Positions 1 through 64,000 of a stretch of 64,000 nucleotides of DNA are shown piece after piece. The position numbers and the translations under genes are program-made. Source of the stretch: Geopsychrobacter electrodiphilus DSM 16401. GTDB lineage: Bacteria > Desulfobacterota > Desulfuromonadia > Desulfuromonadales > Geopsychrobacteraceae. Position 1 is the first letter of the stretch; each line of letters begins with the position of its first letter. Location: assembly GCF_000384395.1 (NCBI RefSeq), contig NZ_ARWE01000001.1, positions 3,012,501 to 3,076,500 on the forward strand. Reading direction: 5' to 3'. The notes beneath the pieces are model-generated. The model was not told where the DNA came from. It searched no databases and saw only the letters and a program-made list of their open reading frames with translations.

Positions 1-180
1 AAGTCCGGTCGGCTACTGCCGATACCAATGAAATATAAAGCTTCAATATTGACAATCCAGCTAAAACTTCACCTGTTTGCACCGAACCAGAATCCCGCCA
101 CAGTATGAGCACCCTAATCCCCGCAGCCAGCTAAAATGAAAACCGACCCATTAGACCCATTGTCTTTTCAAATTTAACCT
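1..180. other. Left window edge, no gene assigned
   Basis: One + frame is open from base 1 to a TGA near 108 and could be the tail of a gene starting outside the window. The short peptide resembles nothing I recognise, so no call is made. Confidence 0.2.
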
Positions 181-189
181 GTTACGGCC

Positions 190-226
190 AAAAAAGCGCC
201 CCCGGAAAACCGGGGGCGCTTTTTTA
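190..226. terminator. Strong bidirectional intrinsic terminator
   Basis: A perfect 11-bp G+C-rich stem (AGCGCCCCCGG / CCGGGGGCGCT, 195-220) with an AAAA loop is flanked by A-runs on the left and T-runs on the right, so it works on both strands. It lies just past the stop of the cytochrome gene on the - strand and is its likely terminator. Confidence 0.9.
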
Positions 227-259
227 TGGCTGGGGAGAGATTCTCCCCCACCGCATTAC

Positions 260-2308
260 CTACATTGCACTAAGACTATGACATACGCCACAGGTGTTTA
301 TGTAAGGCACCGGCATCGGATTAGTTGACGAAGTAGCGTTTTTCAGAGGGACATCCAGACGATGCGAGCTGATGTCATTCTGATAGTAAGTCACACCAGA
401 GATGCCGCCGACTTTGCCGACCGTCTGACCAGCGCCAGACTTTGCCGTTTTGGTGAAGTGACAATCGATACACTTGGTACCTGCGCCCATCGAGGCGCCA
501 GTCTTGGCAGTCATGTGAGCAACCACATCGGCCTTGGCCGCGTGACAGCTGATACACAAGCTGTTATCCGAAGTGCCGTTCAGTTGGTGACGATCGGTTC
601 CCGGCGCGTGAATATCATGACAATCGGTGCAGGTCTTGAGCGCACTGCCATTGCGATATTTTACGGACTGAATGAAATCCGTGTACTGCTGATGGTGAGA
701 TTTTGAATGCAACCCGTCGGCCCACATGTCACTTGCCTTAGCATCATGACGATCGGTATTGTTGGCCAGATAAGAGGCCCGACTGCTGCCTGCGTGCAAC
801 ATCTCGTTATTTACATCCAACGGTTGGTCAGTATGGGTACCGAAGCTATTATTGCCCTCAGGCCGGCTATGACAACGGCCGCAGAGCATGGAAGCCCGTT
901 CAACCGGAAGATTTTGCGGGGTGACGATGGCGACGCCAAGACCGTTGGCGGCCTGATGGTCAGAACCCGGGCCGTGGCAGGATTCACAGCCGACGTTCAT
1001 CTCTTCGTTGACACCAGATATCGGGTTCAGAGTGCCGTTGACATCGGCAACGGCCGTGGCGCTGAATTCGCTGGTCGTCGAGTTTTGAACAACCTGATAG
1101 CCGTTGAAGTGACAGGATGCGCAGTTGATATCAAAACTCTTTGACGCTGCGGGCAGGTCCTTAAAAAGATTATTGGTTGCAACCGCAGTGTCGAAGGTCA
1201 TCCAGAAATCCAGATGATAATCACGAAAGATCTTACGGGTTCTGTCAGTCGCAGCATCATCACCCGACGCATTGTACTGTACCGGAAGGATATAGAGACT
1301 TTCACTGGCACCAAACGAAGACATGTAGCGCTGTTTGTAAACGCCGCCACCGTAGTTCATAAGAACTTCGCGGATCATCCCGCTTTTCGGATCGGCAGGG
1401 TTGATGACGTTGGTGAACTGCATTTTATATTTACTATCAACGCTGTCCTTGTAGACACGAACCGTCGCATAGATAGTTCCTGTCGCGGGGGCAGTCGTCT
1501 GCGTTTTAAATTTGTCGAATCCACGGGTGGTATCAGGGTCAGAGTACCAGATGGTCGTCCCGCCCGTAGTGGACGTACCTGCGGTAAACTTGTCCAGCCC
1601 CGCCATATAATTGTAAACCCCGGCAGTCGGACCGAACTCGGTCAGATCTTGAAGACCACTCGGAACCCCTGCCTGCATGATGCCGTGCTTGTGGGCGGTT
1701 TGCTTGATCGTGGCATAGGTCGAATGACAGCCCAGACAGGCGCTGGAACCGATATAGGTTGCCGTCGCGGAGGGGCTGGTCGAAATCTCAACGGTTGTCA
1801 CGTTATTGTCCAGAGATGCCCCTGTGACCAGGTTACGGCACAGGCTGCCGCCTGGCAGGTGAACCGAATCAGTCGTTGCAGGGGTAACGTAGATAAAATA
1901 CATATCCGCAGCACCAACGGGTAGCCCGGAAAGGAGTGCTTTGCCGGTGGCGTCGGTTGTGCCCGAAACGTAAGTTGTTACACCACTCCCAGCAGGGGTA
2001 AAGTTACCGTTGATCAAATCCTCAAGTGGCTCATCGACGTTCTGGGACGCTGCTGTATAGTTGCCATCTGTCCCCAAAGTAATTGGCTCAGCGGCAATAG
2101 CCGTAACGTCTGCCGCCGGGATGGCGTAGACTGTGGCCCCTACAACGGCGTCTCCTGCGGTATCTGTTACCTGAACCGTCGGCTCAATCGTGACCGCCGG
2201 CACGATCGGGTCGGATGAGCTGGAGCCGCAACCGGCCAGCATATACGTCGCCACTGTGGCCAACGCCAGATACGTTAAAATTCTCCACATTTTCCTTTGT
2301 TTCAGCAT
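260..2308 (-). CDS. Exported octahaem c-type cytochrome lipoprotein
   Basis: This is a 682-aa protein with a lipoprotein signal: basic N-terminus, hydrophobic stretch, then lipobox MLAGC with the lipidated Cys at about residue 27, followed by a Ser run. The next ~160 residues look like a carboxypeptidase-regulatory/Ig-like domain (GDAVVGATVYAIP). From about residue 190 there are eight CxxCH haem sites: CLGCH, CASCH, CESCH, CGRCH, CTDCH, CISCH, CIDCH and CGVCH. Known members of such families carry electrons in the periplasm or at the outer surface of metal-reducing bacteria; the partner and acceptor are not evident here. The start at 2308 is chosen because AGGAGG lies 4 nt upstream and the signal peptide follows directly; a longer in-frame start at 2392 has neither. 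It appears monocistronic, with a terminator immediately downstream. Confidence 0.9.
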   Translation of the reverse strand: MLKQRKMWRILTYLALATVATYMLAGCGSSSSDPIVPAVTIEPTVQVTDTAGDAVVGATVYAIPAADVTAIAAEPITLGTDGNYTAASQNVDEPLEDLINGNFTPAGSGVTTYVSGTTDATGKALLSGLPVGAADMYFIYVTPATTDSVHLPGGSLCRNLVTGASLDNNVTTVEISTSPSATATYIGSSACLGCHSTYATIKQTAHKHGIMQAGVPSGLQDLTEFGPTAGVYNYMAGLDKFTAGTSTTGGTTIWYSDPDTTRGFDKFKTQTTAPATGTIYATVRVYKDSVDSKYKMQFTNVINPADPKSGMIREVLMNYGGGVYKQRYMSSFGASESLYILPVQYNASGDDAATDRTRKIFRDYHLDFWMTFDTAVATNNLFKDLPAASKSFDINCASCHFNGYQVVQNSTTSEFSATAVADVNGTLNPISGVNEEMNVGCESCHGPGSDHQAANGLGVAIVTPQNLPVERASMLCGRCHSRPEGNNSFGTHTDQPLDVNNEMLHAGSSRASYLANNTDRHDAKASDMWADGLHSKSHHQQYTDFIQSVKYRNGSALKTCTDCHDIHAPGTDRHQLNGTSDNSLCISCHAAKADVVAHMTAKTGASMGAGTKCIDCHFTKTAKSGAGQTVGKVGGISGVTYYQNDISSHRLDVPLKNATSSTNPMPVPYINTCGVCHSLSAM

Positions 2309-2634
2309 GGAACCTCCTGATTCGTTGCGGGGTTGAAGCCTTCTTGGCCTGTTATTGCCTCTAAACATTATTGGTTCTAAAATTCTGTTCACTATCCACC
2401 CGCTCTTTAAACAAGTTCCAGATAAATTAAATAAAATCCAGCGGCGCGCTGTGAAGAAAACTTCACAACTCTTTTAAGGACAGCGGCAATGAGGCGATCG
2501 GAAGGATTACGCCATAAACAGGGAATCAGGGCTGGGACTCTGCCGGGATACATAAGAAAGGGGTCAAGAAAGGAAGTCTGCCGTTGGTATTTTCTGGCCG
2601 ACTATTGCAAGACCTAAGGGTAGGAAGAGGGAAT
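2309..2634. other. Intergenic region upstream of the cytochrome gene
   Basis: This 326-bp stretch must hold the cytochrome promoter and the end of the dus transcript, both on the - strand. The only structure I see is a small perfect hairpin, GTGAAG-AAAA-CTTCAC, at 2451-2466. It has no T-tract and could be an operator. No convincing promoter hexamers were found. Confidence 0.4.
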
Positions 2635-3597
2635 TTAAACGTCCTGCAACAGAAGGCGAAATTTATCCAGACTCTGCGCCCGCTTCATCTTCCCCAACAC
2701 CCGCTGGCGCGCCGGATCGGGGATGAAATTGAGCAGATCCTTGAGCTTCATCAACGCCTGGCGCTCGCCACAGAACTGTTCAAGATAGGCCGGAATGAGA
2801 GCGGCAATGTAACCCTGCAGCTGTCTGCTCCGCTCTTCAGCGGTCAGAGGTTCGAGCCGTTCTGCACGTAACCGGGTGAACAGAAAGGGATCGGCCAGCG
2901 CGCCACGACCCAGCATCAGGCCTGAGATCCCCGGGATCTGCAGCAGCTTCAGGCCGGTGGCGACATCGTTGATATCGCCGTTGGCGACAAGGGGCAGTGG
3001 GCACTTTGCCGCAACCTCAGCGGTCAGCTCGTGATCGGCGTGGCCGGTGTAACGCTGCTCGACGGTGCGCGGATGCAGAATCAGCCAGTCGACCCCGCAG
3101 TCTTCAAACACCGGCAGCAACTCGAAGATCTGACGCGGATCATCGTAGCCGGCGCGGCACTTAATAGAAAAATCTCCCTTGATCTGCGCACGCAGGCGTT
3201 GCAGCAGCGCCGCCAGCTTGAGCGGCTCACGAAGCAGCTCACCGCCGGTCGCGCCGCTCAGCATCCGGCCGTAGGGGCAACCGAGGTTCAGGTTAAGATG
3301 CCGGGCTCCGGCCATCTCCAGCCCCTCGGCCGCTTCACACAGCGGCTCTGCGCCGTGACCGATCATCTGCACCACCAGCGGGGTTTCCCCGCCGTGGCTG
3401 CTGACCTCGGCCAGATCACTGCGCGTCACGCGCTTGCGACTGCGGGTCTGCACCCGCACAAACTCGGTAAAAACCATATCGGGCGCGACCTGGTTGATAA
3501 ACCACTGGCGCAGCACGCGGTTAGTCAGCCCCTGCATCGGCGCCAGCATCAGGAGTGGCTTTTGGCTAAAGAGTTTTTTTGCGGCGTTTGGCTTCAT
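2635..3597 (-). CDS. dus: tRNA-dihydrouridine synthase (Dus family)
   Basis: This 320-aa TIM-barrel flavoenzyme is predicted to reduce uridine to dihydrouridine in tRNA using FMN and NADPH. Visible motifs are LAPMQGLTNR near the N-terminus, FTEFVRV, NLNLGCPYGRM with the family's catalytic Cys, the KCRAGYDD strand, the HPRTVEQRY segment, and GLMLGRGALADP, which binds the FMN phosphate. The length is normal for the family. The start at 3597 (MKPNAAKK) lies inside the 3' end of the upstream GGDEF gene and overlaps it by 32 bp, so translation is probably coupled. The N-terminal FTEFVRV region resembles DusC-like members, but the exact uridine target cannot be read from sequence. Confidence 0.9.
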   Translation of the reverse strand: MKPNAAKKLFSQKPLLMLAPMQGLTNRVLRQWFINQVAPDMVFTEFVRVQTRSRKRVTRSDLAEVSSHGGETPLVVQMIGHGAEPLCEAAEGLEMAGARHLNLNLGCPYGRMLSGATGGELLREPLKLAALLQRLRAQIKGDFSIKCRAGYDDPRQIFELLPVFEDCGVDWLILHPRTVEQRYTGHADHELTAEVAAKCPLPLVANGDINDVATGLKLLQIPGISGLMLGRGALADPFLFTRLRAERLEPLTAEERSRQLQGYIAALIPAYLEQFCGERQALMKLKDLLNFIPDPARQRVLGKMKRAQSLDKFRLLLQDV

Positions 3598-4558
3598 AGA
3601 GACGACTATCGGCAAGTTTAAGCAGGTCAGTGGGATGCGCTCTTTCGTTGGATGACGCGGTGCCATAACTGATGCGCGCTTCGAGGCTCTGCCCCTTGAA
3701 CTGCAGCGGGTGTTTAAGAAATTCGGTCTCCATCCGCCCCAGCAAGCCTTCGGCCGCGGCGCGATCGGTCTGCGGCAGCAGCAGCACAAATTCATCCCCC
3801 GCCAGGCGGGTGGTCAGATCGGTCTGGCGGCTCATCTTTTTCAGACCCTCGGCCAGATACTGCAACAGGGCGTCGCCGTAATCATGGCCGTGTGTATCAT
3901 TGACCAGCTTGAAGCGATCGAGATCGACAAAAGCGACGCTCATTTCACCGCCATAGCGTTTGATCCGCGCCAGTTCGGTGGTCAGAAAACGTTCCATGGC
4001 CCGCCGGTTGGGAAGTGAGGTCAAGGGATCATGGTAGGCCAGTTGGCGCAGCTGTTCGTGAGCAATCACGTTCGACAGGCCGAGGGACAGCTTGACCGCC
4101 AGACGTTCGAGATAGACCGGATTGTAGTTCGGGTTGAAGCGCTGCGGATCGGGATCCGCCTGATTGAGACTCCCGACCAGCTCGCCATCGAGATGCAGGG
4201 GGACCAGCGCCAGCGACTGAAAATGCTCACGCCGCGCCGCCGGCAGCAGCTTGAAATAAGGACTGAGATTTTCATTGACCACCAGCGGCCTCTCAGGCTG
4301 CGGCAGCAGCTCCTCAAAGCTTTCACGCCTGACCAAAGGCGCATCCGACTTGCCGCGCACAAAGCGCGCCGCGCCGGAATCTTCAATAAATGACAACCAG
4401 CAATGTGGTACCTTAAACAGCTCGGCAACCTGCCGCGGCAAGGCCCGGCAGAAGGTCTCAACATCGAGGATTTTGAGAATTTCGAGATCGAGCGCATAGA
4501 ACTTTTCGGCCAGTTCTTCATGCTCATGAAAGCGTTCGATGAGTGAAAGTTTGTGCAT
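3566..4558 (-). CDS. GAF-like sensor with diguanylate cyclase (GGDEF) domain
   Basis: A 330-aa cytoplasmic protein. Residues ~20-165 form a GAF-like sensory region. Residues ~175-328 form a GGDEF domain with HDPLTSLPNRRAM at its start, the metal-binding segment AFVDLDRFKLVND, and the active loop RLAGDEFVLLL. The signature is AGDEF, a variant found in many active cyclases that make cyclic di-GMP from two GTP. An RxxD-type inhibitory site is not obvious in the expected place. The start at 4558 is preceded by GAGGT at good spacing. Its 3' end overlaps dus, so the two are probably cotranscribed. No transmembrane segment is seen; the input signal is unknown. Confidence 0.9.
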   Translation of the reverse strand: MHKLSLIERFHEHEELAEKFYALDLEILKILDVETFCRALPRQVAELFKVPHCWLSFIEDSGAARFVRGKSDAPLVRRESFEELLPQPERPLVVNENLSPYFKLLPAARREHFQSLALVPLHLDGELVGSLNQADPDPQRFNPNYNPVYLERLAVKLSLGLSNVIAHEQLRQLAYHDPLTSLPNRRAMERFLTTELARIKRYGGEMSVAFVDLDRFKLVNDTHGHDYGDALLQYLAEGLKKMSRQTDLTTRLAGDEFVLLLPQTDRAAAEGLLGRMETEFLKHPLQFKGQSLEARISYGTASSNERAHPTDLLKLADSRLYEAKRRKKTL

Positions 4559-4713
4559 CAGTACCTCATGACTGAAATAAGCTGCAGAAGTACCACAGTC
4601 CAGCCCGAAAAACCATGCTTTGACACCCCACCACCAGGAAGAGAAAAATGTCCCGCTCCGACTGGTTTTGACGTATGATAAACGCCGTCCACCCCCCCCA
4701 GCGGGAGATCAGC

Positions 4714-7089
4714 ATGCGTCTTTTCAGTCGAATCATCTTCAGCAACCCGGTTCTCGGCCTGCTCCTCACGCTGGTGATTTTTGTCGCCTCGCAGGTCGGT
4801 TGTCCCCCGCTGCAGGTGCTGGATCAACAAATCTTTGACCAGCTGATTGCCCTGCGCAAGCCGGCCAACTCCGACAACCTGGTGATGGTCGCCATCGACC
4901 TCAAAAGCCGCCAGCAACTGGGCGATACCCCCTGGTCGCGTCACCAGCTGGCGAAACTGCTGAACGCCGTAGAGGAACAACACCCGGCCGCCATCGGCCT
5001 CATTTCCCCGCTGAGTTTCGCTTCAAGCGACCCGACGGCCGATCAGGAACTGATCGCGAACGCCCGCAATCTGGTCGTCAGAGTCGAGGACCTGCAGGGA
5101 ATTTCCGCCGGCAACACGCCTTATTTCAAAAGCCATTCACTGCCGCGCATCACCCAGTTGCCCACCGCGCGCGAACTGCTGCTCAATCAGCAGAATCCGC
5201 TCCGCCGCTACCTGTCGCAGCCACCCTCCCCGCTGCTGCTGCCGCCACTTCGAGGGTTACAGGATCGGGCTTTAGCCGGGCCACTTATTTTACACCCGGA
5301 TAAAGATGGCGTGCTACGACGTCTGCCGCTCCTCGTCCCCTGGCAAGATCGCCTGGTGCCGTCGCTGCCGTTGCAGCTGATTCTCATGACCACAGGCGAA
5401 CGACTGCAGGATCTCAGCTACGGCCCGCTCGAATTTCCGGGACGCCTCAGCCTCGGCAAGCTGCGCCTCGACCTCGGCCCGGGGTATCAACTGCTGCTTG
5501 ATCGGTCCGGCCGAGCGCCGGCCTTTCAGGCGATTTCGGCCAGCGATCTGCTACAGCAAAAAGTTCCGCCAAGGACCCTGCGCAACCGTATTGTCCTGAT
5601 CGGCGAAAGCGACGCTCAAGCACAACCGGCTGGAAGGCTCGGAGCGCTTGAAGCGGCAACTCTGGCGACTATCAGCCTGCTCAACGGCACGCCACTGCAT
5701 CAACCTGCCTGGGGCTGGTTGCTTGAGAGCCTGGTACTGCTCTACTTCGGGCTGTTCTGTTTTCTGCTCCTGCCCCGTCTTTCGACCCGCTTCGGGCTTT
5801 TAAGCCTGTTGTTTTTTCTGTTGACCTGGGTTATCGGCGCTGCCGCGACCCTGGTGATCAGCGGGCTCTGGCTACAGGTCGCCCCGGCCATAGTTCTCTC
5901 GCTGCTCGGTTTTCTGCTGGTGCACTACAAGAAGTTGCGACATAACCTGACAACCTCGGTCGCCGAGAGCGACAAAATGCTCGGGCGATCCTTTCAGGAA
6001 CAGGGGATGCTCGACCTGGCGCTGGACCGCTATCTGCGTTGCCCGCCCGGGTACAGGGGCATGAAAGAGCTGCTCTACAGCCTCGGCCTCGACTTCGAAC
6101 GCAAGCGGATGCCGCACAAGGCGCTGACGGTCTATCTGCACCTGCAGAAAGCCGGGAGTTTTCGCGATCTCAAGCAGCGCATCCGGCAACTCAGGGATAA
6201 CGTTCAGACCCTGGTTATGCCTGCCGCAAATGGCACCATGGTAATCAGCAAGTCGGGCGAAAAACCGATGCTCGGCCGCTACCGCATTGAAAAAGTGCTC
6301 GGACAGGGTGCCATGGGTACCGTCTATCAGGGGGTCGATCCCAAAATCAATCGTCAGGTCGCGATCAAGACACTGGCCTATGAACAAATCGATCCGACAG
6401 AACTCGACGACGTCAAGGAGCGCTTCTTTCGCGAAGCCGAGGCCGCCGGCCGCCTTAACCATCCGAATATCGTCACGGTTTACGATGTCGGCGAGGAGGC
6501 CGATCTGGCCTACATGGCGATGGAACTGCTGGACGGCACCGACTTAAGTCAGTACTGCAGTAAGAAAAATCGCCTCTCAGCACGCAAGATTCTGGAGCTC
6601 GGCGCGCAGATTGCCGGAGCGCTCGACTACGCCCATCACCACGATGTCGTACATCGCGACATCAAACCGGCCAATATTATGCTCGGCAAGAACGGTCAGG
6701 TGAAGGTCGCCGATTTCGGCGTGGCGCGCATGGTATCGAGTTCGAAAACCGAAACCGGCATCATCCTCGGCACCCCGAGCTACATGTCACCCGAGCAGGT
6801 TGCGGGGAAACGGGTCGACGGGCGCTCCGATCTTTTCTCTCTGGGAGTGGTCTTTTATGAACTGTTCAGCGGCGCAAAACCCTTTGTCGGGGAAAACCTC
6901 ACCGCCCTGATGTACAATATTTCCAACGCCAAATATCCTGACCTCCAGGATATCTGTCCCGACCTGCCGGACGACTGCTGCAGAATGGTCGACAAGTTGC
7001 TGAGCAAGTCGGCGAGCCGGCGCTACAAATCGGCTGATCTGCTCCAGCGTGAGCTCTTCGACCTGCTGGATACCATGGAGGGGAGATGA
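4714..7089 (+). CDS. CHASE2 sensor serine/threonine protein kinase
   Basis: A 791-aa membrane kinase. After one N-terminal membrane helix (~residues 8-28), residues ~30-320 match an extracytoplasmic CHASE2 sensor (VLDQQIFDQL near its start). Three close membrane helices follow (~330-415), then a helical linker. A Hanks-type kinase domain occupies ~518-785: glycine loop GQGAMGTVY, VAIK lysine, catalytic HRDIKPAN near residue 647, DFG metal site, activation-loop end GTPSYMSPEQ, and RSDLFSLGVV. All key residues are present, so it should be active. The start at 4714 has GGGAG upstream and begins right before the first helix; an ATG at 4675 lacks such a site. The stop overlaps the PP2C start by 4 bp (ATGA). 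The CHASE2 ligand is unknown. Confidence 0.92.
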   Translation: MRLFSRIIFSNPVLGLLLTLVIFVASQVGCPPLQVLDQQIFDQLIALRKPANSDNLVMVAIDLKSRQQLGDTPWSRHQLAKLLNAVEEQHPAAIGLISPLSFASSDPTADQELIANARNLVVRVEDLQGISAGNTPYFKSHSLPRITQLPTARELLLNQQNPLRRYLSQPPSPLLLPPLRGLQDRALAGPLILHPDKDGVLRRLPLLVPWQDRLVPSLPLQLILMTTGERLQDLSYGPLEFPGRLSLGKLRLDLGPGYQLLLDRSGRAPAFQAISASDLLQQKVPPRTLRNRIVLIGESDAQAQPAGRLGALEAATLATISLLNGTPLHQPAWGWLLESLVLLYFGLFCFLLLPRLSTRFGLLSLLFFLLTWVIGAAATLVISGLWLQVAPAIVLSLLGFLLVHYKKLRHNLTTSVAESDKMLGRSFQEQGMLDLALDRYLRCPPGYRGMKELLYSLGLDFERKRMPHKALTVYLHLQKAGSFRDLKQRIRQLRDNVQTLVMPAANGTMVISKSGEKPMLGRYRIEKVLGQGAMGTVYQGVDPKINRQVAIKTLAYEQIDPTELDDVKERFFREAEAAGRLNHPNIVTVYDVGEEADLAYMAMELLDGTDLSQYCSKKNRLSARKILELGAQIAGALDYAHHHDVVHRDIKPANIMLGKNGQVKVADFGVARMVSSSKTETGIILGTPSYMSPEQVAGKRVDGRSDLFSLGVVFYELFSGAKPFVGENLTALMYNISNAKYPDLQDICPDLPDDCCRMVDKLLSKSASRRYKSADLLQRELFDLLDTMEGR

Positions 7090-7811
7090 AACTGACCGCC
7101 TGCACCCTGACCGATGTCGGGCTGCGACGTACCAACAATGAAGATGCCGTCTTCGCCGATGCGGCCAACGGCCTGTTTGTCCTGGCCGACGGCATGGGTG
7201 GCCACGCCGCCGGCGAAGTGGCGAGCGCCATGGCGGTTGCAACCGTCTGCGACCAGTTCCCACCGCTCGCTCCACCCCCGGCGGACGCCACCGCCAGCCT
7301 GCAATCGGCCTTTCTCAACGCCAGCCGCAGCATTCGCCAGACCGCACTGCAGGATGAGTCCAAACGCGGTATGGGGACTACGCTTTCCGTTGTCTATATC
7401 GATGGCGAGACCGCTCAGATTGCCCATGTCGGCGACAGTCGCATCTATCGTCTGCGGGGTGCAGAGCTGAAGCAGCTGAGCATCGATCATTCTCTGGTGG
7501 CCGAACAGGTGCGGCTGGGGATCATCTCCATTGAGGAAGCGCGCAACTCGCAGATGCGTAACATTCTGCTGCAGGCCGTAGGGCTCGAGGAAAGCGTCGA
7601 GGTCTTCCTGGCGCGGCAGCTGTTACAAGCCGGAGATCTGTTGCTGCTCTGCAGTGACGGCCTCACCGACATGCTGGATGATACACAGATCCAGGCCCTG
7701 TTATGTCAAAAGCAGACACTCCAGAAAACCGCAGCACAGCTGGTTGAAGCGGCCAATCAGGCCGGTGGACGTGACAATATTTCGGTCATTGTGGTAAAAA
7801 TCGAGGAGTAG
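7086..7811 (+). CDS. PP2C-family serine/threonine phosphatase
   Basis: A 241-aa soluble phosphatase of the bacterial PPM/PP2C type. Metal-binding and fold motifs appear in order: GLRRTNNEDA, VLADGMGGHAAGE, GMGTTLSVVYI, AHVGDSRIYRLR, LLLCSDGLTDML and GRDNISVIVV, so all catalytic acidic residues are present. It overlaps the upstream kinase gene by ATGA, which implies coupled translation and roughly matched amounts. The natural inference is that it reverses phosphorylation by the CHASE2 kinase, or of its targets, in the way PknB/PstP pairs work. An FHA gene follows 37 bp downstream. Confidence 0.93.
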   Translation: MKLTACTLTDVGLRRTNNEDAVFADAANGLFVLADGMGGHAAGEVASAMAVATVCDQFPPLAPPPADATASLQSAFLNASRSIRQTALQDESKRGMGTTLSVVYIDGETAQIAHVGDSRIYRLRGAELKQLSIDHSLVAEQVRLGIISIEEARNSQMRNILLQAVGLEESVEVFLARQLLQAGDLLLLCSDGLTDMLDDTQIQALLCQKQTLQKTAAQLVEAANQAGGRDNISVIVVKIEE

Positions 7812-7848
7812 AACCAGAAGGATTCACATCGGAATCAGGAGAAAAACC

Positions 7849-8223
7849 ATGTTAAAAATCACCCTGCAACTCGGCGACAAACTGTTGGCCACCTATGAAA
7901 CTGACAACGATGACCTCAGCATTGGCCGCAGCGCCAGCAACGACATCAGGATCGACAACCTGGCGGTTTCCAGCCAACATGCCAAAATCCGCAAGGTGAT
8001 GAACACCTACCTGATCGAAGACCTCAAAAGCACCAACGGCACCTTCGTCAACGAAAAGCAGATCGACCGCTATGAACTGATCGACGGCGACCGGGTGACC
8101 ATCGGCAAGCACAGCCTGCTCTTCAGCATCTCCGGCGGTTCGAAGAAGCCCCCCTTCGACGCCGACAAAACCATGATCCTTGATACCGAGAAACAACGCG
8201 AGCTGCTGGATAAAAATCGCTGA
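7849..8223 (+). CDS. Single-domain FHA phosphothreonine-binding protein
   Basis: A 124-aa protein that is almost entirely one forkhead-associated domain (residues ~3-98): SIGRSASNDIRID, the SSQHAKI strand and STNGTFVNEKQI are the conserved pThr-contact segments. The short tail carries DADKTMILD, a TMxL-like Thr context that may be a kinase target (inference). FHA domains bind phosphothreonine, so it is a likely reader or substrate of the kinase two genes upstream. The AGGAG ribosome site is well placed, and a bidirectional terminator lies downstream at 8334-8374. Confidence 0.9.
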   Translation: MLKITLQLGDKLLATYETDNDDLSIGRSASNDIRIDNLAVSSQHAKIRKVMNTYLIEDLKSTNGTFVNEKQIDRYELIDGDRVTIGKHSLLFSISGGSKKPPFDADKTMILDTEKQRELLDKNR

Positions 8224-8333
8224 CAATCGCGAGCCTGACTCTCTTTTGAACAGATCCGATCCGCGTATCTAAAATGATGTTCCGAGCATCGAATCACTTA
8301 GATAAACCGAGATGCCGCTCTCAGACAGGACGT

Positions 8334-8374
8334 AAAAAGGCCCAACCAGTTTAGCTCTGGTCGGGCCTTTAAAT
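8334..8374. terminator. Bidirectional terminator between convergent genes
   Basis: The stem AAAGGCCCAACCAG / CTGGTCGGGCCTTT with a short loop is flanked by an A-run on one side and a T-run on the other. It sits between the FHA gene (+) and the hybrid kinase gene (-), so it can serve both. Confidence 0.85.
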
Positions 8375-8391
8375 CTGATCAGCGGATCTTT

Positions 8392-10104
8392 TCAGCTCTG
8401 CCCCGAAGCGGCCTGCTCTTCATCCAGTACCCTGCGTGTCACCTGGACCATCTCGGCGAGGGCCAGGGGCTTCAGGCAAAACGCGTTGATCCCGAGTCTC
8501 TTCGCCTCTTCGGCATCAATCAGATTACTGTGCCCGGTACAGAGAATTGTCGGGAGATCAGGGCGGATGCCGTGTAGTTCGGCGATAAACTCATGGCCCG
8601 AAAGGCCCGGCATGGTCTGATCGCTGATAACCAGATCAAAATCATACGGATCCGCTTTGAAAATTTCCAGCGCCCGGGTACTGCTGACCTGGGTAGTGAC
8701 CTGATAGCCGTACTCGCTGAGAATCTCTCTCCAGGCCTCGAGCAACATGCTGTCGTCATCCACAATAAGGACCTTTTCACTGCCGCGGGGCAGCGCCAGG
8801 TCAACGGCTGGAATGTCTAACTCCCGGTCTTCAATGATCGGAAAATAGAGTTCAAAAGTGCTCCCCTGGCCCGGGGTGCTGTTGACCTTGATCAGCCCGC
8901 CATGCTTCATCACAACCTTCTGTGTAGTTGCAAGCCCTATCCCTGTTCCGGCGTTGACCCCCTTGGTGGTAAAGAAAGGTTCAAAGATTTGCTCGATGAT
9001 TTCCGGGGGCACACCCGCACCCGTATCCTGCACACTGAGCCGGGCGTAGCTGCCGGGTCCGCAGGCGTAGGCCGCAGGGATTTCGGCTGTTTGCAAGGTG
9101 ACCCTGTCGAGGCTGACACACAAATCGCCCTTTTCGCGCATGGCATGGACCGCATTGTTACACAGGTTAATCAAGGCTTCCTGGATCTGGGTGGCGTCGC
9201 CTTTGATGATAATTTCGCCCCTGTCGTGGGTGATGATTTTTTGCAGCTTGACCGTGCTGGGGATAGTGGACTCCAACAGCTTGAGGGTCTCATCGACCAG
9301 CGCCGGCAATGAAACCGGCAGCACGTAATCTGAACCTTGGCGGCTGAAGGTCGAAATCTTCTGGACCAGCTCGCGGGAACGGTTCACGGCAATCTTGGCA
9401 TTCGCCAACAATGGGCGCGCAGGACTGTCTTGCGCCAGCCGGTTCAGAGAAAGATCGATATTCCCGAGAATAATCGCCAGATTATTGTTGAAACTGTGGG
9501 CAACCCCGCCGGCCATATGACCGAGGGTTTCCATCTTGTGCTGCTGTGTTTCGCGCAAATCCTGCTTGGCCTGCTTCAATTCGGTGATGTCGATCAAGGC
9601 CAGGCGGCATTCTTCCCCGGTCACGGTCACCAATGCCTTAAGTTGGAGAACGACACCAGAATGCGCCTTTGGCATGAGATTCACTTCGCAGCTTTCTTGA
9701 GTAGCACTCAAAAAGGCCTTTTGGAGTAAGGCGTAAAAAGCGGGACGGAACGGATAATCAACGAAATGTTCAAAGCGCCGCCCCCTGATGCGAAACCGTT
9801 CAAGCCCGATGAGGCGCGCCGCAGTGAGGTTAACAGCGAGGATAACCCCGGTGCGGTCGAGGGTCACATAACCGACCGGCGCGAAATCGAAGAGGTCGGT
9901 GTACTTTTCGAGCATGGTTTCGAGTTCATAGCGGGTGTCGCGCAGTTCTGCATTCTGAAGTTCCAGTTCAACCCGATGCACCTGGAGTTCGTGCAGCAGT
10001 CTGAGGGGTTCATTGCTGAGATCGGGGGGGTGGGCTAAGCGTTCTTCCGCACGACGGCGCAGTGCGGCAAGATCCTTTTTATACTCTTCGTTATCTGTCA
10101 CCAT
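8392..10104 (-). CDS. PAS hybrid histidine kinase with C-terminal receiver
   Basis: A 570-aa soluble sensor kinase. Residues ~5-65 are a coiled coil and ~65-190 a PAS domain (FAPVGYVTLDRTG). The dimerisation/phospho-acceptor helix has HMAGGVAHSFNNNLA with the conserved His. The ATPase domain follows, with N box NLCNNAVHAM, then DTGAGVPP and GTGIGLATTQ. A C-terminal receiver (~445-565) has KVLIVDDDSM, phospho-acceptor DLVISDQTMPG and the KPLAL lysine. No membrane segment is seen. The start at 10104 has GGGG upstream; an upstream extension has no typical kinase sequence. It begins 17 bp after the CheB-CheR gene stop on the same strand, so the two probably form one operon and pathway. Confidence 0.92.
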   Translation of the reverse strand: MVTDNEEYKKDLAALRRRAEERLAHPPDLSNEPLRLLHELQVHRVELELQNAELRDTRYELETMLEKYTDLFDFAPVGYVTLDRTGVILAVNLTAARLIGLERFRIRGRRFEHFVDYPFRPAFYALLQKAFLSATQESCEVNLMPKAHSGVVLQLKALVTVTGEECRLALIDITELKQAKQDLRETQQHKMETLGHMAGGVAHSFNNNLAIILGNIDLSLNRLAQDSPARPLLANAKIAVNRSRELVQKISTFSRQGSDYVLPVSLPALVDETLKLLESTIPSTVKLQKIITHDRGEIIIKGDATQIQEALINLCNNAVHAMREKGDLCVSLDRVTLQTAEIPAAYACGPGSYARLSVQDTGAGVPPEIIEQIFEPFFTTKGVNAGTGIGLATTQKVVMKHGGLIKVNSTPGQGSTFELYFPIIEDRELDIPAVDLALPRGSEKVLIVDDDSMLLEAWREILSEYGYQVTTQVSSTRALEIFKADPYDFDLVISDQTMPGLSGHEFIAELHGIRPDLPTILCTGHSNLIDAEEAKRLGINAFCLKPLALAEMVQVTRRVLDEEQAASGQS

Positions 10105-10120
10105 GAGAGCCCCTTCCTGA

Positions 10121-13087
10121 TCAACCTTTAACCTGCAGCAGCACTGAGAGATCCTGACCGAGGGCAACGATACCCGCCGGTTGGCCATCGACATCCAACA
10201 TCTGCCCGGTCGACCATTGGATACTAAAAGTCTCCCCGGTTTTCGTCTCAAACGGCGTGGTGAAGTTCAAACCTGAGTCTGCCGATAGCATCTTTTTCAA
10301 GCGCGTTGCGGCCTGCCCCCCCCTCGGCCCCGGGATGAACAGCTCGAAAAAGTTTTTATGCAGAACCTCGTCCCGGCGGCAACCCAGCAGTTTTTCCGCA
10401 ACGGGGTTGAACTCCAGAATTTTCCCGTCCTGCGCCAGACAGATGACCGTAAATGTCGAGGCGTGTACGATCGTCCGCAGCATGCTCGTGGTTGCGCGTA
10501 ACTCAGCCTCTATTTTCTTGGCCGCCGTGATGTTGGTAAAGGTCATAACCACACCGTCGATCTTATCCTCCAGGGTGCGATACGGCAGAATGCGCACCAT
10601 AAACCAGCGGCCGTCTGCGGTGGCAACTTGGCGCTCATTGAAGATCAGGCTGTCCAGCACCTCCCTTGCCACCGCCGGCAGCTCCGGATAGAGCAGATCG
10701 CTGGCAATATCGGTCAACGGCCGGCCGATATCGCTCGGAATCAGCTTGAAAACTTCATTGACGCCGCGGGTGAAGCGTCTGACGCTAAGCTCTTTATCCA
10801 GAAAAATCGTGACAATCCCGGTACTGTTGAGCAGATTTTTCATGTCGTTGCTGACCCGCGCCAGCTCATCCATCTTGGCTCTCTGTTCGGCATTGACCGT
10901 CTGCAACTCTTCATTCATCGATTGCATCTCTTCTTTCGAGGTGGTCAACTCCTCGTTGGTCGACTGCAGTTCTTCATTGGTCGACTGCAGCTCTTCATTG
11001 GTCGACTTGAGCTCTTCCTGAGAGCTCTGCATCACCTCACGGGCGGCCTGTAATTCCTCATGGCTGCGATTAAGCTCCAGTTCCAACTCCGCAATACGGG
11101 CAACTTCTGCCCCCGCCTCTTTTGAGCGCCCTTGCGCTTTTGTGGTTGGCAACGCGGCGACGGCGTTAAAAACGATCAACACCATTCCCGCAAGCTCTTC
11201 GGGACTCGACAGCGGCTGAATCAGCACGTCGACTCTCTGTGTCCGCCCCAGAGCTTCGACTGTCAGCCCGTTGATCTTGATGGCCTCTTTTTTGACAACC
11301 GCCTTTTTCAGCCCCCCCGTCAACTCGAAACGCAGACCCTCGCGCGCCATGACGAAGATATTCCAGTTGGCCTTGCCGGCCGCCGGCTCCAGGTATTGCC
11401 CGGTGCGCCCGTTGATGCAGAGGATATCCCCCTGCTCATTGACCAGCACTGCAGGTGAGGTGTGATTCCGCAGAATAAGCTGGTCCGTTAGAGATTGGAG
11501 GTTGGCTTTCGGCTTGTGCATGGTCAAATCCTTGGAGATATCGAGAGGATGGTGGGCAAAGCCCGCCGGAAAATCGACCGGTTCGACAGGCTGACTCGAC
11601 TTCCGTTTGCGGAACAGGCGCGATTTGGGATGAAGGGTCATAAAAAGATCAGTAAAACTGCCGATACTCTCGGCGCTCCCCAGAAACAGGACCCCTTCTG
11701 GAATCAGACTGTAGTGGAAGAGGGGCAGAAGTTTGCGCTGAAGATCCGCATTGAGATAGATCAACAGATTCCGGCAAACGACGAGGTTCAGCCTGGTGAA
11801 GGGGGGGTCCATAATGACATTCTGGGTGGCGAAGGTCACCATCTCGCGAATCTCTTTACAGATCTGGTAACTGTTCTCCTCTGCGATGAAGAAGCGGTTC
11901 AGACGCTCCGCTGAGACATCGGCGGCGATATTCGCCGGGTAATGCCCCTGCCGCGCCCTGGCGATCGCATCCGGATCGAGATCGGTGGCAAAGATCTGTA
12001 GCGTATAGCGCTCCTTTGGCCGCAGTTGCTCAAGCATTTCAGCGAAAATGATCGCCAGGGAATAGGCTTCTTCCCCGGTCGAACAGCCCGCACACCAGGC
12101 CCGCACCACACCTGTCGCCGGCCGCTCGGCCAGAAACCAGGGCATGACATCGGCCTTGAGCAGTTCCCATTCCTCCGGATCGCGGAAAAAGCTGGTGACG
12201 CCGATCAACAACTCCTTGAACAGGAGTTCGATCTCCTGGGGGTTCTCGCGCAAAAACCGAATGTAATCGTTTATTTTACCCAGCTGGTGAATCCCCATCC
12301 TCCGTTCGATGCGGCGGGAGATGGTGGTTTTTTTATAGTCAGAAAAATCGTGACCGGTTTTGGTTCGCAGCAGGATGGCGATCTTCTCCAGGGAACTCTG
12401 TTCCTTGTCGTCCAGCAGTGGAGCGCTACTCTCATGGCTGGTAACGTAGCGATGATAATCGATAATCCGGACGGGAAGTTGATCTGTCGGCGCGACAATG
12501 TCGGCCAGCCCGGCATTGATCGCGCTACGCGGCATGCTGTCAAATTTTGCGGATTCCGGGTCCTGCACCGCAGCCAGACCCGAATTCTCCCGGATGGCAC
12601 GTAAGCCCATGGTCCCGTCTGAGCCCATCCCCGACAGGATGATGCCGATGCTCCGCTCCTTGCAGTCATCGGCCAGGGAGCGCAGGAAATAATCGATCGG
12701 CAGCCGCAGACCACGCGGCGCGGCCGGCTCAAACAGATGGAGTCGACCGTGCAGGATCGACATATCCTTGTTGGGTGGAATCACGTAGACCGAATCCGGT
12801 TTAACCAGCATCCGGTCTTCGGCCTGAACAACCGGCATGCTGGTGGCCGAACGGAGAATTTCGGGCAGCATCCCCTTATGGGTCGGATCGAGATGCTGGA
12901 CGATCACGTAGGCAATCCCGCTTTTTTGCGGGACATACCGCAGAAACTGGTCCAGCGCCTCCATTCCGCCGGCGGATGCACCGATGCCCGCGATAGCAAA
13001 AGGTCGCGACGTCTTCGGCGATGGAAGGTTTTCTGACCCTGAGGGAGTCACTTTTTGTTTGTCTGCGGTTTTTTTTCGCTGAGTCAT
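10121..13087 (-). CDS. CheB-CheR-PAS fusion (methylesterase/methyltransferase sensor)
   Basis: A 988-aa multidomain protein. Residues ~30-215 are a CheB-type methylesterase without a receiver; its catalytic triad is visible in GIGASAGGME (Ser), QHLDPTHKGML (His) and GMGSDGTMG (Asp). Residues ~240-500 are a CheR-type methyltransferase (DYKKTTISRRIERRM, then AWCAGCSTGEEAYSLA for S-adenosylmethionine, and CRNLLIYLN). A degenerate PAS-like segment follows, then a long coiled coil (~660-745) built on EELQSTN repeats, then two PAS domains to the C-terminus. This architecture is known in many proteobacteria, where methylation control is tied to sensing rather than classic chemotaxis. No CheA, CheW or chemoreceptor is nearby. 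The hybrid kinase immediately downstream is the likely partner. Confidence 0.93.
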   Translation of the reverse strand: MTQRKKTADKQKVTPSGSENLPSPKTSRPFAIAGIGASAGGMEALDQFLRYVPQKSGIAYVIVQHLDPTHKGMLPEILRSATSMPVVQAEDRMLVKPDSVYVIPPNKDMSILHGRLHLFEPAAPRGLRLPIDYFLRSLADDCKERSIGIILSGMGSDGTMGLRAIRENSGLAAVQDPESAKFDSMPRSAINAGLADIVAPTDQLPVRIIDYHRYVTSHESSAPLLDDKEQSSLEKIAILLRTKTGHDFSDYKKTTISRRIERRMGIHQLGKINDYIRFLRENPQEIELLFKELLIGVTSFFRDPEEWELLKADVMPWFLAERPATGVVRAWCAGCSTGEEAYSLAIIFAEMLEQLRPKERYTLQIFATDLDPDAIARARQGHYPANIAADVSAERLNRFFIAEENSYQICKEIREMVTFATQNVIMDPPFTRLNLVVCRNLLIYLNADLQRKLLPLFHYSLIPEGVLFLGSAESIGSFTDLFMTLHPKSRLFRKRKSSQPVEPVDFPAGFAHHPLDISKDLTMHKPKANLQSLTDQLILRNHTSPAVLVNEQGDILCINGRTGQYLEPAAGKANWNIFVMAREGLRFELTGGLKKAVVKKEAIKINGLTVEALGRTQRVDVLIQPLSSPEELAGMVLIVFNAVAALPTTKAQGRSKEAGAEVARIAELELELNRSHEELQAAREVMQSSQEELKSTNEELQSTNEELQSTNEELTTSKEEMQSMNEELQTVNAEQRAKMDELARVSNDMKNLLNSTGIVTIFLDKELSVRRFTRGVNEVFKLIPSDIGRPLTDIASDLLYPELPAVAREVLDSLIFNERQVATADGRWFMVRILPYRTLEDKIDGVVMTFTNITAAKKIEAELRATTSMLRTIVHASTFTVICLAQDGKILEFNPVAEKLLGCRRDEVLHKNFFELFIPGPRGGQAATRLKKMLSADSGLNFTTPFETKTGETFSIQWSTGQMLDVDGQPAGIVALGQDLSVLLQVKG
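10945..11022 (-). repeat. 21-bp tandem repeat coding the EELQSTN coiled coil
   Basis: Units of 21 bp at 10960-10980 and 10981-11001 differ at a single base. More diverged copies flank them (10945-10959 and 11002-11022). Each unit encodes one heptad in the linker coiled coil of the CheB-CheR-PAS protein. Confidence 0.85.
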
Positions 13088-13227
13088 ATACCCATTCTAA
13101 CAGCTAAAAGTAAAAAGTTAAAATGACCAGTTTGCCCCCCCCCAAGAGCACGACCCTTGGCGGCGGTCAACAGCAGACCACAACAAAAAAGCGCATAAAA
13201 ACTCGGTGAAAGGGTTGATGCGACCCG

Positions 13228-14166
13228 TCATGCTTTGCGGCGCAGTTTAAGAAGCCGGATAAACGCAAGATCGCGACTGCGAATTTTATCGGCGATGATC
13301 TCTCTGGTCGGGTAAGCGTAGAACCCCTGACCGGTTTTGATGCCAAGCTGACCCTGAAGGTTCATCTCCTTGAGGATCCCTGGCACCGTAGGCGTACAGT
13401 CGAGTTCGGGACCCAGGTTGGTCATGACGCTCTGCCAGGTGTCCAGCCCGCCAAAATCGGCCGTCTCCAACGGCCCGATGACCGACCAGCGGAAGCCTGG
13501 CCCCGCCGTTATCGCCATGTCAATATCATGCCGGTCTGCCACGCCGCTCGCAACCAGATGCAAAGCCTCCCGCAGGAGGGCGGCCTGCAACCGGTTGGCG
13601 ATAAACCCCGGAACGTCTTTCCGCAAAACAACGGGAACCTTGCCAACCAGACGGAGCAGATCCAGGACGGCCATGATGATCTCATCCGGAGTGTCCTTCG
13701 ATTTGATGACTTCGACCAGCGGCACCAGATGAGCGGGATTGAAGAAGTGTGTAATAACCACCCGTTCAGGTCTTGCAAGATGCTTGGTCATTTCGGTCAG
13801 CGGCAGGGTCGAGGTGTTGGAAGCGATGATCGCCGTCACCGGGGCCTGAGCTTCAATCTCGGCCAAAATTTGCCATTTCAGTGCCAGGTTCTCCGTTACC
13901 GCTTCGGTAATAAACTCGGCTGTGCCGACTGCTTCCTTTAGACTGCATAGGGGGTTGATATTATCCAACGCAGCCTGCCGCGCAGCACCGGACACCAACC
14001 CTTCATCGACGAGCAACATCAGGTCTATTCCGATCAGATCCCTGGCCTGGGCCAGTACTTCCGGGCTGCTGTCATAGAGTGCAACCCGGCAGCCGTGCAA
14101 GGCATAAACCAGAGAGATACCGCGCCCCATGATACCTGCACCGATCACAGCAACTTTATCCATCAT
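13228..14166 (-). CDS. 3-hydroxyacyl-CoA dehydrogenase
   Basis: A 312-aa NAD-dependent dehydrogenase of the 3-hydroxyacyl/3-hydroxybutyryl-CoA family. It has the Rossmann motif VAVIGAGIMGRGIS at the N-terminus, SNTSTLPLTE, the catalytic-His segment THFFNPAHLVPLVE, the GFIANRLQAALLREA hinge and the C-terminal domain ending in GQGFYAYP. It oxidises 3-hydroxyacyl-CoA to the 3-oxo form in fatty- or organic-acid breakdown. The start could be GTG at 14169 or ATG at 14166 or 14163; the ATG at 14166 sits 8 nt from AGGAGG and is preferred. It is divergent from the liv-type importer, hinting that it may act on a product of the imported compound, but that is only context. Confidence 0.88.
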   Translation of the reverse strand: MMDKVAVIGAGIMGRGISLVYALHGCRVALYDSSPEVLAQARDLIGIDLMLLVDEGLVSGAARQAALDNINPLCSLKEAVGTAEFITEAVTENLALKWQILAEIEAQAPVTAIIASNTSTLPLTEMTKHLARPERVVITHFFNPAHLVPLVEVIKSKDTPDEIIMAVLDLLRLVGKVPVVLRKDVPGFIANRLQAALLREALHLVASGVADRHDIDMAITAGPGFRWSVIGPLETADFGGLDTWQSVMTNLGPELDCTPTVPGILKEMNLQGQLGIKTGQGFYAYPTREIIADKIRSRDLAFIRLLKLRRKA

Positions 14167-14253
14167 CACCCATTCCTCCTGATTCCTGATCTTTGTTAAT
14201 GGGCTGCAACCGCAGCGCTCGTGAATGAATGAATGAGAATATTAATCCACACT

Positions 14254-14380
14254 CTGGTTATCTACTTGGCTCAACGAATGCTGAGGATGTGCTCATGGCA
14301 CCCATGGAAGGGTTCATATGGCCCTAGAAAGGGTGCGCGAAGGCACATCTTTGCCCAAGCGGAGTGAACTGGATAACCAG
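14254..14380. repeat. Nested imperfect inverted repeat (~127 bp)
   Basis: Five blocks pair in nested order: CTGGTTATC (14254-14262) with GATAACCAG (14372-14380), CTTGG (14265-14269) with CCAAG (14355-14359), GATGTGC (14286-14292) with GCACATC (14343-14349), GCACCC (14298-14303) with GGGTGC (14331-14336), and AGGG (14309-14312) with CCCT (14322-14325). It would fold into one long interrupted hairpin. It could be a miniature mobile element, a structured RNA or a regulatory hairpin. Confidence 0.7.
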
Positions 14381-14464
14381 AATTCACAATACCGTTCTAT
14401 AGTTCATGCTAAAGTATATATTCAAAAATAGGAATACATTTTGCCTTAAGCGCCTGTTTTGGTC

Positions 14465-14492
14465 TTGCATCTGAGCATAGTTTCTATATAGT
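14465..14492 (+). promoter_or_regulatory. Candidate sigma-70 promoter for the liv-type operon
   Basis: TTGCAT, a 16-nt spacer, and TATAGT lie about 160 bp upstream of the livG-like start in an A+T-rich patch. This is a sequence match only. Confidence 0.4.
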
Positions 14493-14650
14493 AAAACAGC
14501 GTTTTCTCTATATCAACCATCGCCCTGGTCGCGGCACTGTCTCAAAAAACGCCCGGTGTTCCACCGACGTTCGAAAGCCCTGAGGGCCAGCCACAACCCT
14601 GCGATGTTGAGCATTTTACCTTGTACCATGCAGGAGAAATTACCGTCATT

Positions 14651-15406
14651 ATGGCCTCTGAATACCTCATCGAAACGCGCAGTCTGACCAAAAACTTTTC
14701 TGGCTTCACCGCCGTTGATAAAGTCAACCTCAGGGTAAAACAGGGCTCAATCCATGCTCTGATCGGACCCAACGGAGCGGGCAAGACGACCGTTTTTAAC
14801 CTGCTGACGAAATTCCTCATCCCTTCGGGCGGAAGCATTTTGTATAAAGGGGTGGATATCACCCACGAAAAACCCGCCGATATTGCGCTGCGTGGTATCA
14901 TCCGCTCCTTCCAGATCTCGGCGGTCTTCCCCAAGCTGTCCCCTTTCGAGAATGTCAGGGTGGCTCTGCAGCGTCGACTTGGCACCTGCTACCACTTTTG
15001 GAAACCGGCCTCGAGCCTCGACGTTTTGACCGCGCGGGCGCTGGAACTGCTCTCCGCCGTCGGGCTGGAGGAGTTTGCCCACCACCCGACGGTGGAACTC
15101 GCTTACGGTCAGAAACGGGCACTGGAGATCGCCACGACCCTGGCACTGGACCCTGAGCTCATGCTCCTGGACGAACCAACCCAGGGGATGGGAGCCGAGG
15201 ACGTAGGGGAAATTACCGAACTGGTGCGCAAGGTATCCGCGAATCGTACTATTTTGATGGTCGAACACAACCTGAAAGTGGTGGAGAGCCTGGCAGATCG
15301 GATCACTGTTCTGCAGCGCGGCGCTATTCTGGCTGAGGGGAGTTATGATGAGGTTTCTCAGGACCCACTGGTGATGGAGGCCTATATGGGGACCGCAGAT
15401 GCCTGA
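14651..15406 (+). CDS. livG: Branched-chain amino acid-type ABC transporter ATPase (LivG)
   Basis: A 251-aa ATP-binding subunit of a LivG-type importer. Walker A is GPNGAGKTT, the Q-loop region includes IIRSFQISAVFP, the signature is AYGQKRALEIA, Walker B is LMLLDEPTQGMG, and the H-loop is MVEHNLKVV. The extra LivG-type C-terminus ending in EAYMG is present. ATG 14651 is taken as the start because AGGAGA precedes it (spacing of 13 is long) and family members begin near here; ATG 14621 has no ribosome site. It is first of five genes (livG-F-K-H-M) and overlaps livF by 8 bp. The substrate may be a branched-chain amino acid, another amino acid or an organic acid; sequence alone does not decide. 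Confidence 0.88.
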   Translation: MASEYLIETRSLTKNFSGFTAVDKVNLRVKQGSIHALIGPNGAGKTTVFNLLTKFLIPSGGSILYKGVDITHEKPADIALRGIIRSFQISAVFPKLSPFENVRVALQRRLGTCYHFWKPASSLDVLTARALELLSAVGLEEFAHHPTVELAYGQKRALEIATTLALDPELMLLDEPTQGMGAEDVGEITELVRKVSANRTILMVEHNLKVVESLADRITVLQRGAILAEGSYDEVSQDPLVMEAYMGTADA

Positions 15407-16115
15407 CATTCAAGCGACGACGATTCTGTCGGTAAACGACCTGCACGCCCATTACGGCGAATCCCACATTTTACACGGGGTTAACTTTTCGGTTCAGCAG
15501 GGGGAACTTGTCACCCTGCTGGGACGCAACGGGTCCGGACGCACCACGATTCTCAAATCAATTCTAGGGCTGGTGGGGCGGCGCAGCGGTTCAATCCGGA
15601 TTGCCGGGTATGAGACCGTAAAACTCCCTCCTCACCGCATTGCGCGCCTCGGGGTGGGGTATTGCCCTGAGGAGCGGGGGATCTTCTCCCGCCTCACGGT
15701 GGAAGAGAACCTGCTGCTCCCGCCAGTGGTCAAAAGTGGCGGAATGACCCAGGCCGAAATTTACGCCCTCTTTCCTAACCTGCTGGAACGCAGAAAAAGT
15801 ATGGGGACCCGTTTGTCGGGAGGGGAACAGCAGATGCTGGCCATGGCGCGCATCCTGCGCACCGGCGCCGACTTGTTGCTGCTTGATGAAATAACCGAAG
15901 GCCTGGCCCCGGTTATCGTTCAGGCCTTGGGCTCCCTGATTCGGCAGCTCAAGAAGCGGGGCTTCACTATTATTCTGGTCGAACAGAACTTTCATTTCGC
16001 CGCCGATCTGGCCGACAGACACTACGTGGTCGACCACGGCAATATCGTGGATATGATTTCAATGGAGGCCCTGGAGGCGAGCCGGGAACGGCTCAATGGT
16101 TATCTCGGGGTTTAA
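15399..16115 (+). CDS. livF: Branched-chain amino acid-type ABC transporter ATPase (LivF), Walker A Arg variant
   Basis: A 238-aa ATP-binding subunit of the LivF type. Signature LSGGEQQMLAMARIL, Walker B LLLLDEITEGLAP and H-loop LVEQNFHFA are canonical. The Walker A reads GRNGSGRTT: the usual ATP-binding Lys is Arg (codon CGC at about 15541). The base sequence is clear at this point and the frame is intact, so it is not a frameshift artefact. LivG next door keeps the normal Lys, so the pair may have one normal and one altered ATP site. It overlaps livG by 8 bp, and the binding-protein gene follows after 35 bp. Confidence 0.88.
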   Translation: MPDIQATTILSVNDLHAHYGESHILHGVNFSVQQGELVTLLGRNGSGRTTILKSILGLVGRRSGSIRIAGYETVKLPPHRIARLGVGYCPEERGIFSRLTVEENLLLPPVVKSGGMTQAEIYALFPNLLERRKSMGTRLSGGEQQMLAMARILRTGADLLLLDEITEGLAPVIVQALGSLIRQLKKRGFTIILVEQNFHFAADLADRHYVVDHGNIVDMISMEALEASRERLNGYLGV

Positions 16116-16150
16116 CGCAGGACCAATCAATAGAGGGAAGGAACCGCATC

Positions 16151-17362
16151 ATGAAAAAAAGTTTTATGCAGTTCATCACAGGGTTCGCTGTTTTCGGCCT
16201 GGCCATGACCGCCAGCGCGGCGGGGATTTCGAGCAACGTAGTTAAAATTGGCGTCCTTACCGACATGTCCGGAGTCTACTCAGCGATTGGCGGCGAAGGA
16301 AGCGTGACCGCGGCAAAAATGGCGATAGAGGACTTTGGCGGCAAGGTTCTGGGCAAGCCGATTCAACTGATTTCAGCTGACCACCAGAACAAGGCAGACA
16401 TTGCTTCAACCAAGGCGCGCGAGTGGGCCGACACCGATCACGTTGATATGATCACTGGCTTGCTCAACTCTGGTTGCGCTCTGGCGGTACAGAAGATCGG
16501 CACCGAGAAAAAGGTGATCTCCATGGCCACGGGTGCTGGCAGCACGGCGCTGACCAACAAGGACTGCAGCCCCTACGGCATCCATTATGTCTATGACACC
16601 TACTCTCTGCCCAAGGTTGCCGGCGGTGCCATCGTCGATACCGGCGGCAAAACCTGGTACTTCATCACTGCCGATTATGCCTTCGGACACTCGCTGGAAG
16701 AAAACACCTCGGCCTTCGTCAAGGCTCATGGCGGCCAGGTTCTCGGACAGGTTCGTCACCCTCTCTCCACTGCAGATTTCTCCTCCTACCTGCTTCAGGC
16801 TCAAGCTTCGGGCGCCAAAGTCATCGGGCTGGCCAATGCGGGCGGCGATTTCATCAACGCCGTCAAGCAGGCGCGGGAATTCGGGATTGTCAAAGGCGGG
16901 CAGACCATCGCCGGAATGCTGGTCTTTTTGAGCGATGTGAAGAGCCTCGGTCTTGATGTCGCCCAGGGCATGAATTTCGCCACCAGCTTTTATTGGGATC
17001 GTGATGAGCCCTCGCGTGCCTGGTCCAAGCGGTACTTCGCCAAAACCGGCGCCATGCCGACAATGGATCAGGCCGGCGTTTACTCAGCGACTACCAACTA
17101 CCTTAAAGCGATTCAGGCGGCCGGTACCGACAATGCCGACGCGGTCATGAAGCAGCTGCGTTCGATGAAGATCGACGACTTCTTCTCGATTAATGGCCAC
17201 CTGCGCGCCGACGGCACCATGGTTCACGACATGTTTTTGGTTGAAGTAAAGAAACCCTCCGAATCAAAGGGCCCCTGGGATCTCCTCAAGGTCATCAAAC
17301 AGGTCCCAGGCGACGAGGCGTTTATGCCGATGTCCGAGGGAAGTTGTCCGCTGGTTAAGTAG
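16151..17362 (+). CDS. Periplasmic substrate-binding protein of the liv-type importer
   Basis: A 403-aa periplasmic binding protein of the type I (LivJ/LivK, Peripla_BP_6) fold. Residues 1-23 are a signal peptide with predicted cleavage after TASA. The mature domain starts with VVKIGVLTDMSGVYSAIGG, the conserved first strand, and continues through the AAKMAIEDFGG helix. It would capture the ligand and deliver it to the LivH/LivM permease. Its length and the SEGSCPLVK tail resemble binding proteins from aromatic/organic-acid clusters as much as amino-acid ones, so the ligand is open. The ribosome site GGAAGGAA is strong. A hairpin after the stop may stabilise this part of the mRNA so that binding protein is made in excess. 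Confidence 0.88.
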   Translation: MKKSFMQFITGFAVFGLAMTASAAGISSNVVKIGVLTDMSGVYSAIGGEGSVTAAKMAIEDFGGKVLGKPIQLISADHQNKADIASTKAREWADTDHVDMITGLLNSGCALAVQKIGTEKKVISMATGAGSTALTNKDCSPYGIHYVYDTYSLPKVAGGAIVDTGGKTWYFITADYAFGHSLEENTSAFVKAHGGQVLGQVRHPLSTADFSSYLLQAQASGAKVIGLANAGGDFINAVKQAREFGIVKGGQTIAGMLVFLSDVKSLGLDVAQGMNFATSFYWDRDEPSRAWSKRYFAKTGAMPTMDQAGVYSATTNYLKAIQAAGTDNADAVMKQLRSMKIDDFFSINGHLRADGTMVHDMFLVEVKKPSESKGPWDLLKVIKQVPGDEAFMPMSEGSCPLVK

Positions 17363-17387
17363 GAACCACAAAATCAATACGATGTGC

Positions 17388-17419
17388 GCACCGGGACGAA
17401 TCCTGCTTCGTCCCGGTGC
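17388..17419 (+). other. Perfect hairpin between binding-protein and permease genes
   Basis: A 13-bp perfect stem GCACCGGGACGAA / TTCGTCCCGGTGC with a 6-nt loop and no T-tract. It lies 25 bp after the binding-protein stop. Intercistronic hairpins here commonly block 3' exonucleases and raise binding-protein mRNA; partial termination is also possible. Confidence 0.7.
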
Positions 17420-17443
17420 TGAGCGTAATCCGGAGACGGTGTC

Positions 17444-18349
17444 ATGCATTTATCCTATCAGATGGTTTTAGCACAGCTGATGCTGGGTCTTAACAATGGC
17501 GCCTTTTACGCCATTCTTAGTCTGGGACTCGCTGTTATCTTCGGACTGCTGAATATTATTAATTTCGCTCATGGGGCGCTCTACATGCTCGGCGCCTTTG
17601 TTGCCTTGCTCGGTTACAATGAACTGGGTCCTTTGCTCGGCATGCCCGGTTTTCACATGAACTACTGGACCGCCCTGATCGTCTCACCACTGGTGGTTGG
17701 ACTGCTGGGGGTACTTATCGAAAAGACCATGCTCAAGCGTTTGTACAAGGTTGACCACCTGTATGGATTGCTGCTCACCTTCGGTCTGGCGTTGATCCTT
17801 CAGGGCGTGTTCACCAATTATTTCAACGTCTCGGGGGTTTCCTATAACGGCAAACCTGAAATTCTGCGGGGCGTGGTGAACCTCAAGTTTATGATGTTCC
17901 CCACCTACCGGCTCTGGTCGATCGGTATCTCACTCACCGTCTGTTTCGCCACCTGGTTTATTATTGAACGCACTAAACTCGGTTCCTATCTGCGTGCCGG
18001 CACCGAAAATCCCAGCATGGTGCAGGCCTTCGGGGTCAACGTTCCGCTGATGATCACCCTGACCTACGGCTTCGGGGTGGGACTGGCGGCCTTTGCCGGA
18101 GTGGTCGCGGCGCCGATTTTCTCTGTCAGCCCGATCATGGGTGCGGAGATGATCATCACCGTCTTTGCGGTGGTCGTCATCGGCGGCATGGGTTCGATCA
18201 TGGGTTCGATAATCACCGGGCTCTCCCTCGGCATGGTCGAAGGACTGACCAAGGTGATCTATCCTCCAGCCGCCAACACGGTGATTTTTTTCATGATGAT
18301 ACTGGTGCTGTTGATAAAACCGGCGGGCCTTTTTGGCAAGGAAGAATGA
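17444..18349 (+). CDS. livH: Branched-chain amino acid-type ABC permease (LivH)
   Basis: A 301-aa inner-membrane permease with about eight hydrophobic helices. Family landmarks are LGLNNGAFYAILSLGLAVIF and the NIINFAHGALYMLGAF segment at the N-terminal side, the GTENPSMVQAFGVN cytoplasmic coupling loop, and a Gly-rich AVVVIGGMGSIMGSIITG near the C-terminus. It forms a heterodimer with LivM, energised by LivG and LivF. GGAG precedes the ATG by 8 nt. The stop is 10 bp before the GTG start of livM. Confidence 0.9.
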   Translation: MHLSYQMVLAQLMLGLNNGAFYAILSLGLAVIFGLLNIINFAHGALYMLGAFVALLGYNELGPLLGMPGFHMNYWTALIVSPLVVGLLGVLIEKTMLKRLYKVDHLYGLLLTFGLALILQGVFTNYFNVSGVSYNGKPEILRGVVNLKFMMFPTYRLWSIGISLTVCFATWFIIERTKLGSYLRAGTENPSMVQAFGVNVPLMITLTYGFGVGLAAFAGVVAAPIFSVSPIMGAEMIITVFAVVVIGGMGSIMGSIITGLSLGMVEGLTKVIYPPAANTVIFFMMILVLLIKPAGLFGKEE

Positions 18350-18359
18350 GGAAATACGC

Positions 18360-19316
18360 GTGAACCGTATACTCTGGATTGCATTGTTTCTGTTGGGGAT
18401 GGTGGCGCCTTTTCTGGCCTATCCGGTGTTTGTCATGCAGCTGCTCTGTTTCGCCCTGTTTGCTTGCGCCTTCAATTTGCTGATCGGCTACACCGGCCTG
18501 CTCTCTTTCGGCCACGCCGCATTTTTCGGCGGGGCAGCCTATATCACCGGCTATCTGGTTAAACACATGGGGCTGACCCCCGAACTCGGAGTGCTTGCCG
18601 GCACCCTGGCAGCGGGGGCTATGGGCTACGTATTCGGCAGTCTGACCATCCGTCGTCAGGGGATCTATTTCGCCATGATCACTCTGGCACTCGCCCAGGT
18701 GGTCTATTTTATTGCCCTCAAGGCGCCGTTTACCGGCGGCGAAGATGGGCTGCAGGACGTCCCGCGCGGGATGCTCTTCGGTTTGATCGATCTGGGTCAC
18801 AGCTACCACGTGGCAGGTAAACCGCTGGAGCTCAATCTCTACTATTTCGTTTTTACCATCTTTTGTCTCGGCTTCTGGATCATCCACCGAGCTATTCATT
18901 CCCCCTTCGGCCAGGTTCTCAAGGCGATTCGCGAGAATGAACCACGGGCGATTTCGCTGGGATACAAGGTAGAGCGCCTGAAATTGCTGGCATTTGTTCT
19001 CTCTGCGTCCCTGGCCGGGACGGCCGGCGCGACCAAGTCCATTGTTTTCCAGCTCGCCTCACTCACTGATGTCAGCTGGCATACCTCCGGGGAGGTGGTG
19101 TTAATGACCCTGCTCGGTGGCCTCGGCACGGTTCTGGGACCAGTGGTCGGCGCCTTCACCGTAATCACCCTGCACTCCGAACTGAGCGCCATCGGCTCCT
19201 GGGTGACGGTAGTCATCGGGGTGACCTTTGTCGTCTGCGTGCTCGCTTTTCGGCGTGGGATTGTCGGCGAGGTGCTTGAAATAATCAGGGCATGGTCGCT
19301 CAAACACAACGATTAA
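18360..19316 (+). CDS. livM: Branched-chain amino acid-type ABC permease (LivM)
   Basis: A 318-aa inner-membrane permease. Landmarks are LIGYTGLLSFGHAAFFGG, the KAIRENEPRAISLGY coupling loop and MTLLGGLGTVLGPVVGA near the C-terminus, all typical of LivM. The start is taken as GTG 18360, preceded by GAGGA at 7 nt and directly followed by the first membrane helix. An in-frame start further upstream would overlap livH and add polar residues. It is last in the operon, and a terminator lies 45 bp downstream. Confidence 0.88.
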   Translation: MNRILWIALFLLGMVAPFLAYPVFVMQLLCFALFACAFNLLIGYTGLLSFGHAAFFGGAAYITGYLVKHMGLTPELGVLAGTLAAGAMGYVFGSLTIRRQGIYFAMITLALAQVVYFIALKAPFTGGEDGLQDVPRGMLFGLIDLGHSYHVAGKPLELNLYYFVFTIFCLGFWIIHRAIHSPFGQVLKAIRENEPRAISLGYKVERLKLLAFVLSASLAGTAGATKSIVFQLASLTDVSWHTSGEVVLMTLLGGLGTVLGPVVGAFTVITLHSELSAIGSWVTVVIGVTFVVCVLAFRRGIVGEVLEIIRAWSLKHND

Positions 19317-19360
19317 ACCAACCGAAGAAGCCACCTCTGTAGCAGAATCTCCACCATAAT

Positions 19361-19396
19361 AATGGCCATCCTTACGACAAGGATGGCCATTGCTTT
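19361..19396 (+). terminator. Terminator of the liv-type operon
   Basis: A perfect 13-bp stem AATGGCCATCCTT / AAGGATGGCCATT with a 5-nt loop is followed by GCTTTTT on the + strand. It sits between livM (+) and thyX (-). Confidence 0.88.
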
Positions 19397-19443
19397 TTCA
19401 AAATCTACCAAACATTTTTACTCAACCCGAGTCCTGAGCGAAC

Positions 19444-20352
19444 TCACCCGACAGTCTTCAAACCCAGCGCTGCTAGTTTAGATTCAATCTCCAGCGCCTC
19501 GCGGGATTTCTTGCCGCTGGCGGGATTTATCCAGCCTTTTTCAAGCATCCAGACTCTGGCGGCGGCCTGATCCTGAGTGATCAAGATCCGCATCAACTCG
19601 ATTTCCGGGCCTGAAAGACGCAAAGCGTTCAGACGATAGTCTTTAAACGCTTCCCAGGCCAGGGGCACCCAGCGCGATACGATCTCTTCACCGATCAGGC
19701 TGGCGTACTGCCTGATTTCGTATTGGGCATGACCATCCATGCGCAGCTGCAGAAAATGCAGCAGATTATGCAGATCCGTTGACCAGTAGGCTTCGGTGTA
19801 GGTCGATAGCGGCAGGTCTTTACGCGCCTGTTCACGGGCCACGCCTTCATTAATGCGGGACTGGTAAAGTTCGCGGGCGGCCTGATGAAAGCCTGCTTCG
19901 GCCGCGGTCAGCTCCGAACCCGTCTCCGGCGCGAGAAAGCCATCGCTCCCCTGCTTGTTCTGAGCCGCCTGAAGCCGCCATTCGTCGGGCAGGGTCGTTT
20001 GCTGATCGGCGATCGCCTCGGAGTATCGGGTACTATACTCGTTGACTGATGCGGTGCGGTGACGAATCCACTGACGCCAGCAGTCCATCGGGACGCGAAC
20101 ATGGAGCTTGATCTTGCACATTTCAAACGGGGTGGTGTGGGCGTTGCGCAGCAGATAGCGGATCAGGCCACGATCTTCATGCACCTGCTTGGTTCCCGCC
20201 CCGTAGGAGACCCGGGCCGCCTGAACAATCGCGGCATCATCGCCCATATAATCGACCACACGGATATGGCCATGATCGAGAATCGGAAAGCTCTGTCCTA
20301 AAATCTCATCCAGCGCCGGAACGCTGGCACGCACGATCTGGTTCTCCGTCAT
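19444..20352 (-). CDS. thyX: Flavin-dependent thymidylate synthase ThyX
   Basis: A 302-aa enzyme that makes dTMP from dUMP using FAD, methylene-tetrahydrofolate and NADPH. The diagnostic RHRxxSxNExSxRY motif is present as RHRTASVNEYSTRY (~residues 87-100). LLHFLQLRMDGHAQYEIRQY and the C-terminal dUMP-binding region are also present. It is somewhat longer than the ~230-aa minimal family members because of a C-terminal extension (~residues 235-302). AAGGA precedes the ATG. It is separated from livM by a terminator and from gltD by another, so it is transcribed alone. Confidence 0.95.
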   Translation of the reverse strand: MTENQIVRASVPALDEILGQSFPILDHGHIRVVDYMGDDAAIVQAARVSYGAGTKQVHEDRGLIRYLLRNAHTTPFEMCKIKLHVRVPMDCWRQWIRHRTASVNEYSTRYSEAIADQQTTLPDEWRLQAAQNKQGSDGFLAPETGSELTAAEAGFHQAARELYQSRINEGVAREQARKDLPLSTYTEAYWSTDLHNLLHFLQLRMDGHAQYEIRQYASLIGEEIVSRWVPLAWEAFKDYRLNALRLSGPEIELMRILITQDQAAARVWMLEKGWINPASGKKSREALEIESKLAALGLKTVG

Positions 20353-20414
20353 TTCGGATTCCTTTTTATGTCACCCTGAATGGTGCAAAATAGCCTTATC
20401 CAGCCCGAACAGTA

Positions 20415-20458
20415 TAAAAAAACCTCCACAAAAAGGTAACACTTGTGGAGGTTTTTTG
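20415..20458 (-). terminator. Terminator of gltBD
   Basis: AAAAAACCTCCACA / TGTGGAGGTTTTTT forms a stem with T-runs on both strands. It lies 28 bp past the gltD stop and upstream of the thyX start on the same strand, insulating the two. Confidence 0.88.
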
Positions 20459-20485
20459 TTCATCGCAGCGGGGCAAGGAGAATGA

Positions 20486-21964
20486 TCAATAAACAAAGGC
20501 CTCGAGGCGCACCTGGGGCAACAGGCTCGGGGACCCGGTCAGGTACTCGTCGACACAGCGGGCGACTTCGCGCCCTTCGCTGATCGCCCAGACCACCAGG
20601 CTCTGCCCACGGCGACAGTCGCCGGCGGCGAAGACCCCATCGACCGAACTCATGCGGGTCTTGGTGTCGGTCGTGATATTGGAACGCTGGTCGGTTTCAC
20701 AGCCAATCTGCTTGACCAGCTCGGAACGCGGTCCGAGGAAGCCCATGGCCAGCAGGACGAGATCGCATGGCCAGATCTGTTCGCTTCCTGTGACCTTCTC
20801 CGGTCGACCATTAGCCCAGACGATCTTGACGGTCTCCAGGCCGGTGATGCTGCCTCTTTCGCCAAGAAAACGGGTGGTCATGATTTCGTAATAGACCTTG
20901 CCCCCGTTGGCGGCCATCTCTTCAACGGAAGAGCTGACGCGCATGATGCGTGACCACTGCGGCCAGGGGTTGTTGGCGCCGCGCTCGGCCGGAGGCTGAT
21001 CGAGAAGTTCGAAGTTGACGACGCTGGCCGCACCCTGACGCAGTGAAGTACCGATGCAGTCGGAGCCGGTGTCGCCGCCGCCGATAACAATGACCCGCTT
21101 CCCCTCGGCGCTGATCACCTGTTTTTTAGGGTGGAGCGCGGCAATATCCGCATCCCCCCAGTTGGCGCGGTTCTGTTCGGGGAGGAACTCCATCGCAAAG
21201 TGAATGCCGTCCAGCTCGCGCCCCTCGACGGGGAGGTCGCGCGGTTCTTCAGCGCCGGTGGCAATCACCACCGCATCAAAGGCGGATTTAACTTCGGCAA
21301 ACGACCGATCCTTGCCGATTTCGCAGGAATAGATGAACTCAATCCCTTCGGCCGCGAGCAGGTCGATGCGGCGTTGCACCTTTTCTTTGCGCAGCTTGTA
21401 ATGCGGAATGCCGTACATCAACAAGCCACCGGCGCGGTCGGTCTTCTCGAAAACGGTTACCTTGTGACCGGCGCGATTAAGTTGCTGCGCACAGGCCAGA
21501 CCGGCTGGGCCGCTGCCGATCACGGCAACGGTATGAGTGCTGCGTTTTACCGGCGGTTGGGGGATGATCCAGCCCTCTTCAAAACCCTTGTCGACGATAG
21601 AGACTTCGTGCAGCTTGATCGTCACCGCCGGTTCGTTGATTCCGAGCACACAGGAGGTTTCACAGGGCGCAGGGCAGACCCGGCCGGTGAACTCCGGAAA
21701 GTTATTGGTCGCGTGCAGGGCGCGCAGGGCTTGTTCCCACTTGCCGCGATAGACCAGGTCGTTCCATTCGGGGATCAGGTTCCCCAGCGGACAGCCGGTC
21801 ATGCAGAAAGGGACACCGCAATCCATACAGCGCGCTGCCTGGGTCTTGATCTTCTCTTCACTGGGATAATCATAGTGTTCATCATAATTCTGCAAACGAA
21901 CCTCGACCGGTTGAATGGTCTTGTCGCGGCGGCCATGTTTTATAAATCCACGTGGATCACCCAT
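20486..21964 (-). CDS. gltD: Glutamate synthase small (beta) subunit
   Basis: A 492-aa iron-sulfur flavoprotein that feeds electrons from NADPH to the large subunit for glutamate synthesis. The N-terminal cluster motifs are AARCMDCGVPFCMTGCPLGN and RVCPAPCETSC. The FAD-binding motif is VAVIGSGPAGLACAQQL, the NADPH-binding motif RVIVIGGGDTGSDC, and the C-terminal FAD segment GVFAAGDCRRGQSLVV. The length is normal. The start ATG overlaps the gltB stop by 8 bp, so the subunits are translationally coupled. Confidence 0.96.
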   Translation of the reverse strand: MGDPRGFIKHGRRDKTIQPVEVRLQNYDEHYDYPSEEKIKTQAARCMDCGVPFCMTGCPLGNLIPEWNDLVYRGKWEQALRALHATNNFPEFTGRVCPAPCETSCVLGINEPAVTIKLHEVSIVDKGFEEGWIIPQPPVKRSTHTVAVIGSGPAGLACAQQLNRAGHKVTVFEKTDRAGGLLMYGIPHYKLRKEKVQRRIDLLAAEGIEFIYSCEIGKDRSFAEVKSAFDAVVIATGAEEPRDLPVEGRELDGIHFAMEFLPEQNRANWGDADIAALHPKKQVISAEGKRVIVIGGGDTGSDCIGTSLRQGAASVVNFELLDQPPAERGANNPWPQWSRIMRVSSSVEEMAANGGKVYYEIMTTRFLGERGSITGLETVKIVWANGRPEKVTGSEQIWPCDLVLLAMGFLGPRSELVKQIGCETDQRSNITTDTKTRMSSVDGVFAAGDCRRGQSLVVWAISEGREVARCVDEYLTGSPSLLPQVRLEAFVY

Positions 21965-24900
21965 TGAGAGTCTCCTTCTGTTCAGCCTTGGCGGCCCGTT
22001 CAGAGAGGGCCCGGCGGTATTCGTGGGGAAAGACGCGGACGAAGCGGGTCAGATGTTCATCCCAGGTCGCGAGGATTTTTTTCGCGCGGGGCGACCCCGT
22101 CATTTCATGATGCCGGCTGATGACCTGCTGCAGCCACTTGGCATCATAATCATCGGTCGACATCAACTCGAGATCGACCGTCGCTGAGTTGCAACGGCGA
22201 CGGAAGCGGTTATCGAGATCCAGAACGTAGGCAAATCCACCCGACATCCCGGCCGCAAAATTGCGTCCGGTCCGACCCAGGCAGATCATGCGCCCAGCGG
22301 TCATGTATTCACAGCCGTGGTCCCCCACCCCTTCAACAACCGCGATAACGCCCGAATTGCGCACGCAGAAGCGTTCACCGGCCTTGCCGGCAAAGTAAGC
22401 TTCACCGCCGGTGGCACCATAGAGCACGGTATTCCCGACGATCGAGTTCTCATCCCAGGCGAAAACGGCTTTGGGGTCAGGACGGATAATGATACGACCA
22501 CCGGCCATCCCCTTACCAACGTAGTCATTCGCCTCACCGATCAGGTGCAGATCTATGCCGGGAGCTAAAAACGCACCAAAGCTCTGCCCGGCGATGCCGT
22601 TCAGGGTGAGATTGATGGTCCCTTTGGGCAACCCTTCACGGCCGTGCAGCATGGCGATCTGGCCCGAGAGCATAGTGGCAAAGGTTCGATTGGAGTTGCG
22701 GATCGGCATCTCGATATGGACGGCTTCCTTGCGTTCCAGGGCGGGCGCGGCGAGCTTGAGCAACTGATTGTCGAGCTGCTTCTCGAGGCCATGGTCCTGC
22801 CCCTGAATGCGCCGGGTGGCGACCTCGGGACCGACCTCAGGTTTGGCCAGCATGCGCGAAAAATCCAGGCCCTGGTTCTTCCAGTGCTTGATCGCGTCGT
22901 CCATCTCCAGGTACTGGGTCTGGCCGATCAGTTCGTCCAGGCTGCGCACGCCGAGTTCGGCCAGCAGTTCGCGCACCTCTTCGGCAAGGAAGGTGAAGTA
23001 ATTGATCACATGCTCGGCCTTGCCGTTAAACTTGGCGCGCAGCGACTTGTCCTGGGTGGCGACACCGACCGGGCAGGTATTGAGGTGGCATTTGCGCATC
23101 ATGATGCAGCCGAGGGTCACCAGCGCCACGGTGGCAAAGGCATACTCTTCGGCGCCCAGAATGGCGGCGACGACGACATCACGCCCGGTGCGCAACTGGC
23201 CATCTGTCTGCACGATAATGCGGCCGCGCAGGTCATTGAGGACCAGAGTCTGCTGGGTCTCGGCCAAACCGATCTCCCAGGGGATGCCGGCGTGCTTGAT
23301 CGAGGAGGTCGGCGACGCGCCGGTACCGCCGTCATAGCCGGCGATGACCACGCGCTCGGCGCGACCTTTGCTGACGCCGGCGGCGACGGTGCCGACGCCG
23401 ACTTCACTCACCAGCTTGACCGTGATATCGGCCTTGGGGTTGCAGTTCTTCAAATCGAAAATCAGTTGGGCCAGATCTTCGATCGAATAGATATCGTGAT
23501 GAGGCGGCGGTGAGATCAGGGTGACTCCGGGAACACTGTAGCGCAGCGAACCGATGTATTCACTGACCTTGTGCCCGGGAAGCTGGCCTCCTTCGCCGGG
23601 TTTGGCACCCTGGGCGATCTTGATCTGCAGTTCGTCAGCGTTGACCAGGTAATGCGGGGTGACACCAAAACGCCCAGAGGCCACCTGCTTGATCGCACTG
23701 CGGCGCTGGTCGCCGTTGACATCCGGGGTGTAACGGCGCGGATCTTCGCCACCTTCGCCGGTGTTCGACTTGCCTCCAAGACGATTCATGGCGATGGCCA
23801 AAATTTCGTGGGCCTCGGGCGAGATTGAACCGAGACTCATCGCACCGGTACAGAAACGCTTGACGATGGCACTGACCGGTTCGACCTCATCCAGCGGGAC
23901 GGCCGCACTCTGGCCCTTGAACTTGAACAGGCCACGCAGGGTGCAGAGGCGTTCGCTCTGATCATTAACCATATGGGCGTACTGCTTGAAGACGTCACGG
24001 TTTCCCGAGCGCACCGCATGCTGCAGCAGGGCGATGACCTCCGGGTTCATCAAGTGGATCTCCCCGTCACGGCGCCAGGAATATTCAGCACCGCGCTCCA
24101 GATCCCGGTTGATATCCGGCTGTTCAGCGTAGGCGATGCCGTGACGCATCAGGCTCTCGGTAGCAATCTCTTTCAGGCCCGCGCCGCCGATACGGCAGGC
24201 AGTACCGGGGAAATACTTGTCGGTAAAGCTCTGGTCCAGACCGATGATCTCAAAAATCTGGGCGCTGCAGTAGCTCTGCAAGGTACTGATCCCCATTTTG
24301 GAGAAGACCTTAAGCAGGCCCTTGCCGATCGCCTTGATGTAGTTTGTGGAGTACTGGTAGACGATATCGTGCTCTTCGTCGGCGCGGTCATTACCGTCTA
24401 GACCCGGTAGCGAACCGTCATGCACCATATCCTGCAAGATCTCGAACGCCAGGTAGGGGTTGATCGCTGTTGCCCCATAGCCGAGCAGCAGGGCAAAATG
24501 ATGCACCTCGCGCGCTTCACCGGTTTCAATGATGAGTGAGCACTGGCTGCGTTTTCCCGCCCGGATCAGGTGATGATGAATAGCGGAAAGAGCCAGCAGA
24601 GCAGGGATCGGAGCCTTCTGAGCACAGACCCCGCGATCCGACAAAACCAGGATGGTGCAGCCCGCATCGACGGCGGCCTCGACCTCGACAAACAGATTTT
24701 CCAGGCGATTCTCAAGCGCATCGGGGCCCCTCCAGGCTTCAAAGAGGGTGCTGACCGTCGTCCCCTGAAAATTCTGCAGATCACTGTGGCGCAACTGCTC
24801 GAGCACATCATTGGTGATGATCGGATTTTCGAGTTCCAGCATGCAACAGTGCTCCGGACCGGGCATCAGAATGTTTCGTGCTGGTCCGATATACTGGGTC

Positions 24901-26519
24901 AAGCTCATGACCAGTTCTTCGCGCAACGGGTCAATGGAGGGGTTCGTCACCTGCGCAAAGAGCTGTGAGAAATACCAGTAGATCAACTTGCTGCGCTTCG
25001 AAAGCACCGCAATCGGGGTATCTGTCCCCATCGAACCGACCGGCTCCTGACCGTACATGGCCATCGGCGCCATCACCACGCGCATCTCTTCCAGGGTATA
25101 ACCGAAGCTGCCCTGCACGCGCCGCAGTTCTCCAGGACTGGAGCCGCGCTTGGTCGCCGGGGCGGGCAGATCCTCGAGGCGAATCAGATGATCGCGGACC
25201 CAGGAGGCATAGGGTTGAGCCGCAGCTAGATCTCCCTTGATCTCGTGATCTTCCTTGAACTCACCAGTTTCAACGTCGACCAGAATCATCTTGCCGGGCG
25301 CCAAGCGCTCCTTACGCAGAATCTTCTCGGGGGGCACATCCAGCACGCCAGCCTCCGAAGCATAAATAATTTCATCGTCGCTGGTCAGCCAGTAGCGCGC
25401 CGGGCGCAGGCCGTTCCGATCAAGGATCGCTACGATCTGGCGACCGTCACAGGCGACGAGGTTGGCTGGGCCATCCCAGGGCTCCATCATGGTCGCGTGA
25501 TATTCGTAGAAACCTTTGAGCTCGGGCCGCAGGTGCGCCTTTGAGGCCCAGGCCTCGGGGACCATCATCGCCAGAGAGTGCGCCAGGCTGCGACCCGTGA
25601 CCACCAGTAGTTCGAGGGCGTTATCAAAACAGGCGGTATCAGAGCTGCCTTCAATGACGACCGGGTCAAGGTCAGAGATCCCATCGGCCAGATCGAGGTG
25701 GGCGAACAGGGCGGTACGTGCCTTCATGCGATTGATGTTGCCACGCAGGGTATTGATTTCGCCATTGTGCGCAACATAACGGAAAGGGTGCGCCAGATCC
25801 CAGGTCGGGAAGGTATTGGTGCTGTACCGCTGATGCACAAAAGCCAGGGCACTGACGAGACGCTCATCGTCCAGTTCAGGGAAGAAGGTGTTTAGCTGTT
25901 CGGAGAGCAGCATCCCCTTATAGAGGATAGTGCGGGTAGAGAGCGAACAGACGTAAAACAGCTCCTCGCCGGCGAGCTTCGCAGTACGAATGACGTTCTC
26001 AGCCCGCTTGCGACCCAGATAGAGCATCAGTTCAAGCTGACTGGCTTTGATCTCTCCCCGTCCGACAAAGATCTGCATGACCTTCGGTTCTACAGAACGA
26101 GCGTTGCGACCTATGGTACTGCCATCGGTACAAACGTCGCGCCACCCGAGAAGCGGGCAACCGGTTCTGACCAGTTCACCTTCCAGCGCTGCGATACAGG
26201 CCTCACGGCGCGCTTCGCCCTGAGGTAGAAACACCAGACCGGTTCCGTATTCGCCTAGCGGCGGCAACGAAAAGTTACAGACCTCACGGTGGTAAGCATC
26301 AGGGAGCTGGATCATCAAGCCGGCTCCGTCACCATCCAGAGGATCAGCGCCCACAGCGCCGCGATGGGTCAGGTTGCAAAGAATCTCAATGCCGCGTTTG
26401 ACAATACTATGGCTTTTACGGCCTTTGATGTTGGCAACAAAGCCGACCCCGCAACTATCATGCTCGTTAGCTGGATCGTAAAGGCCTTGGGCGGGCGGCA
26501 TGCCAATATGATTTGTCAT
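21957..26519 (-). CDS. gltB: Glutamate synthase large (alpha) subunit
   Basis: A 1520-aa enzyme. The N-terminal class II glutamine amidotransferase domain contains the nucleophile in DSCGVGFVANIKG; here it is preceded by ~20 residues, so a short propeptide would be cleaved as in other GltB proteins. A central domain and an FMN-binding synthase domain follow (GGTGASPTSSIKHAGIPWE), with the 3Fe-4S site CHLNTCPVG and a C-terminal GXGXG beta-helix. It converts 2-oxoglutarate and glutamine to two glutamates. The start at 26519 has AAGGA upstream; an in-frame start at 26561 lacks a site and adds an unusual leader. A near-consensus promoter ~310 bp upstream suggests a long 5' leader. Confidence 0.95.
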   Translation of the reverse strand: MTNHIGMPPAQGLYDPANEHDSCGVGFVANIKGRKSHSIVKRGIEILCNLTHRGAVGADPLDGDGAGLMIQLPDAYHREVCNFSLPPLGEYGTGLVFLPQGEARREACIAALEGELVRTGCPLLGWRDVCTDGSTIGRNARSVEPKVMQIFVGRGEIKASQLELMLYLGRKRAENVIRTAKLAGEELFYVCSLSTRTILYKGMLLSEQLNTFFPELDDERLVSALAFVHQRYSTNTFPTWDLAHPFRYVAHNGEINTLRGNINRMKARTALFAHLDLADGISDLDPVVIEGSSDTACFDNALELLVVTGRSLAHSLAMMVPEAWASKAHLRPELKGFYEYHATMMEPWDGPANLVACDGRQIVAILDRNGLRPARYWLTSDDEIIYASEAGVLDVPPEKILRKERLAPGKMILVDVETGEFKEDHEIKGDLAAAQPYASWVRDHLIRLEDLPAPATKRGSSPGELRRVQGSFGYTLEEMRVVMAPMAMYGQEPVGSMGTDTPIAVLSKRSKLIYWYFSQLFAQVTNPSIDPLREELVMSLTQYIGPARNILMPGPEHCCMLELENPIITNDVLEQLRHSDLQNFQGTTVSTLFEAWRGPDALENRLENLFVEVEAAVDAGCTILVLSDRGVCAQKAPIPALLALSAIHHHLIRAGKRSQCSLIIETGEAREVHHFALLLGYGATAINPYLAFEILQDMVHDGSLPGLDGNDRADEEHDIVYQYSTNYIKAIGKGLLKVFSKMGISTLQSYCSAQIFEIIGLDQSFTDKYFPGTACRIGGAGLKEIATESLMRHGIAYAEQPDINRDLERGAEYSWRRDGEIHLMNPEVIALLQHAVRSGNRDVFKQYAHMVNDQSERLCTLRGLFKFKGQSAAVPLDEVEPVSAIVKRFCTGAMSLGSISPEAHEILAIAMNRLGGKSNTGEGGEDPRRYTPDVNGDQRRSAIKQVASGRFGVTPHYLVNADELQIKIAQGAKPGEGGQLPGHKVSEYIGSLRYSVPGVTLISPPPHHDIYSIEDLAQLIFDLKNCNPKADITVKLVSEVGVGTVAAGVSKGRAERVVIAGYDGGTGASPTSSIKHAGIPWEIGLAETQQTLVLNDLRGRIIVQTDGQLRTGRDVVVAAILGAEEYAFATVALVTLGCIMMRKCHLNTCPVGVATQDKSLRAKFNGKAEHVINYFTFLAEEVRELLAELGVRSLDELIGQTQYLEMDDAIKHWKNQGLDFSRMLAKPEVGPEVATRRIQGQDHGLEKQLDNQLLKLAAPALERKEAVHIEMPIRNSNRTFATMLSGQIAMLHGREGLPKGTINLTLNGIAGQSFGAFLAPGIDLHLIGEANDYVGKGMAGGRIIIRPDPKAVFAWDENSIVGNTVLYGATGGEAYFAGKAGERFCVRNSGVIAVVEGVGDHGCEYMTAGRMICLGRTGRNFAAGMSGGFAYVLDLDNRFRRRCNSATVDLELMSTDDYDAKWLQQVISRHHEMTGSPRAKKILATWDEHLTRFVRVFPHEYRRALSERAAKAEQKETLNG

Positions 26520-26622
26520 GGTCAATCCTTGATCGTTGGGGAACGGAAGCAGGGCCCGCAAAGGGGCAAGCCTCAGACAGGGGTATAATCAATTTTACAG
26601 ATAGCAACAGTGACGGAAGGGA

Positions 26623-26784
26623 TCAAAAACTGACCTCATCAACATCAGAAGCAAAGGACCAGAGTCGTGAATTCACGGCCTGGCTTGACACTTCAAGCGG
26701 CTCTTGTTTCGCGGATACTAAGCTGAACTGCTGAGAGGTCTTTGCTTTACGGAGATCACGCCTGGGACGATCTGGACCATCCAT
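26623..26784 (-). CDS. Possible 53-aa leader ORF upstream of gltB
   Basis: An ATG-to-TGA frame of 53 codons lies inside the predicted gltB leader, beginning MDGPDRPRRDLRKAK. The region before the ATG (CGGCGGTG) is a poor ribosome site and the peptide matches nothing I know. It may be chance, or a small leader peptide. Confidence 0.15.
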   Translation of the reverse strand: MDGPDRPRRDLRKAKTSQQFSLVSAKQEPLEVSSQAVNSRLWSFASDVDEVSF

Positions 26785-26837
26785 CACCGCCGATTTTATA
26801 AAAAACCGGCCTATTCAACTGATCTGAATTCCGTTGT

Positions 26838-26866
26838 TTTATAGACCAGCTTGTCTCTCATGTCAA
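26838..26866 (-). promoter_or_regulatory. Near-consensus sigma-70 promoter, probably for gltBD
   Basis: On the - strand TTGACA, exactly 17 nt, then TATAAA. It points toward gltB, whose start is about 310 nt downstream of the predicted transcription start. Confidence 0.65.
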
Positions 26867-26938
26867 TTTCAAACACCAGCGGGAGGGGTAAAACAGAGCA
26901 AAACGGTTCAAGAATAACAGGCTCTTTGACAAGACCAA

Positions 26939-28015
26939 TCACGCACCGTCGCAAACGGAAGCTAACTTACCCAGCGCCTGTAGCAAAAAGAGATTCTGCT
27001 CTTCCCTGAGCACCGCGAAGCGCAGGTAACGCCTGTCCAGTGGTAAAAAATCACAGCAACTGCGCAGTAACAGCCCCTGAGGTCGCAATTGTGTGACAAT
27101 CTGCGGCGCAGGAGGCCAGTGATCCGGCAGGCGACAAAGCAGATAGTTGGCTTCACCGGCGAAGACCTGCCAGCCGAGCTGTTCGAGACCCTGTTGAAAT
27201 TGCGCACGCAGTCGTGGAATCATCTCCAGAGTGCGGAGCTGGAAGGTCTCTGCTTTCAGACAGGCGCGTGCCGCGACAATTGCCAGATTTGACAGACTCC
27301 AGGGTTCGCGTCCAGCCGCCAGCAGCCTGATATCGGCAGCGGACCCCGCCAGATAACCGGCGCGCAGACCCGGAATGGCATAAAACTTGGTCATCGAACG
27401 CAACAGCAACAGATTTTGTCGCTCGACCACTCTGGAGATCAGAGACCGCTCAGGGCAGAAATCGACAAAGGCCTCATCGACCAGCAGACGACAGTCTCCC
27501 AGTCGATCCGCCAGTTCGATCAGCTGTCCCGGCACGATGCCGACACCACTGGGATTACCGGGATTGGCCAGCACCACCAGATCTGTGTGTGGCTGAAGCA
27601 CAGCGAGAATATCAGAAACATTAAATGCAAAATTATTCTGCGGGTCGAGGCTAAAGTGGTCAATCTGACAGCCGACCTGCTGCAGGGCGGGGGCATACTC
27701 ACCAAAACCGGGTTGAATCAGCAAGGCACGGCGTGGTCGCAAGACCCGCGGCAGCAGATAAATCAGTTCAGTCGAACCGCTGCCGGGGAGCAGATGTGCT
27801 TCGGGCAGTTGATGAAAGCGCGCCAGCTCCAAGCGCAGGCTGGCACCATCGATTTCAGGGTAATCAGTGATGCGACCCAGGGCCTGCTGCAAGGCCTGCT
27901 GCACACCGGGGGGAACCCCGAGCGGGTTGATGCTGGCCGAAAAATCGCAGATCTGGCTGCGCCCCAGCCCCAGCTCATGCATCGCAGCATCCACCCCACC
28001 ACCGTGCACCCTCAT
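26939..28015 (-). CDS. cobD: Threonine-phosphate decarboxylase CobD
   Basis: A 358-aa PLP enzyme of the aminotransferase I/II fold, close to histidinol-phosphate aminotransferase. In the cobamide pathway it decarboxylates L-threonine O-3-phosphate to (R)-1-aminopropan-2-ol phosphate, the side arm that joins the nucleotide loop. Visible features are FSASINPLGVPPGV near the N-terminus, LPGSGSTELIYLLPR, NPGNPSG, DEAFVDF and the PLP-lysine motif RSMTKFYAIPGLRAGY. Position as last gene of the operon, overlapping cbiB by ATGA, supports CobD over HisC. Confidence 0.9.
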   Translation of the reverse strand: MRVHGGGVDAAMHELGLGRSQICDFSASINPLGVPPGVQQALQQALGRITDYPEIDGASLRLELARFHQLPEAHLLPGSGSTELIYLLPRVLRPRRALLIQPGFGEYAPALQQVGCQIDHFSLDPQNNFAFNVSDILAVLQPHTDLVVLANPGNPSGVGIVPGQLIELADRLGDCRLLVDEAFVDFCPERSLISRVVERQNLLLLRSMTKFYAIPGLRAGYLAGSAADIRLLAAGREPWSLSNLAIVAARACLKAETFQLRTLEMIPRLRAQFQQGLEQLGWQVFAGEANYLLCRLPDHWPPAPQIVTQLRPQGLLLRSCCDFLPLDRRYLRFAVLREEQNLFLLQALGKLASVCDGA

Positions 28016-28953
28016 GAAAAAACTCCGAGGAGCAAGACCGCCGGTAGCAAGCCCAGAAACGCCGAGGTGTAAAGTAGCCGAATCATCGACTGGTAATGCC
28101 CGATGGTGATCGCTTCGCTGGCATCACCGAGGGTCGGCTTTTCAATCTGCGCACCGAAGTAGACCGCGGCCCCGCCCAACTGCAAATTAAGCGCCCCGGC
28201 CGCCGCCGCTTCGGGCCAGCCAGCATTAGGGCTGGCGTGTTTGCGCGCGTCCCGCCACATGATCCGCCAGGCGCCGGAGCCATTGAGTCCCGTCAGCCAG
28301 GCCGCCCCGACCAGCAGCAAACCGGTCAAGCGCGCCGGAATCCAGTTAAGCAGATCATCCAGCTGCGCCGCGCTGCGACCGAAATGCAGGTAGCGCTCAT
28401 TTTTATACCCGACCATCGAATCCATGGTATTAACCGCCTTGTAGAGCAACGCCGCCACCGGCCCACCGAGACACAGGTAAAAAAGCGGCGCGATCACGCC
28501 GTCAGATGCATTTTCGGCCAGGGTTTCAACCGTTGCCCGCAGAATCCCGGCTTCATCCAGTTGCGCAGTTTCACGTCCGACGATCATCGCCAGTGCCTGC
28601 CGCGCCCCACCGACATCCCCCTCTTTCAGGGCCTCAATCACCGGCAGCGACTCAAGATGCAGACCACGCAGCGCCAGACAACTCGCGGCAAGCCAGAGTG
28701 CCAGAAGGCTCTGAAAGAGACCGGCAATCGCTCCGGCAATCTGAAGGGCAGAGATCACGGCAAAGCCGACAATGCCCAGCACCGACAGAACCAGCAGCAG
28801 GCCGGCCAACGACTCATGCCTGACCCGCTGACGTAATTCATCTTCCAGTCCTGTGATCAGGCGTCCGATCCAGACCACCGGGTGCGGCCAGTGACGCGGA
28901 TCGGCAAAGAGCAGATCCAGCACCACCGCAGCGACCAACAGCTCGGCACTCAT
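28012..28953 (-). CDS. cbiB: Adenosylcobinamide-phosphate synthase CbiB
   Basis: A 313-aa inner-membrane protein with several hydrophobic helices. It attaches aminopropanol phosphate to adenosylcobyric acid. Family landmarks are LDLLFADPRHWPHPVVWIG at the N-terminus, ENASDGVIAPLFY in the middle, and NTMDSMVGYKNERY, the conserved loop. Its start and stop both overlap neighbours by ATGA (with the CbiH-CobQ gene and with cobD), so the last three genes are tightly coupled. Confidence 0.95.
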   Translation of the reverse strand: MSAELLVAAVVLDLLFADPRHWPHPVVWIGRLITGLEDELRQRVRHESLAGLLLVLSVLGIVGFAVISALQIAGAIAGLFQSLLALWLAASCLALRGLHLESLPVIEALKEGDVGGARQALAMIVGRETAQLDEAGILRATVETLAENASDGVIAPLFYLCLGGPVAALLYKAVNTMDSMVGYKNERYLHFGRSAAQLDDLLNWIPARLTGLLLVGAAWLTGLNGSGAWRIMWRDARKHASPNAGWPEAAAAGALNLQLGGAAVYFGAQIEKPTLGDASEAITIGHYQSMIRLLYTSAFLGLLPAVLLLGVFS

Positions 28954-31286
28954 TTCTCTGCTCCGCTGGTTTTCGGCGGGATCAGCCAGCTAAGGATTTG
29001 CGGAAGGTCCAGGTGGGCCTCCAGATGATCCGCGAGGCGGTCGAGTTCACCTTCGAGATCGTAGGCCGGCAGGGTCCGATCGGCGGCACCATGACGTAGG
29101 GGGGCCAGCACCGCCCGACGCAACTCATCATTATCGAAGATACCGTGCAGATAGCTGCCCCAGACCCGCCCATCGGCTGAAACGGCGCCATCATAGAGCA
29201 CTACCCGTTGTTTGGAACGTTCAGTCAACTGCAGCAGGGGTCGGCAGGCGGAGCCGTATTCGGTTTCGCCGGCGTGAATTTCGTAGCCGCTCAATTCGGC
29301 AAGCCCCGAAAATCCGGCCGCCGCCGCGGCAGGTTGAAGTTGCGCGCGCACCTGGTGAGTCTGCTTGTCGCGACACAGAGTCGTATCTAAGTCGAGCAGG
29401 CCGAGTCCCTCCCCGACGGCCTGTGACGACTCGACCCGCTCGGGGTCAAGGATGCGCCTGCCGAGCAGCTGCAGCCCACCACAGATCCCGATCAGGCGCC
29501 CGCCCTGTGCGGCAAAAGTTTGAATAGCGCCGAACAGGCCGCTGGTCTTAAGAAACTCAAGATCGGCCAGAGTGCTCTTGGTCCCGGGCAGAATCAGCAG
29601 ATCGAGATTTTGCAGCTGCGCGGGATGTTCGACGTAGATCAGGTCAACGTCCGGCTCACGCGCCAGGGCATCGAAATCGGTATGGTTGGAAATGCGCTGC
29701 AGCCGCACCACTCCGACCAGCACCGTCCCCCCGCCAGTGCTGCGCCGTTCAAGACCGAGGGAATCTTCAGCTGGTAGATCGAGTTTCAGATAGGGGACTA
29801 CGCCGATCACCGGGAGCCCGGTGCGATCCTCTATCGCGGCGATGCCGCTGTCGAGCAGGCTGGCGTCGCCGCGAAAACGATTGATGATGATCCCCCGCAG
29901 TAGCGCGCGTTCTGCGGGTGTCAGCAGTTCAACCGTGCCGAGGATGCTGGCGAAGACCCCGCCGCGTTCGATGTCGGCGACCAGAATCCCCGCCGCACCG
30001 GCCATCTCGGCCGCCTTGAGGTTGGTGAAGTCATGGGCGCGCAGGTTGATCTCGGCGATGCTTCCCGCCCCTTCGAGCACCACCAGTTCGACCTGTCCTG
30101 AGAGCCGTCGGTAAGAATCGACCACCTTGGTCCAGACCTGATCCTTGTACTGATGATACTCGCGCACCCCCATGTTACCGACCGGGCGACCCTGCACGAT
30201 CACCTGGGAACCGGTCTCGCTGTTCGGCTTGAGCAGAACCGGGTTCATATCGACGTGCGGTTGCAGCCCGCAGGCCGCCGCCTGCAACGCCTGGGCTCGA
30301 CCGATCTCGCCGCCACCCGGGGTCACCGCCGAGTTATTCGCCATATTCTGCGCCTTGAAGGGCGCGACCAGGTAACCCCGGCGTTTCAGAATGCGGCACA
30401 GTCCGGCGCTGATCACGCTCTTGCCGACATCCGAGCCGGTACCGCCGATAAAAAGTGCGTTGCACTTTTTATCCGTGAGGGGTGAGGAGTGAAGGGTTAG
30501 GGGTATGCTGATCTCCACCTCACTCTTCACCCCTGACACCTCACGCTTCTTCTCATAACCACGCGGAGTCACCATCCGGCCCTGATTATCGACCCGCGTA
30601 CTGCTATTACCGATGATCACTACGGAGAACATGTCGATCTCGGCTTCGAGCATGTCGGCCAGAGTCGTAAGGCAGACGCTCTCCCCGGCGCGGCAGGCGT
30701 TACGCACGATGCCGACCGGGGTCTCGGGAGCACGATGACGCATCAGAATCGCGCGCGCTTCTCCGATCTGGGTGGTGCGGCCGCGACTCTTGGGGTTGTA
30801 AAGCGCGATGACAAAATCGGCCCGCCCGGCCGCGTCCAGACGTCGCCGGATCAGGCTCCAGTCGGTCAGCAGGTCGGAGAGCGAGATCACCGCGAAGTCA
30901 TGCATCAGGGGGGCGCCGAGACGCGCGGCCGCGCCCTGGACGGCGGAAACCCCAGGGATGATCTCGACCTCAACCACGGCCGGACCCTCAAGCTGCTGCA
31001 GCTCAAGCACCAGTCCCGCCATGCCATAGATCCCGGCGTCGCCACTGCAGACCAGCGCTACCACGGCCCCTTGCGCCGCACGCCGCAAGGCCTCACGGCA
31101 GCGCTCAGTCTCCTGCCGCATGCCGGTCGCGAAGGTCTCTTTAGTCCCGATCAGATCAGCGATCAGCTCAAGGTAAACCTGATAGCCGGTGACGACAGTG
31201 GACGATTCAATGGCGGTCAGCGCCGCCGGGGTCATATGTTGAGCGTCCCCCGGGCCGAGACCGATGACAAAGAGTTTTTTCTGCAT
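28950..31286 (-). CDS. cbiH-cobQ: Fused precorrin-3B C17-methyltransferase (CbiH) and cobyric acid synthase (CobQ)
   Basis: A 778-aa bifunctional protein. Residues 1-~243 are CbiH: GLGPGDAQHMTP, the CSGDAGIYGMAG substrate loop, IPGVSAVQGAAARLG and LYNPKSRGRTTQ; it would methylate C17 and contract the ring. Residues ~275-778 are CobQ/CbiP: IGGTGSDVGKSVISAG P-loop, FKAQNMANNSAVT, LEGAGSIAEINL and a glutaminase-type C-terminal domain with GICGGLQLLG and a late His (SYLHGIFDN); it amidates four side chains of adenosylcobyrinate diamide. The ~24-residue joint (~248-271) is encoded by a palindromic repeat and matches neither family. No stop interrupts the frame. In most genomes these are separate genes. 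Confidence 0.93.
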   Translation of the reverse strand: MQKKLFVIGLGPGDAQHMTPAALTAIESSTVVTGYQVYLELIADLIGTKETFATGMRQETERCREALRRAAQGAVVALVCSGDAGIYGMAGLVLELQQLEGPAVVEVEIIPGVSAVQGAAARLGAPLMHDFAVISLSDLLTDWSLIRRRLDAAGRADFVIALYNPKSRGRTTQIGEARAILMRHRAPETPVGIVRNACRAGESVCLTTLADMLEAEIDMFSVVIIGNSSTRVDNQGRMVTPRGYEKKREVSGVKSEVEISIPLTLHSSPLTDKKCNALFIGGTGSDVGKSVISAGLCRILKRRGYLVAPFKAQNMANNSAVTPGGGEIGRAQALQAAACGLQPHVDMNPVLLKPNSETGSQVIVQGRPVGNMGVREYHQYKDQVWTKVVDSYRRLSGQVELVVLEGAGSIAEINLRAHDFTNLKAAEMAGAAGILVADIERGGVFASILGTVELLTPAERALLRGIIINRFRGDASLLDSGIAAIEDRTGLPVIGVVPYLKLDLPAEDSLGLERRSTGGGTVLVGVVRLQRISNHTDFDALAREPDVDLIYVEHPAQLQNLDLLILPGTKSTLADLEFLKTSGLFGAIQTFAAQGGRLIGICGGLQLLGRRILDPERVESSQAVGEGLGLLDLDTTLCRDKQTHQVRAQLQPAAAAAGFSGLAELSGYEIHAGETEYGSACRPLLQLTERSKQRVVLYDGAVSADGRVWGSYLHGIFDNDELRRAVLAPLRHGAADRTLPAYDLEGELDRLADHLEAHLDLPQILSWLIPPKTSGAEK
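30475..30545. repeat. Palindromic repeat at the CbiH/CobQ joint
   Basis: Two ~27-bp arms (left from 30475 GTGAGGGGTGAGGAGTGAAG, right ending at 30543) match as an inverted repeat at 22 of 27 positions around a ~15-nt loop. It lies in frame, exactly where one enzyme domain ends and the next begins. The arms are low-complexity GTGAGG-type sequence unlike the flanks. Confidence 0.8.
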
Positions 31287-31321
31287 TTTGAGCCCTGTCT
31301 TAAGGAGCGATAAACCCGGGA

Positions 31322-32374
31322 TTAGGTTTTGATTTCAGCGATGGCCACCGTCACGTTGCCGTTCTTCTTTTTTTTCACCAGCATGCGCCCACCGCTTGAA
31401 ACCAAAAGAGCGGCCGGTTCGCACACCCCTTTAGCGCCGACAGCATGCTGGACATAATCAGAGGCGGGGGTTGGTGCCTCGATGGCGTTCAAGTCATCCG
31501 CGCTGTAAAAATGAAGGGGCAGCCTGTGTTTGTCTGCGAACTGCAGCAGGCCGACTTCGTCCTGTTTGGCATCGATACTGGCAATGGCGCCGATACTGGC
31601 GAAAGCGAGGAATGCCTCCCGCAGGGTCTGACGCACAACCATTTCGATTTCGTCAGCGGAAGTGTCGCGATTGCAGCCGATACCGACCGCCAGATTACGC
31701 GGCCGCAAGGCCAGCAGGTCAGGTCGGTCATTGAGCGGCGGCAAATAACGATTGCTGACAAAAACGTAACCGGCGGCGGTCTGTTCCAGAGCCGTCGCAA
31801 AACTGCGGACTATCTTTACGCAGGGGATATTTTGGTAGGCTGCGGCAACCGCGCCTTCAGCGTCGGCCAGCACAATCGGTTGCTGCTCAAGGAGCAGACG
31901 ATTGAGCAGCTTGATCCGCGTCAGCGGCTCGACCGCCATATTGCACTTGCGCGCAACCTCGTCAAAGGCGGGAAGCTGGTTGACATCGGTCGCGGTGGTA
32001 ATGACCGCCGTGCCCCCCAGGAATGAGGCGACTTCTTCAGCGAGTTCGTTAGCACCACCGAGATGCCCCGAGAGCAAGCTGATGGCGAACTGTCCCGCTT
32101 CATCGCACACCACCACCGCTGCATCCTGATCTTTCCCCTTGAGATGCGGCGCGAGCAGGCGCATGACGATCCCGCTGGCCATGATACAGATCAGCCCATC
32201 GACCCTGGCAAAAAGCTGAGGCAGCAGCTCTGAAAGTTTTCCATCAAAGTAGTTTAGACCGTCTGCCAGGCGAAACTTCTCCGGTAACCAGAGCTCGGCA
32301 TCCTCGGCCTGCGCATGGAGTCTTCTGGCGAGTTGGGCGCCGCCGCTGGTGATAGCGATGATGGCAAGGGTCAT
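31322..32374 (-). CDS. cbiG: Cobalt-precorrin-5A hydrolase CbiG
   Basis: A 350-aa enzyme that opens the delta-lactone and removes the C20 carbon as acetaldehyde in the anaerobic pathway; it is a marker of the early-cobalt route. The N-terminal region carries GLICIMASGIVMRLLAPHL and VCDEAGQFAISLLSGHLGGAN, the central region TATDVNQLPAFDEVA, and the C-terminal region LAVGIGCNRDTSADEIE and KQDEVGLLQFA. The length is normal. It is separated by 64 bp from cbiF upstream and 35 bp from the CbiH-CobQ gene downstream, on one strand. Confidence 0.94.
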   Translation of the reverse strand: MTLAIIAITSGGAQLARRLHAQAEDAELWLPEKFRLADGLNYFDGKLSELLPQLFARVDGLICIMASGIVMRLLAPHLKGKDQDAAVVVCDEAGQFAISLLSGHLGGANELAEEVASFLGGTAVITTATDVNQLPAFDEVARKCNMAVEPLTRIKLLNRLLLEQQPIVLADAEGAVAAAYQNIPCVKIVRSFATALEQTAAGYVFVSNRYLPPLNDRPDLLALRPRNLAVGIGCNRDTSADEIEMVVRQTLREAFLAFASIGAIASIDAKQDEVGLLQFADKHRLPLHFYSADDLNAIEAPTPASDYVQHAVGAKGVCEPAALLVSSGGRMLVKKKKNGNVTVAIAEIKT

Positions 32375-32438
32375 AGGGCTCGACTCGACTGGTTTGCAGT
32401 GAAAACCTCAGGTTGGGATCAAAACGCACTGACTTGTG

Positions 32439-33236
32439 CTACTCGACCTTGCTCCGATAACCGTGGGCAAAGCCAGCATCATAGAGTTTGGACTTCTCCG
32501 GCACCCCCTGGCGGCGCGCTTTCAAAACCTCACCGACCAGCACCAGGGCCTGGCGGGTAATTCCCGCCGCGGCGACCCTGGCGGCGATATCGGCAAGGGT
32601 GCCCTCGACGATCTTTTCATCCGGCCAGCTGGCACGGTAGACAACGGCAGCAGGGGTCTGTGGAGTGAACACCCCGCCAGCCAGCAGGTCCACAACCAGC
32701 TGGTCCATCATCCCGACCGAAAGGTAAAGACAGATCGTTCCGCCGTTGCGTGCGATGTTACGCAAGGCTTCGCTATCGGGCACCGGAGTGCGTCCCGCCA
32801 GCCGCGTCAACACCAGAGTCTGCGAAACCCCGGGGAGGGTCAGCTCCTGTTTGAGACTGGCGGCGGCGGCAAAGGTCGCCGTAACCCCGGGGATAACACG
32901 GTATGGAATATTCTCGGAATCCAGCACTTCCATCTGTTCCTGGATGGCGCCGTAGAGAGCGGGATCGCCGGTATGCAGACGCACCACCTTTTTGCCCGCC
33001 CGCGCCCCGGCAATCAAAAGTACCAGCACCTGCTCCAGATTGAGCGGGGCGCTGTCGTAGATTTCGCAGCCGGCTGGACATTCATCGAGCAGCGCCGGGT
33101 TCACCAGCGAACCGGCATAGACCACCAGCTCGGCCTGCTGCAGCGCCTTCAAGCCCTTGACCGTAATCAACTCCGGATCACCGGGACCGGCGCCGACAAA
33201 GATAACCTCACCCGGTGTCATTTGAAAATTGTTCAT
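32439..33236 (-). CDS. cbiF: Cobalt-precorrin-4 C11-methyltransferase CbiF
   Basis: A 265-aa SAM-dependent tetrapyrrole methylase. Family motifs are VIFVGAGPGDPELITVKG at the N-terminus, VVRLHTGDPALYGAIQEQ, IPYRVIPGVTATFAAAA and the VVYRASWPDEKIVEGTL segment. It methylates C11. The start at 33236 has only a weak ribosome site, possibly because a repeat element (33266-33391) now occupies the sequence just upstream. An ATG five codons later has none either. Confidence 0.93.
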   Translation of the reverse strand: MNNFQMTPGEVIFVGAGPGDPELITVKGLKALQQAELVVYAGSLVNPALLDECPAGCEIYDSAPLNLEQVLVLLIAGARAGKKVVRLHTGDPALYGAIQEQMEVLDSENIPYRVIPGVTATFAAAASLKQELTLPGVSQTLVLTRLAGRTPVPDSEALRNIARNGGTICLYLSVGMMDQLVVDLLAGGVFTPQTPAAVVYRASWPDEKIVEGTLADIAARVAAAGITRQALVLVGEVLKARRQGVPEKSKLYDAGFAHGYRSKVE

Positions 33237-33265
33237 TCAGGTGTCCAAATCAGTAGAAATAACCC

Positions 33266-33391
33266 GATGGCTAAGCAAAAATTTCGTCCAGCAAGGCTCC
33301 GGTGGGAATCAAGGGCGCAGGCATACGCCAGAATGTCAAGATCTTGCTTACCGCCGACAACGCAGCTGGGCGGAATTTTTGCGCCGCCATC
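33266..33391. repeat. Inverted-repeat element (MITE-like) between cbiET and cbiF
   Basis: Terminal arms are GATGGC-N3-GCAAAAATTTCGTCCAGC (33266-33292) and its inverted partner GCTGGGCGGAATTTTTGC-N3-GCCATC (33365-33391); the 18-bp inner part pairs at 16 of 18 and the 6-bp tips pair perfectly. The ~72-bp core contains the palindrome CAAGATCTTG (33337-33346). The right tip overlaps the cbiET stop codon (33390-33392). No coding capacity is seen. Confidence 0.8.
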
Positions 33392-34601
33392 AGTCTTTCA
33401 CCGCCGTCAGAATATAGACCGGGTTGTAAGCCTCGAACATCTTGTAGCTGGTCAGCGGACGGGTGCGGGAGATATTGACCGTCACCACCTCAAGTTCGTA
33501 GCCCGCGTTACCGAAGAATTCGCTGGCCGAGGTCAGGGTATCGAGGGTTATCGCGTTCAGCACGATCCGCCCGCCGCTCGCCAGACGCTGATCAACAAGC
33601 TTCAGGATATCCCACAGATGCCCGCCCGAACCACCGATGAAGACCCGGTCAGGATCGGGCAGATTCTCAAGACACTGGGGCGCATCCCCTTCGACTAGCT
33701 GGACATTGCGGGTGTTGAACTTTTGCAGATTCTGCTTGATATACCTGCGGCACTCTTCATTGCGCTCGATGGCGAAGATCCGCCCGTTAGGCAGCAGATG
33801 ATCGGCCTCAATCGAGATCGACCCCGAACCGGCGCCGACGTCCCACAAGCACATATCGTGACGTAGCTTCAGCTTAGCCAGGGTGACGACGCGCACCTCT
33901 TCCTTGGTGATCAGCTTCTTGACCGTAAAAAACTCATCGTCCGGAATCCCGAGGGTCGGCACATAGGCCTGGTCTTCATCATCGAATTCGCGGATCAGGA
34001 GCAGGACATTCAAGGGGGCGGCCTCGGTTTTGGCCAGATCAATAATATTGCTGATGCGAATGCGCTCCCTGGGGGTCCCCAGATCTTCGCACAGATAGGC
34101 GCGATAGCCACTGCGTCCGCGTTCGAGCAACGCCTTGGCGATTGCCGCCGGGGTATTGACCTCATCGGTCAGAATCGCGGATTTATCGTTGGCCATAATC
34201 CGGTCAATCGCCTTCTGCAGCCCGCGTCCATGGACCGAAAGAAAGACCGCGTCATCCCAGGGTTCACGAATTTTGGCAAAGGCGTATTGCACCGAGGTGA
34301 CATTCGGCAGGAATTCAAGCAGGCTGTCGGGCAGGTTGCGCAACAGGTAGCGTCCGATACCGAAGAAGAGCGGATCGCCCGAGGCCAGCACCACGCTATG
34401 CCCCTGATGACGCTGGAGCTTCTCAACCAGATCACCCAGGTTCCGATCGATCAGCAGTTTTTCACCGCGGAAATCAGGGAAGAGCGCCAGCAGCCGTTCG
34501 CCGCCGCAGAGCAGATCGGCTTCGCGGATCCGTTCGAGGGCCTGATTGCCGAAGGCTTCCTGGCCGTCGATCCCGGCTCCGATCACATGGATACTTTTCA
34601 T
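33390..34601 (-). CDS. cbiET: Precorrin-6Y C5,15-methyltransferase (decarboxylating) CbiET
   Basis: A 403-aa fused enzyme. The N-terminal half is a CbiE-type tetrapyrrole methylase (HVIGAGIDGQEAFGNQAL, LASGDPLFFGIGRYLL, NVTSVQYAFAKI). The C-terminal half is CbiT, a Rossmann methyltransferase (LWDVGAGSGSISIEA, IFAIERNEECRRYIKQN, DPDRVFIGGSGGHLWDIL). Together they methylate C5 and C15 and decarboxylate the C12 acetate. The start at 34601 has GAGGAGG 5 nt upstream; a frame extending to 34628 lacks one. The stop codon lies on the tip of a repeat element. The CbiE-CbiT fusion is common (CobL). Confidence 0.95.
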   Translation of the reverse strand: MKSIHVIGAGIDGQEAFGNQALERIREADLLCGGERLLALFPDFRGEKLLIDRNLGDLVEKLQRHQGHSVVLASGDPLFFGIGRYLLRNLPDSLLEFLPNVTSVQYAFAKIREPWDDAVFLSVHGRGLQKAIDRIMANDKSAILTDEVNTPAAIAKALLERGRSGYRAYLCEDLGTPRERIRISNIIDLAKTEAAPLNVLLLIREFDDEDQAYVPTLGIPDDEFFTVKKLITKEEVRVVTLAKLKLRHDMCLWDVGAGSGSISIEADHLLPNGRIFAIERNEECRRYIKQNLQKFNTRNVQLVEGDAPQCLENLPDPDRVFIGGSGGHLWDILKLVDQRLASGGRIVLNAITLDTLTSASEFFGNAGYELEVVTVNISRTRPLTSYKMFEAYNPVYILTAVKD

Positions 34602-34630
34602 GGGGGCCTCCTCAAGGCACTGGGTCAAGC

Positions 34631-35686
34631 TTAAGCAAATTTACGCACCACCGTCCCCTGATAATCGACCAGCAGGAGCTGCAGAGCGGTGTCGGGAAGA
34701 ATCTTGCGACAATGACGCAGCGCTTCGGCCGCCACCCTGTCGATCAGTGCCGATTCGGCGCCGAAGCTGACAAAAATATCGCGGGCAGTGTGGGCCAACT
34801 CTAGCTGTGATCTGTCGGCAGGGTCAAGGTCGATCTCGGTCGACCAGTGCCGCACCTGATCCAGATCGAGACTGGAGTTCCGCACATGGGTTTGCGGGTG
34901 ACCGCAGGCGATTTTAATCAACTTGGCGAACTGTCCGGCCAGCACCAGGCGCGGCACCTGCTTGCGAGCGCAGGCGTCCAGGCAATAACCGATATGATCC
35001 CCCATCATAACAAAGGCTTCGTCCGGCAGCTGCGGTAGATAAATGCGCGCCGCCGTTTCGCTGCTGCGTCCGGTGCTCAGGACCAGTTCAGTCGTCGCGC
35101 TGGCCAGCCCGACATCCAGTGCCACCTCCAGCGTGTCGGTCCAGGCCTGATGGCTGATCGGACGTACGATGCCGGTGGTGCCGAGGATCGATAGCCCACC
35201 CTTAATGCCGAGCCGTGCGTTCATGGTCTGAAGCGCGCGAACTTCTCCTTCGGGGATGAAAATTTCAACGCGGAAGCCACCGACCGGGAAGACTTCACGC
35301 AGCGCAGTTGTGATCATCTGACGCGGCACCGGATTGATCGCCGGCTCACCAACCGGCAGAGCCAGCCCCGGCTTGGTGATAGTGCCGACCCCGACCCCGG
35401 CGACAAATTCGAGGATTTCTCCCGGGATGCGACTCAGGCGCGTGCCGATCTCAACCCCGTGAGTCACATCGGGATCATCACCGGCATCCTTGATCACAGT
35501 AGCTAGCGCGGCATCTTCATCAAATTGACAGCTGTGCAGCACAAAACGCACCCGATCCCCAGCTGGCATCGCCACCAGGACCTCGGTGGGCGAAACGCCA
35601 TCGCGCATCAGTTGAGCCGCGCCCAGGGTCGCGGCGGCGGCGCAGGTGCCGGTGGTAAAACCGCTGCGCAGGACCTTCTTCATCAA
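34631..35686 (-). CDS. cbiD: Cobalt-precorrin-5B C1-methyltransferase CbiD
   Basis: A 351-aa methyltransferase specific to the anaerobic pathway; it methylates C1. The conserved N-terminus RSGFTTGTCAAAATLGAAQL is clear, as are GVGTITKPGLALPVGEPAINPVP, GILGTTGIVRPIS (here SILGTTGIVRPIS) and VMMGDHIGYCLDAC. The length is normal. Its start overlaps the cbiC stop by ATGA, and it is followed 29 bp later by cbiET. Confidence 0.95.
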   Translation of the reverse strand: MMKKVLRSGFTTGTCAAAATLGAAQLMRDGVSPTEVLVAMPAGDRVRFVLHSCQFDEDAALATVIKDAGDDPDVTHGVEIGTRLSRIPGEILEFVAGVGVGTITKPGLALPVGEPAINPVPRQMITTALREVFPVGGFRVEIFIPEGEVRALQTMNARLGIKGGLSILGTTGIVRPISHQAWTDTLEVALDVGLASATTELVLSTGRSSETAARIYLPQLPDEAFVMMGDHIGYCLDACARKQVPRLVLAGQFAKLIKIACGHPQTHVRNSSLDLDQVRHWSTEIDLDPADRSQLELAHTARDIFVSFGAESALIDRVAAEALRHCRKILPDTALQLLLVDYQGTVVRKFA

Positions 35687-36315
35687 TCAGCGGCCTGCAG
35701 CATGAGCGCATTCAGAATGGTCGCCGCAATCGCCGAGCCGCCCTTGCGCCCGCGACAACAGATATAAGGGAGTTCACTGCGACAGAGTGCCTCTTTCGAC
35801 TCGGCCGCGCCGACAAAGCCGACCGGCACCCCAACCACCAGCGCCGGGTCGACCGCTCCCCCCTCAGCCAGGCGCAGGAGCTCAAACAGCGCCGTTGGCG
35901 CATTGCCGATCAGAAAGAGATTGCATCCCTCTTCGACCCCTTTGCGCAGCGCCATGATTGAGCGCGTGACGCCCTTTGCCTTCGCAGCCGTAGCGACATC
36001 GCTGTCTGCCACATGACAGACCGCGCTTCCACCCAGTTTGGCCAACAGGGTCTTATTGATCCCTGAAAGCACCATGTTGGTGTCGCACAGGATCTTCGCC
36101 CCGCCACGCAGGGCATCAATGCCACGCACAACCGCCAGAAACGAAAACTCGGTCGAATCGACAAAGGAGAAATCAGCGGTGGTGTGAATAACACGCCGCA
36201 CCAGGGGCCACTGCTGTTCATCGAATTGATGCGAACCGACCTCGGCATCGATAATGCGGAAACTTTCAGTCTCGATCGCTTCGGGTTTGACAATCGTCGG
36301 GCCTGTACCAGCCAT
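35683..36315 (-). CDS. cbiC: Cobalt-precorrin-8 methylmutase CbiC
   Basis: A 210-aa enzyme that moves the C11 methyl group to C12, giving cobyrinate. Conserved segments are RRVIHTTADFSF with the catalytic His, ILCDTNMVLSGINK, AKGVTRSIMALRKG, LFLIGNAPTALFELL and GVPVGFVGAAESKEAL. It follows the ThiC-family gene after 20 bp and overlaps cbiD by ATGA. Confidence 0.96.
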   Translation of the reverse strand: MAGTGPTIVKPEAIETESFRIIDAEVGSHQFDEQQWPLVRRVIHTTADFSFVDSTEFSFLAVVRGIDALRGGAKILCDTNMVLSGINKTLLAKLGGSAVCHVADSDVATAAKAKGVTRSIMALRKGVEEGCNLFLIGNAPTALFELLRLAEGGAVDPALVVGVPVGFVGAAESKEALCRSELPYICCRGRKGGSAIAATILNALMLQAAD

Positions 36316-36335
36316 AAAAAATCCTTTAGTGAAGA

Positions 36336-37643
36336 TTAAACCTTATCCCCGCGCAGGTCCTGCTTGAACAGTTCGCCCGCGCCGCGTGAGGCGCAGAAAT
36401 CGCCACACATGGTGCAGGTATCCTCATCCTCGGGGGTGCGACTGGCGCGGATGGCACGGGCGTCTTCGGGGAAGAGCGCCAGTTCAAACTGTTTCTCCCA
36501 CTTGAGGTCGCGCCGCGCCTTGCTCATCTCTTTATCACGCTCGCGGCCGCGTTCCGGGTACTTGTTCATGTCGCCGATATAGGCCGCGATCTTGGCCGCC
36601 TTGACCCCGTCGATCACATCCTTTTCGTTGGGCAGGGCCAGATGCTCGGCAGGAGTAATATAACAGATCAGGTCGGCACCGTAACGGCTCGACTGCGCGG
36701 CACCGATGGCAGCGGTGATGTGATCGTAGCCGGGAGCGACGTCGCTCGAGATCGGGCCGAGCATATAGTAAGGGGCACCGCCGCTCATCCGTTTCTGCAG
36801 GCGGATGTTGGTCTCAATCTCGTCCAGCGGCATATGTCCCGGGCCTTCAACCAGCATCTGACAACCCATCTCATGCCCGAGTTCGGCCAATTCACAGTTG
36901 ATCAAAAGCTCCTGAACCATGGCGCGGTCATGACTGTCGTGAATCGCCCCGGCGCGCAGACCGTTGCCGAGGGAGAGCACCACATCATACTTCTTGAGGA
37001 TAGCGCAGACCCGGTCGAATTGTGCGTAGAGTGGATTCTCGCGGCCGTTCTTCATCATCCAGGCCACCATCGAGACCCCGCCCTTGCTGACCAGACCTCC
37101 ATAACGATAACCCTGCTTGCGCAGCCGTTCAATGGTGTAGAGGTTGATACCACAATGAATCGCCATGAAGGCCAGTCCATCGGCGCACTGCTGTTCAATA
37201 ATATCGAAGAGCATCTCCGGGTCGAGCTTGTTCGGATCACCATATTTGCGTGCCGCCTCGCAGAAGGCCTGATAGAGCGGTACGTTGCCGACCGGTAGAT
37301 CGACGGCGGCGATCACTTCGCGGCGCACCCGATCGAGGTCACCACCCACCGAAAGCTCCATCAGGGTATCCGCGCCAGCGGCCTGAGCGGCCAGGGCCTT
37401 GCGGATTTCGGCGTCGTAATCGACGATATCACTGCTGGTGCCGATGGAGGCGTTGACCTTGGTGCGCATCCCCTTCCCGATTCCGGCCGAGAGCGGATTG
37501 CGCTTAAGGTTGTTGGGGATAACCACCTTCCCCTCGGCGACCATCTGGCGTACGAACTCTTCAGTCAAGCATTCATTGTTGGCTACGGCCGCCATCTGCG
37601 GTGTCACAACACCCTGCCGGGCGAATTCAATCTGGGTTGCCAC
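36336..37643 (-). CDS. bzaF: ThiC-family radical SAM enzyme, probably 5-hydroxybenzimidazole synthase BzaF (alternatively ThiC)
   Basis: A 435-aa protein of the ThiC superfamily, which rearranges aminoimidazole ribotide by 5'-deoxyadenosyl radical chemistry. The fold is typical (QIEFARQGVVTPQM, KVNASIGTSSD, MELSVGGDLD, LVEGPGHMPLDEIE, SDVAPGYDHI). The C-terminal iron-sulfur motif is CTMCGDFC (Cx2Cx3C). ThiC makes the thiamin pyrimidine, while its paralogue BzaF, characterised from Desulfuromonas/Geobacter relatives, makes 5-hydroxybenzimidazole, a cobamide lower ligand. Location between cbiA and cbiC inside a riboswitch-led cobamide operon with cobT, and no thiamin gene nearby, favours BzaF. 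The start is GTG 37643, 9 nt after GGAGG, overlapping cbiA by 17 bp. Confidence 0.7.
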   Translation of the reverse strand: MATQIEFARQGVVTPQMAAVANNECLTEEFVRQMVAEGKVVIPNNLKRNPLSAGIGKGMRTKVNASIGTSSDIVDYDAEIRKALAAQAAGADTLMELSVGGDLDRVRREVIAAVDLPVGNVPLYQAFCEAARKYGDPNKLDPEMLFDIIEQQCADGLAFMAIHCGINLYTIERLRKQGYRYGGLVSKGGVSMVAWMMKNGRENPLYAQFDRVCAILKKYDVVLSLGNGLRAGAIHDSHDRAMVQELLINCELAELGHEMGCQMLVEGPGHMPLDEIETNIRLQKRMSGGAPYYMLGPISSDVAPGYDHITAAIGAAQSSRYGADLICYITPAEHLALPNEKDVIDGVKAAKIAAYIGDMNKYPERGRERDKEMSKARRDLKWEKQFELALFPEDARAIRASRTPEDEDTCTMCGDFCASRGAGELFKQDLRGDKV

Positions 37644-39021
37644 GCGGTACTTCCTCCTTGATGCATTCACAAAAATTCACGAAATTTTCTGCCAGTTGCG
37701 GGTTGCTGCCGAAATGCAGATGCACATAGCTGGCAAGCACATTTTTGTAACTGAACCCTTCACTGCCTAAATCGGTCCCGCCCTTGCGACTGAGACGATA
37801 ACTGCGCCCGACCGAATCGGGCATCTCGACTTCCGAATAATGGAACTCATGCCCACGAGCGATGGTGCCGGCCGGTCCGAGGGGGGTGTCACTACTGAAA
37901 CAGACTTCGCGGTAGCCGAGGGCTTTGCGCTCTTCCAACAGGCGCGACCGCGCCGGGAAAATGCCGCACATGGGCTGATCATTCAACCCCGCACACAAGA
38001 GCAGCATGCCTCCGCACTCGGCGTAGATTGGCAGACCCGCATCGGCGGCACTGCGCAGTTGTGCGATCAGTTCAGTATTCGCCGCCAGCTGCTCGAGATA
38101 AAGCTCGGGATACCCACCGGGCAAATAAAGTCCATAAATCCCCTTCGGTAAGGGCTCGATCAGTGGCGAAAAGAAAATGAGCCCGGCGCCGACCGCTTCG
38201 AGGGCTTCCAGGTTTTCCGGGTAGCAGAAACAGAATGCCGCGTCACGCGCCACGGCAATTATGGGTTGAGTCCCCCTCACCCGGCCTCTGTCCATCTTCT
38301 CCCTCAGAGAGAGGGGCTGGGGGTGTTGGACGGGATGAGGTTGCAGCCCAACCAGCAGAGCATCCAGATCAAGATGCGCTTCCACAAGATCCGCCAATAC
38401 GGCATAGTCGACGGCCTGCTCTCCGGCGGTAACCAGCCCCAGATGACGCTCGGGCAGATTCGCTTCTGCTTTACGTGGCAAGCAGCCGAGCAGTGGTGGC
38501 AGGCCGGGGACAGATGCCAGCGCGGCCTTCAGCAACTCCGCATGGCGGCTCGAACCGACGCGATTGAAGATCACCCCGGCAAACTGCAGCCGCGGATCGA
38601 AGTCGACAAAACCCTTCACCAGCGCCGCGGCGCTGCGCGCCTGCGAACGCGCGTCGACCACTAATAAAATTCGACCGTTCAGCCAGCCCGCGACTTCTGC
38701 AGTCGAGCCCTCATCGGATTCCCCTGAGGCCCCATCAAACAGGCCCATGACCCCTTCGATGAGCGCGACATCGGCGCCGGCACAGCCCCTGACATAGGTC
38801 GCGCGTACCGCCTGCTCGCCACACATCCAGCCATCAAGGTTGCGGCTGACCCTGCCGCTGGCTGCGGCATGATGGCTGGGATCGATAAAATCAGGCCCGA
38901 CCTTGAAGGGTGCGACCACTAACCCGCGGCGTTTCAGCGCCGCGAGCAGGCCGAGGGTCAGGGTCGTCTTGCCGCTCCCGCTCGCCGGAGCAGCGACGAT
39001 TATAGGTTGAAGCCCGCTCAC
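37627..39021 (-). CDS. cbiA: Cobyrinic acid a,c-diamide synthase CbiA
   Basis: A 464-aa glutamine-dependent amidotransferase acting on cobyrinate. The P-loop is VAAPASGSGKTTLTLGLL, followed by FKVGPDFIDPSHHAAASG and LIEGVMGLFDGASGESD. The C-terminal glutaminase-like half has GLYLPGGYPELY, YAECGGMLLLCAGL with the nucleophile Cys, and a C-terminal YVHLHFGSNPQ. A stretch at residues ~228-249, between LDLDALLVG and IIAVARDAAFCF, is encoded by a palindromic repeat and is not part of the family pattern. The start overlaps the cobC stop by ATGA. Confidence 0.95.
   Translation of the reverse strand: MSGLQPIIVAAPASGSGKTTLTLGLLAALKRRGLVVAPFKVGPDFIDPSHHAAASGRVSRNLDGWMCGEQAVRATYVRGCAGADVALIEGVMGLFDGASGESDEGSTAEVAGWLNGRILLVVDARSQARSAAALVKGFVDFDPRLQFAGVIFNRVGSSRHAELLKAALASVPGLPPLLGCLPRKAEANLPERHLGLVTAGEQAVDYAVLADLVEAHLDLDALLVGLQPHPVQHPQPLSLREKMDRGRVRGTQPIIAVARDAAFCFCYPENLEALEAVGAGLIFFSPLIEPLPKGIYGLYLPGGYPELYLEQLAANTELIAQLRSAADAGLPIYAECGGMLLLCAGLNDQPMCGIFPARSRLLEERKALGYREVCFSSDTPLGPAGTIARGHEFHYSEVEMPDSVGRSYRLSRKGGTDLGSEGFSYKNVLASYVHLHFGSNPQLAENFVNFCECIKEEVPRGNPD
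38274..38340. repeat. Palindromic element inserted in frame in cbiA
   Basis: Outer arms CCTCACCCGGCC (38275-38286) and GGACGGGATGAGG (38328-38340) pair with one bulge and two mismatches. The inside carries TTCTCCCTCAGAGAGAGGGG, itself partly palindromic. The pattern is like widespread CCCTCACCCGGCC-type repetitive extragenic elements, but here it lies inside a gene and keeps the frame. Confidence 0.75.
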
Positions 39022-39632
39022 GTCTCAGTCTCCGCCGCATTCAACAGCTGCACCGTGGTATACCCGTCAGCAAAAAAGTCGATGATATTGTAACAGCCAT
39101 AGCTCTGCTCAAGATGAAACATCTGGGTCAGCGGCGCACCGATCGCATCAAGCAGAATCACTCTGTTGACCCCACCGTGGGCGACCAGCGCGATCTCTTC
39201 ACCCGGGTGTTTTGCGAGCAGTTCAGCGACGACCAGGCGCACCCTGTCAGCCATCTGCTGCAAGTTTTCGCCACCCGGCGGTGCAATATTGACCAGGTCA
39301 TTGAGACGCGCCTGCCATTCAAGCGGCCAGCGCAACTGAATCTCATCCCAGGTCAAGCCCTCCCAGTCGCCGATATGCAATTCCCGCAACCGCGGATCCT
39401 GGACCGGGTTCAGGTGATGCTGGGTCCCAATCAGGTTTGCGCCAAAAGCTGAGCGACAGAGGTCGCTGCTGTAAACGGCAGTCAGCGGGACAGACATGAC
39501 CCTTGCGGCATAACCGTGCGTCTGCCCAATCCCTAAAGCGGTCAGGGGCACATCAGCCTGGCCGTTATAGCGCCGGGCTTCAAAGCCGACAACCTGACCG
39601 TGACGCATAAGATGAAGACGCATTTTCAGCAT
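39018..39632 (-). CDS. cobC: Alpha-ribazole phosphatase-like histidine phosphatase (CobC)
   Basis: A 204-aa histidine phosphatase (phosphoglycerate mutase-like branch). The RHG motif is HLMRHGQVV; the second conserved His is in IALVAHGGVNRVIL. Between them, RELHIGDWEGLTWDEI is typical of CobC. It would remove phosphate from alpha-ribazole 5'-phosphate, or from adenosylcobalamin 5'-phosphate, at the end of the pathway. The family is broad, but position between cobS and cbiA makes the cobamide role likely. Confidence 0.88.
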   Translation of the reverse strand: MLKMRLHLMRHGQVVGFEARRYNGQADVPLTALGIGQTHGYAARVMSVPLTAVYSSDLCRSAFGANLIGTQHHLNPVQDPRLRELHIGDWEGLTWDEIQLRWPLEWQARLNDLVNIAPPGGENLQQMADRVRLVVAELLAKHPGEEIALVAHGGVNRVILLDAIGAPLTQMFHLEQSYGCYNIIDFFADGYTTVQLLNAAETET

Positions 39633-39635
39633 TTT

Positions 39636-40391
39636 TTAACTTCCAAAGGTCGCCAGCACCAGCAGTAGAACCAGCACCTCGACCATTTCGGTCACCGCGC
39701 CGAGCACATCACCGGTGACCCCACCGAGGCGACTTTCGAAATAGCGCAGAATCAGCATGGTAGCTATCCCGAGCAGAAAAACGAGAAAGATCCCCTTGAC
39801 CGAAAAAAGGACCAACGAGGCGACAATCAGGGTGGCGGTGGCGCGTAAAAACTCGGGCTGACCGACATTCTCGACAAAGGCACTGCCGGTCCCGCCTTCG
39901 GAGCGGACATAGGGGGCATAGCAGCAGAGACAAACCTGCATCCAGCGGCCAGCGGCCGGCATGAAGATCAGCGCGGCATTTTTATATTCCAGCGGCACAT
40001 GATAGAGGCTCAGATATTTGAGCAACAGCACCATCACCAGTCCGACCACGCCGATGGCTCCGACCCGGCTGTCTTTCATGATTTCGAGCATCGAGGCCCG
40101 ATCCTTGCCACCCGCCAGGCCGTCAAACAGATCGGCGACGCCGTCGAGGTGCAGCGCGCCGGTCGCCGCAATCAGCAGCAGGACCAGCAGACAGTCGAGC
40201 ACGGCGCGCGGCAACAGCCCCTGTAGCATCCAGTTGGCCACACACAGACCCAGCCCCAACAGCAGCCCGACCGCAGGGAAGAGGCCCATGCTGCGTCCCA
40301 GCATTTCGGGAGTGGCCTTGATATCCCGACCGACCGGGAAAACGGTCAGAAAGGAGATCGCCAGACGGAAGTCATCCCAGCACGCCCTCAT
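39636..40391 (-). CDS. cobS: Adenosylcobinamide-GDP ribazoletransferase CobS
   Basis: A 251-aa inner-membrane protein with about six hydrophobic helices. It joins activated cobinamide to alpha-ribazole phosphate. Conserved regions are [12 protein letters not shown] near the N-terminus and [20 protein letters not shown], the signature with acidic residues that bind magnesium. [13 protein letters not shown] near the C-terminus is the second family signature. The start overlaps the cobT stop by ATGA; cobC follows after 3 bp. Confidence 0.95.
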
Positions 40392-41449
40392 TGATCATCG
40401 CCGGCGGAAACACCCGCATCATCAAAGGTCCGGACCTCGCGCAGGACCTGCAGGCTGGCTTCGATCAGGGTCATGGCCAGGGCACCACCGGTCCCCTCGC
40501 CGAGACGCAGATTCAGATCGAGCAGCGGTTGCTGACCGATCCGTTGCAGCATGTGCCGATGCCCGATCTCGACCGACTGGTGGGCGGCGAAGATATAGTC
40601 GCGCACATGCGGATGAAGTTCCGACGCAATCAGGGCGCCGGCAGTCGAAATGAAACCATCGACCACCACAGGCAGGCCTTCGGCCGCGCAGCCCAGAACC
40701 AATCCGGCGATCCCTGCGATTTCGAAGCCACCAACCTTGGCCAGAACATCGATCGGATCCTCTGGATCGGGCTGATTGATCTCGAGCGCCCGGTTGATCA
40801 CTTTAATCTTCTTGCCGAGGGCGGCATCATCAATGCCAGTGCCGCGATGGGTCACCTGGAACGGCGTCAATCCGGTGAACGCCGCGACGATCGCCGAAGA
40901 AGGGGTGGTATTAGCAATCCCCATGTCGCCGGTACCGAGCAGATCAACGCCATCGTCCTTTGCCTGAGCGGCCAGTTCAACCCCCGCCTGCAATGCCGCC
41001 AGGGCCTGCTCACGGGTCATGGCCGGGCCAATAGCAATATTCCCGGTCCCCATGGCGATCTTGCGGTCAATCAGTCCGGAAAGGCCGGCGAAGTCATGAT
41101 TAACCCCCATGTCGACCACCCGCACTTCGGCACCGGCGTGACGGGCCAGGGCATTTACCGCCGCCCCACCCTCGATGAAGTTGTAAACCATCTGCGGCGT
41201 CACCTCCGCGGGAAAGGCGCTGACCCCTTCGGCAGCAACGCCGTGGTCGCCGGCGAAGGTGTAAATCCGTTTGGCGCGAATATCTTCACGACCCGTGATC
41301 GCAACATAGCGTCGGCTCAGCTCTTCAAGCCGCCCGAGTGAACCCTGGGGCTTGGCCTGACGATCGATGCGCGACTGAATGGTTTTTAGTTTCTCTTCGC
41401 TGATCGGCTGAATGCGCGCGAAGACAGCTTGCAGATTAAAATCGGACAT
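40388..41449 (-). CDS. cobT: Nicotinate-nucleotide:benzimidazole phosphoribosyltransferase CobT
   Basis: A 353-aa enzyme that activates the lower-ligand base by forming its alpha-ribotide from nicotinate mononucleotide. Conserved segments are [59 protein letters not shown] and the catalytic-Glu region [15 protein letters not shown] precedes ATG 41449 by 5 nt, so this start is preferred to one four codons upstream. With a BzaF-like gene in the same operon, the base loaded is probably 5-hydroxybenzimidazole (inference). Confidence 0.95.
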
Positions 41450-41470
41450 GACGTACCTCAAAAAAAGAGT

Positions 41471-41490
41471 TCCCTCGCCCTGAGGGAGAA
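41471..41490. repeat. Short hairpin related to the cbiA element
   Basis: TCCCTC-GCCCT-GAGGGA is a 6-bp perfect stem between cobU and cobT. On the - strand it reads TTCTCCCTCAG, an 11-base match to the core of the element in cbiA (38297-38307). It may be a remnant of the same repeat family. Confidence 0.4.
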
Positions 41491-41507
41491 GAGTAAAATT
41501 CCAAGTT

Positions 41508-42029
41508 TTATTTCAATTTCAACGGCAAACCAGCGACCACCAGCCAGGCGTCATCGGCCGCTGCGGCCAGGCGTTGATTGACAATTCCCGCCAGATCGCG
41601 AAAATGTCGCGCCAGCGGATTGTCAGGTACAATCCCGCTCCCCAATTCATTACTGACAAGATACAAAGGCTCATCCAGCTGCCAGGCCAGTTCGAAAAAA
41701 CGGTCGACCTCGGCGAGAATCGGGCCCTGTTTCTCCTCAAAATGAAAGAACAGATTGCTGATCCACAGGGTCACGCAATCGAGCAAAATTGCCCCTTTGC
41801 CCGGGGCCGACTCCAGGAGTTTGTCGGCCAGCCAGAGTGGTTCTTCCAGCAGGTGCCAACGTTCACCTCGCGTCTCCTGGTGCAGGCGCACGCGGCGCAG
41901 CATCTCATCATCTTCTGCCTCGGCCGGAGCGATATAGAGCAGTTTCCCCTTATGCTTCTCAGCCAACTGCTGGGCAAAATTACTTTTCCCACTACGCGCA
42001 CCACCGGTGATAAAGATCATCTGCCCCAT
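41508..42029 (-). CDS. cobU: Adenosylcobinamide kinase/guanylyltransferase CobU
   Basis: A 173-aa bifunctional enzyme that phosphorylates adenosylcobinamide and adds GMP. It has P-loop [37 protein letters not shown] with the guanylylated-His region, [14 protein letters not shown], and [21 protein letters not shown]. The start at 42029 follows GGGAGGAG at 5 nt; an in-frame start at 42047 has no site. It is 22 bp after cobO. Confidence 0.95.
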
Positions 42030-42051
42030 AGAAACTCCTCCCGTCACTCGG

Positions 42052-42567
42052 TTAAAACTCTATCCCCTTACGCGCTGCAACTCCCTGTGCATAGGGGTGT
42101 CGCACAGCGTCCATCGATGTCACCAGATCGGCCCGCTCGATCAACTCGGCTGGCGCATAACGGCCAGTGAGAACTAACTCGGTCGATGGCGGGCGATTAT
42201 CGAGCAGTTCAAGCGCATCAGTCAGGGGCAGGTAGTTTTTGCGGAACAGCCCGTTGAATTCGTCGAAAACAGCCAGATCATAATTAAGAGCGAGCGCTTT
42301 TTTAGCGCACTCAAAAGTTTTGCGCACATCGGTGGCGACGGCTGCAGAATCAGCCGCGGCATAAATACCGCCCAGCCCGGCATCAATAATATCAATCCCG
42401 TCCATCTCGCGGAGCATCCGGACTTCGCCACTGTCGGGTTGGGCGGATTTGAGAAAACGCACCAGCAACACCCGCCAATTGTAGCCCAGGGCCCGCAGAA
42501 TCAGACCGGTGGCAGCCGTCGTTTTCCCCTTACCCGAACCGGTATATATTTGCAGCAGACGCTTCAC
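42052..42567 (-). CDS. cobO: Cob(I)yrinic acid a,c-diamide adenosyltransferase CobO/BtuR
   Basis: A 171-aa CobA/CobO/PduO-unrelated (BtuR-type) adenosyltransferase that adds the 5'-deoxyadenosyl ligand to cobalt. P-loop YTGSGKGKTTAATGL is followed by FLKSAQPDSGEVRML, VFDEFNGLFRKNYL and LVLTGRYAPAELIERADLV. The start is GTG 42567, with GGAGTG upstream; the ribosome site lies directly after the T-tract of a leader terminator. A longer ATG frame to 42627 would read through that terminator and lacks family homology, so it is rejected. It is the first gene of the riboswitch-controlled operon. Confidence 0.93.
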   Translation of the reverse strand: MKRLLQIYTGSGKGKTTAATGLILRALGYNWRVLLVRFLKSAQPDSGEVRMLREMDGIDIIDAGLGGIYAAADSAAVATDVRKTFECAKKALALNYDLAVFDEFNGLFRKNYLPLTDALELLDNRPPSTELVLTGRYAPAELIERADLVTSMDAVRHPYAQGVAARKGIEF

Positions 42568-42582
42568 CAGGACACTCCAGTC

Positions 42583-42615
42583 AAAAAGACCCCACTGCCG
42601 AAAAGGCACCGGGGT
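42583..42615 (-). terminator. Leader terminator of the cobalamin riboswitch
   Basis: On the - strand ACCCCGGTGCC / GGCAGTGGGGT (two mismatches) with a TTTTC loop is followed by CTTTTT. It sits between the riboswitch and the cobO ribosome site, as expected for a transcription-terminating expression platform. Confidence 0.75.
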
Positions 42616-42667
42616 CATGTCGCGCATGGACTCCGGCTCTTTCCCGCGAAAGAGGCAGCGTTACTAA

Positions 42668-42845
42668 AACCGGGCAGGTCTCCTGGCTTGTGGGTCAGCT
42701 TACTGACCGGCCCTTCCCGCTCGAAAAGAGCAGTGGTCTGCCGGCGTTCATCGCCACTTACAGTTGCGGGGCAGCGAGGGACTTAAACCCTCTTCCCTAT
42801 TCTCCAGCCATTGGCAACCAACAGCTGACACCTGGTTCGTTAAGA
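42668..42845 (-). ncRNA. Cobalamin riboswitch
   Basis: On the - strand the leader holds the B12 box AGCCAGGAGACCTGCC near its 3' end, the core GCTGCCCCGCAACTGTAAG, and the flanking stems expected of the adenosylcobalamin aptamer (GTTTAAGTCCCTC on the 5' side). It controls the cobO-to-cobD operon. Bound cobamide should favour the terminator at 42583-42615. No second copy was seen within the operon. Confidence 0.93.
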
Positions 42846-42858
42846 CTGTGAAGCTCAT

Positions 42859-42887
42859 TTTCTAGCAGAGCACCACTAAAAAAGCAA
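42859..42887 (-). promoter_or_regulatory. Candidate promoter of the cobamide operon
   Basis: On the - strand TTGCTT, 17 nt, TAGAAA. The predicted transcription start lies a few bases before the riboswitch aptamer, which fits well. It overlaps the region just after the engB stop. Confidence 0.55.
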
Positions 42888-42892
42888 ACGGC

Positions 42893-43483
42893 TCAGTCAG
42901 CCTCCGCCAGGGCCGACTCGATCAATTCCCAGATCGCTTCATTCCCTTCACGGGTATGAGCCGAGAACAGGGTAAAGGCGTTTTTTCCCAAGCCCGTCGC
43001 TTCGGCGATTTTAGCGATCTGAGCGCTCCGCTGACTCCGCGGCAGTTTATCGATTTTGGTGATCACCGGAATGGTAGGCACCCCAAACTCTTCGAGCCAG
43101 TCGATCATCTGGATATCTTCTTCACGCGGCTCACGTCGGATATCCAGAATAAAAACGACCGCACGCAGATTGTCTCTCGTTTCCAGATAGGTGCGCATCA
43201 TCGGTCCCCACTGTTTTTTTACCTCGGGGGGAACCTTGGCGAATCCGTACCCGGGGAGATCAACCAGGGTGAAAGTCCCGTTGATATCAAAAAAATTAAT
43301 CAACTGGGTCCGTCCCGGAGTCGCTGAGGTCCGCACCAATTTGCGCCGATTCACCAGCACATTGATCAAGGAACTCTTCCCGACATTACTGCGCCCGGCA
43401 AAAGCGATCTCGGGGAGATCGCTGATCGGGTAATTGACAGGCCGAGTGGCACTCTTAATAAATTCAGTAGAAACAATTTTCAC
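42893..43483 (-). CDS. engB: Ribosome biogenesis GTPase EngB/YsxC
   Basis: A 196-aa TRAFAC GTPase needed for large-subunit assembly in known bacteria. G1 is [15 protein letters not shown]3 [13 protein letters not shown]4 TKIDKL and G5 [11 protein letters not shown] 43483 is the start: GGAG lies 8 nt upstream and the protein begins [12 protein letters not shown] as in relatives. A longer frame to 43588 adds a hydrophobic tail absent from the family. Confidence 0.93.
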
Positions 43484-43578
43484 GAAGAACTCCGAAAAAC
43501 AATAGCTCAAGACAAAACAGACCAGCGCACAATAGCCGATCCACTCCCCTCGGGGCAACAAGATCGCGATTGAAAGTA

Positions 43579-43607
43579 TTGGTCTCACTGTTAAGATGGT
43601 GTATACT
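43579..43607 (+). promoter_or_regulatory. Candidate promoter for the ferritin genes
   Basis: TTGGTC, 17 nt, TATACT, about 75 bp upstream of the ferritin start and in the gap divergent from engB. Confidence 0.5.
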
Positions 43608-43683
43608 GTTAAACGATCGGGGCGTTGCTTTTGCGCCCCGTTGACTTATTATCCAACAAACTTGTTCCCTGGAGGGCTAAAAA

Positions 43684-44193
43684 ATGCTTAGTAAAAAGCT
43701 ACAGGATGCGATTAACGAGCAGATTGCTTTTGAAATCTCCTCCGCACTCATCTACAAGGCAATGCAGGCATATTTTGAACATGAAGATCTTCCCGGTTTT
43801 GCCAACTGGATGGACGTGCAGTATCAGGAAGAACTTTTTCATGCAAACCGCTTCTTCACCTATGTCTGCGATGCTGGTGGCCTTGCCGCGATGCTCCCAT
43901 TTGAAGGCGCTCGCAATGATTATGAGTCGCCGCTTGAGGCGTTCCGGGTTACCCTTGATCATGAGCAGCAAGTCACGGCTCGCATCGGCAAACTGATGGA
44001 CCTGGCCCGTGAGCAGGGTGATCATGCAGCGCAAATCATGCTGCAATGGTTCATTACCGAGCAGGTAGAAGAGGAAGCCTCTGCCGGCCTGATCATTCGT
44101 AAACTTGAAAGGGTTGAAGGCGACGGCCGCGGGCTGTTGATGCTTGATCAGGAATTGGCACAACGTGTTTATACTCCGCCTGCCGGCGCGTAA
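43684..44193 (+). CDS. ftn: Ferritin
   Basis: A 169-aa non-haem ferritin that oxidises and stores iron in a 24-subunit shell. The four-helix pattern is plain: NEQIAFEISSALIYKAM (first ferroxidase Glu), LPGFANWMDVQYQEELFHA (Glu and ExxH pair), the loop and helix with TLDHEQQVTARI, and LQWFITEQVEEEASAG. The GGAGGG ribosome site is well placed. It is 37 bp upstream of a rubrerythrin-like gene on the same strand, suggesting joint control of iron and oxidative stress in an anaerobe. Confidence 0.93.
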   Translation: MLSKKLQDAINEQIAFEISSALIYKAMQAYFEHEDLPGFANWMDVQYQEELFHANRFFTYVCDAGGLAAMLPFEGARNDYESPLEAFRVTLDHEQQVTARIGKLMDLAREQGDHAAQIMLQWFITEQVEEEASAGLIIRKLERVEGDGRGLLMLDQELAQRVYTPPAGA

Positions 44194-44230
44194 CTAAAAG
44201 CTGTAACAATTTTATTTTCAGAGGAGAGCA

Positions 44231-44722
44231 ATGATGTCAGATGTACAAAATGCATTGAAGCGCTCGGTTCAAACCGAGAAAAATGCCATGAACTATTATC
44301 AGATCGCCGCCAAGCACATGAAAGACGTTGGTGCGATCAAGACCTTTGAACTGCTGGCCCGTGAAGAGCGCGACCATGCCAAGCAATTCTTTGATAGCTA
44401 TGATGGCGATGATATGCCGAGCTTTGAAGATTTCATCAATGCCCCCCCGGAGAATGAGTCCGATTGGTTGTCTGATCTTGAAAAGGCCATTGCCAGCGGC
44501 CTGAACGAGCGCAAGGCGATGGAGTTGGCTCTTGAGAAAGAGAAGAAGCTTGAGGAGAGCCTGCGCGAAATGGCCGGCAAAGTTTCTGACCCGAAAGTTG
44601 CGGCTGTTTTTGAGGCCAATGCCAAGTCGACCCACAACCATTATGTGATTATTGAGTCAGAATTTGCACGTCTGATGGGAATGGTTCACGAAACCGATAT
44701 CGATACCTTCGTTCGCGAATAA
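44231..44722 (+). CDS. Rubrerythrin-like di-iron ferritin-like protein without rubredoxin domain
   Basis: A 163-aa four-helix protein. Glu/His ligands are visible in SVQTEKNAMNYY, LAREERDHAKQFF (ExxH), a second helix pair with MELALEKEKKLEESL, and HNHYVIIESEF. The C-terminus lacks the CxxC...CxxC rubredoxin zinc/iron centre of classic rubrerythrin. Likely roles are peroxide reduction or di-iron redox chemistry, but the electron donor is unknown. ATG 44231 and ATG 44234 are both possible starts after GAGGAG. Confidence 0.82.
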   Translation: MMSDVQNALKRSVQTEKNAMNYYQIAAKHMKDVGAIKTFELLAREERDHAKQFFDSYDGDDMPSFEDFINAPPENESDWLSDLEKAIASGLNERKAMELALEKEKKLEESLREMAGKVSDPKVAAVFEANAKSTHNHYVIIESEFARLMGMVHETDIDTFVRE

Positions 44723-44740
44723 TCCGGAGATCATCCAACT

Positions 44741-44785
44741 AAAAAAAGGGTTCCGTCGTCTGACGGGACCCTTTTTGGTTTTTTC
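44741..44785. terminator. Bidirectional terminator after the ferritin pair
   Basis: AAAGGGTTCCGTC / GACGGGACCCTTT forms the stem, with A-run upstream and T-run downstream. It lies between convergent genes (rubrerythrin-like on +, histidine kinase on -). Confidence 0.88.
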
Positions 44786-44936
44786 TTTTCCTGGCATTTT
44801 CGCAACGCCGGGGTCTTTATTTTGCCGATAGTGACAGGGGAAAAGCGATCTTTTTAAGCTCACCCTAATCTTCTGAAGACACAAGCCCCTCTTCACCATT
44901 CTCATTCAAACGCTGGCACGCGCTGCCAGAACATGA

Positions 44937-46400
44937 TTAAGCCTCAGGCTCATCAAAAAATTCAACGACAAAAGTCGCGCCACCACCCTCGGTCTTTTCG
45001 ACGTGAACCTTTCCGCGATACAGACGAGCAATTTTCCGGACCGTCGCCAGACCGACCCCCGTCCCGGGAGCATGTATCCCTTCGGCGCCCCGTTGAAACG
45101 GCTCAAAAATCAGGTCTTGCTCTTCACTCACCACCCCTGGACCGTGATCAATAACACGAACCTGAATTCGACCAGGGAGTCTCTCCCCCTCAATCTCGAT
45201 CCTGGGATCCTGACCAACGGCGTAGGCCAGGGCATTACGCAGCAGATTTCGGAACAGATCAACCAGCAGGCTCTCAGGAACCCGCACTTCGGGCAATTCC
45301 CCAATCTCAATGCAGGCCTTTTTGCGCAGAATCTGGACGGCCAGCTCCTGTCGCACCTCTTCCAGCACCCGGTTGATCGACACCGGCTTTATCGGGCGAG
45401 ACACCTCCCCGACGCGCGCCAGCGTCAGCAAGTCTTCGAGCAGCGCCTGCATGCGGCGCCCGGTCGATTCAATTTCATGCAGGCAACTGACTGCGGTTGC
45501 ATCAAGATTTGGTCCATACTGCTCAATTAAAAACTCGGAGAAACCGATCAGTGGCGTCAGGGGAGAACGCAGATCATGGGAAACGGTCGAGACAAAAGCA
45601 TCTAATTCGGCGTTTGCGTGTTTCAAGCGTATTTCAGTTTGCAAACGCTCGGTAATATCACGACAGACCCCCAGCTTACGTACCCTTCCATCGGCTTGAT
45701 ACAACGGGGAATGGATAATTTCGTAGGTTCGATTCGACATGGGAAGCCTGCGTTCCTGCCGGACGATCTCCCCTTGCTTGACCAGAGGCAAAGGGCAGTC
45801 GTCACAGACGCGTGGCAGACCATGCATCACCTCGTAACACTTGCGCCCTCGGGCCTCACCCAGCAGTTCCTGCATTGCCCGATTCATGAAACTGACCTCA
45901 AAATCTTCGGTACAGATATACGCCAGATCCAGCATGCCATCGAGGACAGCACGCAAATTTCGCTGTTCCTGCCCTAGCTCAACCGTACGTTCGTCGACCT
46001 CGGCCTTGAGGTTTTGCTGAAGCTGCTTCAGCTGGGTAATGTCGACGAAAGACTCGATCCCCCCGAGGAGATCGCCCTTTTCGGTATAGAGCAGGTCAAG
46101 GTTTTTGCTCAGATCAATGCGGCGCCCATCCTTGTGGCGGATTGAGCAGCTAATCCCCCTGAGAGGCTTGGGAATGCCGGGATCGAACAGTCCACATTTT
46201 GTGCCGCAGGGAATCCCCTCGAGAAAAGAACAATGCTTGCCGACCACATCAGTCGCAAGAAAACCGGTAATCCGCTCGGCTTCGACATTCCAGTAGACAA
46301 TTGACATGTCGGGGTTAACCATGAACAGTCCGGTCGGAATGGTCTGCAGCAGCTTGTCAAGCGGATAGACTTCGAAGAAACGTTTGGCCAGGCTGTCCAT
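44937..46400 (-). CDS. PAS-PAS sensor histidine kinase with Cys-rich PAS loops
   Basis: A 487-aa soluble kinase. PAS 1 (~12-130, TGLFMVNPDMSIVYWN) contains CSFLEGIPCGTKC. PAS 2 (~150-270) contains CYEVMHGLPRVCDDCP. The phospho-acceptor helix is FVSTVSHDLRSPLTPL. The ATPase domain has N box FRNLLRNALAYAV, DHGPGVV and GTGVGLATVRKI. There is no receiver and no membrane helix. Cys-rich PAS loops of this form are frequent in deltaproteobacterial kinases and may bind metal or sense redox state (inference). It starts 30 bp after comF, with GGAGAA upstream. No partner response regulator is next to it. Confidence 0.9.
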   Translation of the reverse strand: MDSLAKRFFEVYPLDKLLQTIPTGLFMVNPDMSIVYWNVEAERITGFLATDVVGKHCSFLEGIPCGTKCGLFDPGIPKPLRGISCSIRHKDGRRIDLSKNLDLLYTEKGDLLGGIESFVDITQLKQLQQNLKAEVDERTVELGQEQRNLRAVLDGMLDLAYICTEDFEVSFMNRAMQELLGEARGRKCYEVMHGLPRVCDDCPLPLVKQGEIVRQERRLPMSNRTYEIIHSPLYQADGRVRKLGVCRDITERLQTEIRLKHANAELDAFVSTVSHDLRSPLTPLIGFSEFLIEQYGPNLDATAVSCLHEIESTGRRMQALLEDLLTLARVGEVSRPIKPVSINRVLEEVRQELAVQILRKKACIEIGELPEVRVPESLLVDLFRNLLRNALAYAVGQDPRIEIEGERLPGRIQVRVIDHGPGVVSEEQDLIFEPFQRGAEGIHAPGTGVGLATVRKIARLYRGKVHVEKTEGGGATFVVEFFDEPEA

Positions 46401-46430
46401 CGGTTCTCCTTCTGTTAAAAAACATCCAAG

Positions 46431-47144
46431 TCAGTGTCTTGGCGCGCGGGCAATCACAGCAACCCTTACCTGCCCGGAACCGGCAACCATCAGCGCCTGT
46501 GCGCAGGCCCTGATGGTTGCACCCGTAGTCATCACATCGTCGACCAACAGAATCCCGCGGCCATCAAGCCTGCGGGGTGAAACGAAGGCGCCGCCCAAGT
46601 TTAGCGCACGCTGACGAGCTCCGAGACCCTGTTGCGGCGGATTATCTTTAATTCGCTGTAAAACCTGGGAACATAAGGGCCTTCGCAATTTAAACGCCAG
46701 CATTTTTGCGAGCAACAGCGACTGGTTATATCCTCGTTGTCGCAAGCGCGAGACGTGCATGGGGACCGGGACAATAATGTCATCCCGATCGACGCTGGAG
46801 ACCCGGGGCAACAGCAGGCTGACCAGAGGGCGATCAAGATCGATGGCTCCCGAATATTTAAACCGTTGCAACGCTGTTTTCAGACTCCCGGCATAAAGCC
46901 CTGCAGCGGAGACCTGAGAGAAGCACGGGGGCTTGCGGCAACACTCAGCACAAAGGTGGGCGCTGCTGTTTTCAGAGACAAAGGGGAGTGCACACCGACT
47001 GCAACGCCCGGCCGGCAAGGGGGAGATATTGGATACACAACTGAGACAAAAGGGTGAAGAAGCACCCCGCAACAGAACTCTACAGATGGGGCAGACCGGG
47101 GGGAACAGCAGATCAACCAATCCGCTTATTTGTTGGCCGACCAT
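46431..47144 (-). CDS. comF: ComF-family phosphoribosyltransferase-like protein
   Basis: A 237-aa protein. The N-terminal zinc-ribbon region has CPICR, FCLSC, RCSRC and CAEC pairs. The C-terminal half is a phosphoribosyltransferase fold with the PRPP-binding loop GILLVDDVMTTGATI. ComF supports single-strand DNA handling in natural transformation in several bacteria, but in others it is present without known competence. GGAGGGGGG precedes the ATG. It follows gpmI after 26 bp. Confidence 0.9.
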   Translation of the reverse strand: MVGQQISGLVDLLFPPVCPICRVLLRGASSPFCLSCVSNISPLPAGRCSRCALPFVSENSSAHLCAECCRKPPCFSQVSAAGLYAGSLKTALQRFKYSGAIDLDRPLVSLLLPRVSSVDRDDIIVPVPMHVSRLRQRGYNQSLLLAKMLAFKLRRPLCSQVLQRIKDNPPQQGLGARQRALNLGGAFVSPRRLDGRGILLVDDVMTTGATIRACAQALMVAGSGQVRVAVIARAPRH

Positions 47145-47170
47145 ATTGTCCCCCCTCCTGACATTAACAT

Positions 47171-48694
47171 TTACCTGACCAGCAGACTCGTGCCGGCCAT
47201 CTCATGCGGGACAGGTATGTTCAATAATTCGAGGAGGGTCGGAGCGAGATCGGCGAGAATGCCGCTACGTAAAGAACACTCCCGCTTCAGATCAACGAAG
47301 ATCAGCGGGACCGGATTACAGGTGTGGGCGGTGAAAGGCCCACCCTCTGCATCGCGCATCTGTTCGCAGTTACCATGATCGGCGCTGATCAACAATGCCC
47401 CCCCCGCGGCCAAAACCCGCTCAACAACCTGCCCCACACATGCATCCACCGTTTCAACGGCTTTTATGGCGGCATCCAGCACCCCGGTATGACCGACCAT
47501 ATCGCAATTTGCGTAGTTCACCACGATCAGATCGTATGCCGCAGAATCAATCCGCGAAAGGAGTTCGGCCGTCACTTCAGCCGCGCTCATCTCGGGTTTC
47601 AGATCGTAGGTCGCGACGTCTTTGGGAGAGGGAATCAGCACCCGTTCTTCCCCGGCGAAGGGTGTTTCGATTCCGCCATTAAAAAAGAAGGTGACATGAG
47701 CGTATTTTTCAGTTTCAGCAATGCGCAACTGTTTGAGTCCGGCGGAAGCGACCACCTCGCCCAGAATTTTCTGTGGTGTTGCCGAAGAAAAGGCGACCGG
47801 GAGGTTGAAGTTCTCGTCATACTCTGTCAGACACACGTATCCTTCTAGTTTTACTTTCTCCCGCCGCTCAAAACCGCTGAAATTCGTAGCAGTCAAAGCG
47901 CGCGTCATCTCGCGCGCACGGTCCGCACGAAAATTGAAAAAAATAACCCCGTCGCCATCTGCAACCTCACCGCCCCCATCAATAATCCAGGGTTCGACAA
48001 ATTCATCGCCCTGACCAGCGGCATAGGCAGCAGCTATGGCTTCCGCAGAGCTCGCGGCAGTCTGACCGACACTCTCAGTCAACGCCAAATAACTGCGCTC
48101 CACACGATCCCAGCGCTGGTCACGGTCCATCGCCCAGTATCGACCGCTGATCGTAGCGACACGTCCAATGCCAACCGCGATCAGCTCTTTTTCCAAAGCA
48201 GCAAGATAATCAATCCCGCTACGCGGCGGGGTGTCACGTCCGTCCAGGATAACGTGAACACAGACCTCCCTCACCCGGGTCTGACGCGCCAGGCGCAAGA
48301 GCGCATAGAGGTGGCTGTTATGCGAATGGACACCCCCATCAGAAAGCAACCCCAGCAGGTGCAAGGTTCCTCCCGAGGCGGCCAGACGACGACACAGCTG
48401 AACCAGGACAGGGTTATCGAAGAAGGACCCATCATCAATCGCACGACTGATCCGGGTCAACTCCTGATAGATGATGCGACCGGCACCAATATTGAGATGT
48501 CCGACCTCTGAATTCCCCATCTGTCCGGCCGGCAGGCCGACATTCAGACCAGAAGTACCAAGGGTGCTGGTTGCAAAATCAGCCTGGAGGCGATCGAGAT
48601 TCGGGGTCTGGGCCAGACAGACCGCATTGGCCTCGCAACTGGGGTTGAGACCCCAGCCGTCGAGAATCATCATGACAACAGGCTTAACAGACAA
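47171..48694 (-). CDS. gpmI: 2,3-bisphosphoglycerate-independent phosphoglycerate mutase
   Basis: A 507-aa manganese-dependent glycolytic enzyme. MMILDGWG and [16 protein letters not shown] (catalytic Ser) mark the N-terminal phosphatase part. [10 protein letters not shown] and [15 protein letters not shown] mark the transferase part, and [11 protein letters not shown] the C-terminal metal site. The start codon appears to be TTG (48692-48694), with GAGG 7 nt before it, only 2 bp after the upstream gene's stop; the next ATG is inside the first strand. Confidence 0.95.
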
Positions 48695-48696
48695 GT

Positions 48697-50064
48697 TCAG
48701 GCCTCACGTTGGCCATGAGGGATGGCCTTTTGCAATTGCGGCCGTGCTTTCTGAAGCTCTTGCCGCTCCTGGAGCCCCAGGGTATCGAAGGTACCACAAG
48801 TTTGACAACGACTCAGCCACTGAGAACTTTCCGCTCCGCAACTTTCGCAGACGTAACCCAGACTCAGATGATTATCGACCTTGAGGGCCAGACGGTACTC
48901 CTTAATCGCTTCATCGATCTGCTTCCGGCGGCGGTTGGCTTCGGCAAGCAACAGGTGGAGTTGCGGGAAATCAACGCCAGAGCTTTCGACGGCATGCAAC
49001 TGATCAATCGCCTCGTCGACCATCTCAATCCGCAAACAAAAACGTCCGAAATAGAGCCGCATCAAAAGATCATCGCTGTTTATCAACAGTTGTTTACGAT
49101 AAAAGCTGAGGAGAGCCGATGGGTCTTCGGCCTGCATGTAACAATGTTCGAGACGGGCCAGAAATACGCTGCGTTTTTCGGTAAGGTATCCGGCCTGATA
49201 AACTTCTGCGGCTTTATCGATATGCCCTTTTTTCAATTGTGCATCCCCCAGAGAGACACGCGCCGGGGTAGACACCGCCTTTTCACGCGTCAACTCCTCC
49301 AGAGTGGAAATCGCTTGATCAATTGAACCTTTTGTCAGGTCACGCAAAGCGACCTCATAGCGCAACTGCAGCATCAGTACTTTTTCTGCAGCGGCCTTGC
49401 TCCCGGCGGAAGCGGCTTTGATCACGCGCTTTTGGAGTGCCAGGGCTTCATCCCAGTCTTGAACTTCGATCAGCAGATCTCGCAGGGCGCGCAGGGCCTT
49501 CCGGTTTTCACCGTCCGTCGTCAACAGACTGCGATAAGTCTCCATGGCATCTTCAGTTCGCCCGGCAGCACGATAAACGGACGCCAGTTTAAACAGCACC
49601 TCGAGACTCTGGGGCTCGAGATCACGCGCCTTCAGCAGCAGATCGATCGCCTTGGGGTTGTTCCCTTCCTGCTCGGCAACATTGGCCAGCGCCATATGGA
49701 CATCGACCCGCTTGCGATCGCGCTCCAGAGCTTTTTGCAGAAAGACCTGGGCCTTCTTTAAATCACCGGAGAGAAGACGCCCGACCCCCTTACGATAGAT
49801 ATTCAGGGTCTCTTCATTCTTTTTCAGGCGCCGGGAACCGCGCCAGCTTGAGACCGAACGCCCGAACAGGCTGAAGACATGCAGCCCGTTACCAAGCAGC
49901 AGACCCACCAGAACAGCGGCAATCAAAAATATCGGGGTGGGGAAGGTATAACTATGGTCGGCGGCAATGAAGACTGTCATGTCCCCAGGGTTGATCCCCC
50001 AGAAATAGAGGAAAAACAGTGCAAAAAGGACAAAAACGAACATAAACAGGGCAATTAGGATCAT
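48697..50064 (-). CDS. LapA-LapB fusion: membrane TPR protein with rubredoxin-like zinc ribbon
   Basis: A 455-aa protein. Two N-terminal membrane helices (~1-25 and ~42-68) with a short loop containing NPGDMTVF resemble LapA (DUF1049). A long run of TPR repeats follows (~85-400; e.g. [20 protein letters not shown]), as in LapB/YciM. The C-terminus has [18 protein letters not shown], the LapB-type rubredoxin metal site. In E. coli LapA and LapB are separate adjacent genes, and LapB guides FtsH to degrade LpxC, tuning lipopolysaccharide synthesis. Here one chain carries both. The ribosome site GGAGAAGG is good. It is in a row with gpmI and a DksA-like gene. Confidence 0.82.
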
Positions 50065-50181
50065 AGCCTTCTCCCCGAACCGGTTCTATTCAAGACCGGC
50101 AGACGACCCGTTGTCACTCGTTGCGCAACAGGTAATAATGACATATACGACAGTTGAGAAATGAGTATCGACGGGTACAAA

Positions 50182-50535
50182 TTACTCGCCGTACTTTTCA
50201 ACCTCTGATTTGCACTCTACACAATAACGGGAAAAGGGACGGACTTCCATGCGCCGCGCCGGAATTTCTTCTTCGCAGCGTGCACAAAGCCCGTAGACCC
50301 CGGAGTCGAGTCGTTCAAGAGCCGCATCTATATCAGCAGCCGAACGACGCTGGGCATTGCTGAGACTCATCAGGACTTCTTGAGTATAACTATTGGATGA
50401 CATATCACCGATATCGGGTACGCCGTCTTTGCCGAGAGTCTGAGATTCAGCATAAGCCCGAGCTGCATCATCAAGCAAGTCTTCACGCATTATCAGCAGC
50501 CGCTCGCGGGCCTGTTCTATTTGTTCCGGATCCAT
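50182..50535 (-). CDS. DksA/TraR-family zinc-finger protein
   Basis: A 117-aa protein with an N-terminal coiled coil (MDPEQIEQARERLLIMRED) and the four-Cys zinc finger CARCEEEIPARRM...CVECK. DksA proteins act on RNA polymerase together with ppGpp. The coiled-coil tip lacks an obvious DxxDxA motif, reading instead GVPDIGDMSSNSY, so it may be a paralogue with a different role. A second, better match to DksA starts at 63648. Confidence 0.88.
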   Translation of the reverse strand: MDPEQIEQARERLLIMREDLLDDAARAYAESQTLGKDGVPDIGDMSSNSYTQEVLMSLSNAQRRSAADIDAALERLDSGVYGLCARCEEEIPARRMEVRPFSRYCVECKSEVEKYGE

Positions 50536-50561
50536 GGTGCGCTATCTACCCTCCCTCATTT

Positions 50562-51032
50562 TTAACGGTTGTGATACGGCTCATTACGAATGATTGTCCC
50601 GCTGCGATAGAGTTGCTCCAGCAGCAGCAGACGCGCCATCTGATGGGTTAGAGTCATTTTCGACAGAGAGAGCAACAGATCAGCACGCTCGCGCACCGCA
50701 AGATCAAGCCCGTAAGGTCCGCCGATCACCAGGGTCCAGTCGCGCCCTCCGTGCAGCATCTCCTGTTGTAGACGTTCTGCAAGCTGCATCGAACCGAGCT
50801 GCTTTCCCCGTTCATCCAGCACAATCACCACCGCTTCTGGCGCTATGCGTTCGAGAATTCTCACCCCCTCGCGTCGCACGAGGCCGGGAATATCCCTGGT
50901 CTGGCCCTGTTCTTCCTTCAGCTCAATAATCTCGATGGAGTAATGTCGCTGAAAACGCGTCAGGTAGTCTGCTGCCCCGCGTTTAAGCCAATCCTCAGAC
51001 AGGCGACCGACGCAGACCAGGCGGAATTTCAT
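50562..51032 (-). CDS. rlmH: 23S rRNA (pseudouridine1915-N3)-methyltransferase RlmH
   Basis: A 156-aa SPOUT methyltransferase. VIVLDERGKQLGSMQLAE, FVIGGPYGLD-like TLVIGGPYGLD and the C-terminal LLLLEQLYRSGTIIRNEPYH are diagnostic. It methylates pseudouridine 1915 in helix 69. The ATG overlaps the rsfS stop by ATGA. Confidence 0.95.
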   Translation of the reverse strand: MKFRLVCVGRLSEDWLKRGAADYLTRFQRHYSIEIIELKEEQGQTRDIPGLVRREGVRILERIAPEAVVIVLDERGKQLGSMQLAERLQQEMLHGGRDWTLVIGGPYGLDLAVRERADLLLSLSKMTLTHQMARLLLLEQLYRSGTIIRNEPYHNR

Positions 51033-51385
51033 GCCTGTCCGGAATCTGCCAGGGCAACATGAGGGGCTTCAGTCCAAAGACCTTCAAGATCATAAAAGGT
51101 GCGCACCGCAGGCTGAAAGACATGGACCATAAAGTCACCGTAATCGAGGAGCGCCCAACGACCTTCATCCACCCCTTCGGTTGCGAGGGGGGTAACTCCC
51201 AGCTCTTTCAGGCCAAGACGGATCGATTCAGCGATTGCTGAAACCTGACGGTCCGAACGCCCTGAAGCGATGAGCAGAAAATCAGTCAATGAGGAGATTT
51301 CCCGGACTTTCAGCAACTGCAGATCATAGGCCTTCTTTTCGAGAGCGAACGCCACAGCCTTTAAACAATTCTCTTGCGTGTTCAA
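51029..51385 (-). CDS. rsfS: Ribosomal silencing factor RsfS
   Basis: A 118-aa Iojap-family protein that binds L14 and blocks subunit joining when nutrients fall. Core motifs are REISSLTDFLLIASGRSDRQ and VTPLATEGVDEGRWALLDYGDFMVHVF. The start is TTG 51385: AAGGA sits 6 nt upstream and translation then begins 15 bp after the nadD stop. A frame extending to 51469 would overlap nadD with no ribosome site. The start remains an inference. Confidence 0.9.
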   Translation of the reverse strand: MNTQENCLKAVAFALEKKAYDLQLLKVREISSLTDFLLIASGRSDRQVSAIAESIRLGLKELGVTPLATEGVDEGRWALLDYGDFMVHVFQPAVRTFYDLEGLWTEAPHVALADSGQA

Positions 51386-51399
51386 TATTGATCCTTCGA

Positions 51400-52053
51400 T
51401 CACCCGGCAGGTGAATGCCGGTAGAGTTTGTGTTGATGAATATAAGTGGCAACCGCTGGACAAATCCACTCGTCGACCAACTGACCAGCAGCGATCCGAT
51501 TGCGAATTTCGGTCGACGAGATATCGGCTGCTGTCTGCCTGACCAGCTGGACCGAAAAGCCCGATTTACCGCAGAGTTTTAAAGCGTCGGCATCATAGCA
51601 GAAGCGGTCTGCCATCGCAACCGGAAGCAGCTCCTGCAGATCCCCGGCAAAACCTGGTCGAGCAGCAACCAGAATGTGACAGAGATCAAAGAGTTGCTCA
51701 TAGGATCGCCACAGGCCAATCTCGGCAAAAGAATCGAGTCCCATGATAAACGTGAATTCATCGGCCGGATACAACTGCCGCAACTCCTGAAGAGTTTTAA
51801 CCGAGAAACTCCGCCCGCCCCTGCGGCCCTCGAGATCACAGGCGACAAATTCGGGACAGGGTTCAATCGCCGCCCTGACCATCGCCAGACGGTCCGCAAA
51901 AGAGACCTGAGCGGCCAAGTTTTTATGCGGCGGCAGACAGGCCGGCATAAACCAGATCTGATCCAGTTCGCCTGCCTGATAAATCTCCCGAGCCACAAGC
52001 AGATGCCCGTTATGGATCGGATTAAAGGTACCGCCGAAGATTCCGATTTTCAT
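51400..52053 (-). CDS. nadD: Nicotinate-nucleotide adenylyltransferase NadD
   Basis: A 217-aa nucleotidyltransferase that makes nicotinate adenine dinucleotide for NAD synthesis. GIFGGTFNPIHNGHLLVA is the T/HxGH region and SSTEIRNRI the second motif; FIMGLDSFAEIGLWRSY is also typical. AGAGGAA precedes the ATG. proA lies upstream by 21 bp. Confidence 0.95.
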   Translation of the reverse strand: MKIGIFGGTFNPIHNGHLLVAREIYQAGELDQIWFMPACLPPHKNLAAQVSFADRLAMVRAAIEPCPEFVACDLEGRRGGRSFSVKTLQELRQLYPADEFTFIMGLDSFAEIGLWRSYEQLFDLCHILVAARPGFAGDLQELLPVAMADRFCYDADALKLCGKSGFSVQLVRQTAADISSTEIRNRIAAGQLVDEWICPAVATYIHQHKLYRHSPAG

Positions 52054-52074
52054 GATTCCTCTTTGTGGCCAGAA

Positions 52075-53331
52075 CTATTCGCGAATCTGGCCATCACCCA
52101 GCACGATGAACTTGCGAGTGGTCAGATCTTCTAACCCCATCGGCCCGAAGGAGTGAAGCTTGGAGGTTGAGATACCGATCTCGGCCCCCAGCCCCAACTG
52201 CCCGCCATCCGAGAAGCGTGACGAGGCATTCACCATCACCACACTCGAGTTGATCTCGCGCAGAAAGCGTTGCGCGGTGGCGTAGTCGCGTGTGACAATC
52301 GTTTCGGTGTGCAGCGAACAGTAACGATTAATATGATCACGCGCGCCCTCAAAATCATCAACAACCTTAACCGCCAGGATCAGGTCGAGGTACTCGGCCG
52401 GCCAGTCCTCCTCGGTCGCCGGGGTCATACTCGGCACCAACTGACATGCGCTTGCGCAGCCGCGCAGTTCGACCCCCGCCTTCCCCATGGCGACGGCGAT
52501 CTGCGGCAGAAAAACCGGCGCGGCGTCACGATGGACCAACAGGGTCTCAAGAGCGTTACACACCCCCGGGCGCTGAACCTTTTCATTCAGACAGATCCTC
52601 TCGGCCATCTCAAAATCAGCACCGGCGTCCACATAAGTATGGCAGACCCCTTTATAGTGCTTGATCACCGGAATGCGCGAATGCTCGCTGACAAAACGAA
52701 TCAGCCCTTCGCCGCCGCGCGGGATGATCAGGTCGATCTGTTCTTCGAGCTTCAACAGCTCCGTGACCGCGTTGCGATCGCTGGTCGTCACGACCTGCAA
52801 CGCCGCCGCCGGCAGTCCGGACTCAATAATCGCGGTCTGCAAAACCTCACCAATGGCGCGGTTGGAGTGAATCGCCTCCGACCCGCCTCGCAAAATCACC
52901 GCGTTGCCGCTCTTCAGGCAGAGTCCGGCAGCATCAGCGGTCACATTGGGACGGGACTCATAAATTATCCCGATCACACCCAGCGGAATCCGCTGCCGTC
53001 CAACCTGGATACCGTTGGGACGCAGCCACATGCCTGTCACTTCGCCGACCGGATCAGGCAAGGCCGCCACTTCGCGCAGGCCATCCGCCATCGACTTGAT
53101 CACCTTGTCAGACAGCTCGAGACGATCCAGCATGGCCGCGGCCATCCCCTTGTCACGCCCCGCCTGCAGGTCGAGAAGATTCGCCTGTTTAAGTTGACTC
53201 GCCTGCTGCTCTAAGCGCGCGGCCATGGTCAACAATAGGGCATTTTTTACCCCGGAAGAGAGGGTCGCGATAATGCGCGAGGCCTCACGCGCCTGCTGTG
53301 CCAGGCGCAACATCTCGTCAGAAATGCTCAT
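52075..53331 (-). CDS. proA: Gamma-glutamyl phosphate reductase ProA
   Basis: A 418-aa aldehyde-dehydrogenase-like enzyme, second step of proline synthesis. [34 protein letters not shown] and the catalytic-Cys segment [14 protein letters not shown] are clear, as is [18 protein letters not shown] near the C-terminus. AGGAG precedes the ATG. It follows proB after 11 bp. Confidence 0.96.
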
Positions 53332-53342
53332 ATATTGGTCTC

Positions 53343-54488
53343 CTATGCCGTGTCACGAAGCAGGACCAGGTTGTCGCGGTAAACCGCCTCATCCCGATAT
53401 TGATACCCCAGGATCTCCTCAATCTCGGCGCAACGATGCCCTTTGATCTGCTCCAGTTCGGCGCGGTTATAATTGGCCACGCCGATCGCAAACGGAACAT
53501 CAAGCTGATCGCAGATATGCACAGCGTCGCCGCGCTCAAATTCACCGTCAACGCTGGTGATCCCGGAAGGGAGCAGGCTTTTGCCTGAACCAACAACCGC
53601 CCTGACCGCCCCGGCATCCAGCAATATCCGGCCGCTCGGCTGCATCGATAAAGCCAGCCAGCGTTTGCGCGCGTTCAATTTAGACGTCTGTGGCAAAAAG
53701 AGGCTGCCAAGCTCCTCGCCCTGAATGACCTTCTTAAAGATGTCCGGCTCCCGGCCATTGACAATCAGGGTCGGAACCCCGGCCAACCCGGCTTTTTGTG
53801 CCGCCTGAAGTTTAGTTTGCATTCCTCCCGTACCCATTGTACCCCGCGAGGTACCCGCCATCGCTTCGATCTCAGGCGTAATGCGTTCGATCAGGGGCAG
53901 AAGCCTGGCCCCAGGATCGCAGCCAGGGTCACCTGTATAAAAACCGTCGACATCCGAGAGCACCACTAAAAGATCGGCTTCCATCAGACAGGCGACCATG
54001 GCGGACAGATTGTCGTTATCGCCAAAGCGGATCTCTTCGACCACGACCGTGTCATTTTCGTTAACGATGGGCGTGACGCCATATTCCAATAGCGTTTCAA
54101 GGGTATTATGCGCATTCAGATAGCGCCGCCTGTTTGACAGATCATCGCGAGTCAGCAAGACCTGAGCAACAACCCGATTACGCTGGCGAAAAATTTCTTT
54201 GTAGGCCCGCATAATGCGCGGTTGGCCAATTGCCGCAGCCGCCTGTTTTTGAGGAATGGTCTTCGGTCGGCCCTCAATCCCGAGGGCACTCCGCCCCGCC
54301 GCCACCGCGCCCGATGAAACCAGAATCACCTCGATCCCTCGCTCACAGAGATCACTAACCTCCCCGGCCAGCCGGGCGACCATTGCCGCGTCAAGGCCTT
54401 CAGCCGTCGAAATGACCCCGCTACCGACCTTGATGACCACCCGCTTAAGTTGTTGCAGAATCTGCGGTCGAGCATCTTTCATATGCAT
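53343..54488 (-). CDS. proB: Glutamate 5-kinase ProB
   Basis: A 381-aa enzyme, first step of proline synthesis. The amino-acid kinase domain has [44 protein letters not shown] and [15 protein letters not shown]-terminal PUA domain follows (~280-375). The start is uncertain: ATG 54488 and ATG 54482 both lack a good ribosome site, and a TTG at 54506 is also in frame. Activity is normally inhibited by proline. Confidence 0.94.
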
Positions 54489-54549
54489 GTAATTTTCAAA
54501 CCCCAAAAAGAATAAATTGACTCAGGCGAAACCAGGAATTTGCGGCTTT

Positions 54550-55593
54550 TTATAACAGCGGCCGACCATCATCAACAACCGGTGTTTGATCGGCGCGCAA
54601 CTCCGCCAGTCGTGATGCCGCGGCCTGAACCAGATCCTTGACCCCTTCACGACTCACCGCTGAGATCAAAAAGACCTCATGGCCCTGAGCGATAAAATGA
54701 TCCTTGAGTTGCACCGCCTGCTCGAGAACTTCAGGGATATCGATCTTGGTAAACACCACCAGCTGTGGCTTGCTGGCGAGTGCGGGGTCATAGCGTTCAA
54801 GCTCCCGATTGATCAGTTCAAAATTTTCAAGCGGATCGCCCTTCTGCAACATGCTCAGGTCGATCAGATGCAGGAAAAGATCGGTCCGTTCGACATGGCG
54901 CAGAAAGCGCGTTCCGAGGCCCAAACCCTCACTGGCACCTTCAATCAAGCCAGGGATATCCGCCACGACCATGGTGCGAGCGCCCAGATCAACGACCCCG
55001 AGATTCGGCACCAGGGTTGTAAACGGATAGTCCGAAATCTTGGGTTTGGCGGCCGATATCACCGAGATCAGGGTTGACTTGCCGGCATTCGGCAGCCCGA
55101 TGAGACCAACATCGGCCAGCAGTTTCAACTCAAGCCTCACCTGCCGCACCTCACCGGCGATACCTGGTTGAGCATGACGTGGGGCGCGATTGGTGCTGGT
55201 AGCAAAGCGGGCATTCCCCCGGCCACCCATGCCGCCGGACAGAAACAGAACCTGATCGTCAGTCGCGGTCAGATCGAGCATCTGCTCACCGGTCTCATCA
55301 TCAAAAACGAGAGTGCCGGGCGGCACGTGAAGAAAGAGGTCATCCCCCCCTTTTCCGTGCATATCTTTCCCCAGTCCGGGAGCGCCGTTTTGGGCACGAT
55401 GATGTCGCTGATAACGGAAATCAAGCAGGGTAGAGAGGCTGGGATCGACGACAAAGTAGACATCACCGCCTCTACCGCCGTCACCCCCGTTGGGGCCGCC
55501 GAGAGCGACAAACTTCTCGCGTCGAAATGAAACGCAACCGCGGCCACCATCACCAGACCGGACCTCAATCAACACCTGATCTACAAACTTCAT
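54550..55593 (-). CDS. obgE: GTPase Obg/CgtA
   Basis: A 347-aa ribosome-assembly GTPase. The N-terminal glycine-rich Obg fold (RSGDGGRGCVSFRREK, GGPNGGDGGRGGDVY) is followed by the G domain (G1 GLPNAGKSTLIS, G3 VADIPGLIEGASEG, G4 VVFTKIDIPE). A long extra C-terminal domain found in some relatives is absent. It follows rpmA and rplU, the standard arrangement, but a terminator lies between rpmA and obgE here. Confidence 0.96.
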   Translation of the reverse strand: MKFVDQVLIEVRSGDGGRGCVSFRREKFVALGGPNGGDGGRGGDVYFVVDPSLSTLLDFRYQRHHRAQNGAPGLGKDMHGKGGDDLFLHVPPGTLVFDDETGEQMLDLTATDDQVLFLSGGMGGRGNARFATSTNRAPRHAQPGIAGEVRQVRLELKLLADVGLIGLPNAGKSTLISVISAAKPKISDYPFTTLVPNLGVVDLGARTMVVADIPGLIEGASEGLGLGTRFLRHVERTDLFLHLIDLSMLQKGDPLENFELINRELERYDPALASKPQLVVFTKIDIPEVLEQAVQLKDHFIAQGHEVFLISAVSREGVKDLVQAAASRLAELRADQTPVVDDGRPLL

Positions 55594-55705
55594 GAATTTT
55601 TCGTCCCAATAAGTAAACTATTTCGAGCAGGCTCGGCTTTGGCACCATGGCAAGACGCGAGCCGTGTAGCAAGACAGTCCGGGATATGCCTCCGGACGTC
55701 CCGAT

Positions 55706-55747
55706 TAAAAAAAACAAAACCCGGGGTTCGCTTTCGCAAGCCCCGGG
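55706..55747 (-). terminator. Terminator downstream of rpmA
   Basis: On the - strand ACCCGGGG / CCCCGGGT with the inner pair CTTGCG / CGAAC-like loop is followed by a long T-rich tail (TTTTGTTTTTTTT). It lies 32 bp past the rpmA stop and should reduce transcription into obgE. Confidence 0.85.
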
Positions 55748-55778
55748 TCGGTTATTCCTGTCCTGATTGAGATTTCTC

Positions 55779-56033
55779 TCAGGCAGAGTAGACGCTGATA
55801 AACTGGCGTCCCTTGGCCTTGGTCTCAAACTTGACCACACCATTGGTCAGGGCGAACAGGGTGTAGTCTTTGCCACAGCCGACATTGGTGCCGGGGTGGA
55901 AGGTCGTACCACGCTGACGTACCAGAATCGATCCGGCGGTCACAACCTGACCACCAAAACGTTTGACGCCGAGTCGCTGTCCCGCGCTATCGCGACCATT
56001 TCTCGAACTACCGGCAGCTTTCTTATGAGCCAT
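55779..56033 (-). CDS. rpmA: 50S ribosomal protein L27
   Basis: An 84-aa protein starting [20 protein letters not shown], the typical L27 N-terminus that reaches the peptidyl-transferase centre. No N-terminal cleavage extension of the Firmicutes type is present. GGAGG precedes it. It follows rplU after 11 bp. Confidence 0.97.
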
Positions 56034-56044
56034 GAGTTGCCTCC

Positions 56045-56353
56045 TTAAGCTTCGATTGCCGCGACTTTAAGTCGGGTAATAGGTTGACGGTGGCCGTTCT
56101 TCTTACGATACCCTTTGCGTCGCCGGGAATGAAAAACAAGGATCTTCTTGTCTTTTTCCTGAGCAACGATCTGCGCCATTACCTTAGCGCCTGGTACGAG
56201 AGGTGTTCCGATTTTAACCTCTGCGCCACCGACCATGAGGACCTGATCGAGTTCAACTGTCTCACCGACAGCTCCTTCGATCAATTCGACCTTAAAAAGG
56301 TCGCCTTCGGAAACTTTGTACTGTTTGCCTCCGGTCTTGATCACCGCATACAT
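56045..56353 (-). CDS. rplU: 50S ribosomal protein L21
   Basis: A 102-aa protein with the classic [14 protein letters not shown] start and the C-terminal [23 protein letters not shown]-binding patch (quoted in part). It is the first of the rplU-rpmA pair. Confidence 0.97.
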
Positions 56354-56476
56354 GTTCTATACCTCGTTTCGTTAGAGCTTTACGACGCCGACACAGCGCC
56401 GCAGCGGGACAATATAGCCGTGCCCTCCTCGCCTGTCAAGAAAATTGTCGGACATAACAGGACTGAATTTTTGCAG

Positions 56477-57979
56477 TTATCCTACCGCAATTTCAAATTG
56501 CTCGATGTGAAACCCTGGCCGCGCGTTGATCACGACTGTCCGCCCGGTCTCCTGTTCAAGCTCGTCAATCCCGGCACGCTCTTCATCAATCAGCAATCCG
56601 GCAATCGCAGGATGCGCCATCAGAGTCACCCGACCATCAGGCAGATCCTTGAGCTCGCGCTGCAGCTCACGCAAAATCTCATAGATGATCGTCAAATGCC
56701 CTTTGACGTAGCCCTTCCCCTCGCAATAAGTACAGGGCTCACAGAGGGTCCGCCCGATCGATTCGCGCACCCGCTTGCGCGTCATCTCGATCAGACCAAG
56801 CTCGCTGATCTTGAGGATATTGGTCTTGTTCTTGTCGTTCTTGAGCACCTCTTCAAAGGCCGCGTGGACCTTGTCTCGATGCTGCTCTTTCTCCATATCG
56901 ATGAAATCGATGATGATCAGCCCGCCGATATTACGCAAGCGCAACTGAAAAGCGATCTCCTTGACCGCTTCGAGGTTGGTCTTGAGGATGGTATCTTCCA
57001 GGTTGTGCTTGCCGACATATCGCCCGGTATTCACATCGACCGCCACCAGCGCTTCGGTCTGTTCGATGATGATCGAACCACCACTCTTGAGCCAGACTTT
57101 CTTCCCCAGCGCACGCGAAATTTCAACCTCAAGTCCAAAGGAATCGAAGATTGGTTCATCGCCGTCATAGAGTTCGATGCAGTAGTTAAGCTTAGGCATG
57201 AAGGTTCGGATAAAACGGACGATTTTATTGTACTCTTCCTGCGAGTCGACAATGATCCGCCGCACATCTTCAGTCAGGATATCGCGTAACACCTTACTGG
57301 TGACGTCCAGATCCGAATGGATCAGTGATGGCGCCTTGCGTTGCTCAATGCCGGCGCTGATCGCTTTCCAGAGTTCGACCAGAAAATCCATGTCGGCTTT
57401 CAGATCGGCCTCGCTCTTCCCTTCAGAGACAGTGCGCACGATGAAGCCCGAACCTTCGGGCTTCATGGTCTCAACCAGCACGCGCAAGCGTTCGCGCTCC
57501 TCCTCGTCATCGATCCGGCGCGAGATCCCGACGTGGTCAACCGTCGGCATATAGACCAGGTGGCGGCCCGGCAATGAAATATGTGAAGTGATCCGCGCAC
57601 CCTTTGTGCTGATCGGTTCTTTGGAAATCTGCACCAGGATCTCTTGCCCCTCGCGCAGCAGGTCCTCGATCGGCGGCAAGGGTTGCTCTTCACCCTCAGC
57701 CTGCTCCGTGCCCGAACCTTCCCCATCGATAAAGCGCGCAACCGCATTCATCTCATCAATGACATCGGCCACATAGAGAAAGGCCGCCTTTTCCAGACCG
57801 ACATCTACGAACGCCGCCTGCATCCCCGGCAGAACGCGGATCACGCGCCCCTTGTAAATATTGCCGACAATGCCCATCTCGCGCTCGCGTTCGATGTAAA
57901 GTTCGGCAATATGCCCCCCCTCGAGCAGGGCAACACGGGTTTCATGCGAAGTGGTATTGATCACCAACTCCCTGGTCAT
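56477..57979 (-). CDS. rng: Ribonuclease G
   Basis: A 500-aa RNase E/G-family endonuclease. An N-terminal S1 domain (GNIYKGRVIRVLPGMQAAFV) is followed by the catalytic core with VDVNTGRYVGKHNLEDTIL, GGLIIIDFIDM (active-site acidic residues) and the zinc-link Cys pair CEPCTYC. It matures 16S rRNA and degrades mRNA. No long C-terminal scaffold is present, so RNase G rather than E. The start at 57979 has GGAGAGAG upstream; an in-frame start four codons earlier does not. Confidence 0.95.
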   Translation of the reverse strand: MTRELVINTTSHETRVALLEGGHIAELYIEREREMGIVGNIYKGRVIRVLPGMQAAFVDVGLEKAAFLYVADVIDEMNAVARFIDGEGSGTEQAEGEEQPLPPIEDLLREGQEILVQISKEPISTKGARITSHISLPGRHLVYMPTVDHVGISRRIDDEEERERLRVLVETMKPEGSGFIVRTVSEGKSEADLKADMDFLVELWKAISAGIEQRKAPSLIHSDLDVTSKVLRDILTEDVRRIIVDSQEEYNKIVRFIRTFMPKLNYCIELYDGDEPIFDSFGLEVEISRALGKKVWLKSGGSIIIEQTEALVAVDVNTGRYVGKHNLEDTILKTNLEAVKEIAFQLRLRNIGGLIIIDFIDMEKEQHRDKVHAAFEEVLKNDKNKTNILKISELGLIEMTRKRVRESIGRTLCEPCTYCEGKGYVKGHLTIIYEILRELQRELKDLPDGRVTLMAHPAIAGLLIDEERAGIDELEQETGRTVVINARPGFHIEQFEIAVG

Positions 57980-58012
57980 AACTCTCTCCAATTCTGGTCT
58001 ATTTGTTCAATA

Positions 58013-58040
58013 TTTATATATGTTCAAAAAAATCATGCAA
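58013..58040 (-). promoter_or_regulatory. Candidate promoter of rng
   Basis: On the - strand TTGCAT, 16 nt, TATAAA, in the A+T-rich gap between the radical SAM gene and rng. Confidence 0.4.
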
Positions 58041-58076
58041 AATTTCGCTCATATCCAAAACCGCGGAACCGATATA

Positions 58077-60572
58077 CTAAGATTTCAATTCAATACGAAT
58101 CTTACGCACACCGAGCTGGCGGACCGGTTCAACGCCCAGACCGAGCAGCTGTGAAGCAACCCGTAACGGACTCCCCTTGATCAGGCGAATTTCAAGCTCA
58201 CCATCGACACACTCAAGGCCCAAGACGTCAGGTCGAAGATCAACAATTTTTTCAACGCCTTGCTTCAATTGAACATAGCTGACTTTCTCACTGGCGAGAA
58301 AGGTACTTATCGCCTGCTCAATATCTGTATTTTCACCAGGAAGCGGCACGCGGTAGATACTCGCAGCCACAGAAGCCGAAGGGGACGGAACCCCCGCCGC
58401 GGGAATCTCGGCCGCTACTACCAGAAAACCCTCAGGCAGTTGCAGGTTCAAGCGTCTGGCGACCTCTTCTGCACTCACCGGCTCGAAGAGTTCAATATCG
58501 ACCAGTTCAGCTTCACTCTCCACCCCCATGGGCAGGGCTTCAAGATAGGAAACCTTGGGGGTCGGATGAAATCCCTGAGAAAAACGCACCGGCAGTCCAG
58601 CACGCCGTACCGCGCGCTGAAACATTGTCAGATACTCGAGGTGCGCAACCATCTTGGCCCGTCCGAGCTTGCTCAGCTGCAAACGCACCCGGAACCGCAA
58701 CTGGTCATTGCCGGAGGTCACCGGCTTGGCTGGCGGCAGGGGGAGATCCTGCGGTTGCTGGAGACGCATTCTCAACTGTTCAAAATCGCAGACCCCACAG
58801 ACGCTGCACTCGCCGCTACGACAATCGGGGGTGGCCGTCAATTCAAGGGACTTGCGCCGCTCGGTACTAAAGAAGTCCTTCGACAGCCCGCAGTCAATAT
58901 GATCCCAGGGGAGGATCTCTGACTCTTCACGCTCACGCAGATACCAGTCCGGATCGATGCCAGCGACAGCAAAGGCCTGCTGCCATTTGGCATAGTCGAA
59001 ATGCTCACGCCAGCCGTCAAACCTGCACCCGGCGGCAAGTGCCGCTTCGAGCAGACGTCCAAGCCGCCGGTCGCCACGGGCAAAGACTCCCTCGAGATAA
59101 GAGAGCGAGGCTTCATGATATTTTAGACGCAGCTTCTTCGAGCGCAAACCATCCTTCAGCAGATTCTGCTTGCGCAGGGTCTCGGCAATACTCAGCTGCG
59201 GTTCCCACTGAAATGGAGTGTGCGGCTTCGGCACAAAGGTCGAGACCGCGACATTGACATCAGCCCCCCCTTGAGTCCCACGGCCGCTGCGCTTGACCTG
59301 CGCGGCCAGCTCAACAATCGCCTTCAGGTCTTCATCGGTCTCGGTCGGCAGACCCATCATGAAATAGAGCTTGATCACGCGCCAGCCAAGGGTGAAAGCG
59401 TTGTGCGTGGTTTCGAGCAGATCCGCTTCGGTGATCCCTTTATTGATCACCTGACGCATCCGCTCGCTGCCTGCTTCTGGCGCCAGGGTAAAACCGGTCT
59501 TGCGCACCTTCTTGATCTCTTCCATCAAACTTTCAGAGAGCGAACCGACCCGCAAACTGGGAAAGGAGACCGCCACCCGATCTTCGGCATACCTGGTCAT
59601 CAACCCCTTGAGCAACGGCTCGATGCAACTGTAATCACCGGTCGACAGCGAAAGCAGCGAAATCTCTTCATAGCCAGAATTTGACAGTGCCGCTTCAACC
59701 AGCTCAGCGATCTTCTCCGGACTGCGTTCGCGCACCGGCCGGTAGATATAACCGGCCTGACAAAACCGGCAGCCGCGCGTACAACCGCGGGCGATCTCCA
59801 TCGCCACCCGGTTATGCACGGTCTGCATAAAGGGGATAATCGGTTCGGTCGGGAAAGGTGCGGTTTCAAGGTCCGCCAGAAAGCGTCGCGTGACCTTGGT
59901 GTAGCCTGGTTTCAAGGGCCGAATCTCTGCCACACGTCCGTCCGCCTGATAGTCCACTTCAAAAAACGACGGGACGTAAATACCGGGGATCGTCGACAAC
60001 CGCTCGAGCAATCCCGCCCGCGGCAGCTTTTCGCGCCGCGCCTGCCGCACGGTCTCCACCAGTTCGACAATCGCCTCTTCCCCATCACCGATCAGCGCAC
60101 AATCGATAAAATCGGCCAGGGGTTCGGGGTTGAATGCACAGGGACCACCAACCACGATCAACGGGGCATCGGGACCGCGTTCTTCGCGGCGCACCGGGAG
60201 GCCGGCCAGCTGCAGCATCCACAAAATATTGGTGTAGCTGAGCTCGTACTGCAGGGTAAAGCCGATGATATCGAAGTCGGCCAGCGGTCTTCCGCTCTCA
60301 AGGGAGGTCAGGGGCGCGCCATCACGCACCAGCAGCTCTGCCATATCGGGCCAGGGGGTATAGGCGCGTTCGGCGGAAATACCATCAAGATCGTTGAGAA
60401 TGCGATAAAGAATCGGAAAACCCATGTGACTCATCCCCACTTCATATACATCGGGGAACGCCAGGGCCATGCGTAATTCAATTTGATCGGGATTTTTGGA
60501 GCGACTGCCCAATTCACCACCTAAGTAACGGGAGGGGCGGCTGACTTCCGTCAACCTTCGAAAATCATTCAT
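58077..60572 (-). CDS. Radical SAM protein fused to DUF2344 (TIGR03960/TIGR03936-like)
   Basis: An 831-aa protein. Residues ~30-220 look like a cobalamin-binding-like Rossmann domain, though no DxHxxG motif is evident. The radical SAM core has the cluster motif RGCTRGCRFCQAGY (Cx3Cx2C). A Cys-rich patch CRSGECSVCGVC lies at ~590-605. The C-terminal ~200 residues (LRFRVRLQLSKLGRAKMVAH, then SQGFHPTPKVSY) are DUF2344. In many bacteria this pair lies next to RNase G/E, as it does here, suggesting an RNA-related modification; the substrate is not known to me. The start at 60572 has a weak site. Confidence 0.88.
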   Translation of the reverse strand: MNDFRRLTEVSRPSRYLGGELGSRSKNPDQIELRMALAFPDVYEVGMSHMGFPILYRILNDLDGISAERAYTPWPDMAELLVRDGAPLTSLESGRPLADFDIIGFTLQYELSYTNILWMLQLAGLPVRREERGPDAPLIVVGGPCAFNPEPLADFIDCALIGDGEEAIVELVETVRQARREKLPRAGLLERLSTIPGIYVPSFFEVDYQADGRVAEIRPLKPGYTKVTRRFLADLETAPFPTEPIIPFMQTVHNRVAMEIARGCTRGCRFCQAGYIYRPVRERSPEKIAELVEAALSNSGYEEISLLSLSTGDYSCIEPLLKGLMTRYAEDRVAVSFPSLRVGSLSESLMEEIKKVRKTGFTLAPEAGSERMRQVINKGITEADLLETTHNAFTLGWRVIKLYFMMGLPTETDEDLKAIVELAAQVKRSGRGTQGGADVNVAVSTFVPKPHTPFQWEPQLSIAETLRKQNLLKDGLRSKKLRLKYHEASLSYLEGVFARGDRRLGRLLEAALAAGCRFDGWREHFDYAKWQQAFAVAGIDPDWYLREREESEILPWDHIDCGLSKDFFSTERRKSLELTATPDCRSGECSVCGVCDFEQLRMRLQQPQDLPLPPAKPVTSGNDQLRFRVRLQLSKLGRAKMVAHLEYLTMFQRAVRRAGLPVRFSQGFHPTPKVSYLEALPMGVESEAELVDIELFEPVSAEEVARRLNLQLPEGFLVVAAEIPAAGVPSPSASVAASIYRVPLPGENTDIEQAISTFLASEKVSYVQLKQGVEKIVDLRPDVLGLECVDGELEIRLIKGSPLRVASQLLGLGVEPVRQLGVRKIRIELKS

Positions 60573-60676
60573 AATTCTTTCTTTGGACAAATGCTTGAGA
60601 TGAAGCTGTGAAAAATGAGCAAACTACCACGGCAAACCCTTGAAAAACAAGGCGGAAAATTCAAATCCTGACAGAT

Positions 60677-60979
60677 TCAAACATCCGGGTCATGCCCGCC
60701 CCAGAGGCTGTCAAAGGCAAACTGTTCGCGCAGCCGCTCTTCGGGGTACTGCTCAAGAAATTCTGCGTGAGAACAATCAAATCGATACTCCTGAAAATAA
60801 TCACGTAAAATTCCATAGGCTTCATTGACCCGGCGCATTTTCTCCGGATCAGCCCCGCCGCCATTATCGGGATGATAGCGCCGTGCCAGTTGCCGGTAAC
60901 GCTCTTTCAGCTGAGCCATGCTGATCCGCTCGAAACATTCAAATTCGGCCAGTGCCGCCTGCAACTCTGAATAGCGCAT
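60677..60979 (-). CDS. Small J-domain (DnaJ-like) protein
   Basis: A 100-aa protein. The N-terminal ~65 residues form a J domain with the HPD motif (RRYHPDNGGGAD) and helix IV segment VNEAYGILRDY. No Gly/Phe-rich or zinc domain follows; the C-terminal third is acidic and of unknown function. J domains stimulate DnaK-type ATPases. It lies about 100 bp upstream of the radical SAM gene on the same strand. Confidence 0.85.
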   Translation of the reverse strand: MRYSELQAALAEFECFERISMAQLKERYRQLARRYHPDNGGGADPEKMRRVNEAYGILRDYFQEYRFDCSHAEFLEQYPEERLREQFAFDSLWGGHDPDV

Positions 60980-61037
60980 CAGAAGCTCCTCTCCAAGCCT
61001 TAAACACCTGCCCAGTATAGCTCAGAGTTGTCGGCAA

Positions 61038-61066
61038 TTGACAGTTCAGCGCCCAGACCTTAGGAT
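61038..61066 (+). promoter_or_regulatory. Candidate promoter of radA
   Basis: TTGACA, 17 nt, TAGGAT, 62 bp upstream of the radA start, in the gap divergent from the J-domain gene. Confidence 0.55.
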
Positions 61067-61128
61067 GATCCTCTTTCCCGCACCCCGGCGCAAAGCAGGT
61101 GCATCCAACCCTTTCGGCAGGGACCGGC

Positions 61129-62481
61129 ATGGCCAAGGTAAAAACCTTCTTCACCTGTCAGCAATGTGGCTTTCAAAGTCCAAAATGGCTGGGGAAATGC
61201 CCCGATTGCAACCAGTGGAATACCCTGGTCGAGGAGCAATCTCAACCCCTGCCGGGAAGTCGCGCCTTGCCGACTCCGGGCAAACCGCAAAAAATGTGCG
61301 AAATCACTAATTCGGCTGAAGATCGCGTCAGCTGCGGCCTGGCAGAACTTGATCGCACCCTCGGCGGCGGACTGGTTGCCGGCTCACTGATTCTGATCGG
61401 CGGAGACCCCGGCATCGGCAAGTCGACCCTGCTGCTGCAGACCGCCAATCAGCTCGGGAAAAGAGGCAAAGCGCTCTACGTCACGGCCGAAGAATCGCCA
61501 CGTCAGGTCAAAATGCGCGGTGATCGCCTCGGGGCTGCATCTGATAATCTCTACCTGCTCGCCGAAACTTCACTCGAACAGATCCGCAAACGAGTCAGCG
61601 AGCTCAAGCCCGATTTTCTGATCATTGATTCCATCCAGACAATCTTCACCAGCAGCGTCGAATCAGCCCCCGGCAGCGTCAGCCAGGTGCGTGAATGTGC
61701 CGGGCAACTGATGATGCTCGCCAAAGGTGAAGGGATCCCCACCTTTCTGGTCGGACACGTCACCAAGGATGGCTCCATCGCCGGCCCGCGGGTGCTTGAA
61801 CATATGGTCGACACCGTGCTCTACTTTGAAGGTGACCCGGGCCACCCCTACCGTATCCTGCGCGCTGTCAAAAATCGTTTCGGCTCGACCAATGAGATCG
61901 GGGTTTTTGAGATGCAAGAGAACGGCCTGCGTGAAGTCTCGAACCCCTCGGAACTTTTCCTGGCCGAGCGCCCTGAAAAAACCCCGGGGAGTGTCGTCGT
62001 ACCCGCCCTCGAAGGAACACGGCCGATTTTAGTCGAGTTACAGGCACTGGTCTCCGGCAGCAGTTTCGGCACCCCGCAGCGCACCGCAATTGGAATCGAC
62101 CACAAACGGATGGCGTTATTGATTGCCATTCTCGATAAAAAAGTTGAACTTCAGCTGGCGGGACAGGATATCTTTGTCAATGTCGCCGGCGGAGTACGTG
62201 TAGATGAACCGGCCATCGATCTGGCCACCATCGCGGCGTTAGCCAGCAGTCACCTCAACCGGGCGATCGAGGCACAAACCGTTATCTTTGGTGAAGTCGG
62301 TCTGACCGGCGAAGTCCGGGCAGTCTCCCAGCCTGAACTCCGGGTCAAAGAGGCGGCCCGTCTCGGCTTTAACCGCTGCATCCTGCCACAGGGCTGCCTG
62401 AAGAATCTCAAACCACCCAGGGGGATGAAACTGATCCCGATCCGCCATGCCAGTGAACTGATAGATCTGATCTTCAACTGA
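61129..62481 (+). CDS. radA: DNA repair protein RadA
   Basis: A 450-aa RecA-like ATPase that drives branch migration during recombination. The N-terminal zinc finger is [20 protein letters not shown]. Walker A is [14 protein letters not shown], and the RadA-specific [15 protein letters not shown] contains the KNRFG motif. A C-terminal Lon-protease-like domain lacks the catalytic pair. The start at 61129 has GGGA upstream; an in-frame start 30 bp earlier does not add family sequence. Confidence 0.96.
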
Positions 62482-62507
62482 AGAACCGACAAAAGGGGAC
62501 ATCCGAG

Positions 62508-62996
62508 ATGAGCGATAAACTGACCCACTTTGATGCCGAAGGTAAAGCGATCATGGTTGATGTCGGCCACAAGGTTGCGACCCTGCGCCGCGCACTCGCC
62601 CTGGGCGAAATTCGCATGCAGCCGGCTACCCTGAAGCGTATCCTTGACCGCAGTATTGAAAAAGGAGACGTCTTCGGCATCGCCCGGATCGCCGGCATCA
62701 TGGCGGCCAAACAGACATCGAGCCTGATCCCGCTCTGTCATCCCCTCGGACTGACCTCGGTCGAGCTCGAATTCACCTCCCTCGCCGAGTCGGGCCTGGT
62801 ACGAATCTCGGCAACAGCCAAGGTCAACGGACAGACCGGGGTCGAGATGGAAGCATTGACAGCCGTCTCGGTCGCCGCACTGACCATTTATGATATGTGC
62901 AAGGCGATCGACAAACTGATGGTGATCGGTGAAATCCGTCTGCAGGAAAAGAGCGGCGGCAAGAGCGGCGATTTCGTACGACCAGAAGACTGCTGA
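62508..62996 (+). CDS. moaC: Cyclic pyranopterin monophosphate synthase MoaC
   Basis: A 162-aa enzyme of molybdenum-cofactor synthesis. Landmarks are [16 protein letters not shown] at the N-terminus, [38 protein letters not shown] and the [11 protein letters not shown]-terminus. It acts with MoaA, which is not in the window. It follows radA after 26 bp and probably shares its transcript. Confidence 0.96.
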
Positions 62997-63068
62997 AAGT
63001 TCGATTTACCTTGGCAGCGGCAGTCATTTTTGTTAGATTTTGACAATATCTTTTAGAAAGCAGAATCA

Positions 63069-63584
63069 ATGCAGCATTTCAGAATTCGCCGAAACTTTCT
63101 TTTGGCCCTCGGCCTGACCGGCCTGTTGCTCATCGTCCTGCTGCTATTGTGCATCATACAAAAAGAAGCTACGGGGAAAACCCTGATCCTCGCGGCTATC
63201 ATGTTACCGGTCCTGGGTTTATTCGCTGAAAGCTGGCGACGCCAGATCAGTTTTTCTGCTGACCAGATTATCGCCCGGCGGCTTTTCCGGACCAAGGTGA
63301 TCCCGCTCGCTGATATCACGTCCGTCGATACGGTCAGGGTTCGACGCCGTGTTTTTGTCAGCATCAGCACTGAGGCAGATTTTCTGATCCTGTCGAACAA
63401 CTATGAAAAATTCGGCCAACTCGTCACTCAATTGCTTGAGCGGTTGCCCGACACCGTCATCAGTGACGAAACCAGAGAACTTGCGGATAACCTGCCAAAC
63501 AAGAGCAATGATCTCTTTTCGATCTGGCTGGCGGTTATCGTTCTGATTCTCATTCTCTACATTCAACTGGGAGGCAGATTCTGA
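63069..63584 (+). CDS. Small membrane protein of unknown function (PH-like fold)
   Basis: A 171-aa protein. Two N-terminal hydrophobic helices (~8-28 and ~36-55) are followed by a soluble part (QISFSADQIIARRLFRTKVI) that resembles bacterial PH-like domains, then a C-terminal hydrophobic helix (~150-166). I do not recognise a named family. It lies between moaC and dksA with 72- and 63-bp gaps. Confidence 0.75.
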   Translation: MQHFRIRRNFLLALGLTGLLLIVLLLLCIIQKEATGKTLILAAIMLPVLGLFAESWRRQISFSADQIIARRLFRTKVIPLADITSVDTVRVRRRVFVSISTEADFLILSNNYEKFGQLVTQLLERLPDTVISDETRELADNLPNKSNDLFSIWLAVIVLILILYIQLGGRF

Positions 63585-63647
63585 GCTGCAGAGCAGGATC
63601 TGTTAGCTGTCCACCCCCTGCCAATCCGGTTTCGCGAGGTAACGATT

Positions 63648-64000
63648 ATGAAAAAAGACCTGATCAATGAATTTCGCACCCTCCTCCGTGCTCAGATGAA
63701 CGAACTGTTGCATGATGCGAACCGAACAGTCTCGGACATGACCGAAGATAACATCAACTTTCCTGACCCGACCGACCGGGCAAGCCTCGAATCGGACCGG
63801 AATTTTGAGTTACGCATCCGTGACCGGGAGCGAATGCTGATCAACAAGATTCGTCAGGCACTGGAGCGGATTGAAGAGGGCTCCTTCGGCCAATGTGAAA
63901 GCTGTGAAGAAGAGATCGGCGCCGATCGCCTGCGCGCCCGTCCGGTTACAACCCTATGTATCGACTGTAAAACCGAGCAGGAGCGGCAGGAAAAAATCGG
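63648..64000 (+). CDS. dksA: RNA polymerase-binding transcription factor DksA (partial, cut by window end)
   Basis: 117 codons are visible before the window ends; only the last few residues are missing. The N-terminal coiled coil contains PDPTDRASLESDRNFELR with the conserved DxxDxA-type tip (DPTDRA). The four-Cys zinc finger is CESCEEEIGADRLRA...CIDCK. DksA with ppGpp redirects RNA polymerase during starvation. GAGGTAA precedes the ATG. Confidence 0.94.
   Translation, partial: MKKDLINEFRTLLRAQMNELLHDANRTVSDMTEDNINFPDPTDRASLESDRNFELRIRDRERMLINKIRQALERIEEGSFGQCESCEEEIGADRLRARPVTTLCIDCKTEQERQEKI

Follow-up and report, generated by a model that had tools for sequence, protein, structure and literature searches.

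ERIC sequences are imperfect palindromes. In the sections that a review of MITEs devotes to them, they are treated as MITEs and as mostly intergenic, and in Yersinia enterocolitica their insertion at the 3′ end of a gene changes its transcript level (PMC10969869). RU-1, a 127-bp intergenic repeat, has been likened to MITEs (PMC2759123). The family described here comes close to both by description, being a small MITE-like intergenic repeat built on a hairpin of 126–127 bp. ERIC differs in belonging to another host group, and what sets the present family apart from it, again by description, is a 150-bp unit, 6-bp target duplications, GATG...TCGCAAAAA ends, a TCA-N4-TGA target and the rebuilding of stop codons. 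According to the same review sections (PMC10969869), Chunjie, a MITE of Geobacter uraniireducens, measures 178–235 bp against 150 bp here, a comparison of described sizes by which kinship is neither shown nor excluded; the Correia elements of Neisseria are also small MITEs (204 bp against about 150 bp, compared by description), and RNase III can cut transcripts at their inverted repeats.

Closer to the present host, the genome reports of G. metallireducens and P. carbinolicus describe multicopy nucleotide sequence families, many of them intergenic and some palindromic (PMC2700814, PMC3543383). These are repeats of related bacteria, compared here by description, and the present family may be among those annotated sequences and hence have been seen before. 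The sequences of the element tips are absent from the full texts searched; there were no papers on stop-codon insertion among the matches listed, nor does the term “stop codon” occur in the MITE review (PMC10969869).

The Element between cbiET and cbiF

The window, by which we mean the whole stretch of 64,000 nucleotides of Geopsychrobacter electrodiphilus DSM 16401 that was analysed, carries a cbi operon on its minus strand, in which cbiET (33390–34628, with a provisional start codon; TIGR02467/TIGR02469, i.e., CbiE-CbiT) is followed by cbiF/cobM, the precorrin-4 C11-methyltransferase gene (32439–33236; TIGR01465, i.e., CbiF). They are separated by 153 bp, the largest gap between minus-strand ORFs of the ORF list across 26939–42047, in line with the preliminary description, which had singled it out as the only sizeable gap of the operon. 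The gap holds the 126-bp inner hairpin of the element (33266–33391, minus strand), which lies in forward orientation with its GTC-type end at 33391 and its TTA-type end at 33266, as delimited by folding, copy searches and a 44-copy alignment. The two 27-bp arms and the core of about 72 bp reported at first are indeed there: the arms are 27 nt each, 72 nt apart and complementary at 22 of 27 positions. On the minus strand, the left, gene-side arm (33365–33391) reads GATGGC-N3-GCAAAAA..., N3 being GGC here and GTC in the family consensus, and the right arm (33266–33292), identified by arm comparison, reads ...TTTTTGC-TTA-GCCATC.

The boundaries first proposed, 33266–33391, are those of this inner hairpin and fall short of the full unit, which extends some 23 bp further towards cbiF, to about 33245. 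A presumed decayed right tail with its terminal repeat (33245–33265, minus strand) is placed there by weak similarity and by the position of the tail in the family. The stop codon of cbiET (TGA, 33392–33390 on the minus strand) takes its T from the gene and its GA from the element; the overlap previously noted between this stop and the GCCATC tip (33386–33391) thus amounts to two shared bases, and it recurs across the family instead of being a local feature. Beyond the tip, AAGACT (33392–33397, minus strand) is the putative gene-side target copy, which begins with A and ends with T like the target motif of the family, and ACACCT-GA, adjoining the ATG of cbiF (33237–33244, minus strand), may be a decayed second copy followed by a remnant of the original stop. 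The two putative copies agree at 3/6 bases, and the right-hand terminal repeat and tail of the window copy are decayed.

Both strands fold well. The plus strand reaches −59.8 kcal/mol (z −5.3; 0/200 dinucleotide shuffles as good) and the minus strand −54.9 kcal/mol (z −3.0; 3/200 as good), so that the sense strand of the operon is the weaker-folding strand of the element. Taken literally, the initial statement that the element has no coding capacity does not hold, as a 420-aa antisense open frame runs across it; nothing suggests that this frame is coding. A search of 33000–33700 against Rfam, with E up to 1, gave no match. The core palindrome CAAGATCTTG (33337–33346), to which attention had been drawn, was dropped as a family feature: it is intact in 2/5 cbi orthologs, departs from the family consensus and is incidental.

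A Mobile Unit of about 150 bp with 6-bp Target Duplications

The full mobile unit is about 150 bp long, with ends GATGGCGTCGCAAAAA and TTTTTGCGANNGCATC, and consists of an imperfect hairpin of 126–127 bp and a short right tail. In other genomes, a short spacer leads to the second terminal repeat, TTTTTGCGANNGCATC, and together they make up a tail of about 23 bp. The unit is bounded by GATG...TCGCAAAAA inverted repeats and flanked by a 6-bp target duplication; terminal inverted repeats of the form GATGGCGTCGC... / ...TTTTTGCGANNGCATC, mismatches allowed, were found in 135 copies. One has to keep in mind that the copies entering the duplication, target and stop-codon tests came from several different searches and form a non-random sample. 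Among the 110 tailed copies of more than 60 bp, 52 are flanked by a perfect 6-bp duplication, where shuffling gives 1.03 on average; among the 22 tailed scar copies with a 15-bp core, 11 are (0.59 on shuffling); the 3/135 tailed copies of other short lengths have none. Position −6 of the target is A in 55 of the 62 copies with perfect duplication, position −1 is T in 53, and position +1 is a purine (A or G) in 52, a motif close to the symmetrical TCA-NNNN-TGA, which itself contains TGA.

A filled and an empty site were found in two sister species of another genus (g5; L176:1305–1457 and L175). The empty site, in G012, reads GGGAATAAAAAAAGAGAAGG; in G019, a 153-bp element lies between two copies of AAAAAA, with flanks TAAAAAAA and AAAAAAGA. 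This element has the second core type described below and sits before the cbiF gene of its own host in the opposite orientation; it is a second event in another genus, separate from the insertion in the window.

The family is, thus, short, non-coding and multicopy, with terminal inverted repeats, target duplications and an empty site, which are the features by which MITEs are recognised. We are confident that the window element belongs to a non-autonomous MITE present in many genomes of the order, and that this particular copy is old and was inherited vertically. Inverted repeats, a duplication of fixed length and a symmetrical target point to a transposase of the DDE type, which would act in trans to move the element. 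Regarding an autonomous relative, no IS-sized pair of ends 0.6–5 kb apart was seen by eye among the matches listed, most of the genomes being fragmented assemblies. The end pairs that a script collected within the loci look like neighbouring MITE ends, none being recognised as an autonomous element, and no transposase of the family was found via paired element ends.

Copies and Distribution of the Family

The BLASTN search that the preliminary description had called for returned 3 matches in the own genome and many in relatives. Among the matches listed, 23 of 41 genomes, own included, carry the element, five of the 41 with at least 16 matches each, and an 18-nt segment of the right arm is found unchanged in at least 118 stretches of a species collection; the early impression that such sequence is common in this order was well founded. 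So was the MITE-like reading, given the many copies, the target duplications and the filled and empty sites: the element is neither single-copy nor devoid of conserved inverted repeats. The titles of 80 listed right-arm matches are mostly Desulfuromonadales, Desulfuromonadaceae, Geobacteraceae, Geopsychrobacter, Desulfuromonas, Desulfuromusa or Pelobacter; about 18 of them stand under other titles (7 Chloroflexi, an archaeon, Bacteroidales, Flammeovirgaceae, Calditrichota, Desulfurivibrio, and broad names such as Deltaproteobacteria), and the off-group ones are possibly binning errors.

In a sample of the phylum, matches were obtained in 11/297 genomes, the own genome among them and 7 belonging to other classes, and 7 listed genomes of the same class that belong to another order gave 0 matches. 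Five genomes of genus g133, from another class of the phylum, match (G199, G226, G273, G294 and G315), first-look candidates being numerous in G199 and G315; horizontal spread is a possible explanation. Plasmid and phage collections, searched in distant mode with one 150-bp copy as query, gave no match. In viral contigs, the 16-nt tip occurs in 9 stretches, and, over 165 nt of each, a single one, L306, carries the element. This viral-filed contig of 4524 bases, in which the element begins at 273, is possibly a bacterial fragment.

The cbiET–cbiF Junction across Relatives

Out of 32 genomes with a cbiF match, 18 were taken for comparison, and 15 gave a cbiET–cbiF junction. Five congeneric species carry the element at an identical position: G000 (the window), G004, G007, G005 and G002. 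Two further species bear scars of 15–17 bp at this place, TGATGGC-TTA-GCCATCA in G006 and TGATGGC-GTC-GCCATC in G003, which are made up of the tips of the element and one of its two 3-nt loop sides. In G001, stop and start overlap, and there is neither element nor scar; seven outgroup genomes (genera g6 and g7) also have no element, and their cbiET–cbiF gaps are of 0–6 bp. The outgroup state favours a gain in the ancestor of the genus and a later loss. Since the flanks of G006 (scar) and G007 (element) are 94.8 and 94.6% identical, the filled and scar states of these two species differ recently and in place.

In all 10 pairs of the five orthologs, the identity of the element (0.70–0.91) exceeds that of 4-fold sites (0.44–0.58); the right arm is nearly invariant, and the outer tail varies by species. 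The cbi orthologs are 0.70–0.82 identical to the family consensus, and the average copy 0.89, a greater distance that fits an old age. Two-sided, i.e., compensatory, changes affect 13 of 50 pairs in the five orthologs (12 of 46 on the sense strand), and several other pairs are broken in one or two orthologs. The sense strands of the orthologs fold with z −3.5 to −6.0, and the antisense strands fold better, with z −5.1 to −8.0. As a control, the site of a second copy of the own genome (L002) was compared, and the element is in 0/4 sister loci.

From these sequences, we infer that the cbi hairpin is kept either by selection acting on it or by repeated conversion from other copies. The first option is a domestication, in which selection would keep the hairpin as an intercistronic RNA (or DNA) structure tuning the expression of cbiF. 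The identity far above that of 4-fold sites, the two-sided changes and the contrast between the right arm and the outer tail all speak for it; against it stand the loss of the hairpin in G006 and G003, its absence from G001, the weaker folding of the cbi sense strand, the pairs broken in orthologs, and a resupply by conversion, which is possible because the whole family is conserved. We regard domestication as a serious possibility, to be held tentatively. A hairpin kept in the cbi transcript would act as an intercistronic stability or processing element separating cbiET from cbiF, not as a terminator. The likeliest effect on the operon would be that of a folded spacer uncoupling cbiET from cbiF, and processing is possible. 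As a single genus offers this operon in filled, scarred and empty form, the effect of the hairpin on the expression of cobalamin genes is directly testable.

A side observation concerns the intergenic place of L002, located in sister species by its flanks. In G001 and G007 (L369 and L371), it contains a different inverted repeat, of the CCCTCTCCCTGAGGGAGAGGG type, and G006 has neither repeat; one intergenic place is, thus, occupied by two repeat families.

Core Types and Conservation of the Fold

Two core types are found, type A (CAGGACCTCGACATAC) and type B (CACTGCTTCGACGTACGTAAGTACGCC), the latter common in G019 and G012; they have their ends in common as well as blocks such as GCGTT and GCCTTG. 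In an alignment of 44 of 53 non-redundant copies, pairing is preserved through one or more two-sided changes at 25 of the 41 consensus pairs, a count that leans towards regular copies, as most of the 9 left out by eye had outlying lengths or divergent sequences. The strand beginning with the TAA arm retains several G-U pairs and has the lower minimum energy in 148/148 distinct copies (mean −59.5 vs. −45.6), which should be read as one inherited trait and not as 148 events, since the copies share descent. Palindrome correction was considered as the source of the covariation between arms, and the conserved mismatched loops (N3; CAAGGC/CAACGC) speak against it.

A strand that always folds better, conserved G-U pairs, compensatory changes and frequent gene 3′ ends lead to a further reading, in which the mobile family would carry a selected RNA-like structure as payload, with ends that are silent on landing; the cbi hairpin would be kept by selection, while sister species would lose it almost cleanly, down to a small scar. 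We consider this rather unlikely as a whole.

Insertion at Stop Codons

The last base of the target is usually T, and the element opens with GA; a copy that lands behind the T of a stop codon therefore recreates TGA, and the gene survives because the first two bases of the element rebuild its stop. Across the family, the final base of the duplication is also the first of a stop triplet in 30 of 62 copies, against 0–11 at other offsets from −9 to +9. When empty sites were rebuilt from copies with perfect duplication, a frame of at least 100 codons stopped exactly at the insertion point in 9/54, and no other offset up to 60 bases away on the same strand had more than 2 such stops.

In the filled state, 37 copies out of 125 with sufficient flank per side have a frame of at least 80 codons ending at T/GA, with T from the gene and GA from the element (28 left ends and 10 right ends, one copy having both). 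At the left end, 28 of the 51 open frames of at least 80 codons that arrive there stop at T/GA; the right-end figure, 10/33, is about chance level. A T directly precedes the left end in 114/133 copies and the right end in 116/133, and the filled-state count is partly mechanical, because a preceding T forces any frame in phase to stop at T/GA. A stricter test took the 22 T/GA ends with a duplication of at least 5/6, of which 16 had a native stop at this place in the empty site. A held-out set of 60 further loci, partly from genomes already sampled, yielded 19 newly recognised copies, with stops in 5/19 filled and 3/13 rebuilt sites. In the own genome, the second copy (L002) begins in a stop TAA, before which the frame is open for 444 codons. 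Orientation is also biased: among 56 copies lying between co-directional genes, the forward strand of the element is on the gene strand in 42 and on the opposite strand in 14. This count was drawn from 107/148 copies owing to flank limits and repeated loci, and relies on a crude longest-ORF caller by which 29/107 were classed as overlapping an ORF.

Does the transposition machinery, then, seek out stop codons or the ends of genes for their own sake, for instance via terminating ribosomes or transcripts? The peak at a single offset (9/54, at most 2 elsewhere), the stop triplets at offset 0 (30/62), the bias towards the gene-side end (28 to 10) and the co-orientation (42 to 14) would all agree with such a search. 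On the other side, a null of motif-matched points drawn outside called genes predicts 8.5 stop hits and 12/80 loci were observed, which is no clear excess, and the target motif is symmetrical and contains TGA. We, thus, dropped a special attraction to stop codons as the main account and judge it improbable. Target preference and selection largely explain the stop-codon position, which would arise from the preferred target and from the loss of damaging insertions; 25 of the 80 insertion points do lie inside ORFs of a crude gene caller. The ends of this MITE, together with a target motif that includes stop codons, offer a concrete way to settle in dense operons without breaking genes.

Scars and Short Forms

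The pattern GATGGC-N3-GCCATC was searched in 41 genomes, and G011, G013, G024 and G034 hold at least 49 sites. Counted by hand and with sites lacking a recognised tail included, their N3 is of the GTC type in 28, of the TTA type in 7, GTA in 3 and other in 11. Left tips provide a sample that is independent of core length. Among the matches listed, the 46 left tips of G034 comprise 4 exact 15-bp forms with tail, 3 other short forms, 10 long ones and 29 unclassed by tail, and the 35 of G011 comprise 8, 3, 8 and 16, respectively; the exact 15-bp form stands out, as no other short length is seen more than once. Deletion between GC pairs at the hairpin base could account for three precise products, among them GATGGCGTC-GC-TTAGCCATC in L252, and the hairpin would, on this model, be deleted in place by slippage between the GC dinucleotides found there.

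Scars at the hairpin base also call to mind REP/REPIN-like or IS200/IS605-like hairpins moved by a Y1 (RAYT) transposase, to which the imperfect palindrome, the asymmetric 3-nt loops and the same strand folding better in 148/148 copies would be suited. Terminal inverted repeats and 6-bp target duplications tell against such a mechanism, as Y1 transposition is not known to make such target duplications, and we find it very improbable. A plain, non-mobile transcription terminator or attenuator hairpin, suggested by strong folding on both strands, is barely credible in view of the dispersed copies with target duplications and of the 0 intrinsic terminators (GC-rich stem and U run) predicted in 33100–33600, and the filled and empty sites of G019 and G012 refute it as a full account, although an effect on termination could still exist.

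Turning back to the short forms of the MITE, most scars of G011 bear a different tail from that of its full copies, which makes a separately spread 38-bp form possible. Forms of 38–40 bp that have no hairpin and retain the tail and a duplication or near-duplication are seen in L222, L251, L259, L279, L292 and others. A sub-form of 113–114 bp is present in four copies in G034 (L241, L243, L246 and L253), as if a shortened element had itself spread.
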